Shown here: positions 1 through 64,000 of the stretch, in pieces | Layout of the letters: each line of letters starts with the position of its first letter | How positions within the stretch are numbered: the first letter of the stretch is position 1 | Program-made: the position numbers and the translations under genes | Source: Methanomicrobium antiquum | Lineage (GTDB): Archaea > Halobacteriota > Methanomicrobia > Methanomicrobiales > Methanomicrobiaceae | Length of the DNA stretch: 64,000 bases | NCBI RefSeq assembly: GCF_029633915.1 | Contig: NZ_CP091092.1 | Span: forward strand, 2,232,001 to 2,296,000 | Direction of reading: 5' to 3' | Notes under the pieces: generated by a model | The model's database searches: none | What the model was told of the DNA's origin: nothing | The model's input: the letters and a program-made list of their open reading frames with translations, nothing else

Positions 1-110
1 AAAGCATTAATGCAAATTTTTCTTCCTTTTCAAAATTCATGCACAATTCCTGAATTAGATTTTTAACATTTTAAATGCTGTTAATTTATTGTTTTTTTAT
101 TGATTATATA

Positions 111-230
111 TTGTTTATTTTTGTTTATTTTTGTTTATTTTTGTTTATTTTTGTTTATTTTTGTTTATTTTTGTTTATTTTTGTTTATTTTTGTTTATTT
201 TTGTTTATTTTTGTTTATTTTTGTTTTTTA
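111..230. repeat. 10-bp tandem repeat, about 11 copies
   Basis: Eleven perfect head-to-tail copies of TTGTTTATTT run from 111 to 220, and a twelfth decayed copy follows. A 62-residue open frame (75-263) crosses the array and would encode an FIFVYFCLFL-type repeat. With no start signal and a monotonous composition it is probably not a gene. The rest of 1-349 holds no other gene. Confidence 0.95.
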
Positions 231-267
231 CTGTTATTACTAAACTGCCTTTTTGGTGTGTAATTTA

Positions 268-338
268 GACAAATTAGCATAAATTTAAACAAATTAACTC
301 AAATTTACGCAAATTAACACAAATTTAAAGAAATTTAG
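268..338. repeat. 20-bp degenerate tandem repeat
   Basis: About 3.5 copies of a 20-bp unit resembling AACAAATTAACACAAATTTA lie between the 10-bp array and the 3' end of the archaellin-like gene. The copies differ at a few positions, so the array is older than the perfect 10-bp array beside it. Confidence 0.75.
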
Positions 339-349
339 ATATGTTTACA

Positions 350-1030
350 TTACATGTTCAGCTCCACAATTCTCTGGCTGATTATCTGTGGAGGGACTGT
401 GAAGGCAATATTAAGAGGATTTAGTGATTTTGGCGTAAAATCTACAGAAAACTTCTGATAAGGCGCTACATTGAATTTTGGATATACGAGAATTGTAAAA
501 ATTTCGTTTGGTTCGAGGATATTATCAGAATCTGCTGATGCAAGCGGAATCAGGCCTGACTTATCAGCAATTGTCCATGATGATTTAGGAAGAGGCCTTA
601 AATCAGAATATTTTAGTTCTTCTGTATTTTGAGAATCTGAATTCAGTCTGAAGAGAATCACTGTATCTTCAAGATTAATGGAGATCTGTTTTCCGAAAGA
701 TAGCCTGAGAGGTATTGTGCAGGCTCCAAGATTTGCACTTACAGGCTCTTTTGGTATTAGTTCAACACCTTCAAAGACTCCGCCTTTATTTTGTGCACCG
801 TAACATGTACCGTCTCTTATTAGTATTTCCGCGGTCTCGTCTGTCGCAAATCCGATAATTCCACCGGGTGATTCAGCACTGTTTTGGGCGTTTTTGTTTT
901 TAGAAAAAATATCCGGCATTACTGCTCCAAATACGATACTGGCGCAAAGGTATATGAAGATGCACAGAAATGCGGTTAAAATTATTATTTCAAGACCGGT
1001 TAATGCCTCATTTCCGGGTTCATTTTTCAT
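350..1030 (-). CDS. archaellin-like / type IV pilin-like protein
   Basis: The 226-residue protein starts with a short charged leader ending in Gly (residues 1-6). A hydrophobic segment with the motif TGLEIIILTAF (about residues 11-40) follows, which resembles the TGLEAAIVLIAF segment at the N terminus of archaellins. Such proteins are cut by the FlaK/PibD prepilin peptidase and assembled into archaella or pili. The C-terminal 180 residues look like a beta-rich head with few charges in clusters. The length is normal for an archaellin. No other archaellum gene is adjacent, so an adhesion pilin is an alternative to a true FlaB. Confidence 0.7.
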   Translation of the reverse strand: MKNEPGNEALTGLEIIILTAFLCIFIYLCASIVFGAVMPDIFSKNKNAQNSAESPGGIIGFATDETAEILIRDGTCYGAQNKGGVFEGVELIPKEPVSANLGACTIPLRLSFGKQISINLEDTVILFRLNSDSQNTEELKYSDLRPLPKSSWTIADKSGLIPLASADSDNILEPNEIFTILVYPKFNVAPYQKFSVDFTPKSLNPLNIAFTVPPQIISQRIVELNM

Positions 1031-1228
1031 TATACAAAATATTGTCTTCTGATATTATTTATATCACCTCTGTCTTTTTTTTGAAGTTTTGTTTGTAATG
1101 ATTAGTCTGTAATAAATCTCAAAACTCAAAAGAGACATAATAATTAATTTTGTGCGATGAAAAACGCACTTCTCATGCCGGATTTATATGATACTATTAT
1201 CCAAAAAATTGGTTTTATCAAATATAAC

Positions 1229-1313
1229 TACATGCGGGTTTACCATGAAAATTACTTTGTATTTTTACATGAAATATGATATAAGACATAATTTCATGAA
1301 TTTTTTATATCCA
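1229..1313 (+). repeat. dispersed palindromic element, copy 1 (degenerate)
   Basis: This is a decayed member of the two-hairpin intergenic family. It has TTTACCATGAAAATTACTTT, then a weak second palindrome ATAATTTCATGAA and a T-rich tail. It lies in the divergent gap between the archaellin-like gene and the TPR gene. A hairpin GTGCG...CGCAC lies about 80 bp upstream (near 1155). Confidence 0.6.
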
Positions 1314-1357
1314 AATGTTCATATTCAGGAATAGCAAATTTTTAGACAGGTCTTTTA

Positions 1358-2170
1358 ATGAAAGTTAAATCTGTCATTTATCTTACATTCATCTTATTTT
1401 TGATATTTTTTGGTATATTTGTTATTGTATCTTCCAATAACGAATTAAGAGCAGGGACTGGAATATATATCGCAGACTACGGTCTTGAAAACAACAGGTA
1501 CGAATGGGGCATTTCCGCATGCGACTGGGCTTTGGAGGATAATCCTGAGAATAATGAAATACTGATTAGGAAAGTAAAACTTCTGGCAGCCCTTGAAAGA
1601 TATGATGAAGCATACATGCTTCAAAAGAAGGTTATATCCGGCGATGCTTCAAAAGCAGTATCTGACTGGGAGAGGCTTGGATATCTGGGAGTAAAGACCG
1701 GGGATTATAAAGGAGCAGTTTTAGCGTATGAGTCTGCTCTGTCCTGTACAATTGAAGAAGAAAAGTCAGGTAAAATGGATATTAGTGACAATGAGAAAAA
1801 AGCCGATCTTTTGATAAAACTTCAGCGTTATGATGAAGCGATTTTGATATATCAGTCGCTTGTTGAAAAAGAACCTGAAAATCCGTCCATCTGGATAGGT
1901 CTTGGAGATGCATATCTTTACAAGTCGCTTCTTGCAAGCGGACAGCTAAAAGACATGTACAGCACGCTTAGTCTTGAGAGACCGGAAGAGAAAAAATCCG
2001 CATCTTTTGACATGTCTTCATTTGAGTCACACAGAAAAGCAGTTGATGCCTACAACAAGGCAGTTGAGCTCGATCCAATGGTATATCCAATTATTGCGGC
2101 AAAGATTCTTGGAAACTACGAGAAGACAATAAACAATTATCAGGATATTCTTAAAGGGATGAACGGATAA
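1358..2170 (+). CDS. membrane-anchored TPR protein
   Basis: The 270-residue protein has one N-terminal hydrophobic segment (residues 5-25) that should anchor it to the membrane. The rest is helical with TPR-like repeats, for example LLAALERYDEAYMLQKKVI, LGYLGVKTGDYKGAVLAYES and LLIKLQRYDEAILIYQSLVE. A last copy near 225-245 reads AVDAYNKAVELDPM. Tetratricopeptide repeats bind partner proteins. The partner is unknown. The gene is monocistronic and converges on the cupin lipoprotein gene. Confidence 0.75.
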   Translation: MKVKSVIYLTFILFLIFFGIFVIVSSNNELRAGTGIYIADYGLENNRYEWGISACDWALEDNPENNEILIRKVKLLAALERYDEAYMLQKKVISGDASKAVSDWERLGYLGVKTGDYKGAVLAYESALSCTIEEEKSGKMDISDNEKKADLLIKLQRYDEAILIYQSLVEKEPENPSIWIGLGDAYLYKSLLASGQLKDMYSTLSLERPEEKKSASFDMSSFESHRKAVDAYNKAVELDPMVYPIIAAKILGNYEKTINNYQDILKGMNG

Positions 2171-2260
2171 AAAAATTACTCCAAAATTTTTTAATTTCTC
2201 ATCCGCTAATACCTGTGTCCGCTATAATTTTTGAAGTCTGCTAAAACCCCAAAATCACAT

Positions 2261-2330
2261 TTACCATTAAAATCACTTTGTGATTTACATGAAACTGTTG
2301 CATGAAACCTTAGTTTCATGAACTTTTTTT
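2261..2330 (+). repeat. dispersed palindromic element, copy 2
   Basis: A complete copy: hairpin 1 AAATCAC-TTT-GTGATTT, the spacer ACATGAAACTGTTG, hairpin 2 CATGAAACCTTAGTTTCATG, and a terminal T run. It sits between two convergent genes. The hairpin 1 stem differs from the AAGTTAC/GTAACTT version on both arms, so pairing is kept. Confidence 0.9.
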
Positions 2331-2343
2331 AAAAATCAGATTA

Positions 2344-3270
2344 TTAAAGCTTTGCTGAATCCGCAGACGTTTTGTAGGGAGGATCTGTTATTGTTATGTA
2401 AATCAGTGACCCATCACCTGTATTTTCAAGGCTCTGGTGTGCCCCTGGCGGAATGTATACAGTATCCATGCCCTTAACAGTCATTATGTTTCTATTAATC
2501 TGAAGATTTCCTTTTCCGGAGATGAAATACATCACCTCAGTTGTCCCTTCAAGAATGTGCGGACTTGTGAGGCTGTTTTTTGGAATCAGTGACAATGCAA
2601 TTCCAATATTCATATCAGAATCAATATTGTTCTCTTTTAGTATTTCAGGATCTAAAATTTTGTAAATTTCAACATCATCAAAAAAAATCTCCTTTTTTAA
2701 ATCAGCAGATCTTATTAAAAGTGCCTTTTCATCCGGATATAAAGTTCTGTCTTCAAAGAGTGACTCATTTAAAAAAACCTCGTTTGACTCATCAAACGGA
2801 GGTGATGTCAGTGAAAGATATGTTAAATCTGACATGCCTGTGTTTTTAAGCTTCTGACAGGAATCTTCAGGAATGAAAAGGGCATCTCCTGATTTTAAAT
2901 TAGACGTAACACCGTTAATTTCGGCAGTTCCATTCCCCGATAATATATATATTGTCTCTGAAGTATTTTTAAGAGTATGAAGGAAATTTTCCTTTCCGTA
3001 CGGGACAATTACATGAGAAAGTTCATAGTTTATTAAAGGATATTTGCCGGCCTCTTTGAAAAATGCAGGTGATATAATATTCTTAATCAGGGTGCTTTCA
3101 AAGACACGAATATTCATCAGATTATTGGTGGATTTGATAAAATATGCAGTGTTTTTTGTATCTTCATAAGAATCCTGATTCCCGGGCTCTTTGTTATTCT
3201 GACTGATACAGCCGGACACTGTTATCAGGGCTATTAAAAATATTATTGCAAAAGGGCGCAAAGTGTCCAT
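2344..3270 (-). CDS. double-cupin lipoprotein
   Basis: The 308-residue protein has a lipoprotein signal ending in ITVSGC (Cys about residue 21), so it is probably anchored outside the membrane. Two cupin domains follow. The first (about 85-155) contains YILSGNGTAEINGVTSNLKSGDALFIPED. The second (about 230-300) contains MYFISGKGNLQINRNIMTVKGMDTVYIPPGAHQSLENTGDG. Both keep the conserved Gly and Pro of cupin motifs, with His at the end of the second one. The ligand and any enzyme activity are unknown. Confidence 0.85.
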   Translation of the reverse strand: MDTLRPFAIIFLIALITVSGCISQNNKEPGNQDSYEDTKNTAYFIKSTNNLMNIRVFESTLIKNIISPAFFKEAGKYPLINYELSHVIVPYGKENFLHTLKNTSETIYILSGNGTAEINGVTSNLKSGDALFIPEDSCQKLKNTGMSDLTYLSLTSPPFDESNEVFLNESLFEDRTLYPDEKALLIRSADLKKEIFFDDVEIYKILDPEILKENNIDSDMNIGIALSLIPKNSLTSPHILEGTTEVMYFISGKGNLQINRNIMTVKGMDTVYIPPGAHQSLENTGDGSLIYITITDPPYKTSADSAKL

Positions 3271-3479
3271 TGTTTAGCATTTATAAAATGATTTTGTAAT
3301 AAATATGCCGGATGTGATCTCTCCCTGTAAGAATAGCATATAAAGCAGTTGAAAAAAATTTCTAATCGAACCAGAGGGCGCACACTATTGCATATCAAAC
3401 AGGCATATAAGAAGTAAGAAAATCTTCTCCGTTGAAGACCTGATTTTGTAAAAATTAGTAAAAATTTGTGTTTAAAAAT

Positions 3480-4427
3480 TTATAAAAGTCCGAATGATTT
3501 TAATGTAACATCCGGATTAATTGCACCTGTGCGATAGACCTTTCCTTCTGAAAGTTCGTTAATAACGACCTCTGCCGGAGAGAAAAGTGACGTGTCAATC
3601 TTGTAGAAGTCAAAGTCTGCGGCTTTGAATGTGTCATAGAAAGGCTCTCCGTATGAGCTTGATTTGTTGGACGGAATCTTGTCAAGATAGTCAACAATCT
3701 CTGGTGCTCTCATTGTAAGATATATCTGACCGTGGTAAATTGTTGCATCGTTTGTGCATCCCATTGCACGTGTTGAGTCCTTCTTGACAGGCGGGATAGG
3801 TGCTGTTCCAATCGCTGATTCAATCTTTTTGGTGTCAAATCCAAGTTCATTTAATTTGTAAACCGCTGTTTCAACACAGCGTCCGGCAACCTGAATTGAG
3901 CCGACAATTGATGCTGTTGGTGCTACAAGTGCACAGACATTAGAAACGTCAACTTTACACTTGTCAGCAATTAACTCCATTACTTCGCCGTTTGGAAGAG
4001 TATCTGATTCAAGGCAGATTACTGCGTAATCGCATTCGTCTTCGTATTCAATGACTTCATATGTGTGCTTTGGCATGAGAGAGAGTGCACGTGCAGGACC
4101 GCTTCCCATTGCAAAAAAACTTCCTTCTTTTACAGTCCAGCCTGCTTTTTGTGAGCCTAAGCATGAGATTGCCGGAAAGTCGGTGTTTACATCTATAAAA
4201 GGCATTGGAACGTCTTTTATGTGCCCGTTTCTGAATGTGACTTCAGCAAGGCCGCCCATGCAAATCTCTGTAAAGCGCTTTCCTGCGAGGTATCCGCCTT
4301 TTGTGCTTACACCGCAGTCAATAAGGCGGGCACCGTTGTCAAGCTGGTGGAATTCTACATTGTAGTCTTCCGGATATTCTGCAAGCTCTTCGAAGATGTC
4401 AAGAGCAAGTTCATTTACGCTAATCAT
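3480..4427 (-). CDS. mch: methenyltetrahydromethanopterin cyclohydrolase
   Basis: This is the cytoplasmic C1-pathway enzyme that interconverts 5-formyl- and 5,10-methenyl-tetrahydromethanopterin in methanogenesis from CO2. The 315-residue product matches the family through FEELAEYPEDYNV, DNGARLIDCGV, MGGLAEVTF, FAMGSGPARAL and the C-terminal YRTGAINPDVTLKSFGLL. The start at 4427 (MISVNEL) is chosen because GGAGAT lies about 8 bases upstream. A longer frame to 4490 adds a hydrophobic stretch that is not family-like. The orc1/cdc6 paralogue ends 72 bp upstream on the same strand, so the two may be co-transcribed. Confidence 0.97.
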   Translation of the reverse strand: MISVNELALDIFEELAEYPEDYNVEFHQLDNGARLIDCGVSTKGGYLAGKRFTEICMGGLAEVTFRNGHIKDVPMPFIDVNTDFPAISCLGSQKAGWTVKEGSFFAMGSGPARALSLMPKHTYEVIEYEDECDYAVICLESDTLPNGEVMELIADKCKVDVSNVCALVAPTASIVGSIQVAGRCVETAVYKLNELGFDTKKIESAIGTAPIPPVKKDSTRAMGCTNDATIYHGQIYLTMRAPEIVDYLDKIPSNKSSSYGEPFYDTFKAADFDFYKIDTSLFSPAEVVINELSEGKVYRTGAINPDVTLKSFGLL

Positions 4428-4499
4428 TAGAATAATCTCCTGATTCATAAATGAACGAACAAAATAGATAAGTATTGTTAATTGTAGCACAGGCTGTAT

Positions 4500-5624
4500 T
4501 TATGGCAAAATCGCAATAATACGGTCAGGATCGTAGCGGAGTGTAATTACCCGCGTTCTGCCTCTTCCTTCCCTGTAATTTAGGTTTATAAGCCGCATTG
4601 AATCAAACTTTTTAACCATTTCATAATAGCGTGTGTAGCCTGTTTTTGTCTCTTTCTTAAATTCTTCAAAAACAGAACCGGCACTCATCTCTTTTTCATC
4701 AAGTGAAATTTGGGCAAGAACCTTTAGGAGGTTTTTTTCTTCTGCTGATAGTGTTTTTACTGTTTGTGAAAGATGTATGTATTTTGAGATAGTGTATGCG
4801 CGGCAGATATCGTCTTTTTCAATCTCTTTTCTTGCATCAATCTCTGCATTAAGAGCGGATCGCTTCAACAGATCAATTCCTACACGGAGATCTCCGCTTT
4901 TCATGGTCTGTTCTACAACAACTTCAAGCATTGAGTTTGATAAAACTCCCGGATAAAGCCCCTGTTTTACACGTTCGTCTAAAATATCCGAGATTTCTGT
5001 GGCCTCATACGGCGGAAAATAAATCTCTGAGGGGCGAAATACAGACGAGACCCTCTGGTCAACCTCCTGCATAAGATCTATATTCATATCAGAAATTACT
5101 GTTATAATCCCGATTCTGACACCTTCGTTTGACTCATGTGAACGAAGGAGTGTGTATAAGACTTTGTTAATCTCTTTTTCATACAGGAGATAGTTTGCAT
5201 CGTCGAGGCAGACTAAGAGAACTGCATCATTTTCAACTACAAGTTTGCAGACCATATCAAAGAGATTTTTAAAGGATGTACCTGAAGCAGGCGGAGGGCG
5301 GTTTGTAAGTTTTTTATAAATTTGAGAAAAAATTGAAAATTTTGTATTGTCTATCTGGCAGTTTATGTAAACCGGAATCAGCTTTTTTGTCTGCTCTTCA
5401 ATCTCTGAAAAGAGCTTTTTAATTGAGGTCGTTTTTCCGGTTCCCGGAAGTCCTCTGCATATAATGTTTAGAGGTCTTGCCCCTCTAAGTCCCGGACGCA
5501 CATTTAATGCAAGCTCTCTTACCTGACTGTCGCGGAAATTGAACTGCTCGGGGATATAGTCTGTTTCAAATACCTCTATATCGCGAAAAAGTGTTTCATC
5601 CCACATGAGCAGATCTTTTTTCAT
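4500..5624 (-). CDS. cdc6: Orc1/Cdc6 family initiator (origin-distal paralogue)
   Basis: The 374-residue AAA+ protein has Walker A GLPGTGKTT (about residue 60) and a Walker B-like LVCLDDAN. The more common Orc1 form is LDEID, so the second acidic residue differs. Sensor-like residues follow, then a C-terminal winged helix (about 290-374) ending in VITLRYDPDRIIAILP. Orc1/Cdc6 proteins bind origin recognition boxes and load the MCM helicase. This gene has no origin recognition box or long AT-rich gap beside it. The protein is shorter and more divergent than the copy at 39.5 kb, so a regulatory or secondary-origin role is possible. Confidence 0.9.
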   Translation of the reverse strand: MKKDLLMWDETLFRDIEVFETDYIPEQFNFRDSQVRELALNVRPGLRGARPLNIICRGLPGTGKTTSIKKLFSEIEEQTKKLIPVYINCQIDNTKFSIFSQIYKKLTNRPPPASGTSFKNLFDMVCKLVVENDAVLLVCLDDANYLLYEKEINKVLYTLLRSHESNEGVRIGIITVISDMNIDLMQEVDQRVSSVFRPSEIYFPPYEATEISDILDERVKQGLYPGVLSNSMLEVVVEQTMKSGDLRVGIDLLKRSALNAEIDARKEIEKDDICRAYTISKYIHLSQTVKTLSAEEKNLLKVLAQISLDEKEMSAGSVFEEFKKETKTGYTRYYEMVKKFDSMRLINLNYREGRGRTRVITLRYDPDRIIAILP

Positions 5625-5890
5625 GTATGAATTTTATTGACCTGAATTGTATTAATTTCTATCATCTGGTTTAGAATTAAATCTAAATCACGTGGTGCTC
5701 TGAATCGATAAAAAAAGAGAAAAATGAAATTTTACTCTCTAAAAATACTTAAATTATGACATCCAGAAAAATTAACAGAAAAATTATGATATATGAAAAA
5801 CTTTAAGAAATCATGATGCCTTTTAATTCTCACAATCATTCAATTTTAAGAAAAAAATTCAGAAGAAAAAAAAATCTGAATAAAAAATTA
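5625..5890. other. AT-rich intergenic stretch without gene
   Basis: The gap between the orc1/cdc6 start and the C/D box sRNA has only short runs of A and T. No open frame with a start signal was seen. It should hold the promoters of orc1/cdc6 (minus strand) and of the sRNA (plus strand), but neither could be fixed with certainty. Confidence 0.5.
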
Positions 5891-5966
5891 GGGCAGATGA
5901 TGAAAGTTACCCCCACTGAAAACGCCTTTTAGGAGGCTTTGGTGATGAAGCAGGGTACTGATGCCC
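5891..5966 (+). ncRNA. C/D box sRNA guiding 23S rRNA 2'-O-methylation
   Basis: All four boxes are present in order: C ATGATGA (5897-5903), D' CTGA (5916-5919), C' GTGATGA (5942-5948), D CTGA (5958-5961). They are closed by a terminal stem GGGCA/TGCCC (5891-5895 with 5962-5966). The D' guide pairs over 10 bp with 23S at 57997-58006. By the N+5 rule this points to G58000. The D guide (5949-5957) pairs over 9 bp with 23S at 57053-57061 and points to C57057. Archaeal C/D sRNAs act with L7Ae, Nop5 and fibrillarin. The two target matches were found by reading and were not tested experimentally. Confidence 0.9.
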
Positions 5967-5974
5967 TTTAACTT

Positions 5975-6040
5975 TACATGAAAGTTACTTCATAGCTTAA
6001 ATGGAAAGTTGTATTAAAATAAAATTTCATGGACGTTTTT
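5975..6040 (+). repeat. dispersed palindromic element, copy 3
   Basis: The copy begins 8 bases after the C/D box sRNA: TACATGAAAGTTACTTC, a decayed hairpin 1, then AAAATTTCATGGACGTTTTT. It could serve as the 3' end or terminator of the sRNA transcript. The apgM gene ends about 70 bp further on, from the other strand. Confidence 0.8.
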
Positions 6041-6108
6041 AGAGAAATTTAAGATATTACACTTAAAAATAAAAAAATTAAAAATATTCTAATAGTTTAA
6101 ATCTGTCT

Positions 6109-7284
6109 TCAGGCGGATTTAAGGCCGAAGAAAATGTTTAAAAAGTCTTTGGCGTCAATTGTTTTAAAACCGCCCTTCTCTTCTGCCTCTTTTTCAGAAT
6201 AAACACTGCATTCATCAACACCTCTGCCTCTGATGGCGAAAGGAACAGGATCTTTTGTATGGGTCTTGAATGCCACAGGTGTCGGGTGATCAGGAAGGAC
6301 GGCTATCATCAAATCCTCAATCTCAAAAAATCTCCCCGAAACTTCGTCAAGACGCTCTATTGCAAGCACTTTTTCCTTTATGCTTCCAAGATGTCCTGCC
6401 TCATCCGGTGCTTCGACATGCATGTAAACAAAGTCAATATCCTCCTCTGTTAATGCCTTAACCGCGTATTCTGCCTTTGCTTCGTAGTCAGTGTCCAGGT
6501 AGCCGGTAGCGCCCGGAACTTTAATTACCTTCATTTCTGCGCATTTTGCAATGCCGTTTAGTAAATCGACTGCAGAGATAATCCCGCCGGAAAGACCGTA
6601 TTTTTCTCTGAAGCTTTCAATAGAAGGTTTTTTACCGCCGCTCCAGGGCCATATTTCTGTTGCGGGAGTTTTTCCGTCTGCGATTCTCTTTTTGTTCACC
6701 GGATGGTCTTTAAAGACTTCGCGGCTTATTTCAACACATTTAAGAAGAATTTCTGAATCATCGCCTGTTGGAAGATTCTCTGAAATATTCTGGCCGACTA
6801 TGTCATGCGGAGCTTTTGTTATTGATCCTTTAGCGTTTTTAAGCACAAGGAGGTTTCTGTAGCTTATGCCGGAATATGCCTTTACTGATTCTGGCAGATA
6901 TTCGTTTAAGGTCTTAAAAAGCTGTGCACTTTCTTCTGAAGAGATATGGCCGGCTGTAAAATCAGCCATAATTCCGTCTTTTACTGCCACGATATTACAA
7001 CGGTATGCAAAAGCACCCTCTTTTAAATCAATTCCCATACTAACGGCCTCAAGCGGCCCTCTTCCGGTGTAGCATTCCTCTGCGTTGTATCCAAGCACAC
7101 CTAAATTTGCAACATCGCTTCCGGGTTCACATGAGTCAGGAACGGTTTTTAACATCCCGCACTTTCCTTCTTTTGCGATTCTGTCAAAATTTGGAGTTTT
7201 TGCATATTCAAGAGGGGTTTTTCCTCCCAGCTCATCTACTGGCCAGTCTGCCATACCATCGCCAAGAATTAAAATATATTTCAT
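6109..7284 (-). CDS. apgM: 2,3-bisphosphoglycerate-independent phosphoglycerate mutase (archaeal type)
   Basis: The enzyme interconverts 2- and 3-phosphoglycerate in gluconeogenesis/glycolysis. The 391-residue product belongs to the alkaline-phosphatase superfamily. Near the N terminus it has the metal-binding ILGDGMADWP and the Ser-containing CEPGSDVANLGVLGYN, and later YMHVEAPDEAGH and LPDHPTP. The ATG at 7284 is preferred. A GTG at 7293 in the same frame overlaps the probable GGAAAG ribosome site. The gene appears to stand alone. Confidence 0.95.
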   Translation of the reverse strand: MKYILILGDGMADWPVDELGGKTPLEYAKTPNFDRIAKEGKCGMLKTVPDSCEPGSDVANLGVLGYNAEECYTGRGPLEAVSMGIDLKEGAFAYRCNIVAVKDGIMADFTAGHISSEESAQLFKTLNEYLPESVKAYSGISYRNLLVLKNAKGSITKAPHDIVGQNISENLPTGDDSEILLKCVEISREVFKDHPVNKKRIADGKTPATEIWPWSGGKKPSIESFREKYGLSGGIISAVDLLNGIAKCAEMKVIKVPGATGYLDTDYEAKAEYAVKALTEEDIDFVYMHVEAPDEAGHLGSIKEKVLAIERLDEVSGRFFEIEDLMIAVLPDHPTPVAFKTHTKDPVPFAIRGRGVDECSVYSEKEAEEKGGFKTIDAKDFLNIFFGLKSA

Positions 7285-7439
7285 TTCAGTCACTTTCCGG
7301 TTATTTTGTTTTCATATCGCAGGTTTAGCTTTGAATTATTAGCTTTGAATTTTAAGATGAATTATCTGACATTTATATTATCTGATTATCAAATTCGCTG
7401 TTTAATATCAGCTGTTTTGCCAATTTTTCCATTCTGATT

Positions 7440-8381
7440 TTAGTTTTCCATCTCTAAAAGAAGTGTCTTTACAGCAGAACGGACTGACTCTTTTGAATTT
7501 GTAGCCGGCTTCCACCCAAGATTCTTTAGCTTGTCAACGCCCAACTGCATTTTTGGAACGTCTCCAACCCAGCCGCGGTCTCCGCCTGTGTATCTGAATT
7601 CAACATCTTCAAGACCAGACTCACAAACTACAATTTCGGCAAGTTCTTTAACAGAAATCCAGTCTTCTGAACCGATGTTGAAGAAATTGAAGGTCTCATC
7701 TGAATTTTCTGTGGCAAATAATACAGCATCTACGCAGGCCTCTACCGAGAAGTATGATTTTGACTGTTTGCCGTCACCTAAAATCTCAAGGACTTTTGGA
7801 TTTTCCTTTAGTTTGTGAACGAAATCCCATATAACTCCGTGATTACTTCTTTTTCCTATGATGTTTGCAAATCGAAAAACCCATGCTTTCATGCCAAAAG
7901 TATAAGCATATGATGAGATCATCGCTTCGCAGGCAAGCTTTGTTCCGGCGTAAATTGAGATTGGAATCATAGGTGAGTAGTTTTCCGGCGTTGGAATTAC
8001 TTCTGCCTCTCCATAGACTGTTGAGGTGGATGTAAAGACAATTTCTTTCACATTGTTCTTTCTCATAGCCTCAAGAACATTTATTGTTGCTGTTACATTA
8101 CGTTGATACACAGATTCCGGAATCCCTGCACTTGCCCTTACATCCGGGTCAGCGGCAATGTGATATACTCTGTCAGCACCGGAAAAATTCTCTTCCCAGC
8201 CGTTTGATAAAAGATCAGCCTGCAGGAATTCAACCTTTCCGGATTTGATATGCTCACTTATGTTATCTGTATTTCCTGCTGACAGGTTATCTATTACAAG
8301 TATCCTGTCCCCTTTTTTTACAAGGGCATCAACAAGATTTGATCCAATAAATCCTGCACCACCTGTTACGATTGAAAACAT
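7440..8381 (-). CDS. NAD-dependent sugar-nucleotide epimerase/dehydratase
   Basis: The 313-residue extended short-chain dehydrogenase has a Rossmann TGGAGFIGSNLV at residues 6-17. The catalytic region has TSTSTVYG (Ser/Thr) and the YAGTKLACE Tyr-x3-Lys pair (about 142-150). This is the GalE/WbpP-like group acting on UDP-sugars, so a 4-epimerase for glycan or S-layer sugar synthesis is likely. The substrate cannot be read from the sequence. No glycosyltransferase lies next to it. Dispersed element copy 4 lies just upstream. Confidence 0.88.
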   Translation of the reverse strand: MFSIVTGGAGFIGSNLVDALVKKGDRILVIDNLSAGNTDNISEHIKSGKVEFLQADLLSNGWEENFSGADRVYHIAADPDVRASAGIPESVYQRNVTATINVLEAMRKNNVKEIVFTSTSTVYGEAEVIPTPENYSPMIPISIYAGTKLACEAMISSYAYTFGMKAWVFRFANIIGKRSNHGVIWDFVHKLKENPKVLEILGDGKQSKSYFSVEACVDAVLFATENSDETFNFFNIGSEDWISVKELAEIVVCESGLEDVEFRYTGGDRGWVGDVPKMQLGVDKLKNLGWKPATNSKESVRSAVKTLLLEMEN

Positions 8382-8448
8382 AATTGTTAATGTTTTGTGC
8401 TTCTAGGCTTTTGATTTTATGCAAAAGTTGCATTCAGTGAATTTGTTA

Positions 8449-8513
8449 AAAACGTTCATGAAACTAAGGTTTCATGCAACAGTTTCACGTAAATCACAAA
8501 GTGATTTTCATGG
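8449..8513 (-). repeat. dispersed palindromic element, copy 4
   Basis: A full copy in reverse orientation. It has hairpin 2 CATGAAACTAAGGTTTCATG and hairpin 1 AAATCAC-AAA-GTGATTT, with AAAACG marking the tail end. It closely matches copy 2. It lies between two minus-strand genes. Confidence 0.9.
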
Positions 8514-8678
8514 AAAATGACTAAAATTTTCCCGGCATTTTTTAATGCACAAAATTTTCGTTCTTTTTTTGGGTAGTTTAAGCTTTAAGGGAAAGTCTGG
8601 AGATGAGATTTAAGGTAAGGCTCACCGTTTTAAAAAAAGAAAGAAAAGTTTTTTGGAATCAGAGATTCGCCGGAATAA

Positions 8679-9119
8679 TTATTTACGGACTCCGTTCCAG
8701 AGATATGTAGTCTTATTAGCGTCGTTTTCGTGTTCCCAAGTTCCGTTGAATGAATTTTTGTCAGCTGACATTACAAATTCAATCGTACCGGATGTTCCCG
8801 GAATACCATTCTCAGTCTCAGACCATATGCCTGTCAGAGTGGCCCCGTCAACAGTACCTGTGATTGATCCTGTGAAATTATATTCGGGATTAATATAGGC
8901 TCCGGTTACCGATGAGCCCGTCTGTGTGAACGTAATGTCATCCCCCTGCACCAGGGTTGCATGATCTGCAGATGTCCATGTCGTGCTCCATATGCCTGAC
9001 CAGGACTTTGCCTCAACAGCAGGTGTTGCCGGTGTTTTATCGGATGTGCCAGTGCAACCGGCAGCCATCAGCATGAGACAGGCAAGGCCGGCAAGAATGA
9101 GAAACAATTTTTTGTTCAT
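8679..9119 (-). CDS. small secreted beta-rich lipoprotein
   Basis: The 146-residue protein has a lipoprotein signal MNKKLFLILAGLACLMLMAAGC, a Thr/Ala-rich linker, then a repeating pattern of short beta strands. Examples are GIWSTTWTSADH, ITFTQTGSSVTGAY, GSITGTVDGATLTGIWSE and GTWEHENDANKT. The pattern resembles lipocalin-like or avidin-like ligand-binding barrels, but no family was recognised. GGTGAT before the ATG supports the start. It is transcribed away from thiM, leaving 111 bp for both promoters. Confidence 0.8.
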   Translation of the reverse strand: MNKKLFLILAGLACLMLMAAGCTGTSDKTPATPAVEAKSWSGIWSTTWTSADHATLVQGDDITFTQTGSSVTGAYINPEYNFTGSITGTVDGATLTGIWSETENGIPGTSGTIEFVMSADKNSFNGTWEHENDANKTTYLWNGVRK

Positions 9120-9230
9120 AAATCACCATTTAGATTAAGTTATTCTTTATCGACTCATGTAATTAAAACTGCCTAAAATTATTTTTTACGATGTCAGATA
9201 TCCCTCCCGCTCCTGACAGTCATCAAAATT

Positions 9231-10076
9231 ATGTCCTATTATAGTTATATAAAAGATACAATGGATGGAAAGGCATCAGCAGAGCTTCTAACTAAAGTAA
9301 GGTCGGAAAATCCTGTAATACACCATATAACCAATTATGTAACTGTTAATGACTGCGCAAATATAACAATCTGCGTTGGGGCATCGCCTGTGATGGCAGA
9401 CTCGCCTGATGAAGTGGAAGAGATGGTGAAGATTGCAGGAGCTCTTGTCCTAAATATAGGAACTCTCAATAAAGAGCTTGTTGAATCGATGCTTATCGCC
9501 GGAAAAGCGGCAAATGATTTAGACATTCCTGTAATCCTTGATCCTGTCGGTGTTGGAGCAACCAGGCTTCGGACAGACAGTGCTCTAAGAATTATAGATG
9601 AACTGAAAATCTCCGTTATAAAAGGAAATGCCGGAGAGATAGGTGTTTTGGCCGGCGAAAAAGCAACAGTGAGGGGTGTTGATTCAGGTACACTTGAAGG
9701 CTCTTTTGCAGGTGTCGCACTGAAGTGTTCTGAACTTACTGGAGCAGTTGTTGCAATAAGTGGTGAGAAGGATATTGTAACTGATGGAAAAACAGTTCTT
9801 TCTATTGAAAACGGTCATTATATGATGGGAAACCTGTCCGGAACAGGTTGTATGGCGGCATCTCTTTCAGGTGCATTCGCGGCGGTTTCAGGCAATTATG
9901 TTGAATCAACCGCATCTGCACTTTCATTGTTCGGACTTTGCGGAGAGAAAGCATCGGTCTATGCAAAAGGGCCTTATTCATACCGCACCGGTATTTGTGA
10001 TGAATTATTCAGGCTAAAGCCTGTTGAACTTGCTGTTGATGCAAAAATAAAAGACATAACCGGCAATTTAGAATGA
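9231..10076 (+). CDS. thiM: hydroxyethylthiazole kinase
   Basis: ThiM phosphorylates 4-methyl-5-(2-hydroxyethyl)thiazole in thiamine salvage. The 281-residue protein has the ribokinase-like family motifs VIHHITNYVTVNDCANI, GASPVMADSP, VILDPVGVGAT, IKGNAGEI and, near the C terminus, GNLSGTGCMAAS with the anion-hole/catalytic Cys. The last 4 bp overlap thiE, so the two genes are translationally coupled. No thiamine-pyrophosphate riboswitch was seen in the 111-bp gap upstream. Confidence 0.97.
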   Translation: MSYYSYIKDTMDGKASAELLTKVRSENPVIHHITNYVTVNDCANITICVGASPVMADSPDEVEEMVKIAGALVLNIGTLNKELVESMLIAGKAANDLDIPVILDPVGVGATRLRTDSALRIIDELKISVIKGNAGEIGVLAGEKATVRGVDSGTLEGSFAGVALKCSELTGAVVAISGEKDIVTDGKTVLSIENGHYMMGNLSGTGCMAASLSGAFAAVSGNYVESTASALSLFGLCGEKASVYAKGPYSYRTGICDELFRLKPVELAVDAKIKDITGNLE

Positions 10077-10714
10077 CATATTCGTTATATGTGCTAACCG
10101 ATGAGGAGATTTCAGGCGGGGTTTCTCATGTAAAAATAGCAGAGCTTTCTTATGCAGGCGGTGCCGACTGCGTCCAGCTTCGCGGAAAAAATACCCCTTT
10201 CGATTCTCTTCTAACATCTGCCAAAGAAATTTGCCGGATAAGAGACAAATACAGTCGTCTTTTTTTTGTAAACGATAATATTGAGGTTGCGATAAAATCC
10301 GGTGCAGACGGTGTTCATCTTGGGCAGGGCGATATGCCGGTTAGTGAAGCACGGGATATTTCACCCGAAGGTTTCTTAATCGGAATTTCGGTTGGTAACT
10401 TATCTGAGGCCATAAAAGGTGAAGCGGATGGTGCTGACTACATCGCCTTAAGTCCGACCTTTAATACTTCATCAAAAGCTGATGCAGGTCCTGGAAACGG
10501 TCTTTTTGAGCTTAAAAAAATTTGTGAGAATGTGTCGGTTCCTGTAATAGGAATTGGCGGAATAGGGCTTTTTAACGCATGCGATGTTATAAGAGCAGGT
10601 GCATCAGGATGTGCTGTTATATCCGCTGTTGTTGCACAAAATGACATAAAATCGGCCGCATCCAGTCTGAAAGCAAAAATTTCTGAAGAGAAACTGAGGC
10701 TTGGAAGATTTTGA
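10073..10714 (+). CDS. thiE: thiamine-phosphate synthase
   Basis: ThiE joins hydroxymethylpyrimidine diphosphate and thiazole phosphate to give thiamine phosphate, the step after ThiM. The 213-residue TIM barrel shows YAGGADCVQLRGKN, FFVNDNIEVAIKSGADGVHLGQGDMP, GISVGNLSEAIKGEADGADYIALSP, PVIGIGGI and GCAVISAVV. These motifs bind the diphosphate and Mg2+. It overlaps thiM by 4 bp. The pair forms a compact salvage unit, and no thiC or thiD is in the window. Confidence 0.97.
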   Translation: MTYSLYVLTDEEISGGVSHVKIAELSYAGGADCVQLRGKNTPFDSLLTSAKEICRIRDKYSRLFFVNDNIEVAIKSGADGVHLGQGDMPVSEARDISPEGFLIGISVGNLSEAIKGEADGADYIALSPTFNTSSKADAGPGNGLFELKKICENVSVPVIGIGGIGLFNACDVIRAGASGCAVISAVVAQNDIKSAASSLKAKISEEKLRLGRF

Positions 10715-10823
10715 TTCTGGCTTTAAAAGAATAGATATATTTTATGATAAAAAAAAGAATTAGAGGATATTTCTCTGATTTGTAACTGAGAAATTTCATA
10801 CAGATACTGCCTGGATGAAATAA

Positions 10824-10859
10824 TTATATTTTATTCTGATTTAACTATCAATAAATCAG
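10824..10859 (+). promoter_or_regulatory. uraA-upp promoter with inverted repeat
   Basis: A TATA-like TTATATTTTA (10824-10833) is followed directly by an inverted repeat with 7-bp arms CTGATTT/AAATCAG (10836-10842 with 10853-10859). The repeat lies between the TATA box and the ATG at 10890, where a repressor or an RNA hairpin would act. Both the promoter and the operator are inferred from position only. Confidence 0.45.
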
Positions 10860-10889
10860 GCATGCGGGCATTTTTCACGGAGTTTTAAT

Positions 10890-12149
10890 ATGGAATCTTC
10901 TAATCGGTCTGATTTTTTAAAAAAAGGTATCAGTGGTCTTCAGATTCTTTTTGTAGCGTTTGGAGCACTTGTTTTGGTGCCACTTATAACAGGTCTTGAC
11001 CCAAGTGTTGCACTTTTCACTGCGGGTCTTGGAACACTTATCTTTCAGGTTGTTACAAGATGGAAAGTGCCTATATTTCTGGCCTCGTCTTTTGCATTTA
11101 TTCCTGCAATAACATACGGGGTTTCTGCATGGGGCATTCCGTCCACAATGTGCGGTCTTGCCGCCGCCGGTCTTTTTTATGTTGTTTTGAGTTTTGTTAT
11201 CAGGTATTTCGGTGTTGGAATTGTGCACAAAATTTTCCCTCCTATTGTTGTCGGACCTGTGATTGCGGTCATTGGTCTGTCACTTGCACCAACCGCTGTT
11301 TCACAGGCGCTTGGACAGTCAGGAGATGTGCAGTTAATTCCTCTTGAAACATCACTGATAATTGCGGCTGTCTCTCTTCTCACAACAATTGCTTTTTTTG
11401 CATATGCAAAAGGCTGGCTTAAGCTTGTTCCGATTCTCTTTGGAATTGCGGCAGGATATATTGTATCGCTTTTGTTTGGAGTTGTTAAGTTTGAAAGCAT
11501 TTTTGAGAGTGCATGGGTAGAAGTTCCACACTTTGTGCTTCCGGAGTGGAATCTTGCGGCGATAATTTTCATCGTTCCGTTTGCAATCGCACCTGCAATT
11601 GAGCATTTCGGCGATATACTTGCGATAAGCTCGGTTACAGGAAAGGATTATCTAAAAGATCCCGGAATTCACAAAACTATGCTTGGTGACGGTATCGCAA
11701 CATTTGCCGCATCATTCTTAAGCGGCCCGCCAAATACCACATATTCAGAGGTTACAGGTGCGGTTGCGCTGACAAAATCATATAATCCTTTCATAATGAC
11801 AGCGGCCGCAATCTTTGCAATTATTTTTGCATTCATAGGAAAGATTGGCGCATTTTTGCAGACAATTCCGCTTCCTGTTATGGGCGGTGTTATGATTCTT
11901 CTCTTTGGACTTATTGCAAGTCTTGGTATTGATCAGCTTGTTCGAAACAAAGTCGATCTTAGAAATAACAAGAACTTAATTATCCTCTCAATTGTCCTTG
12001 TAACAGGAATTGGCGGTCTTTTTGTCCCAATAGGAGATGCAGAGATTGCAGGTGTCGGTCTTGCGGCAATACTTGGAGTTATTCTAAACCTTGTTCTTCC
12101 TGAGCCAAAGGAAGAGGCAAACGAAGATAAAATGGGAGTTGAACTATAA
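10890..12149 (+). CDS. uraA: uracil/xanthine permease
   Basis: The 419-residue integral membrane protein of the nucleobase-ascorbate (NCS2) family has about 12-14 hydrophobic segments. Family motifs include GLQILFVAFGALVLVPLITGL, FPPIVVGPVIAVIGLSLAPTA, the substrate-site region APAIEHFGDI and GDGIATFAASFLSGPPNTTYSE. It imports uracil by proton symport. The upp start follows its stop within 2 bases, so import and salvage are one operon. Confidence 0.95.
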   Translation: MESSNRSDFLKKGISGLQILFVAFGALVLVPLITGLDPSVALFTAGLGTLIFQVVTRWKVPIFLASSFAFIPAITYGVSAWGIPSTMCGLAAAGLFYVVLSFVIRYFGVGIVHKIFPPIVVGPVIAVIGLSLAPTAVSQALGQSGDVQLIPLETSLIIAAVSLLTTIAFFAYAKGWLKLVPILFGIAAGYIVSLLFGVVKFESIFESAWVEVPHFVLPEWNLAAIIFIVPFAIAPAIEHFGDILAISSVTGKDYLKDPGIHKTMLGDGIATFAASFLSGPPNTTYSEVTGAVALTKSYNPFIMTAAAIFAIIFAFIGKIGAFLQTIPLPVMGGVMILLFGLIASLGIDQLVRNKVDLRNNKNLIILSIVLVTGIGGLFVPIGDAEIAGVGLAAILGVILNLVLPEPKEEANEDKMGVEL

Positions 12150-12150
12150 G

Positions 12151-12780
12151 ATGGCTGTAATTTCTGTTTCCCATCCTCTGGTAACTCATAAGCTTGGAAT
12201 GCTTCGCTGTATTAATACAAATTCAAAGGATTTCAGGGAGCTTATAACAGAACTTACAACTTTTCTTACATATGAGGCGACAAAGAACTTTGAACTTGAA
12301 GAGACTTCTGTTCCCGGATGGGAGGGAAAGCCGGTAGCGGTTAAAAAAATGGCCGGAATCGATCCTTCAATTGTACCTGTTTTCAGAGCCGGAATAGGGA
12401 TGCAGGAAGGATTTTTACAGGTGATTCCCACAGCTAAAATAAGCTATATGGGCTATTATCGTGATGAGGAAACGTTAAAGCCAAAGCTTTACTATGCAAA
12501 ATTTGCATCTGATATCAGCAAAAGAAGAGTCTATGTTCTTGACCCTATGCTTGCAACCGGAGGAACAACATCTTCTGTATGCAGTCTGCTTAAAAAAGAA
12601 GGTTGCAGTGACATCAAAGTTCTCTGTATTCTTGCCGCACCGGAGGGAATTTCAAGAATGGAGGCTGATCATCCTGATGTTGATATAATGCCTGCCGTTA
12701 TTGACTCCCACCTGAATGAAAAAGGATACATTGTTCCGGGTCTTGGCGATGCCGGCGACAGGCTTTTTGGAACAAAATAA
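12151..12780 (+). CDS. upp: uracil phosphoribosyltransferase
   Basis: Upp makes UMP from uracil and PRPP. The start at 12151 (MAVISVSHPLVTHKLGM) gives the usual 209 residues. A longer frame to 12091 only reads through the end of uraA. Motifs are YEATKNFELEE, VPVFRAGIGMQEGF, the PRPP-binding VLDPMLATGGTTSSV (about 128-142) and the C-terminal YIVPGLGDAGDRLFGT. It is the second gene of the uraA operon, and a T-rich terminator follows. Confidence 0.97.
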   Translation: MAVISVSHPLVTHKLGMLRCINTNSKDFRELITELTTFLTYEATKNFELEETSVPGWEGKPVAVKKMAGIDPSIVPVFRAGIGMQEGFLQVIPTAKISYMGYYRDEETLKPKLYYAKFASDISKRRVYVLDPMLATGGTTSSVCSLLKKEGCSDIKVLCILAAPEGISRMEADHPDVDIMPAVIDSHLNEKGYIVPGLGDAGDRLFGTK

Positions 12781-12808
12781 TTTTTTTTGATTTTTTTGAT
12801 TCTTTTCC
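12780..12808 (+). terminator. T-tract terminator after upp
   Basis: Three runs of T directly follow the upp stop codon, separated by short GA/GAT interruptions. Oligo-T tracts of this kind end archaeal transcription. The gene on the other strand converges on this site. Confidence 0.7.
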
Positions 12809-12829
12809 TTTGATTATAATTTCACAATA

Positions 12830-14137
12830 TCATTTTTTAGCAGTCCTGTTTCTGCGTTTCATGAAGAGACTTACTAATCCGGCACTAAAAATTACAGTAA
12901 ATAAAGGGATTGGTGATTGTTTTGTCTGCTTTAGTGGAGATTTTTCATCCGGTATAACATCTGATTGTTTAGTATCAGATGAGAGGTCTGTAAGTCCTTT
13001 CAAACCGGCATCGGGATTACAAAAATAATATAACTCATTATCTGTGATTGCCACAATACCGGTGCCTTCGGATGATATGGCAACACCTTTTATCCGGTTA
13101 TCACAGGAAAATGTCCCTGTTTCGTTTCCTTTATCATTTAAAAGAATGAGAGACTCGCCCATGGCAAAGACCGAATGCCGGCCGTTTTTGGATAATGAAA
13201 AGACCGTGGCGGATATCGGATGGGGCAAAGTCTGCTGGTATTTTGTAATATAATTCCACCTGAGTCCTCCTGACTGGTTATAGCCAGAGACGGCTTTGGT
13301 TGTTCGTAACACTATCTCTTCTCCATTATAGGAAATCTTGCTTTCTGCAAATTTTGTTCCTTGCGGTAAAGTCTTGTTCCAGAGAATATTTCCTATATTA
13401 TCCAGAAAATAAAGCCTTCTTTGGGATGGACTGGACAGGCAGACATAATTTCCGTCATCTGAAATTTTTATATCACAGGACTCCAAAAATTTATTTTCCC
13501 ATAATATGGAACCGCTTTGGTTCAGGCAGAATACTCCACCGTTTTCTGTTACAGCGACAATATATTCGCAATCGTCTGATATGTCAAGCGAGATTACAGG
13601 AGAGATAACCGGGTGATTCCACATGATTGATCCATTCCTATTTACGCATGTGATATTTTCATGAGACCCGAATACACTGTATAAACCGTCTGACGAGACT
13701 GCCAGATTGTATATAAATGTCCTGATTGAATGATTCCATAATTCCTCACCCTGCCTGTTTAAGAGGGTTAACCTTTTTTTGGGATTTGATGCTGGAGAAG
13801 AACCCGCATCTGAAATTACAAGATAGTTTCCGTCGGGTGAAAGGCTTAAAGCGAGAATTTCAGAGTTTTCATTTCTGGCTGTTTTGTTCCAAAAAACTAT
13901 TCCTGACTCATCTATGAAATATATGCTGCCGTCAAATGTTGCTGTAGCAACGCTGCTGCCATCATCCGAAATGGCCAGAAATTCTAAAGAGTGACCGCCT
14001 GTATCCTGAATGTTCTGGTCAATTTCGGTAAGGTTTGATACCCACAGGGGAGATAATGCCTGGGCGGGAATAATGATGACTGCGATTAATATTAAAAAAA
14101 TTAGAAATTTGGGTGAATATCCGGGTTTAATAAACAC
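12830..14137 (-). CDS. secreted beta-propeller surface protein with C-terminal sorting-like signal
   Basis: The 435-residue protein has a signal peptide (FLILIAVIIIPAQA) and then a series of blade-like repeats of the PQQ/WD type. Examples are YFIDESGIVFWNKTA, LALSLSPDGNYLVIS, LLNRQGEELWNHSI and CLNQSGSILWENKF, with about seven blades. The C terminus has a polar linker, then SPIPLFTVIFSAGLVSLF and a basic MKRRNR tail. That tripartite layout is seen in archaeosortase substrates or in plain membrane anchors. It starts 15 bp after the stop of the cassette gene at 14153, so it is the second gene of that operon. Confidence 0.82.
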   Translation of the reverse strand: MFIKPGYSPKFLIFLILIAVIIIPAQALSPLWVSNLTEIDQNIQDTGGHSLEFLAISDDGSSVATATFDGSIYFIDESGIVFWNKTARNENSEILALSLSPDGNYLVISDAGSSPASNPKKRLTLLNRQGEELWNHSIRTFIYNLAVSSDGLYSVFGSHENITCVNRNGSIMWNHPVISPVISLDISDDCEYIVAVTENGGVFCLNQSGSILWENKFLESCDIKISDDGNYVCLSSPSQRRLYFLDNIGNILWNKTLPQGTKFAESKISYNGEEIVLRTTKAVSGYNQSGGLRWNYITKYQQTLPHPISATVFSLSKNGRHSVFAMGESLILLNDKGNETGTFSCDNRIKGVAISSEGTGIVAITDNELYYFCNPDAGLKGLTDLSSDTKQSDVIPDEKSPLKQTKQSPIPLFTVIFSAGLVSLFMKRRNRTAKK

Positions 14138-14152
14138 TCCTCCTGCTTAATT

Positions 14153-14656
14153 TTAAATATTGATTTCATATGTGGGATGTGAAATAATGATATATTGTTC
14201 CTCTGGAAGAAACTTCCAAATTCTCTGGATGATTTCATTGACTCTATTATAATGATAGTCATTAATACGAGCCTCTGTGATTGCCTTTATCTGAGTTGTT
14301 TTTAATGAACTATCTTTATCAATACTTTTCGAGATAGATCTATATTGATGTAACCGGGTTAATCTCTCAGAAATCTTTTTACTCTCAGTTTCAGTCATCC
14401 CGTCCAGATATGTTACTTTTGGCATTTTTACTATCATTTCTGAGAGCTCTTTGTCACTTAATCTGTTTCCTTCAGTATCAAAAAGATACGGGCTTCTCTT
14501 TAATTCTGTATCGATTCCTACTATGTCTTCATTGGAGGAAAGATTTTCATTTAAATGATTTTCAGATTCTGAACTAACTGCCGGAACAAAAATCGCTCCC
14601 AATAGTGCCATAACCATCAGCAGGTAAAAAGCCCGCATTACTTTTTTCGTTTTCAT
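14153..14656 (-). CDS. exported protein with shared signal-peptide module (cassette U1)
   Basis: The start at 14656 (MKTKKVMRAF) is chosen because GGAG lies 8-12 bases upstream. Two upstream in-frame ATGs are less likely. The 167-residue product has the signal peptide MRAFYLLMVMALLGAIFVPA at residues 7-26, almost identical to those of the genes at 16880, 19332 and 20908. The mature part is charged and mainly helical, and no family was recognised. It heads an operon with the beta-propeller gene. Confidence 0.8.
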   Translation of the reverse strand: MKTKKVMRAFYLLMVMALLGAIFVPAVSSESENHLNENLSSNEDIVGIDTELKRSPYLFDTEGNRLSDKELSEMIVKMPKVTYLDGMTETESKKISERLTRLHQYRSISKSIDKDSSLKTTQIKAITEARINDYHYNRVNEIIQRIWKFLPEEQYIIISHPTYEINI

Positions 14657-14886
14657 GGTTTTCGTCTCCATTTTTTTTTTCATGCCCCCGGAGACTAAAA
14701 ATACAGAAGCTTTTTTGTAGGTTTAAGCTTAATTACTGTTATGCCTCCGGGCAGGCAGGGGTTTTCGCTGTTTCTGAAACTAACTCTGGCAAAAATCCCT
14801 GTGCAACACCTTTTTGATGCTATAGTGAGGACTTTGTTTTAGTATAATAAATGGATTATGTCCATATTATCGAACTGTTTGTCTTT
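14657..14886 (-). promoter_or_regulatory. conserved leader U1 (promoter and structured 5' UTR)
   Basis: Read on the minus strand, this segment has a TATA-like TTATTATACT (14841-14850). About 160 transcribed bases follow, with a 14-bp imperfect stem made by 14788-14801 and 14756-14769. A GC-rich segment and the GGAG ribosome site come next. It is nearly identical to leader U4 over about 145 bp (14741-14885), and identity stops abruptly at 14886. The transcription start and folding are inferred. Confidence 0.7.
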
Positions 14887-15060
14887 TATTCCAATACTAA
14901 TAACGGATGTTAAAATTGTGGAGATATTTTCAGGATTATTTATTTTTATTCCTGAAAGAATTACAGGAATTATGTGAATTGCCCTTGTAAGAATAAAATG
15001 TAAGGATTTCTGTTTTATTTTTATCATTATTCAGAACCGGTTAATACTGGGTAAATCAAC
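14887..15060. other. gap without supported gene
   Basis: The stretch between leader U1 and the lipoprotein gene at 15063 is AT-rich. A 62-residue minus-strand frame (14839-15027) runs into leader U1 and lacks a ribosome site, so it is not called. It may be remnant coding sequence left when the operons were rearranged. Confidence 0.4.
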
Positions 15061-15062
15061 TG

Positions 15063-15611
15063 TCATGTGGGAAACCATATTTTACTGCTATTGAATGCAA
15101 AAGCGGTACCGTTCCCGTCATAAAGGCGTGTGTAATTTTCCAGTCGTTCCTTTCCATAAAGATCTCCGGGTATAACAACCTCAAATCTCTCAACAATTTC
15201 CTGCGTTTCATTGACATAGAAATAAACATCAATGCCCCGGTAAACAACCCAAAGCGTTGGTCCGGAGCTCTTATTCCATCCTTTTGGTCTGGATGGCATA
15301 AAATCAATTACTCCTTTGATATCGCTTCCATGACTAAGCATCTCCTGAACATTTTTATCGCACAGGCCAATTCGTGCCACAAAAGATGCATTTGTAATAA
15401 TCGATTCGGAACCGAGATATGGCACAGTAGAGACATTAACCCCGGAGATCCATTCATCAGAGAGATTGCATTGTGTCGTATTATTAATTAATTGAGACGG
15501 CTGAACTGCCGTTTTGGTGTCAGTATCAATACAGCATGCGGAAAAAATAACGAGAAAAAGCGTAAAAAGCAAAAGAAAAAATATTTTTTTTAGAATATTA
15601 TAGTTAGTCAT
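15063..15611 (-). CDS. lipoprotein, unknown function
   Basis: The 182-residue protein has a signal peptide ending in FSACC (Cys near residue 26), so it is probably lipid-anchored outside the cell. The mature part includes LIDEWISG-like polar sequence, VGARIGL-type beta strands and a region LWVVYRGIDVYFYVNETQEIVERFEVVIPGD-like in character (pattern of alternating hydrophobic residues). No family was recognised. It overlaps the preceding gene by 8 bp and is the last gene of the U2 operon. Confidence 0.75.
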   Translation of the reverse strand: MTNYNILKKIFFLLLFTLFLVIFSACCIDTDTKTAVQPSQLINNTTQCNLSDEWISGVNVSTVPYLGSESIITNASFVARIGLCDKNVQEMLSHGSDIKGVIDFMPSRPKGWNKSSGPTLWVVYRGIDVYFYVNETQEIVERFEVVIPGDLYGKERLENYTRLYDGNGTAFAFNSSKIWFPT

Positions 15612-16209
15612 ACAGCCCCTCCGTATCTATTATTGAATAGGACGGATACAGGTAGAAGATGGTTGTATCATTGTAAATCATAGCTACTGTTGAATTTGAA
15701 CTATTACTCTTTATATTAAACACATACCACCGGTTTGTCCCTTTGTCCTTTACTTTATGATAACCTAAAGGAAGCGGACCGGAAACCGGTTCTGATATCC
15801 ATCCGACCGCATCACTGTAACCTCTGGCAGCAGTCATACTCTGTTCATCGATACTCAGATAAAATGACAGCTGATCTTTCTTAAACTCCAATTCTGCAGA
15901 TATTTTATCTGTCATATCTTCATTAACAGGTCCTGATACAGAAGCAATATTCCATCCGTTTTCAAGAAGAACCCCTGCCCGCGGATCATCTAATGCAATA
16001 TCAATAATGGATTCAATTTTAGTGGGAGAATTTTCAATATCACTTACCTCAATCGCCGACAGGTTGAGAGAAATTGATGAGCTCGCGTTATTGTAATAAA
16101 AAGTAACTGGGCCGGTTTCACTTGCCTGAACGCTGCCGGGTTCACCGGTACATCCCGTCGTGACCAGGACTGCCGTAAAAACAAAAATAACAGCGAGTAT
16201 TTTTTTCAT
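15604..16209 (-). CDS. lipoprotein, unknown function
   Basis: The ATG at 16209 (MKKILAVIFVFTAVLVTTGC) with GAGGGT upstream is preferred over a TTG at 16224. The 201-residue product has a clear lipobox (TTGC) and a beta-rich mature part that includes GPVTFYYNNASSSISLNLSA and WISEPVSGPLPLGYHKV. No family was recognised. It lies in the U2 operon between two other lipoprotein genes, and the downstream gene overlaps its end. Confidence 0.78.
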   Translation of the reverse strand: MKKILAVIFVFTAVLVTTGCTGEPGSVQASETGPVTFYYNNASSSISLNLSAIEVSDIENSPTKIESIIDIALDDPRAGVLLENGWNIASVSGPVNEDMTDKISAELEFKKDQLSFYLSIDEQSMTAARGYSDAVGWISEPVSGPLPLGYHKVKDKGTNRWYVFNIKSNSSNSTVAMIYNDTTIFYLYPSYSIIDTEGLYD

Positions 16210-16326
16210 TACCCTCACCCTCAACTTCTCCGAAATTATTTAGGCGCAGATGCAGCAGCATCTTCATTTTGCATGCATGACATATTGCTGGCAAATATTT
16301 TAATATCATATTTAATCAAATCAATA

Positions 16327-16695
16327 TTATTTGCTCTTATTGATTATTCCAGGATCAACCGTTGCAGGATCTATTGTTCCAAATTCACTTCCGATTTGAA
16401 TTACTTTTCCACTATAGTCTATTAATATGGAATATAAAATTGGTCTTTTCTGTCCGGTGTCTATTGAGATTTTCACTATATAGACTTCCTGTTTGTCCGA
16501 TTCACCCGGGGCATAATATTGAGCCAGTCCATAATCAAGAATTTCATATTCATATCCATTAATGAGACTCGCTACCTCAGGATCATCAAGTATTATAGTT
16601 GTTAATTCATCGCCGGAGAACTCTTTTTCAGATATGCATCCTGAAGACAGAATAATGGCGACAAAAAAAAATAGTAAAATGTGGTGATAGATCAT
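16327..16695 (-). CDS. small lipoprotein, translationally coupled to cassette peptide
   Basis: The 122-residue protein has the signal MIYHHILLFFFVAIILSSGC with a lipobox. A short mature domain follows (ILDDPEVASLINGYEYEILDY, YIVKISIDTGQKRPILYSI) that may be cystatin- or PepSY-like by pattern only. Its ATG overlaps the stop of the upstream cassette peptide (ATGA at 16692-16695). Its GGAGG ribosome site lies inside that peptide's last codons, so it should be translated efficiently. Confidence 0.75.
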   Translation of the reverse strand: MIYHHILLFFFVAIILSSGCISEKEFSGDELTTIILDDPEVASLINGYEYEILDYGLAQYYAPGESDKQEVYIVKISIDTGQKRPILYSILIDYSGKVIQIGSEFGTIDPATVDPGIINKSK

Positions 16696-16880
16696 TTCAT
16701 CCTCCTCAATTCAATCAATAATGGAGGTGTTCTTTCCAATAATGTCTTTTCATCAACTTTATCAGCACTGGTTTCTGATAGAACTTCCTTATCAGCACTA
16801 ACCGCCGGAACGAAAATCGCTCCGATAAGTGCCATTACCAAAAGCAGGCTCAACGCCCGCGATACTTTCTTTTCTTTCAT
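16692..16880 (-). CDS. short exported peptide with shared signal module (cassette U2)
   Basis: The start at 16880 (MKEKKVSRALSLLLVMALIG) follows GGAG, as in the other cassettes. The product has 62 residues: the shared signal peptide ending GAIFVPAVSA and a mature peptide of about 33 residues, rich in Glu and Lys, ending LIELRRMK. LLERTPPLLI resembles LKRSPYLFD of cassette U1. It may be a frameshift-shortened homologue or a true small secreted peptide. It heads an operon of three lipoprotein genes. Confidence 0.65.
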   Translation of the reverse strand: MKEKKVSRALSLLLVMALIGAIFVPAVSADKEVLSETSADKVDEKTLLERTPPLLIELRRMK

Positions 16881-17090
16881 GTTTTTCGTCTCCATTCTTT
16901 TTCATGCCTCCGGAGACAGGATCGTCAAAGGTTTCAAGTAATTAAAAACCCTAATTACAGTTTGCCCCCGGGCATGCAGCGGGGTCCGGTCAGTTCCTCA
17001 AAGATTATGGCGGGGCCCCTGCAACACCTCTTCTGGATGTTCCATGGATGACTTTTCGTTCAGCACAATATAAATTCCATAGCCCGATCG
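16881..17090 (-). promoter_or_regulatory. conserved leader U2 (promoter and 5' UTR)
   Basis: This is the most diverged of the four leaders. On the minus strand it keeps a TATA-like AATTTATATTGT (17064-17075), the GTGTTGCAGGGG block, CCCCGCTGC on the other arm, GCCCGGGGGC and the GGAGAC ribosome site. The central stem is shorter but GCAG/CTGC pairing is kept although the loop sequence differs. Confidence 0.6.
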
Positions 17091-17121
17091 TTGAATTGTT
17101 TCAATATCATCAAAATTAAGT

Positions 17122-18108
17122 TTAATTTGGAATCTTACTGGTTCTTAAAAACGATTTGGCTATAAATACAACATCTTTAGATTTTGAAATATTTTCATAC
17201 TGCTGATCAAAGTTTTCAAATGCACTATTATTGAATTGTTTGTCCTCAATAATAACCAGTCTGGATGGATAAATTATAATCCCTTCATTTTTAAGTGAAT
17301 CGGCTATTAAAACCTCTGCCTCATTCGACAGAGAATTTAAACTTACAGGATAATAATTTGTCTGGCTATTGTTAAAATTGATTTTTTCATAAAATATCCA
17401 TCCGTATGTTGAAAGATCTATGTAATGATTCAAATCTTCCGGTATCTTATCAGAATCTGAAGATAAATTAACATAATAATTCATATAATATGTATCCATA
17501 GAGTCCCGGATTCTAAAAGCAGAAATTGAACCAAATTCATTATTCAATAACTGATTTATTTCTCCATCGGTTGTATCATTTTTAAAACCGATTGTCGGGT
17601 ACCAATATCTCTCTGAATTATCAGCATTACTATAATACGGATCGCAGAACCTGTTTTTTGATCTCACCTTTACGACGGATATAAAATCATAATCATCATT
17701 TATCTGGTTAAGAGATGATACAATCCGTTGTTTTACATCAGAACTGTCTCCGCCATAACAAATCATAATTTTTAAATCTTCATCTTCATTCAAATTCCTG
17801 CCATAACTGATTTTCCATACAATATCCATATCTCCAAAATATTTATTCATCAGAAATTTAATTTCAGAATAATCTACACTGGAATTTAAAATCAATTCAG
17901 GGTACCAATCTTCACCGAGCATTTCTGCATCTGACTTTGTGAACAGGTATTTTTCTGTTGGACTTTCTAATGAACAGATCTCCTGTGTACATTGATTTTC
18001 TGCCTCATCTCCACTTAAAATCCAGTTTATCGATAAAATCACGATTAAGACTATAACTATAACGATAATTAACTCCGATAATTTCCGGGGATTTTTTATA
18101 AATTTCAT
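17122..18108 (-). CDS. membrane-anchored extracellular protein, unknown
   Basis: The 328-residue protein has one N-terminal transmembrane segment (about 13-32, LIIVIVIVLIVILSINWIL). The large extracellular part appears to contain two related halves. Each has a WYPELILNSSVDYSEIKFLM-like segment (about 68) and WYPTIGFKNDTTDGEINQLL (about 170). No family was recognised. It follows the C39-like protease gene by 33 bp in the U3 operon and could be its partner or anchor. No good ribosome site is seen. Confidence 0.7.
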   Translation of the reverse strand: MKFIKNPRKLSELIIVIVIVLIVILSINWILSGDEAENQCTQEICSLESPTEKYLFTKSDAEMLGEDWYPELILNSSVDYSEIKFLMNKYFGDMDIVWKISYGRNLNEDEDLKIMICYGGDSSDVKQRIVSSLNQINDDYDFISVVKVRSKNRFCDPYYSNADNSERYWYPTIGFKNDTTDGEINQLLNNEFGSISAFRIRDSMDTYYMNYYVNLSSDSDKIPEDLNHYIDLSTYGWIFYEKINFNNSQTNYYPVSLNSLSNEAEVLIADSLKNEGIIIYPSRLVIIEDKQFNNSAFENFDQQYENISKSKDVVFIAKSFLRTSKIPN

Positions 18109-18141
18109 GTTTGGAAAATATTTATTAAATTAATTATTTAA

Positions 18142-19332
18142 TTACCAGTCAACAAAAATCCATTCCTGAATCCCGGCTGTATCAAAATTTTCCCAATATC
18201 TCTCAGAGAATATTTCATCACCAATCATATATTTTCCAGGATCATATACTCTAAAATACTCAGAATCACCAGAATAAAAATAACCGGCAATTGCTCTTGC
18301 ATGTGCACCAAATCCGGCAGACACTCCCGAGGCAATTGGATTTTCATTATCACGGATATGATCTTTGCCTTGATAATATACTATCTGCCCGCCACTCCTA
18401 TAAAGCGTAGGAAGTTGAAGTCCGTCAGGATCATTTGTATAATATTCTAATTCCGAATCATGACCCGGAGTACCTTTCGGGTTACCATACTGATCAATTG
18501 AGTCCATAATTTCAGCTATAGTCGTATATGAATCAGAAACTCCAAACCAGTATGCAATCATTTTTCCTGTAGTAACAGTACACCAATATTCATTTGGTTG
18601 TGTGAGAAGATTTGCCTGATTCCATAAATCCATATATTCCGAAGCTTTAGATACTCCTGCTTTCTCATTAAATTGTTCATCCCATGATTTGATCTTCTCA
18701 TCAATATTTGAAGGATCAAGGCTGGCATAATATGAATGCCCATCTATCGATTTGTTTTTATCAGTACTGTCAAATATGGTTTCACCGTCCTGATCTACGA
18801 TTATTTCCCTCAATTGGTCATTATGTCCTTTTATTTCCAACATTACGTATAAATATTGATAATCATATTCAACAAGTTGTGAGCTTATGATCTTTTCTGA
18901 AGACAACGCCTTCTTCTCAAAACTCTTTACTGAATCGCTTAGTAATTTATCATAGCATATTTCATCAGGACTATCCATAATTATTGATACCGGCCCGCCA
19001 AGGACTTTGCTGGCAGTTGCCTTTATATAACCCAGATTTTCTCCATTTTTTTCAATTGGGAATTGGTAATATAAAAGCAGGCCATTTATATCATATATCA
19101 AAACAGGTTCATTTTTAAGCATATCAACTGAATAAACATCCTTTGAAATTGCGCCGCTATAAATAAATTTATTGAATTCATTTTTAGCTCCGATAAACGC
19201 ATTATCCTGAGATACTGAATATTTTTCCACAGTTTCAATATCCACCGCACTAACCGCCGGAACGAAAATCGCCCCGACAAGAACCATTACCAATAGCAGG
19301 TAAAAAGCCCGCATTACATTTTTCGTTTTCAT
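18142..19332 (-). CDS. exported C39-like cysteine peptidase with shared signal module (cassette U3)
   Basis: The 396-residue protein begins with the shared signal peptide (MRAFYLLLVMVLVGAIFVPA). It has an N-terminal domain of about 170 residues and a C-terminal papain-fold domain of the peptidase C39-like type. The likely catalytic Cys lies in WCTVTTGKMIAYWFG (about 250), His in GAHARAIAGYF (about 345) and Asp in FRVYDPG. It probably cuts proteins or peptides outside the cell. GGAG before the ATG supports the start. It is the first gene of a two-gene operon. Confidence 0.78.
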   Translation of the reverse strand: MKTKNVMRAFYLLLVMVLVGAIFVPAVSAVDIETVEKYSVSQDNAFIGAKNEFNKFIYSGAISKDVYSVDMLKNEPVLIYDINGLLLYYQFPIEKNGENLGYIKATASKVLGGPVSIIMDSPDEICYDKLLSDSVKSFEKKALSSEKIISSQLVEYDYQYLYVMLEIKGHNDQLREIIVDQDGETIFDSTDKNKSIDGHSYYASLDPSNIDEKIKSWDEQFNEKAGVSKASEYMDLWNQANLLTQPNEYWCTVTTGKMIAYWFGVSDSYTTIAEIMDSIDQYGNPKGTPGHDSELEYYTNDPDGLQLPTLYRSGGQIVYYQGKDHIRDNENPIASGVSAGFGAHARAIAGYFYSGDSEYFRVYDPGKYMIGDEIFSERYWENFDTAGIQEWIFVDW

Positions 19333-19535
19333 GTTTTCGTCTCCTTTTATTTTTCATGTCCCCGGAGACAGGATCGTCAAAGGTTTCAAGTAGTTTTAAG
19401 CTTAATTACAGTTATGCCCCCGGGCACGCAGGGGTTTTCGCCGTTCTTGATCGGTCGGGCAAAACCCTGCAACACCTTTTAGATGCTACATTGATGACTT
19501 TGATTCTGCATAATAAATTTATTATGTCCAAATCA
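19333..19535 (-). promoter_or_regulatory. conserved leader U3 (promoter and structured 5' UTR)
   Basis: On the minus strand there is a TATA-like AAATTTATTATG (19509-19520) and the GGTGTTGCAGGG block. A strong stem forms between 19457-19470 and 19428-19442. A GC-rich segment, TTACTTGAAACC-type sequence shared with U2 and U4, and AAAAGGAGACG before the ATG follow. The stem loop differs from U1/U4 while the arms remain complementary. Confidence 0.68.
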
Positions 19536-19623
19536 TGCAACTGAGTATTTCTCCAATTTGGATGTCTTTAAACCTTTTTAGCAGATTTCATATTCCGGTA
19601 AAAACTATCTACACATTATTCCT

Positions 19624-20061
19624 TCAGGAAATACCTGATATAAAAATCAAAATCCAGATTACAGATAATATTCCTGCAATAATCAATTGTAATTTTTCCT
19701 TCCCGGAAGCCAAAAAACCAATTAATCCAAGGCAGATTAATAGCATCAGATTATACCCCGTGAATAATAGTAAATGACTCAGATTCAAAAAATCATGAAA
19801 ATTAGCCGATAAAAGAATTAAAAAAATCAAAAATGCATAAGATACGATTCCGGAAAGAGGAGCACGGAATCTGTCACCCGTTTTATATCCATAAAAAAAG
19901 ACTCCGGTTGGATATAAAATAACTAATAAAATACCACTTATTCCTGAATAAAATGAATTTTCCATACTTAACAAATAATATACAATACAAAGAACAGCAA
20001 AAAACAAAATATAAGAAAAAAGGAGGATGTTGTTTTTTTCAAACAGTTTTTGATATCTCAT
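19624..20061 (-). CDS. four-helix membrane protein, duplicated family
   Basis: The 145-residue protein has four hydrophobic segments (about 14-32, 40-58, 70-88 and 95-140). Between the second and third is a conserved hydrophilic GYKTGDRFRAPLSGI. It is about 60-65% identical by eye to the 145-residue protein at 23937. It starts 8 bp after the stop of the cassette gene at 20069, so the two are coupled. Function is unknown. Pairing with an exported protein would suit an immunity, chaperone or export role. Confidence 0.75.
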   Translation of the reverse strand: MRYQKLFEKNNILLFSYILFFAVLCIVYYLLSMENSFYSGISGILLVILYPTGVFFYGYKTGDRFRAPLSGIVSYAFLIFLILLSANFHDFLNLSHLLLFTGYNLMLLICLGLIGFLASGKEKLQLIIAGILSVIWILIFISGIS

Positions 20062-20068
20062 CCTTCAT

Positions 20069-20908
20069 TCACCAGTAAAAGATTCTTGTACACATCCCAT
20101 TATTATACGGGCTTGCTACATAATTGTTGAGAGAATAATCATCTTCATAGACATGCCACAAGGTATCCCCTACTTGATCATAAAATCCTGCAACTTCCTC
20201 TTCTGCATTTTCAAATCCGTCAGCCTCATGAGGAGCCCATGTGTCATGATGAGCTGCTCCGATAACATCTCCATCATTCATCTGCCATAATCTGAGGTGC
20301 CAGCCACCGAAAACCCTTAGAGGATCGTCTGCGAGTCCATCATCCGCTTTCCATCCACTGTCATAAATATAGTATGTGTCTTCAGCAATAATATCCCACC
20401 ATCCTTCATTGAGAATCTCCGTTTTCACTGTATTTAGGTTGTTGCTTTCCCATGCTATATTGACAGGTTCATCTAATTGATGATATGAATCTCCAACTTT
20501 TTCCCAAATCCACTGAGGATAATCATAGCTTTTAGAATACACAGGAGGATCATTTTCCAATGTGAAAACATCATATGAGGATTTTGTAGAAGTATAATGT
20601 TTGCCTTCAACAAGGTTTAATTTTTTTACATAATCCAAATCAACTTTATAAGAAATAGTTTTCTCTAATTGCCCCACATTGAACCTTGCTTTCAATTCTG
20701 AGCCAGAATATATGTTTTTAACATATAATATCTCATCACTGACATAATATTCAGTTGTATGTTCTACAAGAATTGTATGTTCTTTTTCCCATTCACTTAC
20801 TATTCTGGGACTGGTTTTTTCTGCACTTACAGCCTGTACCAGGACTACACTTACTATAAGTGCTATAAATAGCAGGCTCAAAGCCCGCATACCTTTTTTC
20901 GTTTTCAT
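20069..20908 (-). CDS. exported protein with shared signal module (cassette U4)
   Basis: The 279-residue protein has the shared-type signal peptide (MRALSLLFIALIVSVVLVQA). The mature protein is rich in Trp and Tyr. The C-terminal half includes DDPLRVFGGWHLRLWQ and DVIGAAHHDTWAPHEADGFE. That HLRLW...GAAHHD pattern recalls the LssY C-terminal domain, but the match is tentative. AAAAGGAGATG before the ATG supports the start. A duplicate of its 3' half, with an internal deletion, lies at 24379-24500. Confidence 0.75.
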   Translation of the reverse strand: MKTKKGMRALSLLFIALIVSVVLVQAVSAEKTSPRIVSEWEKEHTILVEHTTEYYVSDEILYVKNIYSGSELKARFNVGQLEKTISYKVDLDYVKKLNLVEGKHYTSTKSSYDVFTLENDPPVYSKSYDYPQWIWEKVGDSYHQLDEPVNIAWESNNLNTVKTEILNEGWWDIIAEDTYYIYDSGWKADDGLADDPLRVFGGWHLRLWQMNDGDVIGAAHHDTWAPHEADGFENAEEEVAGFYDQVGDTLWHVYEDDYSLNNYVASPYNNGMCTRIFYW

Positions 20909-21125
20909 GTTTTCATCTCCTTTTATTTTTCATGCCCCCCGGAGACAGGATCGTCAAAGGTTTCAAGTAGTTTTTGAGCCCAACTACATTATGCCTCCGG
21001 GCAGGCAGGGGTTTTCGCCGTTTCTGAAACTAACTCTGGCAAAAATCCCTGTGCAACACCTTTTTGATGCTACAGTGAGGACTTTGCTTTAGTATAATAA
21101 ATGGATTATGTCCATATTATCGAAC
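20909..21125 (-). promoter_or_regulatory. conserved leader U4 (promoter and structured 5' UTR)
   Basis: On the minus strand this has the TATA-like TTATTATACT (21091-21100) and a 14-bp imperfect stem between 21038-21051 and 21006-21019. A smaller hairpin GTAGTT/AACTAC, a CCGG-rich block and AAAAGGAGATG follow. It differs from U1 at only a few positions over about 145 bp, although the downstream proteins are unrelated. Confidence 0.7.
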
Positions 21126-21212
21126 TGTTTGTCTTTCAGTTCGATGATTTGGACATAAAAGGTAAATATCACTAATATCCATATTAAAATATATAAATTT
21201 GGAAGTGGTTTT

Positions 21213-21668
21213 ATGCTAAGGAAATTAGGAATTTCTGCATTATTATTGATGTTTTGTATATCATTCGCATCAGGCGCGGCGGCTGAAGAAAAAACTGATG
21301 CCTTTTATACAGGTGATTTGGAAGGCTATACCATAACGCCGGCAAAAGACTCCGTTGGAGATTCAGGTCAGAAGTATATCTATGATACAATTATGCAGGG
21401 TGAGACCAACTGGCACACCAAAAATGTCAATTCACATGTTACTGTCCTAAATGTTGATTTAAACTGGGGAGATTCGTCGGATTCCTTAAGGCTTGGAATA
21501 TACACTCCTGACTGGCAGTACCTCGGAGAATTTTATGATAGTGCAGATGGAAAAGTAAATGGAAGAATCAATATTGATATCTCAAATCCGGCCGGCATAG
21601 CAGAGGGAACCTGGCATTATGAAGTCTATGGATATAGCGTTTTCGAAACTGAAGATTATTATCTATAA
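21213..21668 (+). CDS. small secreted beta-sandwich protein
   Basis: The 151-residue protein has a cleavable signal peptide (ISALLLMFCISFASGAAA). The beta-rich domain contains ITPAKDSVGDSGQKYIYDTI, VTVLNVDLNWGDSSDSLRLG and GTWHYEVYGYSVF. Its pattern is like pre-peptidase C-terminal or P-type jelly-roll domains. It lies 22 bp before a membrane regulator gene whose short outer segment shares GYTI(T/S)P. The two may form a sensor pair. Confidence 0.72.
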   Translation: MLRKLGISALLLMFCISFASGAAAEEKTDAFYTGDLEGYTITPAKDSVGDSGQKYIYDTIMQGETNWHTKNVNSHVTVLNVDLNWGDSSDSLRLGIYTPDWQYLGEFYDSADGKVNGRINIDISNPAGIAEGTWHYEVYGYSVFETEDYYL

Positions 21669-21690
21669 TATCTTTTTAAACTGATTATTT

Positions 21691-22431
21691 ATGCAGACAG
21701 CGGATTTCTTCTTTATTCTTTTCGTTTTATCAATTTTCACAGCAGGTGCTCAGGCAGCAACGGGCGGATATACAATCTCTCCTCACACAGATTTTCCGGC
21801 CCTTATTGAAAGCGGACTTGTTGATTCATCAGGCGCTGATTCAACTATTACATTCTGGCAGCTGCCTCTCTGGATTCAGATATTTTATGTGGCAGGGATT
21901 CTTGCCGCTTTTTTGGGACTTTTTAAGGTTTTTCCCATCGTTTTGGCCAAAGTCGGCGGAATTTTGGAAAATGAAAACCGGAAGAATATCTATGAGTATA
22001 TCTCTCAAAATCCGGGAAGTAATATAGCTGATATATCCGCGAGCCTGCATATAAACCGGGGCTCTGTAAAATATCATCTTTCAAGACTTGGTTTAGAGAA
22101 CAGAGTAGTTTCATTAAGAGCAGGAAAATATAAGCGGTTGTATCAAAATTCCAAAACATACGATAAATATGAAAAAATCATTATATCATGTCTGAGAAAT
22201 GAAACAGGAAAAAAGCTTCTGGTAAGCATACTGGAAAATCCCGGAATTACAAATCAGGCTCTATCAGAAAGATTTGATCTTAGTAAAAGCACAATCCACT
22301 GGTATCTTGAGAATTTCTGTCGTCTGGATATTATAACTCCTGTAACTGATGGAAAATACAAAAAGTGGTTTATAAAACCCGTTGTGAGGAGAACTCTTAA
22401 AAAAACTATTTATCTCCGGGATATTCATTGA
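21691..22431 (+). CDS. membrane-bound regulator with two winged-helix domains
   Basis: The 246-residue protein has an N-terminal signal or first membrane segment (residues 5-23), a short outer loop of about 40 residues, and a second membrane segment (about 58-85). Two winged helix-turn-helix domains then lie on the cytoplasmic side. The first includes NPGSNIADISASLHINRGSVKYHLSRL (about 112-138) and the second NPGITNQALSERFDLSKSTIHWYLENF (about 185-211). It looks like a one-component regulator that carries an outside signal to DNA. Targets are unknown, and the adjacent exported-protein operons are candidates. Confidence 0.8.
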   Translation: MQTADFFFILFVLSIFTAGAQAATGGYTISPHTDFPALIESGLVDSSGADSTITFWQLPLWIQIFYVAGILAAFLGLFKVFPIVLAKVGGILENENRKNIYEYISQNPGSNIADISASLHINRGSVKYHLSRLGLENRVVSLRAGKYKRLYQNSKTYDKYEKIIISCLRNETGKKLLVSILENPGITNQALSERFDLSKSTIHWYLENFCRLDIITPVTDGKYKKWFIKPVVRRTLKKTIYLRDIH

Positions 22432-23807
22432 TATTCATTAATCCTTGTCAGAATCACATCTCCGTTAAGTTTTATTAATGTCACATTTCCAACGCTTTTG
22501 GAATCTGCCATAGCATTGTTTGGCACCTGTGTTGTGTGCAGTTCATTTGAGTCATAAAGGGAAAGAAGATGCGTACCGGAATTGTCAAATACTCTGCATA
22601 TTCCATCAGGACGGCAGTCGATTATACTGCTGTATTCAACTTCATTGTTTTGTGTTGAATCTCCGGGAGGAACGATTTTTAAATTTCCCGCAGGCATCTG
22701 AGGATTTATATTTTTGTTTTCTTTAAGTTCGGGCAGTAAAAGAGCAGACCAGTTGATATAATTTCCTTCAGGGACTTTTTCAGGCAGGTTTATAATTTCT
22801 GTAATAATATATGAATCGGCCTTAACTGAACTGTTTAAACTCTCTACGGTGATGAAATATTTGCCTGAGTTAAGTTTTGATGTATTGATGACTGTCGAAA
22901 ATTTATAAAAGCAGTTGTCTCCTTTTACAACTTCAGCCTCTCCCTCTGCAAATTCGTGCGAGTAGTCATAATTTTTAGGTGAGGGATGTATATTGACAGT
23001 TGATATTCCGACAGCAAGTTTTGTTCTCAGAGGAAGAGTCGTATTTCCGGATATAACAGTTTCATGAGGATTTATTTTGTAAGGAGAGTCTATATCTATC
23101 CAGCCGTCAGCGCTGTTTATACGGCACATGAAACACATTCCGCCTGTATCTGAATCCGAGACTGCCTGTTCAAACAAATCAATAAGCATTGTCGGGAAGC
23201 GTTCGCCTGTGTTTATTTCTTTTAGAATTTCTGATGATACATTTTTGTTAGTTCCCTTAATCTCTCCTGAAAGAGAGTCTTTTGTAACTGCAAATTCACC
23301 GTTTGTTCCGGGATATTCAACTAAAATTATTGATGTAAAATTTCCGGGCAGAGAATTTGTCCAGTCAGAGTCAAGGACTTTTTTGAACATATTGTTCCTG
23401 TCAGTATGAAGAATATATGAGGTTATATTTCCGTCAAAAACCCATAACTGAACTTTTTCTGATTTTAGACTGCTCAGATTTCCATTTATCAAAAGAGGAT
23501 GATTCCGGACTACATTTTGAAAAGTACTTTTTTTAAAGTCTTTTGAGAGAGGATCAGAGATAGAGATTATGTTTTCAATAATGGGGCAGTTATTGTTTTC
23601 TTTTGAAAAATTTTTGGATGTTAAATCATCTTTTGCAGAATCCTTATTTAGATCACTGCATCCTGCAGTAAATATTGCAATTGATAGAATAAGCAAAAAA
23701 TATGCAGGAAAAAGAAATTTTTGAAAGATTGATTTTACATGAAAGTTACTTCGTAACTTACATGAAACCGGTGCATGAAATATAATTTTATGGACGTTTT
23801 TAATCAT
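22425..23807 (-). CDS. large surface lipoprotein (methanogen type)
   Basis: The 460-residue protein has a lipobox signal (YFLLILSIAIFTAGC, Cys near 48). Beta-rich repeats follow, such as LLINGNLSSLKSEKVQLWVFDGN and FYKFSTVINTSKLNSGKYFITVES, of the kind seen in Methanomicrobiales surface proteins (possibly DUF3821-like). The only in-frame start is ATG at 23807. That puts about 26 residues encoded by dispersed element copy 5 ahead of the signal peptide. The TATA-like TTATATAT about 20 bases upstream would make it nearly leaderless. It overlaps the 3' end of the regulator gene by 7 bp. Confidence 0.75.
   Translation of the reverse strand: MIKNVHKIIFHAPVSCKLRSNFHVKSIFQKFLFPAYFLLILSIAIFTAGCSDLNKDSAKDDLTSKNFSKENNNCPIIENIISISDPLSKDFKKSTFQNVVRNHPLLINGNLSSLKSEKVQLWVFDGNITSYILHTDRNNMFKKVLDSDWTNSLPGNFTSIILVEYPGTNGEFAVTKDSLSGEIKGTNKNVSSEILKEINTGERFPTMLIDLFEQAVSDSDTGGMCFMCRINSADGWIDIDSPYKINPHETVISGNTTLPLRTKLAVGISTVNIHPSPKNYDYSHEFAEGEAEVVKGDNCFYKFSTVINTSKLNSGKYFITVESLNSSVKADSYIITEIINLPEKVPEGNYINWSALLLPELKENKNINPQMPAGNLKIVPPGDSTQNNEVEYSSIIDCRPDGICRVFDNSGTHLLSLYDSNELHTTQVPNNAMADSKSVGNVTLIKLNGDVILTRINEYQ
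23735..23802 (+). repeat. dispersed palindromic element, copy 5
   Basis: A full copy with hairpin 1 AAGTTAC-TTC-GTAACTT, hairpin 2 CATGAAATATAATTTTATG and the GACGTTTTT tail. It lies inside the 5' end of the minus-strand lipoprotein reading frame, unlike the other full copies. Confidence 0.92.
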
Positions 23808-23936
23808 TGAATTGAGAATATATAATCAGAGCACATATAATTATGCCTGATATAATATGAGTTTCTTTGTTCAACCTGATTGGGCAGATATTCAATCATC
23901 ATTCGGGTTTACCATGAAATCAATTCTGATATTTCT

Positions 23937-24374
23937 TCAGGAAATGCCGGACAAAAAAATCAGAATCCAGATTATACATAAAATACCGGATATAATCATT
24001 TGCATCTTTTCTTTTTGAGAAGCTATATATCCGATAAATCCAAGGCAGATTAAAAGCGTCATATGGTATCCTGTGAATAAAAGTAAATAATTCTGACTCA
24101 GATGATCCTGAAAATTACCAGATAAAATAATTAAAAGAATCAAAAATGCATAGGATATGATTCCAAAAAGAGGAGCACGAAATTTGTCGCCTGTTTTATA
24201 TCCATAGAAGAAGGCTCCAATTGGATAGAGAATAATTAAAAATATTCCTATGAATCCGGAATAAAATGAATTTTTTGAGCTTAAATGAAAGTATACTATA
24301 CAAAGTATGGCAAAAAAACAGAGAGATGAGATAAGAATAAGATTTTTTCTATCAAAGATATCTAAAACATTCAT
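23937..24374 (-). CDS. four-helix membrane protein, paralogue of 19624
   Basis: The 145-residue protein is a clear paralogue of the one at 19624. Shared blocks are SFYSGxxGI, ILYPxGxFFYGYKTGD, FRAPLxGIxSYAFLI, LLLFTGY and the C-terminal WILIFxSGIS. It has four hydrophobic segments. Its upstream partner survives only as the deleted fragment at 24379-24500, so this gene was kept after its partner decayed. Function is unknown. Confidence 0.72.
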   Translation of the reverse strand: MNVLDIFDRKNLILISSLCFFAILCIVYFHLSSKNSFYSGFIGIFLIILYPIGAFFYGYKTGDKFRAPLFGIISYAFLILLIILSGNFQDHLSQNYLLLFTGYHMTLLICLGFIGYIASQKEKMQMIISGILCIIWILIFLSGIS

Positions 24375-24378
24375 CCTT

Positions 24379-24500
24379 ATTCACCAGTTAAAGATTCTTG
24401 TACACATTCCATTATTATAAGAGCCTTCAGAGGATCATCTGAAAGTCCGTCATCTGCTTTCCATCCACTACTATCATCAATATAATATGTGTCTTTTTGC
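24379..24500 (-). pseudogene. internally deleted remnant of the 20069-type exported protein gene
   Basis: The minus strand still encodes SGWKADDGLSDDPLKA, matching SGWKADDGLADDPLRV of the intact protein. The reading then jumps by about 270 bp to the sequence for the last residues (AATAATGGAATGTGTACAAG), now in a shifted frame. The 5' half, signal peptide and leader are missing. Together with the paralogue at 23937 it shows that the two-gene unit was duplicated. Confidence 0.85.
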
Positions 24501-24625
24501 TATGCTCTTTTAGTTTAATATTACCATATATAATTTTGTCTGAATTTTTGGGATTATTTAGAGATTTGTCCGGGAATTTTTCGTTATGTTATTCATAAAT
24601 ATATCAATGACCAATATTTAACCGG

Positions 24626-25516
24626 ATGGCAGAAAAACCAGTATCAGAATATTTTTTTGTATTTTTAAAAGGCCTTTTTATGGGCGCCTGTGACATAATC
24701 CCCGGAGTTTCCGGGGGAACAATAGCATTAATCACAGGAATATATGAGCGCCTTATAACAGCGATTGGAAACATCCGTCCTGAGATATTGCTTACACTTT
24801 TAAGACGTGATTTTGCCGGATTTTACGAGGAGTTCAAACGGGTGGATGCAGTATTTTTAATATCCCTTGTCGCCGGAATAGGTCTTGCGGTTGTGACAAT
24901 ATCACGTGTTATCCTAATATTTCTTGATTTTTACACAGCAATCACATTTGGCTTTTTTTTAGGCCTTATTGCCGCATCTTCAGTTCAGATTTTTCTTGAA
25001 ATTGAACAATGTTCAAGAAACAGGAAATCAGTTTTCTTTCTTTTATTTGGGTTTATATCGGGATTTTTAATTGCAGGCCTTAACCCTTCTGCACTTGGGC
25101 ATTCTCTTCCTGTCCTTTTTATCACCGGAATGATTGCAATTGTTGCTATGATTCTTCCCGGAATTTCGGGTGCATACATAACGCTTCTTATGAATCAGTA
25201 TGAATATCTGCTTGCTGCATTAAAGTCGGTCTCGATTCCGGAGATAATTGCGTACTGCACAGGAGGACTTATTGGTCTGTTGATGTTTACAAAGCTCTTA
25301 AAATTCCTTCTTAAAAATTATCACGCAGTTATGCTTGCATATCTGACCGGACTTATGCTAGGTTCGACACGGATGCTTTTTGATAAAATCGAAGGTGCCG
25401 GCGGATTCTCAACAGGTGCGACAGCGGCGCTTATCGCCGGAATTGTTTTGATTCTTGTAATGGAAATTCTTAAACGAAGATACAATTTTAAAAGCATATG
25501 CGAAGAAAACCCCTGA
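24626..25516 (+). CDS. PopT/DUF368 polyprenyl-phosphate transporter family protein
   Basis: The 296-residue membrane protein has about eight hydrophobic segments. It carries the family signature FMGACDIIPGVSGGTIALITGIYE near residues 19-42 and a second, inverted-repeat-like copy MILPGISGAYITLLMNQYEY (about 173-192). DUF368 members in bacteria recycle undecaprenyl phosphate across the membrane. In an archaeon the substrate would be a dolichol- or polyprenyl-phosphate used for protein glycosylation. The substrate is inferred from the family. Confidence 0.85.
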   Translation: MAEKPVSEYFFVFLKGLFMGACDIIPGVSGGTIALITGIYERLITAIGNIRPEILLTLLRRDFAGFYEEFKRVDAVFLISLVAGIGLAVVTISRVILIFLDFYTAITFGFFLGLIAASSVQIFLEIEQCSRNRKSVFFLLFGFISGFLIAGLNPSALGHSLPVLFITGMIAIVAMILPGISGAYITLLMNQYEYLLAALKSVSIPEIIAYCTGGLIGLLMFTKLLKFLLKNYHAVMLAYLTGLMLGSTRMLFDKIEGAGGFSTGATAALIAGIVLILVMEILKRRYNFKSICEENP

Positions 25517-25666
25517 AAAAAACATATGGTAAAATTACATCTGAAAGGAATAAAATTACGAACAGAAGGAATAAAAATTACCGATTGAAGGAATAAAATC
25601 AGATAAAAAAAAGGTAAGCAAAAGTAAGTAAAAAATACAGCAAAAAAAATGACGGAATTCTAAAAA

Positions 25667-25686
25667 AGATTGATTTTTTTCAATCC
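25667..25686. terminator. hairpin between convergent genes
   Basis: GATTGA-TTTTTT-TCAATC forms a short hairpin with A-rich sequence before it and T-rich sequence after it. It lies between the 3' ends of the PopT-like and CPBP genes. The rest of 25517-25738 holds three loose copies of a GAAGGAATAAAAATTAC motif and no gene. Confidence 0.5.
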
Positions 25687-25738
25687 TTCTCTTAATCCTG
25701 ACTTCTTTTTTTTAATATCGGTTTTTTTCATATACTAA

Positions 25739-26902
25739 TCATATACTTATTCCAAGCATTATGGCATAGAATAAAATGATGTCATAAACACTGTGGGTTA
25801 CAGCCGAAAATGTCGTGTTGTAATGTCTCCTTATAATTGCAAAGATAATGCCGGCGATAAACACTGATAAAACTCCGTCCCAGCTGTACTGAAATGCATG
25901 AAGAGATGCGAAAAGAAGTGAGGGAATAATAATTCCCAGGCGTGGCTGAAGGAGTCCTCTAACAGCTATCTCTTCTCCAAAGCCTGCCGATATTGCGGCA
26001 ACAAGCGCTGTAACCGGTGTTAAGTAAGCTGAAAAGAGCAGATTTACAGAGTCTGAATCTGTAACACTCCACCCGAAAAATCCCCATATGGCAGAAATTA
26101 CATGCTCAATCACAAAAAAAACGCCGACAAGCAAAATACCTGCTCCGACAGAGAGCAAAAGTTCATTTTTGGTTGGCTTTACTATACCAAGCCTTTTTAG
26201 GACTTCCGGGTATTTTTTGTTGATATATAGTCCTGCGATTATAAACGATGCAAGAATCATCCAGAACAAAGAGAAAACATCCAAAGATACAATCTCTGAA
26301 AAAGCCTGTTCAACGGCTGCCATTTCAAGAAAAACCGGTGAAAGATAGGGAGGATTGCCTGTAACCAAAAGCGGAACAAGCGGAATCAGGGTCATTGCAA
26401 GGACTGCTGTAAGAGCTGTTTTATGAACGAAAGAGTCCGGATTAATAGGGATGTATCCTGACAGAAGAATACGGAAATTTCTTATCTGTCCTGCAAGTGA
26501 CAATATTGCCGCAAGTAAAACTGAAAAAAGAAGAAATGCCGATTTTAAAAAAATCTCTTCGATATTTTCTGATATATACTCTTCAATACCCTCTGATGCC
26601 GGAGTGTTGATGATTTCTGCCGGCATTAGTGATATAAAGGCGACTCCAAATGAAGTCATTGCGATAATTAATATTATTACCAAAAGCCAGATTGTCGTAA
26701 AAATCTTAAGGCCCGGGTATTTTTCAGACATATATGCAAAGAATGCAAGAAGTATAAATGGCGCCACCTGAATTGCCGAAAGTGCAAAGTTGGTTATGTA
26801 ATCCGGAAATACGTCTGTAAATGGAATTATTGTGCAGACGAAAAGAACTGCAAATAAAACTCCAAGCATCTTTTTGTTTAAAAATTCAAAATTATGATTC
26901 AA
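25739..26902 (-). CDS. CPBP family intramembrane protease
   Basis: The 387-residue protein has about ten membrane segments. The C-terminal Abi/CAAX-protease domain has the Glu-Glu-x3-Arg motif in GEEIAVRGLLQPRL (about 307-320), His in FASLHAF and a third motif THSVYD. CPBP proteases cut prenylated or other membrane substrates inside the membrane. The N-terminal half is an extra membrane region of about 200 residues. The substrate is unknown. It stands alone. Confidence 0.85.
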   Translation of the reverse strand: MNHNFEFLNKKMLGVLFAVLFVCTIIPFTDVFPDYITNFALSAIQVAPFILLAFFAYMSEKYPGLKIFTTIWLLVIILIIAMTSFGVAFISLMPAEIINTPASEGIEEYISENIEEIFLKSAFLLFSVLLAAILSLAGQIRNFRILLSGYIPINPDSFVHKTALTAVLAMTLIPLVPLLVTGNPPYLSPVFLEMAAVEQAFSEIVSLDVFSLFWMILASFIIAGLYINKKYPEVLKRLGIVKPTKNELLLSVGAGILLVGVFFVIEHVISAIWGFFGWSVTDSDSVNLLFSAYLTPVTALVAAISAGFGEEIAVRGLLQPRLGIIIPSLLFASLHAFQYSWDGVLSVFIAGIIFAIIRRHYNTTFSAVTHSVYDIILFYAIMLGISI

Positions 26903-27448
26903 TTAAATCTCCTGTGCTGTTTTTAATTATTAAAATTCTTTTGACATTCAGCTTTTTTTATTAGCTATGAAAATCAGAACCTGAAATTTCCCATTACATC
27001 TGTTGCAGGAAATATTCATTTGATAAACGCAATTGTTAGATTAACTTTTAAATTATTTTGGTCTTTTTGAAATTTTATTAAAAACCGGATTAAACCGGTA
27101 TAATAACCTAATAATTAATTTTTATCCTTTGATTTTTTTTTTTCCTTTGATAGTGAAGGAAATTTTGTAAGACTTTTTATTAAGAATTTTTGGAAGTCTT
27201 TTGAAAGACTTTATGTAAGAAATTTATTCTTCAGGTTAGAAACTCTCATTTTGAATATTTAAATATGGCAGATAACCAAAATACCGGGGGATTTTAAAAC
27301 AAAAATTAAGATGAGAAAAAGGGTAAAATGCAAAAATTTTATTGAATCTTATGAATCTGTTCAGTCTTATGTTGAAAAAAGGAAAGTCTAAGAGATCATT
27401 TCCATACAAATATTTGTCATTACAATGCGAATATAAAGAAGGAGTTTC
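26903..27448. other. AT-rich gap with one palindrome
   Basis: No gene is supported here. A perfect palindrome AAGTCTTT-TG-AAAGACTT lies at 27194-27211, with related GTAAGACTTTTTAT-like sequence just before it. An AAGGAG ribosome site at the end belongs to the next gene. Confidence 0.5.
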
Positions 27449-28321
27449 ATGTACATCGGAGTTGATCACGGAACAACTGCAATCCGGTTTTCAGCCGGAG
27501 ATTCGCATTTTAAAATATCAAGAAAGTCTGCAGTCTCTTTTAATTATTCTGATTTAAGCCGGCTTTGTCCTCTGGATGAAATAAAAGGAATCGCTGTATG
27601 TTATTCTATGGGTGACGGAATTTCAGAGATCACCAATATAAGAAAGGTAAAAAACCGTGGGATTCTTACAAGGGAAGGCGCCGGCGAGCATATCGGCGGA
27701 GGAACCCGTGTATATGATGAAATAAAAAAAAGCGGCATTCCTGCTATCGTAATCCCCGGCATTCACAGAAATTCCCCGACAGACCCAAGATTTAAGGTAT
27801 ATTCACATCAGACAAGCCCGGAAAAGCTTGGAATTGCATATGAAGTCTCAAAAAATTTGGGGGATGATTTTATTGTCTGCGATGCAAGTTCAAATACTGT
27901 AACTCTGCTTGTCACCGGCGGAAAAATAACAGGGGCTTTTGATGCATGCATTTTTGCGCCCGGAACAACACACGGTGCAATTGATGTTGACGGGATAAGA
28001 AAGATAGACGAAGGAGTATGGACTGCAAACGAGGCTTTTATGCACGCCGGTGTTCGTGAACATGTCCCTGAGGATATCCAGAATAAGACCCTTGCAATGT
28101 TTGCCGCAATGGAGTGCGCCGCGATGAGGCTTCTTAATAAAACGACAAAAATTGCACTTGCAGGCTCTCTTGCACCTGTTATAGCAGAAGAGATCTCCTG
28201 TCTTTTGGGAGAGGAGGTTTCAGTGTATGATGAATGGTGTGCTTCAAAAGGACTGTCTTTAATGGCCAAAGATGTATTCAACGGCAAAGAAGAGATACTG
28301 GGCCTTAAAGTATCTCTTTAA
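27449..28321 (+). CDS. methanogenesis marker protein 12
   Basis: The 290-residue protein has the start IGVDHGTTAIRFSAG (phosphate-1 motif of the ASKHA sugar kinase/Hsp70 fold). It also has GAGEHIGGGTRVYDEI, IPGIHRNSPTDPRFKVYSH and FDACIFAPGTTHGAIDVDG. This set is typical of methanogenesis marker 12, present in nearly all methanogens. The exact reaction is unknown, but ATP binding is expected. AAGGAG lies 7 bases before the ATG. It is monocistronic, and element copy 6 follows. Confidence 0.9.
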   Translation: MYIGVDHGTTAIRFSAGDSHFKISRKSAVSFNYSDLSRLCPLDEIKGIAVCYSMGDGISEITNIRKVKNRGILTREGAGEHIGGGTRVYDEIKKSGIPAIVIPGIHRNSPTDPRFKVYSHQTSPEKLGIAYEVSKNLGDDFIVCDASSNTVTLLVTGGKITGAFDACIFAPGTTHGAIDVDGIRKIDEGVWTANEAFMHAGVREHVPEDIQNKTLAMFAAMECAAMRLLNKTTKIALAGSLAPVIAEEISCLLGEEVSVYDEWCASKGLSLMAKDVFNGKEEILGLKVSL

Positions 28322-28341
28322 AAAAAGAACTGATTTCAATT

Positions 28342-28408
28342 AAAACGTTCATGAAATTATCATTTCATGCTAATTGTTTCATGTAAGTTACGAAGTAACT
28401 TTCATAGC
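28342..28408 (-). repeat. dispersed palindromic element, copy 6
   Basis: A full reverse copy: AAAACGTTCATGAAATTATC, hairpin 2 with TTTCATG, then hairpin 1 AAGTTAC-GAA-GTAACTT. It lies between convergent genes. Confidence 0.9.
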
Positions 28409-28412
28409 ATAT

Positions 28413-30299
28413 TTAAACTTTTTTTAACTTCACACAGACTCTTAGACCCATATCAGGCCTTCCTTTAATTCTGTCATCGGCATAGACAATGCCTCCGTAT
28501 CTTTTCTGAATCAGACTTTTTACAATGTATAAACCAAGCCCCTTCCCGGATTTGCCCGTTTTCTTCTTCTCTCTGAATAAACGGTTGAAAATTTCATCCT
28601 TGAATTCATCTGATATTCCTGGTCCGTTGTCATCGAAGCAGACTCTGACCCAATCTTCCTCTTCTTCTGTTGAAATTTCAATTCTGCAGTCATCACCTGC
28701 ATATTTTATGGAATTGTCAATTATATTTGAGAATACTTCAGTTAAAAGTTCGTCTGCAAGTACAAAACGATTGGAATTTTCATAGAGAATGTCTGTTTCA
28801 GGATTCAGTTCAATTATTTTTCTCACAATTTCGTCAATTAATACAGGCTTTAGTTTCTGGTTTCTGCTTTGTATTGTGCGTATCAAAGAGACATTTGATA
28901 TAATTTCTGTACTTCTTTTAACAGACGCAATCATCTTTACTGCCAGTTCTTTTGTAGTATCATCAGCAGTATCTTCTATCAGCTGTGCGTACCCAAGTGT
29001 TGCCATATTGGCGTTGTTGATGTCGTGTGTCATAAGATCTATATAGAAATTAGCCTCTTTTGTTGCTTCTTTTAGTTCTTCTGTTCTTTCCTGTACTATT
29101 GACTCAAGCTCTTCATTGTATTGCTTTATTGTTTTTTCTGATTCTCTTAGGTTTTCAATCATCGATTTTAAGGATATGACCATATTTTGAATGCTCTGTC
29201 GAAGACTTGCAAACTCTTTTGCACCTCCGGGCTTTATCTTATGGTCAAGATTGCCTTTTGCTATTTCGTCCAAATCAAAAACCAGATTTTTGATAGGGCG
29301 TGTGAGATAGTCTGTTGCAACATAAAATACTCCCATTAGAAGAATTATTACCAGGAAAAATGCAATTATCTTTGAAAATAAAATTTTGTTAAGCTCTTCT
29401 TCAATAGCTTTGTTTGAATAAGTAAATGCCAAAACCACACTTAAATCAGATCCAAGGGAAGGATTATGCAGGTCGCAGTAACGGTACCTTGTTATGGTGT
29501 TTGTGTCTTCATCAAAAATTCTGTAATCTGTCTTTTGTTCAGTTACATGTTTTAATATATCAGCGTCTTTCTCATTTTCCAAAAGATCCGGTTCTCCGAT
29601 TGCATAACCGTATATGTCATAGATTTTTATTGAAGTAAGATATGGATTCATCTCTTTTAGTGAATCAGCGGCTTTTCTGAACTGAAGAAGATCTCTTTTA
29701 TCTTTGTAGTCTTTTATGTTGTATGAAATTTCGAGGATGTATTTTTTATCTGGTGATGGAAAATATCCGTATTTGCTGACGTTTTTGGTATCTCTTATTC
29801 CTCTTACAATTCTGTCGCCGGCATATTCTCCTGATAGAAGAATCTTATCAAGATGATCTGAAAACTCTACATTATTGCTGAAATTAAGGCCGATGTCTAA
29901 TTCTTTTGTTGAATATCTGACAACATGGCCACTGTCAATGATATAAAAGTCATAATCCTCTCCGAGGTTTTGCTTTAACAAATCCAGATCAATATTTTCC
30001 GGTTTTCCATCTGAACTGTTGTAGGCCTCAATAAATGGAATAAATGCATATTTTAGTCTATAGTCAAATGTTTCATCATATATTTCAAGACCGGTGTTTG
30101 CAAGTTCAATACTTTCAATAATGCTGTTTTCAGTATTGTTTTGAAGCTGGTAATAATTCTCCTTGAAATTATTTTCAAGAACAGTATAATCAGAGACTGA
30201 AATATACAAAAAGATAGGAATTATAATCAAAATGCAGACAATAAGGAAATATGATGAATATGAAAGACTTTCTCTAATACTCCCCCCTTTAAGTACCAT
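28413..30299 (-). CDS. sensor histidine kinase (Cache-HAMP-HisKA-HATPase)
   Basis: The 628-residue kinase has a membrane segment (about 13-35), a large extracellular Cache-type sensor (about 40-300) and a second membrane segment (about 308-330). A HAMP domain (TRPIKNLVFDLDEIAKGN) and a coiled coil follow. A phosphoacceptor His lies in DLMTHDINNANMATLGYAQL (about 422), and the ATP lid region has N (IIDNSIKYAG), G1 (DDNGPGIS) and G2 (GKGLGLYIV) boxes. Its sensor resembles that of the kinase at 46829. No receiver gene is adjacent. Confidence 0.92.
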   Translation of the reverse strand: MVLKGGSIRESLSYSSYFLIVCILIIIPIFLYISVSDYTVLENNFKENYYQLQNNTENSIIESIELANTGLEIYDETFDYRLKYAFIPFIEAYNSSDGKPENIDLDLLKQNLGEDYDFYIIDSGHVVRYSTKELDIGLNFSNNVEFSDHLDKILLSGEYAGDRIVRGIRDTKNVSKYGYFPSPDKKYILEISYNIKDYKDKRDLLQFRKAADSLKEMNPYLTSIKIYDIYGYAIGEPDLLENEKDADILKHVTEQKTDYRIFDEDTNTITRYRYCDLHNPSLGSDLSVVLAFTYSNKAIEEELNKILFSKIIAFFLVIILLMGVFYVATDYLTRPIKNLVFDLDEIAKGNLDHKIKPGGAKEFASLRQSIQNMVISLKSMIENLRESEKTIKQYNEELESIVQERTEELKEATKEANFYIDLMTHDINNANMATLGYAQLIEDTADDTTKELAVKMIASVKRSTEIISNVSLIRTIQSRNQKLKPVLIDEIVRKIIELNPETDILYENSNRFVLADELLTEVFSNIIDNSIKYAGDDCRIEISTEEEEDWVRVCFDDNGPGISDEFKDEIFNRLFREKKKTGKSGKGLGLYIVKSLIQKRYGGIVYADDRIKGRPDMGLRVCVKLKKV

Positions 30300-30683
30300 C
30301 CGTTTCCTTCCTGATTTTTTTTATACTTTTTTTTGATAATTTATTTTAGATAGTTTTGAATTTTCATTCATTTTTTAATGTTTTACAATTTTCTGTATCT
30401 TAAAAAGTCAACTTTTTAATCATATATATGTTTTGATTAAATAATATTTTTGAAAAACAAATTTTAAAAAAAGTTTATAATTTTCAAAATTAATTCCTTT
30501 TCTTTAGAAGAATCAAATAAATTTGATATTTCTTTGAAATTAAAGAGTCATTTTTTTCCAAACCGCTTCTCTAGATAATTATTCTGAAAAATAAAACTAC
30601 AAAGAAATAATTGAATTGTTATAAAATTCTGAAATCCAAAAAGACTTTTCACAAGTTTTTGTGTGATGAAAAAGCTCATCATG
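30300..30683. other. AT-rich gap, no gene
   Basis: The upstream region of the kinase gene is very AT-rich. The only open frame (30548-30745, minus strand) begins in element copy 7 and lacks a ribosome site, so it is not called. Confidence 0.5.
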
Positions 30684-30757
30684 CGGGTTGATCTGAAAGT
30701 TACTTTGTAACTTACATGAAAATGTTGCATAAAATATAATTTCATGGACGTTTTTAT
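30684..30757 (+). repeat. dispersed palindromic element, copy 7
   Basis: GCGGGTTGATCTGAAAGTTA leads into hairpin 1 AAGTTAC-TTT-GTAACTT, hairpin 2 ATAAAATATAATTTCATG and a GACGTTTTT tail. A GTGTGATGAAAAAGCTCATC segment just upstream resembles the one before copy 1. Confidence 0.88.
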
Positions 30758-30843
30758 GAAAAATTAGGGTTTATTTTTCTGTATAGTCGCTTTTATCATC
30801 GGATGAAGAGTCTTTTTGTGTACTCTTCCCCACACCATATTGT

Positions 30844-30916
30844 ATCTTACTGCGCCTTATTTTATCTTATCGCGTCATATTTTATCTTATTGCGTCTTAT
30901 TTTATCTTATTGCATC
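30844..30916. repeat. 20-bp tandem repeat, about 3.5 copies
   Basis: The unit TTATTTTATCTTATTGCGTC is repeated with small changes up to the stop codon of the minus-strand lipoprotein gene. It could shape the 3' end of that transcript. Confidence 0.8.
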
Positions 30917-31909
30917 TTAGATTTCTCTTAGAACTGTCAGTTTCCATTCATTTCCGCCGCAGATAACGGTCGTCCAGAACTGCCTTTTTTTAACTATCTG
31001 ATTTGTTCCTGTCGAGAAATAGCTGTAATTTGTGCTTCCTGACCATTCAGCCGAAATTTTTTCTGCACTCTTAAGAATTTCAGGGAAGTTTTCATATTCC
31101 GGATTCCCAAGAGTCTGCTTTCCAATCTCACTTTCATCAGGATCATATAATATCAGACTGTCTTTTTGTAAAACCATAAGCTCAAGTCCGGAATTTGTCT
31201 GCAGTTTCTCTGCATAATCCCTGAAAAAAATATCGGGACTGAATGCAATGCTTATAAATCCCTCATATGTGTTATTCAAAAAAACAGGATAGTACAAAGC
31301 CGCGGCATATCCTCCCTGTTTTAATTCAAAGATATCAGTAATAACCGGGATTTTGTTTTTATTCATATCCATAACAGATTTTTGATTTGAAAGAGAATCT
31401 CCTGTCAAAAATCCTTCCTGTTCTGGATAAACTGCTCTTACAACAGCGTCATTTCCAATGTACGAAACCGTTAGGACGCAGTCATTTTCCAATAATATCT
31501 GTGCCATTAAAAATTTGAGATTTTTAAGTTTTTCAGTATCAGGAGTCTTTAAACTAAATTTTTCATCCTGTTCTTCTGATAACATAATCCGGGCTGGTTC
31601 TTCTTCGATAATCTTTGCACACTTCTTTGCAGACAAAAAAAGATCTTCAACATCATAACAGACATCTCCTGAAAGTTCAGATAATTTAGTCATCATTAAA
31701 AGATCCAGAGCCTCACCGGATTTTTTCAACTTATCATCTTCAGAATTAAAATCTTCAGGATTTAAATTATCAAAACTATTTTCTGATGAATCTGAATTAT
31801 CAGAAATTTGTTCATCTGATTTTAAATTCTGCTTTTCTATACATCCTGGAGAGACAATAAAAAGAATTGCAAAAGACACAACTAATAGTATAGCAGCTGT
31901 TTTTTTCAT
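30917..31909 (-). CDS. Cache-type sensor lipoprotein
   Basis: The 330-residue protein has a lipobox signal (FAILFIVSPGC). An acidic, Ser/Asp-rich linker (about 30-60) follows, then a Cache (PDC) ligand-binding domain with YYPVFLNNTYEGFISIAFSP (about 210-229) and YDPDESEIGKQTLGN (about 253-267). It is a lipid-anchored extracellular binding protein without a kinase part. It lies directly upstream of a Cache kinase gene on the same strand, so it may present a ligand to that kinase. The link is inferred from position. Confidence 0.78.
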   Translation of the reverse strand: MKKTAAILLVVSFAILFIVSPGCIEKQNLKSDEQISDNSDSSENSFDNLNPEDFNSEDDKLKKSGEALDLLMMTKLSELSGDVCYDVEDLFLSAKKCAKIIEEEPARIMLSEEQDEKFSLKTPDTEKLKNLKFLMAQILLENDCVLTVSYIGNDAVVRAVYPEQEGFLTGDSLSNQKSVMDMNKNKIPVITDIFELKQGGYAAALYYPVFLNNTYEGFISIAFSPDIFFRDYAEKLQTNSGLELMVLQKDSLILYDPDESEIGKQTLGNPEYENFPEILKSAEKISAEWSGSTNYSYFSTGTNQIVKKRQFWTTVICGGNEWKLTVLREI

Positions 31910-32180
31910 TTGATATAGAATACATCTGGAAAGATAAAAAATTTCTTTTGCTTTTTTTGGACTCTTTATTTTTTTATGAGTTTTATTGTGATTATTTTCT
32001 GACTCCTTTTTTATTTTATGCGATTTTTTTTAGTCTTATTGTGATGGTTTTGTAATTTTTTTTATTTTCATTACAGCCGGTGTTTTGTTTTATGATTATC
32101 CGCCAAATATTTTACACACACAAATTCAATAGTACTCACAACAAATATAATAGCCGGATATAATAGCTAAGGGATAAGGC

Positions 32181-32723
32181 ATGACAACACAGGATATTAA
32201 AATAACCCAAAACAGGATTGCGGTTATTATAGGAAAAGGCGGAAGAACCAGGCGCCAGATTGAGAAAAAAACCAAAGCAAAAATCGAGGTTGACAGCGAG
32301 GACGGTATTGTTACAATAGAGTCTGATGATCCAATAAGCGTCTTAAATGCCGTAGATGTGATTACCGCAATCAACCGCGGGTTTTCACCGGAGCGTGCAT
32401 ATACACTCCTTGAAGATGAGGATGTCATTCTTGAGATAATAGATCTTGGAACACGGTGCAACACGCCAAAGCAGATGGAAAGAATCAGAGGCAGAATTAT
32501 AGGAAAAGCCGGAAAATCACGTGAACAGATTGAAAACATGACAGGTGCGGAAGTTTCAGTCTATGGCAAAACCGTTGCAGTGATTGGCAGTATTGATCAG
32601 GTAAAAACTGCAATGTCTGCAATTGAGATGCTAATCGAAGGAATATCGCACGAAAGTGTATTCTCATACCTTGACAAGAAGAAAAAGGAAGCAAAGACAA
32701 ATATTCTTGAGTATTACTACTAA
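32181..32723 (+). CDS. two-KH-domain RNA-binding protein (Pno1/Dim2-like)
   Basis: The 180-residue archaeal KH protein has two KH domains. Their GxxG loops are GKGGRT (about 14-19) and GKAGKS (about 111-116), each followed by R/E-Q-I-E helices. Archaeal homologues of eukaryotic Krr1/Pno1 act in 16S rRNA 3'-end processing and small-subunit assembly. The length is normal. In many archaea it sits with rio1 and eIF1A, but here it stands alone. Confidence 0.9.
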   Translation: MTTQDIKITQNRIAVIIGKGGRTRRQIEKKTKAKIEVDSEDGIVTIESDDPISVLNAVDVITAINRGFSPERAYTLLEDEDVILEIIDLGTRCNTPKQMERIRGRIIGKAGKSREQIENMTGAEVSVYGKTVAVIGSIDQVKTAMSAIEMLIEGISHESVFSYLDKKKKEAKTNILEYYY

Positions 32724-32825
32724 AAAAGCTGCTAAATATAGTCTTACTTAAAAAAAGAATATTGGAAAATTAAAAAAATTAACCAAAATAAAATACATAA
32801 AAACACAATAATTTTTTAATTTCTA

Positions 32826-32895
32826 AAAAATTATTCATGAAACTAATTTTTCATGCACTGTTCCATGAGAATCAGATTTGATTTGGTATGAAAGT
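32826..32895 (-). repeat. dispersed palindromic element, copy 8
   Basis: A reverse, diverged copy: TTCATGAAACTAATTTTTCATG, then GAATCAGATTTGATTT. It faces copy 9 in opposite orientation about 30 bp away, giving a head-to-head pair downstream of the KH gene. Confidence 0.7.
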
Positions 32896-32921
32896 CAAAA
32901 TTCCTGATAGACTTTCATCAG

Positions 32922-32988
32922 TTTACATGAAAGTTACTTCGTAACTTACATGAAATCGTGCATGAAATATAATTTCATGGACGTTTTT
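32922..32988 (+). repeat. dispersed palindromic element, copy 9
   Basis: A near-consensus copy: hairpin 1 AAGTTAC-TTC-GTAACTT, GTGCATGAAATATAATTTCATG and GACGTTTTT. Confidence 0.92.
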
Positions 32989-33229
32989 ATGACGAATTAT
33001 AAAAATAAAAATTCAATGAAAAATTGATGAAAATAAAAAATTGAATGAAAAATAAAAATGAAAATTTATTCCTGGTCAGATCATGGATTTTATAGAACTT
33101 CTCCTTTACAGTAAAAACCCGGATTCATACAAAAAAACTGTAAAAAACAGTATTTTTTTTAAATTAGGTGTCAAAGAGAGCCTGAATGCTAAAGAAAATT
33201 CCAATAAAACTAATATCATTAACTTAATT

Positions 33230-33298
33230 TTACATGAAAGTTACTCTGTAACTTACATGAAACCGTGCATGAAATATAATTTCATGAACGTTTTTTTA
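33230..33298 (+). repeat. dispersed palindromic element, copy 10
   Basis: A near-consensus copy, with loop TCT in hairpin 1 (AAGTTAC-TCT-GTAACTT), 240 bp after copy 9 and in the same orientation. A 129-residue open frame (33083-33472) runs through it and into hel308. It is not called, because half of it would be repeat-encoded. Confidence 0.92.
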
Positions 33299-33435
33299 GA
33301 AATATCTGAAAATTTTGCCTCAATCAAAGATTTAATCAATATAATATCATTTTTCACCAGGAATGCTTTATTTCCACTCAAAAATAAATTCATTCTTCTT
33401 CGGTTTTTTCATGAAAAACCAAATCTGTGCTGTTT

Positions 33436-33457
33436 TAGACTGGAAACAAAGGGGTGT
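33436..33457 (+). promoter_or_regulatory. origin recognition box (ORB) at hel308 start
   Basis: AGACTGGAAACAAAGGGGTG matches the ORB core TGGAAACAAAGGGGTG of the origin at 38175. It covers the alternative GTG start (33454) and supplies a GGGG purine run that could also serve as ribosome site for the ATG at 33469. Confidence 0.75.
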
Positions 33458-33468
33458 CTTTTAATACC

Positions 33469-36057
33469 ATGATGCTCTCCGGATTAGATCTTCCAAAACC
33501 TCTTATCGAAGCATACGGGAAAAAAGGAATTACAGAGCTCTACCCACCTCAGGAGGAGTGCGTAAAAAAAGGGCTTTTGGAAGGCAGAAATCTTTTAATA
33601 TCCATCCCGACAGCAAGTGGTAAAACTCTTGTTGCCGAAATGGCAATGCACCACCACATAGCCGGAAAAGTAAATAAAGGCCCATCAAAGGGCAAATGCC
33701 TCTATGTTGTTCCCCTAAAAGCTTTGGCCTCTGAAAAATATGAGGAATTTTCAGGAAAAGGAGTCAGAATCGGGATTGCGACAGGCGATCTTGACAAACG
33801 CGATGAATACCTGGGTCAAAACGATATAATAATCACTACAAGCGAAAAGGCTGATTCGCTTTTAAGGAACAACACAAGATGGATGAATTTAATCACCTGC
33901 CTTGTTGTAGACGAAGCTCATCTGATTGACTCCGAAAACAGAGGAGCAACTCTTGAGATGGTTATTACAAAACTTCGTTACCTAAACGAAAATATGCAGG
34001 TGATAGCACTTACAGCAACAATCGGAAATCCAAGATTATTTGCAGGCTGGCTTGAAGCTGAACATGTTTCGTCAGAATGGCGTCCGGTTGACTTAAAAGA
34101 GGGAGTTTTCTACAGCGATACCATCTATTTTGAGGAAGAGGAGAAAAAGATAAAGACGCCTGCAAAGGAGGATGACACTAACCTCTGCCTTGACTGTATT
34201 GAAGATGGCGGACAGTCACTTGTCTTTGTAAGCTCACGAAGAAATGCCGAAGGTTTTGCAAAAAGAATGGCAAAAGCGCTTGAAAAATCAGGTTTTTCTG
34301 ACCCTGCACTTGAGGATATTCAAAAAAAGCTCGAAGCAATTGCCGAGACTGATATGGGAAAAATTCTTGCTTCCTGTACTGCAAAAGGTGCCGCGTTTCA
34401 CCATGCCGGAATGAAAAGAGAACAAAGACACATCATAGAACAGGGATTTCGTGACGGATATATAAAAGTCATATCATCGACTCCGACACTTGCCGCAGGT
34501 CTTAATCTTCCAGCAAGAAGGGTTGTAATCCGCGATTTTTTGCGGTTTAAGGGCGGTGAAGGAATGCTTCCAATCCCGGTCCGGGAATACCGGCAGATGG
34601 CAGGACGGGCCGGAAGACCACACCTTGACCCTTACGGCGAAGCTGTTTTGATTGCGAAGGGTCGGGATATGGCAAACGGACTTTTTGAAGAGTTTATATC
34701 AGCACCTGCGGAGGATGTAAAATCACGACTTGATGATGAATCAGCACTCTGTTCACAGGTACTCTCGCTTATCTCAACGGAATTTGTAAAAAACAATGAT
34801 GATCTCGTCTCTTTTCTGAAAAGAACATTTTATACATTTACCAATAAAAAGAGCAGTCATTTGTCTGATATTGTGGAAAAGGCGGTAAGTTACCTTGAAG
34901 CCGCAGGAATGATAACAAAAATTGACGACCGCCTTTTTGCAACCGATTATGGAAATCTTGTATCCCACCTTTATATAAACCCTATAAGCGCTGAGATAAT
35001 CTCAACAGTTCTAAGAGAGAAACAAAAGACACTTTTAGAGATTAAAAGATTAGGTGAAGTGGAAGATATTAAAGCCTCAGATATAGGGGATTTAATAAAA
35101 ACAGAACCAGCTAAAACCACAAAATCTGTAAATCCGGTATATTCTATAGATTCGATGAAACAAGTTAAATCAGCGTCAGCGAAATCAATGCTGAAAAAAA
35201 CAGCTTTTACACCTGAAGATATTTCAGCAGTATTCTCAGATATAGGACTATTACAGCTTTTATGCAAAACTCCGGATATGTACACCCTTTATGTCAGAAA
35301 AGATGATTTGCCTGTTCTTGAGTCCTTCTATTATGCACACGAAGATGAGCTTTGGATGGAAATTTCGTATGACACAATGGAGGATGACTTCAGGGTAATA
35401 AAAACAGCGATGCTTCTTGACAACTGGATTTCTGAAATTGGAGAGGATACAATATGCACAAGATTCGGTGTAGGTCCCGGCGATATCTACAATGTTGTCG
35501 AAGGGATGAACTGGCTCTTATATTCTGCTTCCAGAATTTCGTATATGATGGCGCCTGATCTGAAAATTTCAGTGTCAGAAGTAGAGCTTCGGATGAAAAA
35601 CGGTATTAAACGAGAGTTGATTCCGCTTATAAAACTCAAAAATGTTGGTCGTGTACGTGCAAGAAGACTGTTTAACAACGGAATTACAAGTCCGTTAAAG
35701 ATTAAGGAAGCAAACTTTGACAAACTGTCAGCAATTCTTGGACAAAAAATTGCAGGACAGGTAATAAAGCAGGTTGAAAAAGAATATGGAAACATAAACA
35801 ATACAGAGATAATAATAAACAATACAGAGATAAAAAAAGAGCATACACTAAGAGAAGAGAGAGAAGATAAATCAGAGAGGAGAGAGAGAAAAAATAGAAA
35901 AATAGAGAACCAGAAAAAAAGTGCAGAAATTATTAAAAAGAACGAAAATTTTGAAAATTTCGGAAATTCTGATTACGAAGAAGAAGAGAAGAATACAGAA
36001 CAAAAGAAAAAAAACCAAAAAAATAAAAATACCCAGAGATCACTTTTTGAGTTTTAG
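33469..36057 (+). CDS. hel308: Hel308 family DNA helicase with C-terminal PIP box
   Basis: Hel308 is an ATP-dependent 3'-5' superfamily 2 helicase that unwinds lagging strands at stalled forks. Walker A IPTASGKT is at about residues 46-53 and VVDEAHL follows near 148. Motif VI is in REYRQMAGRAGRPHLDPYGEA, followed by the winged helix, ratchet and a C-terminal helix-hairpin-helix (KLKNVGRVRARRLFNNGI). After about residue 780 a Lys/Glu-rich tail follows and ends in QRSLFEF, which fits a PCNA-interacting PIP box. The ATG at 33469 is preferred to the GTG at 33454, which lies in the ORB. The frame is 862 residues long. Confidence 0.93.
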   Translation: MMLSGLDLPKPLIEAYGKKGITELYPPQEECVKKGLLEGRNLLISIPTASGKTLVAEMAMHHHIAGKVNKGPSKGKCLYVVPLKALASEKYEEFSGKGVRIGIATGDLDKRDEYLGQNDIIITTSEKADSLLRNNTRWMNLITCLVVDEAHLIDSENRGATLEMVITKLRYLNENMQVIALTATIGNPRLFAGWLEAEHVSSEWRPVDLKEGVFYSDTIYFEEEEKKIKTPAKEDDTNLCLDCIEDGGQSLVFVSSRRNAEGFAKRMAKALEKSGFSDPALEDIQKKLEAIAETDMGKILASCTAKGAAFHHAGMKREQRHIIEQGFRDGYIKVISSTPTLAAGLNLPARRVVIRDFLRFKGGEGMLPIPVREYRQMAGRAGRPHLDPYGEAVLIAKGRDMANGLFEEFISAPAEDVKSRLDDESALCSQVLSLISTEFVKNNDDLVSFLKRTFYTFTNKKSSHLSDIVEKAVSYLEAAGMITKIDDRLFATDYGNLVSHLYINPISAEIISTVLREKQKTLLEIKRLGEVEDIKASDIGDLIKTEPAKTTKSVNPVYSIDSMKQVKSASAKSMLKKTAFTPEDISAVFSDIGLLQLLCKTPDMYTLYVRKDDLPVLESFYYAHEDELWMEISYDTMEDDFRVIKTAMLLDNWISEIGEDTICTRFGVGPGDIYNVVEGMNWLLYSASRISYMMAPDLKISVSEVELRMKNGIKRELIPLIKLKNVGRVRARRLFNNGITSPLKIKEANFDKLSAILGQKIAGQVIKQVEKEYGNINNTEIIINNTEIKKEHTLREEREDKSERRERKNRKIENQKKSAEIIKKNENFENFGNSDYEEEEKNTEQKKKNQKNKNTQRSLFEF

Positions 36058-36438
36058 CGCCGGAATTATAAAAATGAAATTATTAAAGAAATGAAAACTT
36101 TTTTCTCCCCCCGGATGTGCCCGAAATTTATGTGCCTGTGTGCCATTATTTCTATGTCCCATTATCTGCCTGTAAGCTGGATTTAAGCATTATTTTTTAA
36201 ATATTTCAGGATTAATTTGCATTAATAATCTCACAGCTTAACAATTTAACAGTTTAACAGCTATTAAAAAAGCGGCAGTTGAAGAGAAGAAGAGAATGAA
36301 AAATTGAATGAAAAATGAATGAGAATTAAAGAGAATTAAAGAGAAGAAATATCTCATATTCTAATAATAATGATTCTCTAATAATAATGATTCATATTCA
36401 AATTATAATGAAGGTCTAATGAAGGATTGTTGATTTAT
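36058..36438. other. AT-rich gap, no gene
   Basis: The gap between hel308 and cgi121 has short repeats (TTTAACAGTTTAACAG; two copies of TCTAATAATAATGATT near 36360-36392) and the GAAGGA ribosome site of the next gene. Confidence 0.5.
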
Positions 36439-37353
36439 ATGAAACCTGTTGAACTAAAAAATGAGCCGGATTGTGAAATTGATTGTGAAATAAATCAGAA
36501 TGAGACAAAAAGCATTACTGACATCTTTGGTGTTGAAAATTATAAAACTCAGGATCCAAAATTAAAAGAGTTCTTCTTTGTTCCTGTTTCGAATGTAAAT
36601 ATGTCGAATATAGATATGTTAGGAGGGTCAAAATCCAAACTGAAAGTAAAATTAACTTCAAATTGCGGCCTTTTTTGTGGCGTTGCAATTGCCCGGGCAG
36701 AAATAAAGGGTATAAAAACCTGTTTGAAAGCGCTGAATGAAATTGCTAATGAATATAATGCTTATATTATCTGTTTAAATGAAGACAATATCGCCGGAAA
36801 AGAGCATATTAATAGTGCAATTTGTCATGCCACCCGTTCATGGTTTTCAAAAAATGCAATATCAAATTCATTTGAAATGGAGGTTTTGCTCTACGCAGGA
36901 GGAATACGTCAATGCAGTCTTGCAGGAGCTTTTGGTCTTCAAAAAGGTGAAAACAACCTTTATATCTGTGTTTGTATCTTTTCCTGCTTTGATAACGATA
37001 AAGTAAGAATGAAAACGGCTGAAAGAGGAAGTAATATACCAGGCACGACAAGTGATATTATTCTTCAAATTTTGGAAAGACTTGAAAATGATAAAATATT
37101 TCTTGAAAACGAGAATAAATTTAATTTTAATTTTTTAGATGAAATATATTCTGATAACTTTTCAGGGATTTTAGATTTAGAAGAGAGAGAGAAGAGTGAA
37201 GAGAAAAGTGAAGAGAAAATGAGAAAATTAGAAAAAATAAAAAGGCTCATGAAGATGTTTGATATTACAAAAGAAGAAATTGAGTCTGTTGGCTCTGAGA
37301 GATTTATAGATCTTGTAATCGAAAGAGTTGCACTCCTTGACATAAACAAATAA
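36439..37353 (+). CDS. cgi121: KEOPS complex Cgi121-like subunit with extended termini
   Basis: KEOPS makes the t6A modification of ANN-decoding tRNAs, and Cgi121 helps bind the tRNA. The core (about residues 75-190) has HINSAICHATRSWFSKNAIS and FEMEVLLYAGGIRQCSLAGA, the signature of this family. Typical archaeal Cgi121 has about 150-170 residues. This one has 304, with an N-terminal extension of about 50 residues and a C-terminal Glu/Lys-rich part plus a short helical domain (LMKMFDITKEEIESVGSERF). ATG 36439 is preferred to the TTG at 36427. Adjacency to hel308 is common in archaea. Confidence 0.82.
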   Translation: MKPVELKNEPDCEIDCEINQNETKSITDIFGVENYKTQDPKLKEFFFVPVSNVNMSNIDMLGGSKSKLKVKLTSNCGLFCGVAIARAEIKGIKTCLKALNEIANEYNAYIICLNEDNIAGKEHINSAICHATRSWFSKNAISNSFEMEVLLYAGGIRQCSLAGAFGLQKGENNLYICVCIFSCFDNDKVRMKTAERGSNIPGTTSDIILQILERLENDKIFLENENKFNFNFLDEIYSDNFSGILDLEEREKSEEKSEEKMRKLEKIKRLMKMFDITKEEIESVGSERFIDLVIERVALLDINK

Positions 37354-37680
37354 AATTACGTCTAAGATAACCAAAAAGAGAATTATTACAACCTGACTTT
37401 GCCACTTGGTCTTTTGAAGTGCGTTATTCCCAAAAATATCAAAAAGAATCGTTATTGAATTTGACAGTTGGGACATATTTGCATGCAAAACATCAATTTT
37501 ATTTTTATAATGTCAAAGTCATTTAGAATTTAAGCCCAGAGTGATGCTTTTTTTGATAACAGTTTCAAAAATTCCTGGAACTGTCAAATTTAATTCTTGC
37601 ACAATACAATGAATTTGAGTGATGTGGCAAACTTAGGTTACAAATTAATTTACGACTAAGATAACAAAATAGAGAATTTA
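37353..37680. mobile_element. MITE-like inverted-repeat element with flanking direct repeat (remnant)
   Basis: Imperfect inverted ends (ACAACCTGACTTTGCCAC near 37388 and GTGGCAAACTTAGGTT near 37624) enclose about 240 bp with no gene. A second inner inverted pair is TTTGACAGTT/AACTGTCAAA. On both sides lies a direct repeat, CTAAGATAACCAAAAAGAGA and CTAAGATAACAAAATAGAGA. The layout suits a small non-autonomous transposon with a long target duplication, or an origin-associated structure. No transposase is nearby. Confidence 0.5.
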
Positions 37681-37970
37681 CAAATAAAATGATAAAGAAC
37701 AAAAATAAGATAAGAAAAACTTTTAAAAAAGAAGAAAAAAAGAAGAATTTCTGGAAATTAGTGCAGAAAACTGTAAGTAAATCTAAAGAATAGTGAAGGA
37801 AACTGAATAGAAAATAAATTGAATAGAAAATAAATTGAATAGAAAATAATTTAAAATGAAGTAAAGAGCATTAAAAGTGAGATAGTGAGCAAAAAATATT
37901 CGATTTATGAAAATTTAGTTTAACTTTATTTCATTTTGTGCACGAATAGGAAGTGATTTTTCAAAGAAGA

Positions 37971-37996
37971 CCCACCCCTTTATTTCCACTGGAAAA
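37971..37996 (-). promoter_or_regulatory. origin recognition box, oriC left
   Basis: On the minus strand this reads TTTTCCAGTGGAAATAAAGG followed by GGTGGG. It is a full ORB with the dyad TTCCAGTGGAA and the G-rich arm. It is inverted relative to the box at 38175. Confidence 0.92.
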
Positions 37997-38174
37997 TTTT
38001 TTTAACCTCTTTGAGATACAGTGTTGGAAGAAGTAAAAAGAAGAGATGAAAATTTCTTTTTTTCTTACTTTTTAAGAATATTTATATATTAATACTTACA
38101 GACATACAAATGACTATTCTCTTTTGGAATTTTTATTATCCTGAATTCTTCAGCCATCATATCATACTTTTTTC

Positions 38175-38202
38175 TTTTCCAGTGGAAACAAAGGGGTGGG
38201 TG
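38175..38202 (+). promoter_or_regulatory. origin recognition box, oriC right
   Basis: TTTTCCAGTGGAAACAAAGG followed by GGTGGGTG is the best ORB match in the window. With the inverted box at 37971 it brackets a 178-bp AT-rich segment, the usual geometry for origin opening by Orc1/Cdc6. Confidence 0.94.
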
Positions 38203-38750
38203 TCAAAAGTAAAAAACAAAATTTCAAAAAAAGAAAAAGAAGGAAAAAGAATTAAAATCTGACTAGTTTGGTTGCTCTTTTGCTCTTAAAAAGATGTTAG
38301 AATATGAAAAAAATAAACATTTTTTATTTTTAAAAGATAATTTGACATCGAAAAAACATTTTCTTGGAAAAATAAAAATTATTGGGTAGATTCATTTGAA
38401 ACTTAATCTGAAAATATTTAATTTTTTGCCTCTTCGCTGTTTTGAATGGATCAAATTTTATCAGTTAGAACAACAAATCAATCGAAAATTTTAGTCATTG
38501 ATCAATTAGATTAAGGAATCCATTAGAATCTTGCTGAAAAACTGAGAAAAAAAGGATAAACCAATGATTGAAAAGAACTTTTCAATAACTACCAATACTC
38601 TAACGAAGATTCAATTTTTTTATTTGTGGAGAATATATATTTTTATGAATAGTAGAGATAATCCAAACAATGCAAAGAAAAAAAATGCAAACTTATCAAA
38701 ATCATTTGGAACGGTAAAAAGAAATTCATATTTTATTTCTGCACTCTTAC

Positions 38751-38828
38751 ACAATTCACTAACACAATTCACTAACATAATTCACTAACACAATTCACTA
38801 ACACAATTCACTAACATAATTCAATAAG
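38751..38828. repeat. 13-bp tandem repeat in oriC, 6 copies
   Basis: The unit ACAATTCACTAAC occurs six times. The third copy begins ATAATTC and the sixth is further changed, giving an AABAAB order, so a 39-bp block was duplicated. Confidence 0.93.
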
Positions 38829-38966
38829 CTTGAGCATTCTAGCAATTAAATAATCTAAATAATTTAAATAATCTAAAAATTTTTAAAAATCTAAACAATC
38901 TTAAATCTTTTAAACTTTGAATTTTTCTCATTCTCATTCTTTTCCTTTTTTTTAATCTGTAGAGTA

Positions 38967-39043
38967 AATATAGCCTAAATATAGCCTAAATATAGCCTAA
39001 ATATAGCCTAAATATAGCCTAAATATAGCCTAAATATAGCCTA
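38967..39043. repeat. 11-bp tandem repeat in oriC, 7 copies
   Basis: Seven perfect copies of AATATAGCCTA lie 200 bp before the third origin recognition box. The 11-bp period equals about one helical turn, so the motif repeats on one face of the DNA. Confidence 0.95.
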
Positions 39044-39216
39044 AACTCAGGTTTAGGAAAATTCAAATTTTCCAGAGGCTTCCAGAGGCTTTTACAAAAA
39101 AATTGCAAAAAAAGCAAAAAATTATAAGGGGGATAAAAAATTTCTAAAAGTTATATGAAATTCAAGAAGATCAGGAAAAATAATTTTCAGACTTTTAATT
39201 GAGTTATTTTTTCTTT

Positions 39217-39242
39217 CCTTTTCCACTGGAAACATAGGGGTT
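39217..39242 (+). promoter_or_regulatory. origin recognition box near cdc6
   Basis: CCTTTTCCACTGGAAACATA followed by GGGGTT matches the ORB core with one internal change. It lies about 230 bp upstream of the cdc6 start, where it could also regulate that gene. Confidence 0.88.
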
Positions 39243-39469
39243 AATAAGTAATTAATTCATTAGACTATAGTTGCGTTACTCAGTGGAGTCGAATAAGAGG
39301 TACAGGGAGTCTGGAAAGACATTATTTCAGGACATATCAGTAAATCCGGTTAATATTCCTGATCTTTTTGTAATGACAGGATTATTTTTATGGGGGTAAT
39401 AAATCCTGTTTTTATAATGCGCCCGGAGACGTCCTGATTTATTTTAAATTTATATCTGGAGGAAAAATT

Positions 39470-40789
39470 TTGGCTGAGAAAAATTCTGATACAGAGACCG
39501 CATTAGGTGAGGGGAGTGTCACCGGTTCAGTAGGTCTCTTTACAAAATATCTAAACAACAGGGGTATTTTCAAAAACAGGGAAGTTTTAAGACATTCATA
39601 CCGACCTTTAATCCTCCCCCACAGAAGACCGCAGATTGATTCAATCGCATCTATTCTTGCACCGGCAATAAGAAATGAAACACCTTCAAATATTCTCATT
39701 TACGGAAAAACAGGAACAGGAAAGACTGCATCTGTAAAGTATGTAGGCGCCGAACTTGAGAACGCATGCCATGAGATGGGAAAAGCATGCAATGTCATTC
39801 ACTTAAACTGTGAATTAATTGATACTCAGTACAGAGTTTTGGCACAGATTGCAAATGAGCTGGATGATATTGAAAGTAAATCAAGTGACAGACCGCGATC
39901 AAGCATACCAATGACGGGATGGCCTACAGATCAGGTATATTCTGAATTAAAAAGCATGGTTGAGGCAATCGGCGGTGTCAATGTAATAGTTCTCGATGAA
40001 ATTGACAAACTGGTAAAAAAAAGCGGTGATGAAACACTATACAACCTGACAAGATTCAATTCAGAACTTAAAAACGCCAAAATAAGCATGATTGGAATCT
40101 CAAATGATCTCCGGTTTACAAACTTCCTTGATCCTCGAGTACTTTCATCATTATCAGAAGAAGAGCTTGTATTTCCGCCATACAACGCACCACAGCTTTG
40201 TGATATCTTAAAACAGAGAGCTGACGTTGCTTTTGCCGATGGAATTTTGGATGATGGTGTTATTCCTCTGTGTGCAGCCTTAGCCGCCCAGGAACACGGT
40301 GATGCACGCCGTGCTCTAGATCTCTTAAGAATCTCCGGAGAACTTGCAGAAAGAGAAGATGCACCCCGTGTTACAGAAAAACATGTAAAGAATGCACAGC
40401 AGAAGATTGAAACAGACAGTTTAATAGTCTGCGTATCATCGCTTCCGACACAGAGTAAGGCAGTCCTTTATTCAATGCTGATTCTGTCTGAGATGAACAA
40501 GCAGGTCTTTACAACCGGCGAAGTCGCACAGGTTTATCGTGATGTGGCACAGGTTCTTGACCTTGACGTTCTGACTCACAGGAGAATAACTGATCTTATA
40601 TCTGAACTCACAATGCTTGGTGTCATAAACTCCCGTGTTGTATCGAGGGGCAGATATGGAAGGACAAAAGAAATGTGGTTTGGAACAGGAACTGCCGGGA
40701 TTAAGAAAACATTAACCCAGGATGAAAGATTTGACGAAGAACGTCTCAATCAGATTGATACTGCAAGATTCAGATCAATCTTCAGATAA
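39470..40789 (+). CDS. cdc6: Orc1/Cdc6 replication initiator (origin-linked)
   Basis: The 439-residue AAA+ initiator has Walker A YGKTGTGKTAS (about 76-86), Walker B VIVLDEIDKL, sensor motifs and RALDLLRISGELAE. A C-terminal winged helix (about 330-420) with the conserved VVSRGRYGRTKEMWFG wing binds origin boxes. It starts with TTG at 39470, supported by GGAGG 9 bases upstream. Its position beside the ORB cluster marks it as the primary initiator. It loads the MCM helicase at the origin. Confidence 0.96.
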   Translation: MAEKNSDTETALGEGSVTGSVGLFTKYLNNRGIFKNREVLRHSYRPLILPHRRPQIDSIASILAPAIRNETPSNILIYGKTGTGKTASVKYVGAELENACHEMGKACNVIHLNCELIDTQYRVLAQIANELDDIESKSSDRPRSSIPMTGWPTDQVYSELKSMVEAIGGVNVIVLDEIDKLVKKSGDETLYNLTRFNSELKNAKISMIGISNDLRFTNFLDPRVLSSLSEEELVFPPYNAPQLCDILKQRADVAFADGILDDGVIPLCAALAAQEHGDARRALDLLRISGELAEREDAPRVTEKHVKNAQQKIETDSLIVCVSSLPTQSKAVLYSMLILSEMNKQVFTTGEVAQVYRDVAQVLDLDVLTHRRITDLISELTMLGVINSRVVSRGRYGRTKEMWFGTGTAGIKKTLTQDERFDEERLNQIDTARFRSIFR

Positions 40790-41282
40790 AAAAATTCAGC
40801 TAAAATTTCAAATCTTAAAAACAAATAAAAACAGCAAATAAAAACAGCAAAGAACAAACAAAAATAACAAAATCTGCTAAAAAATTCGGTTAAAAAATTT
40901 CAGTCCTCCTAATAATTCAGAAAAAACCGAAATCCTGAAAAAAAAATAATGAAATAATCTTTTAAGAGACTAATACTTTTCTGAAACAAATTCTTAAGCA
41001 AAATTTAATGCAATAAATTTAATATAAACATTGTCATGAAAATAACCCAACTCAGATAATAACCCAATTCAGATATGAGCATTCATTTTTTAATTACATA
41101 GAATTTTTTTCATAGAATGATTGATTGAATAGCACAACGGATTATTGCACAGGAAAATTCTGAATTTTTTCCATCTCATAGAATTTGTTTAAAACTTCTT
41201 TTTATTCTGAGTAATTTTAAATAATCTCCGGTGCGTAGATCTCTTTGAAATAATAAAACCAAAAAGCAGACAAAGTGATAAT
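40790..41282. other. AT-rich gap, no gene
   Basis: Mostly A-rich low-complexity sequence with short repeats (ATAAAAACAGCAA twice; AATAACCCAA[T/C]TCAGATA twice near 41040-41076). No gene or RNA was recognised. The promoter of the Lrp-type gene must lie at its right end. Confidence 0.5.
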
Positions 41283-41774
41283 ATGGATGATAAAGACCGA
41301 ATGATTCTTGGTATCCTCGAAGATGACTGCCGCATACCGGCAGAAACCCTTGCGGATATGGTGGATCTGGAAGTAGACGACATAAAAAAACGCATCGCCG
41401 TACTGGAAGAAAACGGTGTAATAAAGAAATATATGGCCTGTATCGACTGGGAAAAAGCAGGAGAAGGTGTTGTTGCGGCGATAATAGAGCTTAAAGTATC
41501 GCCTGAGAGAGATTATGGCTATGACAAAATAGCAGAGAGAATTTCAAGGCACAGGCAGGTTAAATCACTGCGGTTAATAAGCGGCGCATATGATCTTGAA
41601 CTGCTTGTAGTCGCAAAAAACATTCATGAAATAACAAGATTTGTCGCAGAACAGATAGCGCCTCTGGAACAGGTCAGAGAAACCGGCACAATTCTGATAA
41701 TGAAGACTTACAAGGAAAATGGTCTTGAATTCTTCGAAAGAAAGACTGGTGACAGACTTACATATTCATTCTAA
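41283..41774 (+). CDS. Lrp/AsnC family transcriptional regulator
   Basis: The 163-residue protein has an N-terminal helix-turn-helix (DRMILGILEDDCRIPAETLADMVDLEVDDI, residues 3-33) and a C-terminal RAM ligand-binding domain (about 65-155) with RQVKSLRLISGAYDLELLVV. Lrp/AsnC proteins usually sense amino acids and form octamers. The aminotransferase gene follows 120 bp downstream, on the same strand, and is a likely target or partner. Confidence 0.93.
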   Translation: MDDKDRMILGILEDDCRIPAETLADMVDLEVDDIKKRIAVLEENGVIKKYMACIDWEKAGEGVVAAIIELKVSPERDYGYDKIAERISRHRQVKSLRLISGAYDLELLVVAKNIHEITRFVAEQIAPLEQVRETGTILIMKTYKENGLEFFERKTGDRLTYSF

Positions 41775-41894
41775 ACAGACAGAAAATAAAAAGACAGGCA
41801 TAAAATAAAAACGAACAAAAAACAAAAAAAGAACAATTAATTCTATGAAACGGAATAATTTCTGAAAAGTTCTGAAAAAAACAGAGGAAAACAA

Positions 41895-43052
41895 ATGAGA
41901 GATTTTCGATCCGAACGCGTATGCAAAATACCACCATCAGGCATACGCAAATTCTTTGATATTGCACAGGAGATGGAAGATGTCATCTCCTTAGGGGTTG
42001 GCGAACCAGACTATGATACACCCTGGAATGTCAGAGAAGCGGCAATACGCTCAATCGAGCAGGGCCAGACTGCATATACGTCAAACAGCGGCTTAATTGA
42101 ATTAAGACAGGAGATAAAAAAATATCTCAGCGATTCATATGGAATTTCATATGATCCAAAAAAAGAGATTGTAGTAACAACAGGAGCGTCAGAAGCGCTT
42201 GACATCTCAATAAGAGCAGTAGTTGACTCAGGCGATGAAGTTTTGGTTGCAGATCCCTCATACATCGCATACACATCAAATGTAATGCTTGCCGGCGGAG
42301 TTCCGGTACTTGTTCCGTGCCTTGAAAAGGACGAATTTAAACTGACGCCTGATTCGCTGATGGAAAAGATTACTAAAAAATCAAAAATTCTTCTCTGCAA
42401 TTTCCCAAACAATCCCACAGGCGGAGTAATGACAAAAGAGGACTATAAGGGAATAGCAGATATTGTAACAGACCATGATCTTCTCCTTATAAGTGATGAA
42501 ATCTACAGTGAACTAACCTATGAGGGAGAAAAGGCAAGCGCCGCCTCTGTTGATGACCTTTGGGAGAGAACAATTACAATAAACGGCTTTTCAAAGGCTT
42601 ATTCAATGACAGGCTGGCGGGTAGGATATATCTGTGCACCGGAGACAATCTGCAGTGCAGTCTTAAAAATCCATCAGTATGTGATGCTTTCCGCACCAAC
42701 AACTGCTCAGTATGCGGCAGTTGAAGCTCTAAGAAACGGCGCCGATGCCTGCCGTGAGATGGTGTCTGAATACAAAATAAGGAGAAACTTATTTGTAAAC
42801 GGCTTAAACAGGGCAGGACTTAAGACACACATGCCAAACGGAGCGTTTTACGCATTTCCAAATATTATTGAATATGGTATTTCAGATGAGGAGTTTGCAG
42901 AAAGACTCCTAAAAGAACACCACGTGGCAGTTGTTCCGGGAAGTGTCTTTGGCCCTGCAGGAGTAGGGCATCTGAGATGCAGTTATGCGGTATCAAGAGA
43001 AGATCTCATGACAGCAGTTGGAAGAATTGAACAATTTGTCTCAGATCTTTAA
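41895..43052 (+). CDS. class I/II pyridoxal-phosphate aminotransferase
   Basis: The 385-residue fold-type I enzyme has the substrate region LGVGEPDYDTPW, TSNSGLIELRQEI, NFPNNPTGGVM (cofactor Asn), LISDEIYSELTY (Asp, Tyr) and the Schiff-base Lys in SKAYSMTGWRVGY (about 235). The C-terminal Arg is in GHLRCSYAVSREDL. It is like archaeal aspartate or alanine aminotransferases. The amino-acid substrate is not certain. An AGAGG ribosome site lies before the ATG. Confidence 0.93.
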   Translation: MRDFRSERVCKIPPSGIRKFFDIAQEMEDVISLGVGEPDYDTPWNVREAAIRSIEQGQTAYTSNSGLIELRQEIKKYLSDSYGISYDPKKEIVVTTGASEALDISIRAVVDSGDEVLVADPSYIAYTSNVMLAGGVPVLVPCLEKDEFKLTPDSLMEKITKKSKILLCNFPNNPTGGVMTKEDYKGIADIVTDHDLLLISDEIYSELTYEGEKASAASVDDLWERTITINGFSKAYSMTGWRVGYICAPETICSAVLKIHQYVMLSAPTTAQYAAVEALRNGADACREMVSEYKIRRNLFVNGLNRAGLKTHMPNGAFYAFPNIIEYGISDEEFAERLLKEHHVAVVPGSVFGPAGVGHLRCSYAVSREDLMTAVGRIEQFVSDL

Positions 43053-43367
43053 TCTTTAATATAAAAATAACGAATAATAAAGCACTAAAAATAACGGATA
43101 ATAAAACACGGACAAAAAGAAAAGCAAAGACAAAAAGGCAAAAGCCGCTGAATAAAAAGACAATATAAATCTGAAAAAGAGATACAATAAAAATTACAAA
43201 AAATACAATAAAAAATTTCATTAAAGTGTTTTTTTTATAATAGTGAAGAGGCAGTCAGGCAGACAGCATAATATGATATAAACCTTTGTTTTTAGAAATG
43301 ATTAACACATAAGAGCCCGTTTAAAATTTTTAAATTTTAATAAAACAGATTTGCCATCGGATTATAT

Positions 43368-43393
43368 GACCCCTTTGTTTCCACTGGAAAAAC
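43368..43393 (-). promoter_or_regulatory. outlying origin recognition box
   Basis: On the minus strand this is TTTTCCAGTGGAAACAAAGG then GGTC, almost identical to the oriC box at 38175 but 5.2 kb away and in the opposite orientation. Confidence 0.9.
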
Positions 43394-43573
43394 AAAAAAA
43401 AATCATTCAATCACCCACAACACATCTGATAATATCATATCAGAAAATTATGAATAAACTCTGCTGGTTTTTCCAGCCCGAATAAAATCAGCGCCTTTTT
43501 AAAAAAAATGTCAGATCATGTCAGAAGAATTCTGGTTTGCAAAAATAATTTAACTGTGAATAATTTTACTTTT

Positions 43574-43597
43574 AAACCCCTTGGTTTCTACTGGAGA
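43574..43597 (-). promoter_or_regulatory. diverged outlying origin recognition box
   Basis: AACCCCTTGGTTTCTACTGG is a weaker ORB, 200 bp from the previous box and in the same orientation. Confidence 0.7.
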
Positions 43598-43960
43598 CTT
43601 GAGAAAAATCTCTTTAAAATCAAAAATAATCTCTTGAAATTGAAAAACAAAAATGTGATCTCTAAAGGTGAAAATACTATTTTTAATTAAAATAATAATC
43701 TTTTAATAAAAAATGCCAAAATCATTAATCAGACGAAAGAACTGAAAATTAAATTTTCAGAACCTGAAATTATTCAGGTTTATCACAATTCAGCAACTTA
43801 TTTTTGTTTTTCAAAGGTGATGACAACATGAATAATACTGGATGCGCTTTTGGTGCACTTTTCCATCAGGATTTTTCAGTAATCCGATATTATAAAAGTG
43901 AAAAATAATTATCATGATACTTTTATCTGGAATGCAGACATCATCTTTAATGAAACATAA

Positions 43961-44962
43961 ATGAGTTGTACAATAATAGTAGGTGGCTTTTTTGGTGACG
44001 AAGGCAAGGGAAAAATCGTCGCTCACGTTGCACACAAAGATAAACCTTCGATAATATCACGCGGAGGTGTCGGCCCAAATGCCGGACACACCGTAAAGGT
44101 CGGAGATGTAGAATACGGCGTTCGAATGATCCCTTCAGGATTTGTATTTCCTGATGCAAAGCTATTCATCGGTAGTGGCGTTCTTGTAGATCCTAATGTT
44201 TTAAAGGCTGAAATTGAAAAAGTAGGTGTAGATGGCCGCATTTTCATAGACGGCAGATGTAGTATAATAGAAGAGGAGCACATCGCCCAGGACAAGGGAA
44301 ATGAGCACCTCTCGAAAAAGATAGGCTCAACAGGAACAGGATGCGGACCTGCAAACGTTGCCCGTGTCAACAGACTTGCAAGGCAGGCAAAAGATCTTCC
44401 TGAACTCAAAAATTATCTAATTGACGCCGCATATGAGATAAACAGCGCTCTTGACCGCGGCGAAAATGTAATTCTTGAAGGAACACAGGGCTTTGGAATC
44501 TCGCTATACTTTGGAACATATCCGTATGTTACAAGCAAAGACACCTCAGCCTCACAGATTGCCGCTGATAATGGTGTTGGTCCAACAAGGATTGATGACG
44601 TAATTGTCGTATTCAAAGCCTATCCGACACGTGTCGGTGAAGGTCCGTTTGGAACGGAGATGTCACGCGAAGAATCCCATCGCCTCGGAATAACCGAGTT
44701 TGGAACAGTTACACACCGTGAGAGAAGAATTGGTGTATGGGACAAAGAGATGGCAAAATATTCTGCTATGATAAACGGATGCACAATAGGAGCAATCACA
44801 GGAATTGATCATGTTGATCCCGAATGTTATGGTGCAACAGAATACAGCCAGCTTACACCAAAAGCCCTCGAATTCCTTAAACAGGCTGAAGAGGACATAG
44901 GTGTTCCCATTAAGCTTATTTCAACCGGTCCTGAGATGAGCCAGATAATTGATATAAGATAA
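43961..44962 (+). CDS. purA: adenylosuccinate synthetase
   Basis: PurA makes adenylosuccinate from IMP, aspartate and GTP on the way to AMP. The 333-residue product is the shorter archaeal form. [12 protein letters not shown] at residues 7-18 binds GTP and IMP, and [10 protein letters not shown] holds the catalytic His. [21 protein letters not shown] and [15 protein letters not shown] follow. It is the first gene of a cluster with the Trm112-like, membrane protein and cbiB genes. Confidence 0.96.
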
Positions 44963-44982
44963 ATTGATGAGAGGTCTTTTAA

Positions 44983-45180
44983 ATGAGGATGTCAACATAT
45001 GATATATTGTGCTGTCCGGTCTGCAAAGGAGATTTAATTCTTGAAATCAGGAAAAAAGAGCTTCTTGAGAGCGGAGAAGAGGACGTAATTGAAGGAACAC
45101 TCAGATGTGAGAAGTGCAGTGTTGACTATCCGATATCTGAGGGAATACCTGACCTTCTTCCAAGAGAGAAGGAAGAATAA
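44983..45180 (+). CDS. Trm112-like zinc-binding protein
   Basis: The 65-residue protein has two Cys pairs: CCPVCKGD (residues 8-15) and LRCEKCSVDYPISEGIPDLLP (about 40-60). This is the Trm112/YcaR zinc-ribbon family. In archaea Trm112 activates several methyltransferases that modify tRNA, rRNA and release factor. GAGAGGT lies before the ATG. It is 20 bp after purA, in the same operon. Confidence 0.88.
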   Translation: MRMSTYDILCCPVCKGDLILEIRKKELLESGEEDVIEGTLRCEKCSVDYPISEGIPDLLPREKEE

Positions 45181-45213
45181 AATCAAATTAAATACCTTAC
45201 AGGGGGAGCTTAA

Positions 45214-45735
45214 ATGTCTGAATATTACATAAACATAAACAAAAGACAAATAAATTCAATTGAAGTTCCAAAAAATGCCGTAGTTGAGGTTGGAGAAGAT
45301 CTTGTTCTGAAGCTGAATAATCACGGCTCCCCCCTTCATATAACAATATCAGCAGTAAACGCCCGCAGATTTACACATTTTCTTCATGAGAATCTCTATC
45401 TTCAGGAGAATCTGGAGTTTAAAATACCAATTTTTTCAACTGCACCCACAGGCAGTTTTCAGATTGAAGTTATTACAGGTTATGGAATAGTAAAAGAGTC
45501 ATTTAAAGTTTCAGTTTGTGATAAAGAGCTTGAAATACCTGAAATTTTGGATGATATACCCTCAATTGAGCCTGAAAAGAACCGTTATGTATATCCGGCG
45601 CTTTTAATAACTCTTGTTGTTCTTGGATGGGCCGCCTATATTGCAGGATATCTGTATTATGGTAACGTACCCGGGTTTGCATCGGTAATTATACTAACAC
45701 TGGCAGTTCTTGTAGCATGGCGCTGCCGGCCTTAA
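45214..45735 (+). CDS. membrane protein with N-terminal beta domain
   Basis: The 173-residue protein has a beta-rich N-terminal domain of about 105 residues (VEVGEDLVLKLNNHGSPLHI, SFQIEVITGYGIVKESFKVS). A short acidic linker and two C-terminal membrane helices (about 126-147 and 151-168) follow. No family was recognised. GGGGGAG lies before the ATG. Its last 19 bp overlap the start of cbiB, so the two are tightly linked. Confidence 0.78.
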   Translation: MSEYYININKRQINSIEVPKNAVVEVGEDLVLKLNNHGSPLHITISAVNARRFTHFLHENLYLQENLEFKIPIFSTAPTGSFQIEVITGYGIVKESFKVSVCDKELEIPEILDDIPSIEPEKNRYVYPALLITLVVLGWAAYIAGYLYYGNVPGFASVIILTLAVLVAWRCRP

Positions 45736-46655
45736 TTCTTTTTCTGTCCCTTGTCATAGACAGGGTTTTAGGAGATCCTAAAAGCAGACTTCATCCTGTC
45801 TCTCTTCTTGGAGAATTTATCGGTTTATGGGGAAAGCCGGAATTATATCCTGCATATCTTCAAAGATTTTTTGGAGCATTTCTGGCACTTTCAACCGCAC
45901 TTTTGTTTGCATCTCCATTTTATCTTTTTGAAAGGTATGCACCGGTGCTTTTGTTTTTAATCGGTGCTCCTTTTTTCTTAAAGATCTGTTTTGCCTGGAG
46001 GTGTCTTGAAGAGCATGTTTCAAATGTAGAAAATGCGGTTTTTCATGGTGGCGGCAGAAATGAGGTTCAGATGCTTGTATCAAGGGATACAAGCACATTA
46101 AATGACGAGGAGATATTATCAGCGGCATATGAATCAATGGCAGAAAATCTTGTAGACTCTGTTGTATCGCCTCTTTTTTACTTCACATTCTTTGGCCTTT
46201 TCGGCTCTGCATTTTTCAGGGCATTTAACACAATGGATGCAATGCTTGGCTATAAGGATAAAAGAATAAGACTTGGATGGTTTTGTGCACGAACGGATGA
46301 CATATTAAACTATATTCCCGCAAGGCTGACAGGCATTTTATTAATATTTTATTTTACAGTAAAAGGCAGATTTAAGCCTGCATGGAATTCTTTTTTATCT
46401 GACAGAAAGAAAAGAGAAGGATTTAACGGAGGAATTCCAATGTCTCTTATCGCCGGAGGATGTATGACTGCGTTTGTAAAGCCGGGAGTCTATGTTATTG
46501 GAAACAAAGAAAAAAGCCTTGCCGAATCACGCTCTGAGCTAATTTCAGCTTTCAGATGGACGGCTGTTTTAGCATCAGTTCTGTTTGTGGTTATAATGGT
46601 GTTATCAGGCGGGATTGTGTTTCAGGTGATTTACACTCTCTCTTTTAATTTTTAA
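45717..46655 (+). CDS. cbiB: adenosylcobinamide-phosphate synthase
   Basis: CbiB/CobD joins adenosylcobyric acid and aminopropanol phosphate in B12-type corrinoid synthesis. Methanogens need corrinoids for methyl transfer. The 312-residue membrane protein shows the family motifs DRVLGDPKSRLHPVSLLGEF (about 15-34), LVSRDTSTLNDEEILSAAYESMAENLVDSVVSPLFY and TMDAMLGYKDKRIRLGWFCARTDD. About five membrane segments are visible. It ends the purA cluster. Confidence 0.95.
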   Translation: MALPALILFLSLVIDRVLGDPKSRLHPVSLLGEFIGLWGKPELYPAYLQRFFGAFLALSTALLFASPFYLFERYAPVLLFLIGAPFFLKICFAWRCLEEHVSNVENAVFHGGGRNEVQMLVSRDTSTLNDEEILSAAYESMAENLVDSVVSPLFYFTFFGLFGSAFFRAFNTMDAMLGYKDKRIRLGWFCARTDDILNYIPARLTGILLIFYFTVKGRFKPAWNSFLSDRKKREGFNGGIPMSLIAGGCMTAFVKPGVYVIGNKEKSLAESRSELISAFRWTAVLASVLFVVIMVLSGGIVFQVIYTLSFNF

Positions 46656-46767
46656 GTTTTTTTGTCCTTTTAATGCTTCAGCCTTTAATATCTCACCTGT
46701 CTTTATAAATTCTCTTTATACCCTGTTGTGGCCGAAATCCTGTGTTGTCAGAATCTTTTATCTTTGA

Positions 46768-46841
46768 AATATATGTGTTATCAGAACCTTATGTTTTCAG
46801 AATATTTTGTGTTTGAATATATGTGTTATCAGAATCTTATC
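46768..46841. repeat. direct repeat pair of 26 bp
   Basis: AATATATGTGTTATCAGAAC and AATATATGTGTTATCAGAAT occur 48 bp apart, with CTTAT following each. The second copy contributes the last codons of the minus-strand kinase gene. Confidence 0.8.
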
Positions 46842-49036
46842 TGCTCTATCGGGTTTTCAAATGTGATGATGAATGTTGTTCCATTTCCTCTTACTATCTC
46901 CATTTCGCCTGAAAGCTGTCTTGTAAGATTTCTGATAAGATTCATTCCAACAGTGTTTTTCTCCTTTATTATACTGTCTTTTAAAAGTCCGCAACCGTCA
47001 TCGCTAAAGACAAGAACCAGAGTATCCGTGCTTTTCTTTTTTAGGGATATTGTAATTTTTCCTGTTTTTCTGTCTTTAAAGGCGTGAATAAGTGCATTTG
47101 ATGCAAGCTCAGTTATTAAGATACCATACGGGATTGAATGATCAAGGTCAAAGTATAGAGAATCAATGTCATAAAAAACATCAATATCTGCTTCCGGCCT
47201 CCATATTGAAAATGTTCCGGATATTACATCTTTTGTATATTCAGAAATATTTACAGCTTTAAAATCGTTTTTCCTGTACATAATCTCATGAACAAGCGCC
47301 ATTGCGTTTATTTTTGATTTGGAATCTTTTATGAAATCAGTCAGCTCTTTGTTATCCGGTGAGTATGATTTAAGATCAAGCAGACTTATCATAACCTGAA
47401 GATTGTTTTTGACTCTGTGATGAACCTCCCTTAAAAGGGCATTTTTCTGGTTCAGGGATGATTCAAGCTCTCGTTTTATTTTTATCTCATCTGTTTCATC
47501 ATTTCCGGTGGTGAGCCATCCGGTGATTTTTCCGTCATTATCTCTTAAAAATACTGTGCTTAAACTGACATCCTTAATCTCTCCGCCCTTTGTTTTTGTC
47601 TTGCATCTGAAGCAGAACGCCTTTTTCTGGTCAGAATCAATATTTTCATAAAACAGGCTTTTTACAATTTCGCGGTTGTTGTCTGTGAAGATAAGAGAGA
47701 AGAAATCGTTTCCAATAGCTTCAGTTTTTGTATATTCAAAGACATCGAGCGATTTTTGATTAATATCAGTAACAATTCCCCTTATGTCTGAGATGATGAA
47801 AATTACATCAGCCAGTGAGAAGTACATCTCTGCCTTTTCTTTCTCCTGTGTCAGAATTTCTCTTGTTTTCTCTAAATTTTTTATGTTTTTTCTGATTTTT
47901 TTAACCATCAGGTTGATACTGTCATTTAATATCTGAAATTCAGCGGCGTTTGTATCCTTTATACTATGATTTAAATCGCCGGCAGATATTATTGATATGT
48001 CATCGACAATTCCTTTTATTCTGGAAGAGAAATGGTGGGAGACAATTATTGCAAATGCAATACAAAGTCCGGTTGAAAATATACCTAAAAGCAGAAACTG
48101 TAAAACAAATCCTGCCATCATCGATTCAAAAGGACTGTTGTCAAGTTGTATTTCTGCAATAAGGCTATTGTCTGATGCATAAATTTCACTTTTGCCCGGG
48201 ATATGGATGTATCTTAGAGTCCTGCCTGTTTTTTCATTATATACATCCGTGCCTGTCTCTGAAGAAAAAATCCCGTCAAGAAATGCAGAAAAATTACTAT
48301 CTGCCGAAAATGACGAATTTCCAACCTCTTTGTGAACCACATTAAAAATTCTGACATCTTTAACATAAGGGTTTGAAGCAACAATTTCGTCTACAGCATC
48401 GGTATATTTCATATTCTTTCTTATAGTGTTGAAATTCTCATCCAGGATGCTTACTTCGAAGATATATTTGTTGTCAGGAGAAGGCATATAGGCAAATTTT
48501 TTCAAAAGTCCGGTTTCTGCTTCAGTTAACACTCTTTCAGGGAAAAAACCGGATGAGAGTCTCACTCTTTCCAGGTAATCTGTATAATGTGGTGCATAAC
48601 TCTTGAAATCAAGGCCGATGCTTGACGGGTTTGTTGAATGGGTTATTACAAAGTTTTCGTCAATTATATAAAATGTTACATCGTCCCCTTTTGTTTGTTT
48701 TAAAGATTCAAGATTCATTAAATCCAAATTTCGCCCGCTTTTTTCGTATTCTTCATAAAAATATTTAAAATAAGCCTCAGCTCTGCTGTTAAGCGACATA
48801 TCATATATTTCAAGGCCTTTGTTAATTGTGCTAATAAGCTGATAAATATTTGAAGAGACTTCATCCTGGGATCTTATGACATCATTATGAATAAGCTCTG
48901 AAGAGTGGGCAAAACCTAAAAGCAAAGAAGAGGTGACCAGAAACAGCGTTAGCAAAAATATCGCTGAAAAAAGGTATGACTCATATGAATATACCTTTTT
49001 AGGATTTTTCCCGTCTTTTTCTTTCTTTTTATTCAA
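46829..49036 (-). CDS. sensor histidine kinase (Cache-HAMP-PAS-HisKA_2)
   Basis: The 735-residue kinase has a membrane segment (about 22-48), an extracellular Cache-type sensor (about 55-310) and a second membrane segment. HAMP and a coiled coil (about 345-410) and a PAS domain (about 412-520) follow. The HisKA_2 phosphoacceptor is in LREVHHRVKNNLQVMISLLDLKS (about 545), with HATPase boxes ELASNALIHAF and SDDGCGL. It starts with TTG at 49036 after a GGGGGC ribosome site. Its sensor is related to that of the kinase at 28413. No receiver gene is adjacent on its strand. Confidence 0.92.
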   Translation of the reverse strand: MNKKKEKDGKNPKKVYSYESYLFSAIFLLTLFLVTSSLLLGFAHSSELIHNDVIRSQDEVSSNIYQLISTINKGLEIYDMSLNSRAEAYFKYFYEEYEKSGRNLDLMNLESLKQTKGDDVTFYIIDENFVITHSTNPSSIGLDFKSYAPHYTDYLERVRLSSGFFPERVLTEAETGLLKKFAYMPSPDNKYIFEVSILDENFNTIRKNMKYTDAVDEIVASNPYVKDVRIFNVVHKEVGNSSFSADSNFSAFLDGIFSSETGTDVYNEKTGRTLRYIHIPGKSEIYASDNSLIAEIQLDNSPFESMMAGFVLQFLLLGIFSTGLCIAFAIIVSHHFSSRIKGIVDDISIISAGDLNHSIKDTNAAEFQILNDSINLMVKKIRKNIKNLEKTREILTQEKEKAEMYFSLADVIFIISDIRGIVTDINQKSLDVFEYTKTEAIGNDFFSLIFTDNNREIVKSLFYENIDSDQKKAFCFRCKTKTKGGEIKDVSLSTVFLRDNDGKITGWLTTGNDETDEIKIKRELESSLNQKNALLREVHHRVKNNLQVMISLLDLKSYSPDNKELTDFIKDSKSKINAMALVHEIMYRKNDFKAVNISEYTKDVISGTFSIWRPEADIDVFYDIDSLYFDLDHSIPYGILITELASNALIHAFKDRKTGKITISLKKKSTDTLVLVFSDDGCGLLKDSIIKEKNTVGMNLIRNLTRQLSGEMEIVRGNGTTFIITFENPIEQIRF

Positions 49037-49119
49037 GACTGCCCCCTGTCCGGATAAATAGTGGATAAATAAAATTGGCTTTCAATTGTTCATAAATTAC
49101 AGCTAAAAATATTTGTTAA

Positions 49120-49962
49120 TTAAAAGTGAATTTTATTTAATTTAAAGGTTCTTAAAACAAGATTTGCAATATTTTTCAGGCCTCTATAATAAAAATGTAA
49201 AATTTCGAAATAGAAGTCTTTTATCTGCGGTATGAAAAGGATGAGTCCTCCGCCTACAATCAAAATTCCAAGGAGTGTGAAACTAATTCTTCCAATGACA
49301 TTGTGTGCCCAGTAAAAACTTTCATAACCCTGATATCCGTTTGCGACAGTATCGAAAAAATAAGGAAACCACTGCTCTGAATATGCAATAACCACGAATA
49401 TAAGCCTTATAAGATTTAGTGCGATAAGTGTTGCCACTGCAAATAGCGATGCCATAATCTTTTGCGAACCTGTTCCGGCGATTCCGGCTGAAAGCCCAAG
49501 CATTACAGCGATTCCAACAATAGGAGTGCATGAGAATGTAATGATTACCCTATAGCCGTTGCTTAGAATTGTATTCCACTCAGATATTGATGCGGGATGT
49601 CCTATTGCGGTCAGGGCAAAAACGGTGTGTTCCACAAGTGTTTTAATCATCCATTCCGAGACCGGACTTATGAAGGCGGCGGCTGAATAAATAATAAAGG
49701 CAATTGCCGCAACAGATGTAATCTGAAATGCAGTTTTATCTTTTAGAAGTGAATTTTTGATTGTTATATAAAAAACCGGCACTGCAAGTACAGCAATGAA
49801 GGGATATACAAATTCATTCTCCATTAAGTACCCGGCGGTCATTTTATAAAATGAAAATGCCAGAAATATCCATCCTAATGCGGCAAAATACTTTTTAAGC
49901 TCAGATGTAACCATAAAAAGAACGAAAAATATGAGCGAGAGAGTCAGGAGTATGTCGGGCAT
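49120..49962 (-). CDS. archaeosortase family transpeptidase (paralogue 1)
   Basis: The 280-residue protein has about eight membrane helices. The exosortase/archaeosortase triad is likely Cys145 in TFSCTPIVG, Arg186 in LNLIRLIFV and His220 in WAHNVIGR. The consensus around the Cys is usually C-T/A-G, but here it is Cys-Thr-Pro. Archaeosortases cut C-terminal sorting signals and can attach the protein to a membrane lipid. It lies beside a second archaeosortase gene 120 bp upstream. Subclass and target are not clear. Confidence 0.85.
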   Translation of the reverse strand: MPDILLTLSLIFFVLFMVTSELKKYFAALGWIFLAFSFYKMTAGYLMENEFVYPFIAVLAVPVFYITIKNSLLKDKTAFQITSVAAIAFIIYSAAAFISPVSEWMIKTLVEHTVFALTAIGHPASISEWNTILSNGYRVIITFSCTPIVGIAVMLGLSAGIAGTGSQKIMASLFAVATLIALNLIRLIFVVIAYSEQWFPYFFDTVANGYQGYESFYWAHNVIGRISFTLLGILIVGGGLILFIPQIKDFYFEILHFYYRGLKNIANLVLRTFKLNKIHF

Positions 49963-50083
49963 TTTTGGTATAAGAACAACTACCTCTGCACCAATAAATT
50001 ATACGGAATAAATTTGCTATTAAATTAAACAGTAATCTGTATGATAAAAAAGAGATAAAGAGTCTGTGAAATTTTAAATATTT

Positions 50084-50941
50084 TTAAGAGGATTTTTCAT
50101 CAGACTTTACTTTTATTCCAAGCTCTTTTCTGTAAATATATATTAAATCGCGAATTATATCCTTTAACTGAGGATTTATTTTTATAAGCACAATTGCGAG
50201 AAATATAATTGTCAGAAGTGATAATCCAAACTCTGATATGATGTTATGCGACCAAAAGAAGCTTTCATATCCATACTGGCCGTTTGATGCAATTTCAGGA
50301 AAATAAGGAAACCACTGTTGTGTATATGCGAGAATTACAAAAACATTTCTTATGAGATTCATTATGAAGACAGTCGCTATAATCACGACTGCCGAGAGTA
50401 TCTTTTCTTTTGTTTTTGAAGGAACAGCGGCTAAGATGCCGGTCATTAACGCAATTGCCTTGATTCCGGTACAGCCAAGCACAATTTCAACTCTGAAGAT
50501 GTCATGCATAAACATGTTCCATTCAGAAAAAGTGTAGGAAAACCCTATTGCGTCAAGAATTATTTGGATGGAATATATATTTACAGATATCAGAAAATTT
50601 TCAAGAGGCTCAATATATGCGAATGGTGCATATATCAAAAATGCAACCGAAGCTCCTCTTGTTGCAAGATGTACTATATTATTCTCCTGTAAAAGCAGTT
50701 TTACTGTAGTATAAAGAAATGGAAGAGCAATTACTGCAATTATGGGATATGCAAAATTATTGTAATGCAGATATTCGGGGAAATTTGAAAATACCATTGC
50801 CAAAAGGCAGATCCATCCAAAAGCCCCAAAATACTTCTTATATCTGCTGTTAATCAAAAAGAGGGTAAAACCGCCAAATGATAATGCAGCTAAAGTTTCA
50901 GCAATCAAAATATCTGATATAATTCTTTTTTTATTAAGCAA
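50084..50941 (-). CDS. archaeosortase family transpeptidase (paralogue 2)
   Basis: The 285-residue membrane protein shows Cys157 in VLGCTGIKAI, Arg198 in MNLIRNVFVILAY and His232 in WSHNIISEFG. This is the canonical archaeosortase Cys-Arg-His set, embedded in about eight helices. QQWFPYF and GYESF(F/Y)W blocks are shared with the downstream paralogue, so the pair comes from a tandem duplication. The short C-terminal tail is basic and cytoplasmic. A possible substrate in this window is the protein at 12830. Confidence 0.87.
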   Translation of the reverse strand: MLNKKRIISDILIAETLAALSFGGFTLFLINSRYKKYFGAFGWICLLAMVFSNFPEYLHYNNFAYPIIAVIALPFLYTTVKLLLQENNIVHLATRGASVAFLIYAPFAYIEPLENFLISVNIYSIQIILDAIGFSYTFSEWNMFMHDIFRVEIVLGCTGIKAIALMTGILAAVPSKTKEKILSAVVIIATVFIMNLIRNVFVILAYTQQWFPYFPEIASNGQYGYESFFWSHNIISEFGLSLLTIIFLAIVLIKINPQLKDIIRDLIYIYRKELGIKVKSDEKSS

Positions 50942-51123
50942 AAATAATTTCTGAAGAGAATGTTTATTGGAAATTCCTTCTGAAATAATTTAAAAATACT
51001 CTTTGTTTTTATTTTGGTTTTTTTTTAGTTTAGGTAATATTTGATTTTGCTAATATTTGTAAAAATAAATTTACAGGCTTAATTTTATGAAAAAAAAAAA
51101 TTACAAAATGCACCGATATTGCA

Positions 51124-51158
51124 TATCACTATAGCAACCATTAAGTGCTATAGTGATA
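51124..51158. promoter_or_regulatory. perfect 13-bp inverted repeat upstream of DNA-binding kinase
   Basis: TATCACTATAGCA (51124-51136) and TGCTATAGTGATA (51146-51158) are exact reverse complements separated by 9 bp. The arm centres lie 22 bp apart, two helical turns, as expected for a dimeric regulator. It ends 24 bp before the ATG at 51183, which suggests autoregulation by the kinase's own helix-turn-helix domain. Confidence 0.85.
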
Positions 51159-51182
51159 AAGTTAGGATAAAGAGATTTGTAT

Positions 51183-52373
51183 ATGTCAAGGCAGATTGAG
51201 GAGAGCAAAAGAGAGCTTTCAAGAGTAATGGAGCTTTTAAAAGAGGAACCCAGAGGCCTAAGCATCACAGATATATCCAGACTTTTGAATATGAACCGCA
51301 ATTCAGTCTCAAAATATCTCAACATGCTTTTGATATCAGGGCATGTTGATATGAGAAGCATAGGTGTTGCCAAGGTCTATTTCCTCTCACACCGTGTTCC
51401 AATATCGGCAATGCTTGATTTCTCTTCTGATGCGATTTTGGTTTTAAATTCGGATCAAAAGATTGTCCAGGTAAATGACAATTTTTTGGTCTTTACAGGA
51501 TATGAACGTGATGAAATCATGGGCATCAAACTTCCGGAATCCTCACTTCCGGTTGTATCAAATGCAGTGGTATTAAAGTCTATTAATGATCTTCTCCGCG
51601 GTTTTGAGGATGCAAGAGAGATTGAATGGGAGGATGACTCCGGAAATTACTTCTTCTTGGTAAAACTTATTCCAACGGTTTTTGATGACGGAAGTCCGGG
51701 GATTACAATTATTCTTGAGGATGTATCAGAAATCAGGAAAATGCTTCGCGACAAGGAGCGCCTTATTGATCAGATTCATATAAGGGTGAGGAATAACCTC
51801 CAGATAATTTCAAGCATTCTTAATATTCAGGCATCCGGAATAGAGGATGAGCCGGTCAAAAATGTGCTGGGAGAGGCCGAGAGGCGTATTCTTGCACTGG
51901 CACTTGTTCATAAGAATCTTCACCAGTCACCTGATCAGCAGCATGTGAGCGCTTCTGATTATATCGGAAATCTTGTGGATGATTTGAGGGATTCCATGAA
52001 AATATCTCTTGATATTAAGGTGATTGTTGATATGGAAAGTGTCCAGATTCCTTTTGATATAGCAATACCTTTTGGTCTTTTGATAAACGAACTTTTAACT
52101 AACTCCTTCAGGCATGCCTTCTCTGATAAAAACGGCGGGATTGTAAGAATCTCTCTTGAAAAGACCGGAGATGATAATTTTATTTTGAAATTTTCAGATA
52201 ATGGAAATGGCCTTCCGGAAGGCTTTGATCCATACACATCCGGTTCACTTGGAATAAACCTGATTCGAAATCTGATTGAAAGGCAGATGTCCGGAAGAAT
52301 GGAGGTTATTTCAGATAAAGGAACAGTTTATGAGATAAAATTTAAAACAGACGGATTGATGAGAGTAAAATGA
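51183..52373 (+). CDS. DNA-binding PAS histidine kinase (HTH-PAS-HisKA_2-HATPase)
   Basis: The 396-residue protein has no membrane segment. An N-terminal winged helix (about 1-65, GLSITDISRLLNMNRNSVSK) is followed by a PAS domain (about 75-185, DAILVLNSDQKIVQVNDNFL). The HisKA_2 phosphoacceptor His is in LIDQIHIRVRNNLQIISSIL (about 200). HATPase boxes are LLINELLTNSFRHAF, FSDNGNGLPEG and SLGINLIRNL. It probably binds DNA and signals by phosphotransfer. ATG 51183 with AGAG upstream is preferred to a TTG at 51177. It overlaps the receiver gene by 4 bp. Confidence 0.9.
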   Translation: MSRQIEESKRELSRVMELLKEEPRGLSITDISRLLNMNRNSVSKYLNMLLISGHVDMRSIGVAKVYFLSHRVPISAMLDFSSDAILVLNSDQKIVQVNDNFLVFTGYERDEIMGIKLPESSLPVVSNAVVLKSINDLLRGFEDAREIEWEDDSGNYFFLVKLIPTVFDDGSPGITIILEDVSEIRKMLRDKERLIDQIHIRVRNNLQIISSILNIQASGIEDEPVKNVLGEAERRILALALVHKNLHQSPDQQHVSASDYIGNLVDDLRDSMKISLDIKVIVDMESVQIPFDIAIPFGLLINELLTNSFRHAFSDKNGGIVRISLEKTGDDNFILKFSDNGNGLPEGFDPYTSGSLGINLIRNLIERQMSGRMEVISDKGTVYEIKFKTDGLMRVK

Positions 52374-52762
52374 CGAAAGAATTTAAAGTTCTGATAGTTG
52401 AGGATGACGCTATAATATCTATGGATATTGAGCAGAGAGTTAAGAAAGCCGGGTGGGCAGTTATCGGCGTTGAAGACAGGGCTGAGAAGGTTTATGAGGC
52501 AGTTGAGAAGGAAAGGCCGGATATTGTTCTTATGGACATTAATATAAAGGGGGATTCAGACGGGGTTACAGTGGCGGAAAAATTGCTCGAAGATTATGGA
52601 ATTCATGTAATTTATATTACTGCATATTCGGATATGAGCATGAAGGAGAGATCACTTAAAACCGATCCTTTGGGATATCTTGTAAAACCAATTCGTGAGG
52701 CAGAACTTACAGAGATGCTTGAGTATGCCGCTGAAAGAATAAGCAGATTGAAAAATCTCTAA
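52370..52762 (+). CDS. stand-alone receiver-domain response regulator
   Basis: The 130-residue protein is one CheY-like receiver domain. It has acidic residues EDDA (about 11-14), phosphoacceptor Asp in IVLMDINIKG (about 57), Thr in VIYITAYSD (about 86) and Lys in GYLVKPI (about 108). There is no output domain, so it must act by binding a partner. It is translationally coupled to the DNA-binding kinase. Confidence 0.94.
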   Translation: MTKEFKVLIVEDDAIISMDIEQRVKKAGWAVIGVEDRAEKVYEAVEKERPDIVLMDINIKGDSDGVTVAEKLLEDYGIHVIYITAYSDMSMKERSLKTDPLGYLVKPIREAELTEMLEYAAERISRLKNL

Positions 52763-52811
52763 AAAATATTCATTTCTAAAAATAAAAAAAATAATCTCAT
52801 TAAAAATTTTC

Positions 52812-52884
52812 AAAAAAACGTTCATGAAACAAATTTTTCATGCAATGTTTAATGAAAATCATGATTTGATTTTCATGGTAAATT
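52812..52884 (-). repeat. dispersed palindromic element, copy 11
   Basis: A reverse, partly diverged copy: AACGTTCATGAAACAAATTT, TTCATGCAATG, then AAAATCATGATTTGATTTTC. It lies between the convergent receiver and VOC genes. Confidence 0.78.
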
Positions 52885-52973
52885 ATTTATTTTAAACAGA
52901 TACTTATTGTAACTAATTTATTGGCACTCTTTTTTATGTAAATTTTTAGTGTTATACTGATTTAAGCATGCAG

Positions 52974-53549
52974 TCAGTCAAGCATGAAATTTACAATGTC
53001 AATTGGCATTGTGGTTTTTTCTGCAATTTCATTTGGCTTCATTCCAAATTTATGGAGTCTTTTTATACATACGTCCATGCGTTCGCCGATTTCTATCATA
53101 TGGCCGTCAGGGTCAAGGATTCTTAAGGTGAGCTGACACCATGGCTGTTTTTTTATTTCATGCACAAATAAACAGCCGGAATTTTTGAGAGTATTATATG
53201 TTTTTTCCATATCATCCGTTTCATAATAGATTTCAAGCATATTTTTTGAGCAGTAATCCATATCATCTGAATTTTTGTGTTTTGGTTTTGAGTCTGAACC
53301 GGAATCTGAATCATTAAAGATAACATTTCTTGCGTAATCTCCTTTCCATATTGCAAGTCCGCTTTTAAATCCGATGTTGATTCCAAGGTCTATTTCTATC
53401 TCTTCGCCCATTATGTTTGTATAGAATTCTTTTGATTTTTCTATATCATTTACAAAAAGAACAGTTGAGTTATATGATAATGGCTTATTATCATTTTTTT
53501 TCGGTGCATTTATTGTTAATTTGTCATTTATATCAGAATTTTTTGGCAT
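52974..53549 (-). CDS. VOC (glyoxalase/bleomycin-resistance) superfamily protein
   Basis: The 191-residue protein has two beta-alpha-beta-beta-beta modules. VLFVNDIEKSKEFYTNIMGEEIEID (about 29-53) is followed by IYYETDDMEKTYNTLKNSGC and LTLRILDPDGHMIEIGERMDV. The VOC fold binds a divalent metal, and here His and Glu (GHMIEIGE) are kept. An acidic insertion follows residue 80, and a C-terminal helical tail of about 35 residues resembles a small helix-turn-helix (MKPNEIAEKTTMPIDIVNFML). The substrate is unknown. Confidence 0.82.
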   Translation of the reverse strand: MPKNSDINDKLTINAPKKNDNKPLSYNSTVLFVNDIEKSKEFYTNIMGEEIEIDLGINIGFKSGLAIWKGDYARNVIFNDSDSGSDSKPKHKNSDDMDYCSKNMLEIYYETDDMEKTYNTLKNSGCLFVHEIKKQPWCQLTLRILDPDGHMIEIGERMDVCIKRLHKFGMKPNEIAEKTTMPIDIVNFMLD

Positions 53550-54129
53550 TGATTTTAATTTGGACCTTCAGGATATAAATTTTTAGCCGGGTGTTGTGAA
53601 AGTAAAACCTAAGAAAGAAGTAATATTTCCTCGCTTTTCATATTGGTTTATTGTTTATTGGTTTTTTTTGAAGATTTTTTGAAGATTTTTTAAGGTTTTG
53701 CGGGCGGCCTTTGAAATTTTTTTAAAAAAGGAGGGTCTGTCAGAGCCTCATTTGCGCGTACCTATAAAAAGAACCAGAAAAAGACCGAATCAGCGTTTTT
53801 GACACCACCCTGAAGTGACCAAAACGCACAAAATCTGCCATAACTTAACAAGGTTTATATGTGACAAAATACCACTTTGTAAGGCCGAAGTATTCTGGTG
53901 AAAAAGGCTCTAAAAGTGCCTGAAAGTAAAAAACGCCGAATATACGGAAAATAAATTAAGTATGTGGACTGTTCAGATGACTCAGTCATCTGTTACGAGT
54001 TTCCTGACTTTATGCGAGACAAACAACAGGCTTTATAATCTAATAACGCCAATATGTTATCTCACAATTCTTGATGGGGAGCCGAAACCGCCCGGATGGG
54101 GGCGTCGGTTCTGACGTTGGCATTGACAA
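53550..54129 (+). promoter_or_regulatory. rRNA operon promoter and leader
   Basis: TTTATATG (53854-53861) is a likely TATA box. A palindrome CAGATGACT-C-AGTCATCTG (53974-53992) and a strong hairpin GAGCCGA...TCGGTTC (about 54079-54113) follow in the leader. No protein gene is present. The left 150 bp are T-rich, with repeats of TGAAGATTTTT. Confidence 0.65.
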
Positions 54130-54157
54130 TGCGGAAATCTATTTAGTAACCGCTAAT
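54130..54157 (+). other. 16S processing stem, 5' arm
   Basis: TGCGGAAATCTATTTAGTAA followed by CCGCTAA is complementary to TTAGCTGGTTACTAAATAGA at 55749-55768. It flanks 16S rRNA and should form the bulge-helix-bulge stem cut by the archaeal splicing endonuclease. Confidence 0.8.
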
Positions 54158-54265
54158 TCCTTTGTGATTTTAAAAAACTGAAATAATGTGAGCTTATAGC
54201 TTACAGGTTTATACAAGTCGATAGAACAAGTGTGCCGAAGTGAAAAGTATCTTCAATAATAATTA

Positions 54266-55733
<1,468 letters not shown>

Positions 55734-55813
55734 AACGACAGATCACACATTAGCTGGTTACTAAATAGACCGTAAAATTGTCGATGCCAATAGAAATAGA
55801 GAATAAAGTTCAG

Positions 55814-55886
55814 GGGCTCATAGCTCAGCTGGAAGAGCGCGGCGTTTGCAACGCCGAGGCCGGGGGTTCAAATCCCCCTGGGTCCA
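55814..55886 (+). tRNA. tRNA-Ala (TGC)
   Basis: A 73-base cloverleaf with acceptor GGGCTCA/TGGGTCC plus discriminator A, D loop TAGCTCAGCTGGAAGAGC, anticodon loop TTTGCAA with TGC at 55847-55849, and T loop GGTTCAAATCC. CCA is not encoded. Its place between 16S and 23S is usual for Euryarchaeota. Confidence 0.98.
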
Positions 55887-55998
55887 CTTAAGCTGAATTT
55901 TAACCGATTCAGCTTTACGATGCACCCGGAAATGTGAATTACCGGGGAAGGTCTGAGAGTCAGCACGCGACGCAACTGACTCGTTGACGACATGCACA

Positions 55999-56048
55999 GG
56001 TATACAACACACTAGACGTTAAATGGATTTTAGCGGTTAAACCGATAC
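55999..56048 (+). other. 23S processing stem, 5' arm
   Basis: GGTATACAACACACTAGA and GATTTTAGCGGTTAAACC are complementary to GGTTAAAACCGCTAAAATTC and TCTAGATTGTGTTGTATAC at 58979-59027. The long stem encloses 23S rRNA and should be cleaved during maturation. Confidence 0.82.
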
Positions 56049-56061
56049 AAAAAATTGCTGA

Positions 56062-58967
<2,906 letters not shown>

Positions 58968-59085
58968 CAGTAATATACGGTTAAAACCGCTAAAATTCAG
59001 ACGAAATCTAGATTGTGTTGTATACTTATCCGTCACCGGAAAAAATATAAGAATCGTAAGGTTCAGTCCTTACTTCCGGTTTTCA

Positions 59086-59205
59086 ATTGCGGCCACAGCA
59101 ACGGGGCAACACCCGGACTCATTCCGAACCCGGCAGTTAAGCCCGTTTACGTCAGATGCGGTACTGAGATACGCGAGTTCTCGGAAAACATCTAACGCTG
59201 CAATT
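59086..59205 (+). rRNA. 5S ribosomal RNA
   Basis: About 120 bases starting ATTGCGGCCACAGCAACGGG, with CACCCGGACTCATTCCGAAC and GTACTGAGATACGCG. The ends pair (ATTGCGG.../...CGCTGCAAT). A spacer with a hairpin GTAAGG...CCTTAC separates it from 23S. It ends the operon. Confidence 0.95.
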
Positions 59206-59223
59206 GTTCTTGAAAGAGAAAGT

Positions 59224-59242
59224 CTTTTTTGTTAGTTTTTTT
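59224..59242 (+). terminator. T-tract terminator of rRNA operon
   Basis: Two T runs (6 and 7 bases) lie 18-36 bases after 5S rRNA, typical of archaeal transcription termination. Confidence 0.75.
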
Positions 59243-59301
59243 ATGTTTAAAGTTCTATTTTGCTTTAGTTTCATCTTTTATGTTCTACTGTTAATTATGT
59301 A

Positions 59302-59337
59302 TTTACCATGAAAAATTTGTTTCATGAACGTTTTTTC
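59302..59337 (+). repeat. dispersed palindromic element, copy 12 (hairpin 2 only)
   Basis: TTTACCATGAAAAATTTGTTTCATGAACGTTTTTT has hairpin 2 and the tail but lacks hairpin 1. It follows the rRNA operon terminator. The rest of 59338-59640 is AT-rich and holds only the promoter region of the carbonic anhydrase gene. Confidence 0.75.
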
Positions 59338-59640
59338 AAATAGACTCTCTGTTTTGTATATACTTTTTCATCTACATTTATTTCGCATAAGCGTCGAATT
59401 TAAAATTCAAAAGATAAATTTGTCATAAACAGTTTTTTGCCTAAAATTTATTTTTATTCTTTAATTTTATTGATTTTTAAAAAATATTTAAAATTAAAAA
59501 TCAGGATTTATGAAATTGATAAAAAAACCCGGGATTATCATCAGAATCAAAAAAAAATATTATATTATCTTTTATTTGGGAAAACAAAATTTTAAATAAT
59601 CTTCATTTAAGATTTACCATTTATCAGAGGTTATACAAAA

Positions 59641-60222
59641 ATGGTACAGAAATTACTAGCAGGGAACAAAATTTTTTTGGAAGAAGATTTTAAAAAGAAT
59701 CGCAATCACTACCAAAACCTGCAAACCGGGCAGAGTCCACATACACTTATCATAGGATGTTCTGATTCAAGAGTAAATGTAGAAAGAATATTCGGAGCAG
59801 AAATGGGAGAAATTTTTGTTCACCGAAATATTGGGAATATCGTTGCAAAAGATGATTCAAACTTAGGAACTGTTCTTGAGTATGCAGTAACACATCTTGG
59901 TGTATCGTCAGTTATTGTTCTTGGTCATTCAGAGTGCGGTGCAATGAAAGCTCTTATGGAAGGCGGGCATGGCAAATATATTCCCGGATGGCTAGAAAAT
60001 GCAAAAGCCGCAAAAGAATATGTAGACAGTTTGAATTTATCAGAAAGCACTCCTGAAGAGAAGAAAAAGAAACTGACCTTACTTGAAAAAGAAAACATTT
60101 CTTTGCAGGTCAAAAATTTGTATTCATACGATTTTGTAAAAAAAGCTTCAGAAAGTGGCAAATTAATTGTAAAAGGCCTTTATTATTCTCTTGAAGATGG
60201 AACAATAGAAGAGGTAGTTTAA
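59641..60222 (+). CDS. beta-class carbonic anhydrase
   Basis: The 193-residue enzyme interconverts CO2 and bicarbonate. Zinc ligands are likely Cys40 in IIGCSDSRVN, His96 and Cys99 in VLGHSECGAM. The Asp42-Arg44 dyad of the family is present. The length is normal. In a CO2-using methanogen it may supply bicarbonate or CO2 to biosynthesis. It stands alone after the rRNA operon. Confidence 0.95.
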   Translation: MVQKLLAGNKIFLEEDFKKNRNHYQNLQTGQSPHTLIIGCSDSRVNVERIFGAEMGEIFVHRNIGNIVAKDDSNLGTVLEYAVTHLGVSSVIVLGHSECGAMKALMEGGHGKYIPGWLENAKAAKEYVDSLNLSESTPEEKKKKLTLLEKENISLQVKNLYSYDFVKKASESGKLIVKGLYYSLEDGTIEEVV

Positions 60223-60300
60223 ATAATCTAAAAATCTGTTGTTTAAAAAACATTAATCAGAGGATTACAGATATTTTTACTGATTATTGACTTTTAATTT

Positions 60301-62322
60301 TTATTTTTTATTTTTTTGACTTTTATTTTTTAATGATTTTATTTTATTCTCATAAGAAATCTCTCTTGCATATGAACAGATAATCTCTGAATCTCCTGAA
60401 TGAAGATAATTTTCAGAAATTTCGGCTGATATTAACCTTCCATCAGAGCTTTTCAATTCTGTAATGTATCTTCTTGAACCTGTGTTTTTAAGCTGGCTGA
60501 AGGTTTCCTTATAGATATTTTCTGTCTGATTAGAAATTAAATCAAAAATTCTCTTCTTTAAAATAATATTTTTTGAATAATTAAAAAGTCTGCATGCAGT
60601 CTTATTGGCATAGATAATGCACCCTTCCTTATCAGAATAAAAAACAGAATCAGGAGCGGATTCGACTGCAAACTGTGTCATAAGAAGCCTCTTTTCATAT
60701 TTTTTCTGTTTTGTCAGGTCTTTTCCGAAAAAAATCAGATTCTTAATTCCAAATTCGTTTTTTACCGGGTACATAAGAACATTTGCAAAACGTTCTTCAT
60801 TATTGAAAAAATAAGTATAATTTTCAGAACCGGGTTTTTTATCAGCAATTACAGAGTCAATCTGACTAAAAAGTCTTTTTTGGTTTTTATTTCCGAATAT
60901 ATCCGTTATATAATAGCTTTGTTTTTCATCATCGGATATTCTAAGAAGTTTTTTTATTGTGCTGTTTGAATATTCAATTGTTCCGTTCGGAGAAGAAATA
61001 CCGATTATATCCGGAGAATTGTCAATTATCGAGAGATTTTTAAAATCTATGTGCTTTAATCTCAAAATCATCCCAAGAATGTTTGATGCAATAATAATTG
61101 TTTCGGCATCCTCTCTCTCCCATTTTTTCTTCTCAAAACAGTCCTCTATTATTATGACCAGTTTTTTATTATTGTCAAGAGATACCGGTATTCTTAGAAG
61201 TGAAAGTGTTTTACAGATGTCAAGAATTACCTGATTCTCTTTTGTTGTGTTTTGGCTTATAATAAAAAGAGGTTTATCACCTGTTGGTTTCTCCTGTAAA
61301 AAAGCTTTTTTGGAACTTTCCTTCATTGTCAAAAGTTTCTCAATCTCCGGACAATTTTTTATTTCCAGAGCACACCATTCAAATTTCTTGTCATATTCAC
61401 CTGTCAGGGTTATATCGTCATTTCCGATAAAAACCGTTATTCTTGAAGTTTCAAGTGTTATTCCAAGAATATGAAGAAGATTTGAAATGTCAGTTTTGAC
61501 TGATTTGGAATTAAGAATTGATGATACAGCTGTTCCGACAGCATCGAAAAGACGGCTTTTAAAATTAAGACTCTTTAAGGATGCATTCTGCATTGAAAGA
61601 TCTAAAACTGCACATATTATTCTGTCTGATTTTTCTGTTTCATCAAAAAAACCTGAAAATAAAATTCTTGCCGGAAATAAATTCCCGTCTTTTCTGTAAA
61701 GACTAATTAAAACTCCTGACTGTCTGTCTCCCCTGTTTTTCTTAACAACAGAAAAAAATGAATCTTTTGCCTCCTTTTTGCTCTCATCTAAAATACAGGA
61801 GAAAAAGTCGTTTCCCAAAATATCTTTTGTATCACATTCAAAACATTTAATCCATTCATCATTGACGTTTATCATTCGTCCGGAATTGTTTAAAAGTGCC
61901 AGTGGAACTGGTGATTTCAGAAAAACAGATTTGAATTTTTTAATTCCGGCAGAAATTGTGTTTTCAATATTAGATATTGTATATGATGTCCGGATTATCT
62001 CTGCAAGATCACAGCCGGTTGTTTCATCATCAATATATCTGACTCTGAGGTTGGGATATTTTCTAAAAATAAAACAGTCCTCACTATTTCCTCTTATCAA
62101 AAGAAGAGATGATATATCTAAATCTTCGTCAAACAATGTTTCCGGGTTTGATTTTTCAGAGATGGTATACAAAATCACGTCAAAGTAATCATCTCTTATT
62201 TCATCAGCCGCATCTTCATCATATTGTGCGGCAGAAACCCTGAAATCCTCAAAATTCTGAAGATATTTTTTTGTCTGTTCAAGTCTTAAAACATCTCTGT
62301 CACATATAAGTATTCGAATCAA
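60301..62322 (-). CDS. degenerate receiver-PAS-GAF-PAS-PAS signalling protein without kinase
   Basis: The 673-residue protein starts with TTG at 62322 after GAGGGG. The N-terminal receiver-like domain (about 1-115) keeps the acidic CDRD. The position of the phosphoacceptor Asp in FDVILYTISE is changed, so it should not be phosphorylated. PAS (about 130-250), a GAF-like part (about 255-425) and two PAS domains (about 430-535 and 540-655) follow, with a Lys-rich tail. No histidine kinase, DNA-binding or GGDEF domain is present. It probably acts by protein contact. Confidence 0.85.
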   Translation of the reverse strand: MIRILICDRDVLRLEQTKKYLQNFEDFRVSAAQYDEDAADEIRDDYFDVILYTISEKSNPETLFDEDLDISSLLLIRGNSEDCFIFRKYPNLRVRYIDDETTGCDLAEIIRTSYTISNIENTISAGIKKFKSVFLKSPVPLALLNNSGRMINVNDEWIKCFECDTKDILGNDFFSCILDESKKEAKDSFFSVVKKNRGDRQSGVLISLYRKDGNLFPARILFSGFFDETEKSDRIICAVLDLSMQNASLKSLNFKSRLFDAVGTAVSSILNSKSVKTDISNLLHILGITLETSRITVFIGNDDITLTGEYDKKFEWCALEIKNCPEIEKLLTMKESSKKAFLQEKPTGDKPLFIISQNTTKENQVILDICKTLSLLRIPVSLDNNKKLVIIIEDCFEKKKWEREDAETIIIASNILGMILRLKHIDFKNLSIIDNSPDIIGISSPNGTIEYSNSTIKKLLRISDDEKQSYYITDIFGNKNQKRLFSQIDSVIADKKPGSENYTYFFNNEERFANVLMYPVKNEFGIKNLIFFGKDLTKQKKYEKRLLMTQFAVESAPDSVFYSDKEGCIIYANKTACRLFNYSKNIILKKRIFDLISNQTENIYKETFSQLKNTGSRRYITELKSSDGRLISAEISENYLHSGDSEIICSYAREISYENKIKSLKNKSQKNKK

Positions 62323-62509
62323 AAAAACCCCTCATTTTTGCATCCCTTATTTTTATCCCTTGATTTATCGCCGGATATAGTTTATAATCCGCCATTTATT
62401 TTAACTTTATTCAGAATTTTCTAAACCGGAATATTTCAGAATTTTGGTTTCATACACTTCTTTGGTTTACAAAAGTATAGATATTATAAAGTCTATTTTT
62501 GGTTTAGTT

Positions 62510-62767
62510 ATGACAAAAAGAGTTCACGATCAAAAAATTGTTATGGACAAAGTAAACTCGCTTTTTAACCAATATGATGAATTCGATATAATCTCAGGTG
62601 AACTTGCATCACTTGGGTTTGTAAGAACCGGTGGTAAATTTGATGTTGCCGCCTTTGAAAATACAGATCTTGAAGTTTATGTGCATATAAGTCTTGAAGA
62701 TGAAAAAAAGATAAAAAATTTTGAGGTTGTTACATTTTCAGAGATAAAAGATGCATTAGAGAAATAA
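62510..62767 (+). CDS. small cytoplasmic protein, unknown
   Basis: The start at 62510 (MTKRVHDQKIVMDKV) is preferred. A TATA-like ATATTATAAAG lies about 27 bases upstream, which suggests a leaderless transcript. A longer frame to 62444 adds an unlikely hydrophobic stretch. The 85-residue product is acidic and appears to be mixed alpha/beta (ASLGFVRTGGKFDVAAFENT, LEVYVHISLEDEKKI). It was not recognised. Confidence 0.7.
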   Translation: MTKRVHDQKIVMDKVNSLFNQYDEFDIISGELASLGFVRTGGKFDVAAFENTDLEVYVHISLEDEKKIKNFEVVTFSEIKDALEK

Positions 62768-62771
62768 TTCT

Positions 62772-62867
62772 CTAAAAAAGTCCATGAGATTAATTTCTCA
62801 TGAAAATGTTTATGAAATTATATTTCATGCACTTTTTCATGTAAATTACAATGTAATTATCATGATA
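62772..62867 (-). repeat. dispersed palindromic element, copy 13 (extended)
   Basis: A reverse copy with two tandem hairpin-2-like palindromes (CATGAGATTAATTTCTCATG and ATGAAATTATATTTCATG). Hairpin 1 is AATTAC-AAT-GTAATT. It lies between convergent genes. The third stem variant again keeps pairing. Confidence 0.85.
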
Positions 62868-62892
62868 AATCACATTTTTTTTGGTAAAAGAT

Positions 62893-64000
62893 TCAGGGAA
62901 CAGATTTGACATCTCCTCTTCTGAGGCATATTATAATATTAATTGTTCCAAGCAGTGCCATTGCCAGAAATACGAAATGCATGCCCTCCAAAAATTCAGG
63001 CAACAGTTTTGGTGTTATTGTTGAGTTTCCTGAGAAGATTGTTATGACTGTCGCTGCTATGCTTATACTTACTATATTTCCTATCTGTTCTGTTGTATTT
63101 GCAATTCCTGATGCTTCTCCCTGATATTCCTTTTTTACCGAACTCATGATGGCGCTTTTGTTTGGTGATGAGAAAAACGCATATCCTGTGCCTGTCAGTG
63201 CAAGCATTAGTGATATTAGAGTCAGGCCTGTTTTTGTCTCAGAAATATTGGCATAAAAGATGAGTGTTATGACGATTAAACCCATTCCAAAGGCTGTTAC
63301 ATATTTTGGCTCAATTTTATCGGATAAATGACCGGCAACAGGCGAGAGTGCACCCTGCATCAGTGATGCCGGCAGAAGAAGGATTCCGGTGGCAAATGCA
63401 CTGTAATAAAGGCCGCTTTCAAGGTATATTGAAAGTGTATATGCAATACAGCCGATTGTCATGTAGTATAAGAGATCTGCACAAACCGAGTATGTAAACA
63501 ACCGGTTTTTTCTAAAGAGCGAAAACATAAGAAGCGGATTTTTAGATTTTTTTTCAATAACCAAAAAGAGTGAAAAGAGAACTGCTCCCAAGATTAGAAA
63601 ATTAAGTCTTAATCCGGGCAAAAATCCCGAAATTCCTACAGCAATCATAAATATTGCAGGGCAGAAAAGAAGCATTCCTGCGGTGTCAAAGTCGGGATAT
63701 CTTTTTTCTTCAAACTTATGTTTACTTTTGGATACAAAGAAATCATCATTATTCCGGCCGCTTTTTTTGTATGCAAGAAATCCTGCAAATAAAATTACTG
63801 GTGTCGGTATTAAAAAGACGGCCTGCCAGCCGAAGATTTCGGCGGAGATGCTTCCGGTTAAAAGACCTGAAATATAGCCGAAATATCCTGCAAAAAGAAA
63901 AAAGCCTATTGCGCATCCACGGCTTTTCAGGGGATGCACTTTTGTTATCAGGACAAGGGCACAGGCTGTCATCATTCCATCGCCGATTCCCTGAATGAAT
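62893..64000 (-). CDS. MFS drug-efflux-type transporter (partial)
   Basis: The frame is open to the right end of the window, so the N terminus is missing. The visible part reads in from QGIGDGMM (family motif of the 14-helix DHA2/EmrB-like group), followed by SRGCAIGFFLFAGYFGYISG and about ten more membrane segments. A conserved Asp/Lys-containing loop is GHLSDKIEPKYV. It most likely exports drugs or small toxic molecules by proton antiport. The substrate is unknown. Confidence 0.88.
   Translation of the reverse strand, partial: FIQGIGDGMMTACALVLITKVHPLKSRGCAIGFFLFAGYFGYISGLLTGSISAEIFGWQAVFLIPTPVILFAGFLAYKKSGRNNDDFFVSKSKHKFEEKRYPDFDTAGMLLFCPAIFMIAVGISGFLPGLRLNFLILGAVLFSLFLVIEKKSKNPLLMFSLFRKNRLFTYSVCADLLYYMTIGCIAYTLSIYLESGLYYSAFATGILLLPASLMQGALSPVAGHLSDKIEPKYVTAFGMGLIVITLIFYANISETKTGLTLISLMLALTGTGYAFFSSPNKSAIMSSVKKEYQGEASGIANTTEQIGNIVSISIAATVITIFSGNSTITPKLLPEFLEGMHFVFLAMALLGTINIIICLRRGDVKSVP

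Follow-up and report, generated by a model that had tools for sequence, protein, structure and literature searches.

A predicted antisense-RNA-controlled array of export cassettes in Methanomicrobium antiquum

The minus-strand operons at 12830-21125 of the DNA analysed here are read, with a probability of about 0.6, as an array of export cassettes under antisense-RNA control, with a common 5' module, a divergent regulator and effector-immunity gene pairs. This DNA (the window, 64,000 nt, whose numbering is used throughout) corresponds to positions 2,232,001-2,296,000 of the forward strand of contig NZ_CP091092.1 in the M. antiquum assembly GCF_029633915.1 (Table 1). The parts of this reading differ in strength. 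Both the regulatory module and its relationship to the MM2442/sRNA162 locus of Methanosarcina mazei are highly probable, and regulation by the module is well supported by sequence comparison. An effector-immunity function of the cassettes is put at a little under an even chance, and the cargos may be toxic.

Cargos 1 to 4 (genes starting at 20908, 19332, 16880 and 14656) have in common a TATA box, a leader, a GGAG site and a signal peptide, as an earlier sequence-only reading had reported. The shared module is real and also larger than described there, since it runs in order from an upstream palindrome or half-site through the TATA box, three hairpins (P0, P1 and P2), an anti-SD and the SD to the signal peptide. 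Absent from that reading are the predicted antisense promoter and RNA switch, the regulator operon, and the precedent known from Methanosarcina, the MM2442/sRNA162 locus (PMC3510493). The copies of the signal-peptide block (111 nt) stand at 100, 80, 77 and 62% identity, and the promoter-leaders (157 nt) of cargos 4 and 1 are 96% identical. The covariance model R2 gave the four leaders 85.8 to 124.3 bits, and nowhere else in the window did the score exceed 11.3 bits. The module of cargo 4 is a mosaic, nearly identical to the copy of cargo 1 from promoter to P2 and nearer to those of cargos 3 and 2 in the signal-peptide block, so that recombination inside the module has probably taken place.

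Covariance models found the module in Methanomicrobiales, Methanosarcinaceae and Methanoperedens, with two methanogen classes represented: R2 matched 79 of 393 Halobacteriota genomes and R1 70 of 232 Methanomicrobiales genomes, the highest copy number being 27 in Methanosarcina spelaei. It recurs there before many cargo families, bearing out the idea of a fixed 5' module with swapped 3' parts. Almost all the RBS-linked ORFs behind the module (101 of 103) were signal-peptide-like, and intact cargos are exported-type proteins of about 170 to 480 aa, most of whose mature parts have no TM segments. The leader DNA pattern had many bacterial matches, yet those confirmed by covariance were nearly all archaeal; the two bacterial exceptions, L192 and L163, probably represent misbinned archaeal contigs. 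The pattern also occurred in two viral contigs, which the covariance model did not confirm. Four loci (L074, L075, L077 and L078) carry a second, short leader type with the same signal peptide and no R2 match.

Table 1. Features of the array and its surroundings (window numbering).
Feature	Position	Strand	Remarks
Beta-propeller surface protein downstream of cargo 4	12830..14137	-	
Cargo 4, 167 aa, of the cargo 3 family, with a frameshift and a truncation	14153..14656	-	
Cargo 4 leader	14664..14826	-	P2 14742-14753; anti-SD 14690-14696
Lipoprotein, orphan partner	15063..15611	-	84% identical to partner of L063 cargo
Lipoprotein, orphan partner-family member	15604..16224	-	
Lipoprotein, kin of partner of full-length cargo 3 family	16327..16695	-	
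Cargo 3, 62-aa remnant of exported family of ~320 aa	16692..16880	-	
Cargo 3 leader	16888..17046	-	P2 16963-16974; anti-SD 16912-16918
Cargo 3 leader, antisense TATA box (predicted)	16933..16940	+	
Cargo 2 partner, membrane-anchored, 328 aa	17122..18108	-	
Cargo 2, exported C39-like cysteine peptidase, 396 aa	18142..19332	-	
Cargo 2 leader	19339..19492	-	P0 19469-19489; P1 19431-19467; P2 19415-19426; anti-SD 19364-19370; SD and next bases 19334-19344
Cargo 2 leader, antisense TATA box (predicted)	19385..19392	+	
Cargo 2 promoter	19509..19543	-	TATA box 19509-19517; upstream element 19522-19543
Cargo 1 partner, multi-TM membrane protein, 145 aa	19624..20061	-	
Cargo 1, intact exported Trp-rich protein, 279 aa	20069..20908	-	
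Cargo 1 leader	20915..21076	-	P0 21053-21073; P1 21008-21049; P2 20992-21003; anti-SD 20941-20947; SD and next bases 20910-20920
Cargo 1 leader, antisense TATA box (predicted)	20962..20969	+	TTCAAGTA; ~31 nt before predicted antisense start (P2)
Cargo 1 sense TATA box	21093..21101	-	
Inverted repeat between divergent promoters	21106..21154	.	GTCCAAATCATCGAACTG / CAGTTCGATAATATGGAC; candidate regulator site
Small exported protein, first operon gene	21213..21668	+	MM2440 position
Membrane-anchored winged-helix regulator, HTH_24, arsR-like	21691..22431	+	MM2441 position
Orphan copy of cargo 1 partner	23937..24374	-	66% identity; dN/dS 0.24
Cargo 1-type gene remnant	24390..24480	-	two 41-nt pieces, 95% and 88% identity

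The mature proteins behind the module had been taken as unrelated, which does not hold for all four. Cargos 3 and 4 are homologous: both belong to a family of exported proteins of about 320 aa and lack its C-terminal part (59% identity over 22 aa, E 6e-5, and 50% over 106 aa, E 1e-28, respectively). The reading frame of cargo 4 shifts near family residue 116, and the supposed separate 33-residue peptide of cargo 3 is a remnant of this family. Cargo 1 has a relative in another genome (G016) with a 90% identical mature part; a protein search of the genome contigs with cargo 1 as query gave no relatives. In cargo 2, residues C251, H344 and D364 are invariant across three relatives; its C39 Pfam match is weak (E 0.015), and a profile search of solved structures with its family gave thiol-protease matches that were weak throughout (E 0.025). 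AlphaFold models of cargos 1 and 2 (pLDDT 37 and 40) were unusable.

Cargo families and partner families are linked, and many dissimilar cargo families have one layout. Relatives of the cargo 2 partner again lie downstream of the cargo 2 family in other loci, and those of the beta-propeller protein are found behind different cargos in L064 and L080. Of the three lipoproteins previously assigned to cargo 3, the one at 16327-16695 is related to the partner of the full-length cargo 3 family, and the other two are orphans: that at 15604-16224 matches the partner family of its neighbor at 15063-15611 (E 2e-9), and the L063-type cargo, whose partner the latter resembles, is absent from the array. 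A fifth, decayed cassette, beyond the region of the earlier reading, consists of a cargo 1-type remnant and an intact partner gene, which is under purifying selection as judged from its dN/dS. The window shows two cases of a lost cargo whose partner is retained, one at 24390 and one at 16880, and others occur in L062 and L076; this survival of partners after repeated cargo deletion is reminiscent of orphan immunity genes. The proposal of effectors and partners fits cargo-partner linkage and partner retention, but half of the four mature proteins belong, in decayed form, to a single family.

Alternatively, the cargos could be exported enzymes that turn over nutrients or envelope material, with partners serving as co-factors, chaperones or surface anchors, under the same leader control and without conflict. 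We regard this as a real possibility with the odds against it. Peptidase-like domains occur in some cargos, and several look like enzymes of common peptidase types, with matches to reprolysin at E 9e-9, to C39 at E 1e-9 and to transglutaminase at E 8e-12; MM2441 has been tied to methanol and methylamine use in M. mazei (PMC3510493). Most cargos have no recognised domain; cargo domain searches found no toxin-specific family and no nuclease domains, and PADLOC and NCBIfam searches gave no useful names. A co-factor would, however, be expected to be lost with its enzyme, while these partners repeatedly outlive deletion of the cargo under purifying selection, and a single layout serves cargo families that are dissimilar.

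The leader RNA has a conserved structure in which two mutually exclusive helices compete for the anti-SD. Standard pairs occupy 91.5% of cells in the aligned leaders, against 41 to 53% with slid partners, and double-sided changes affect four of six upper P1 pairs and two of five SD-hairpin pairs. Compared with column shuffles, paired cells and double-change cells were both in excess, and the count of pairs with double changes showed no excess (267/500). When the isolated RNA was folded computationally with a forced block of P0-P2, the unpaired fraction of the SD fell from 0.40 to 0.07 (p 4e-14), compared with 0.43 free and 0.42 blocked in the shuffled-linker control. Blocking P0-P1 alone had no effect on the SD, and about a third of the leaders changed little. 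Likening an antisense RNA to the P0-P2 block predicts burial of the SD, and on this model antisense-induced SD closure is somewhat favored.

A TATA-like box lies 27 to 34 nt before the P2 start on the antisense strand in 83 of 87 copies, within the conserved linker of the leader (mean score, 7.03 of 8 versus 5.89 shuffled); the motif is lost in the leader of cargo 4. The distance from P2 to the inferred sense start is about 65 to 75 nt. The leader carries, in short, a conserved predicted antisense promoter, with a start near P2 and an overlap of about 65 nt. In M. mazei, sRNA162 has a 65-nt antisense overlap with the 5'UTR of MM2442 and binds it in vitro; it was described as confined to Methanosarcina with this 5'UTR as its single cis target, and a duplicated locus, sRNA171, cross-binds (PMC3510493). 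In Methanosarcina-type genomes, the four best matches to the sRNA162 family (RF02792) were all antisense to R2 matches, and three of four genomes reached the RF02792 cut-off. None of the 232 Methanomicrobiales genomes had RF02792, the 3' half of which was not found there. The Rfam search of the window gave sub-threshold sRNA162 matches only, the leaders scoring 25 bits against a gathering cut-off of 78 bits. These sub-threshold matches were the lead to the MM2442/sRNA162 precedent.

Mutually exclusive expression-platform helices in a widely conserved leader are also reminiscent of a metabolite riboswitch, in which a ligand would switch the leader from one fold to the other and the match to an antisense RNA would be a coincidence. 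We set this explanation aside as improbable because the linker motif is a TATA box at a fixed distance on the opposite strand. Moreover, an antisense RNA and its binding are known for the M. mazei relative (PMC3510493), the target genes have export rather than a pathway in common, and neither a conserved ligand pocket nor an Rfam riboswitch match was seen. Least probable is plain tandem duplication, in which a gene and its promoter were copied together and the common 5' part, with no role of its own, reflects gene conversion or a recent common origin: it would account for the near-identical promoter-leaders of cargos 1 and 4 and for the homology of cargos 3 and 4, but the module is kept across families, well outside close relatives, with compensatory changes before cargos unrelated in sequence, and the predicted antisense promoter and SD switch are retained.

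The divergent operon at 21213-22431, outside the region described earlier, is part of the locus. It is bicistronic with an arsR-type regulator in second position, a layout matching the published MM2440-MM2441. A wHTH gene stands divergently, 317 to 666 nt upstream, at 15 loci and on the same strand at 1, and the palindrome is stronger at loci with a divergent wHTH gene (p 1e-5). The winged-helix regulator probably binds the candidate palindrome.

According to the antisense-control reading, an RNA of about 65 nt would begin at P2 and run back across P2, P1 and P0. Its pairing with P2 would free the anti-SD (UGYCUCC) from the 3' arm of P2 (GGRGGCA), and the freed anti-SD would shut on the SD (GGAG), turning translation off; when this RNA is missing, P2 could keep the anti-SD and the SD would stay open. 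One antisense RNA may serve several copies because they are alike enough. The membrane-anchored regulator would bind the palindrome, the cargos would be exported effectors from which the anchored or lipoprotein partner protects the producer, and repeated cargo loss with the partner kept, together with module recombination, would reshape the arrays.

Like MM2440-MM2441/sRNA162/MM2442, the locus combines a long 5'UTR under an antisense RNA of similar length, here predicted, with an arsR-type regulator second in a bicistronic operon. It differs in occurring in two classes with up to 27 copies per genome, and in its almost invariably exported products, predicted SD switch and anchored partners. 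Polymorphic toxins and effector-immunity arrays, such as the Vibrio T6SS arrays (PMC5361080), offer a parallel in the constant N-terminal signal peptide, the variable cargo, the adjacent family-linked partner, the retained orphan partners and the recombined shared sequence. In contrast to polymorphic toxins, the delivery part here is a signal peptide only, a predicted RNA switch controls expression, and toxicity is a conjecture. In type I toxin-antitoxin systems, an antisense RNA acts on the 5' part of the mRNA, folding governs SD access and the product is a small, usually hydrophobic toxic peptide. The predicted antisense RNA and SD access by folding are shared with such systems, whereas the cargos here are large and exported and have a separate protein partner.

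These results would turn sRNA162 from an antisense RNA described as Methanosarcina-specific, whose single target leader had no known function, into the representative of a regulon that spans two methanogen classes and takes in many cassettes for exported proteins, with a folding mechanism for sRNA162-type antisense RNAs that is open to test. They also propose candidate exported effector-immunity pairs for methanogens. The module is present in culturable, genetically tractable Methanosarcina strains, which makes the claims on regulation and effector-immunity testable. More speculatively, and with the balance against it, the cassettes may form a two-class archaeal conflict system of exchangeable effector-immunity units, placed behind a common antisense-controlled switch and signal peptide, whose antisense RNAs cross-regulate the whole repertoire; if so, cross-regulation would possibly keep the number of effectors made at once low.

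The four minus-strand genes and their common 5' region were found in the window (positions 2,232,001-2,296,000; the genome is a single contig of 2,438,126 bases) as the sequence-only reading had described them. The encoded signal peptides match MKxKKGMRALSLLLVMALLGAIFVPAVSA. The 14656 copy is a mosaic, whose promoter-leader resembles that of 20908 and whose signal-peptide block resembles those of 16880 and 19332. The same genome carries two additional copies of leader and signal peptide, and more copies of the signal peptide behind a different short leader. This GCATTATCGCAGATTAAGGTTTGCATGCCGG-type leader precedes the same signal peptide at L074, L075, L077, and L078, in this genome and in genome G024, and likewise heads cargo-partner pairs, reprolysin-like cargos among them; a search of these four loci with R2, a covariance model of the long leader, gave no match.

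Positions of the features discussed, by locus
Feature	Locus	Position	Strand
Beta-propeller protein	window	12830-14137	
Codons R-A-L-S-x-L able to form a hairpin	window	14610-14656	
Cargo gene starts	window	14656, 16880, 19332, 20908	minus
Divergent regulator operon	window	21213-22431	
Cargo remnant, partner intact	window	24390	
Two additional leader and signal-peptide copies	same genome	1.81 Mb	
GCATTATCGCAGATTAAGGTTTGCATGCCGG-type short-leader loci	same genome	1.96-1.97 Mb, 2.17-2.18 Mb	
Two tandem beta-propeller copies	L080	6574-9143	
Cargo remnants of 45-49 aa (G024)	L078	15007, 17720	
Cargo remnant of 45-49 aa (G024)	L077	3882	

Searching related genomes, the check proposed with the initial reading, revealed the module in 70 of 232 genomes of the Methanomicrobiales, covering 18 of 40 genera (covariance model R1). 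A pattern search widened this range to Methanosarcina, Methanoperedens, and other Methanosarcinales, and R2 matched 79 of 393 Halobacteriota genomes, with 27 places in Methanosarcina spelaei; copy numbers per genome are lower bounds wherever strict filters were applied. Among the RBS-linked genes behind distinct leaders, 101 of 103 have a signal-peptide-like start, and the two exceptions look decayed. The neighboring background is also rich in such genes (40/66), so that the contrast in export rests on near-universality behind the leaders. Archaeal leaders with signal peptides also occur on contigs binned as WOR-3 and Syntrophomonadaceae (L192 and L163), which are probably wrongly binned archaeal DNA.

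The related-genome regions contained 30 full and 12 truncated leader copies. Hairpins P0, P1, and P2 and an SD hairpin emerged from the alignment of 27 leaders, with pairing in 91.5% of cells, versus 41 to 53% with slid partners. Double-sided changes are located in upper P1 and the SD hairpin. The number of pairs with double changes did not exceed column shuffles in this alignment, and support for the structure therefore comes from P1, the SD hairpin, and the comparison with slid partners. An alternative pairing joins the P2 3' arm with the anti-SD and was the minimum-energy fold in both leaders examined. According to ViennaRNA partition functions for 81 leaders, the unpaired probability of the SD was 0.37 in the free leader, 0.05 with P0-P2 blocked, and 0.38 with P0-P1 alone blocked. 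For 99 leaders, blocking lowered it from 0.40 to 0.07, versus 0.43 to 0.42 in the shuffled-linker control (P = 4e−14), and the effect was also present in the Methanosarcina-type subset. Since blocking P0-P2 closes the SD in computed folding, an antisense RNA with its start at P2 would be positioned to free the anti-SD, and a switch of the SD by such an RNA is predicted by these computations.

A weak Rfam match on the strand opposite the leader gave the first indication of sRNA162. In M. mazei, this RNA has its start within the 5'UTR of MM2442; the overlap is 65 nt, and in vitro the two RNAs bind each other. Its homologue sRNA171 binds this 5'UTR as well (PMC3510493). In Methanosarcina-type genomes, the four best matches to RF02792, the sRNA162 family, lie antisense to R2 matches at similar offsets. 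Many weaker matches are placed likewise. Of 87 aligned copies, 83 carry a TATA-like box on the antisense strand, 27 to 34 nt ahead of the P2 start (mean match 7.03 of 8 versus 5.89 when shuffled). In the window, the box is present in three leaders and gone from the decayed 14656 copy. Members of the Methanomicrobiales did not reach the RF02792 cutoff, and their loci are therefore described as the same kind of locus as sRNA162/MM2442 but not as members of that family.

The signal-peptide codons R-A-L-S-x-L of Methanomicrobiales can themselves form an RNA hairpin, in the window and at the signal-peptide starts of other loci. It is 4.8 kcal/mol stronger than synonymous shuffles, an excess larger than at every other place scanned, although the sequences are related and represent few independent events. 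The pairing register seems different between genera.

A divergent membrane-anchored winged-helix protein is encoded 317 to 666 nt upstream of the leader at 15 loci, from this genome to M. spelaei and Methanoperedens, versus one in the same-strand control (scope: 65 of 117 leaders, with sufficient upstream sequence or a match). It is absent at later copies within an array. In the window, a small exported protein is encoded first and the regulator second, an order matching MM2440-MM2441 of M. mazei. A palindrome is stronger at leaders adjoining the regulator, and a proximal half-site element is common to many other copies at the same position.

By sequence, the cargo proteins group into about 20 clusters; some are reprolysin-like, C39-like, or transglutaminase-like, and many have no family. 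A subset has a cysteine directly behind the signal-peptide region, a PAMAC-type start (L098, L128, L145, L192, L309, and L316); L309 and L316 coincide with sRNA162 matches, and MM2442 may accordingly belong to this subset. A lipoprotein or membrane protein closely follows most intact cargos, and partner families vary together with cargo families. At L080, two tandem copies of the window's beta-propeller protein (61 to 62% identity) stand behind one cargo. In G024, the short cargo remnants are near-identical and turn up several times.

Cargos are lost while partners are kept. The partner next to the remnant at 24390 shows a dN/dS of 0.24 between partner copies, and the 16880 cargo remnant retains its lipoprotein. 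At L062, the cargo is reduced to its last 51 residues, followed by a 97%-identical partner, and L076 has also lost the cargo and retained the partner. The same asymmetry, effector lost and partner kept, was described in Vibrio effector-immunity arrays (PMC5361080). Mainly from this pattern, we infer that the cassettes are effector-immunity pairs, and a function in conflict is plausible. The regulatory mechanism is predicted and open to testing, and the regulatory module itself, which is well supported, turns one published case into a large family.
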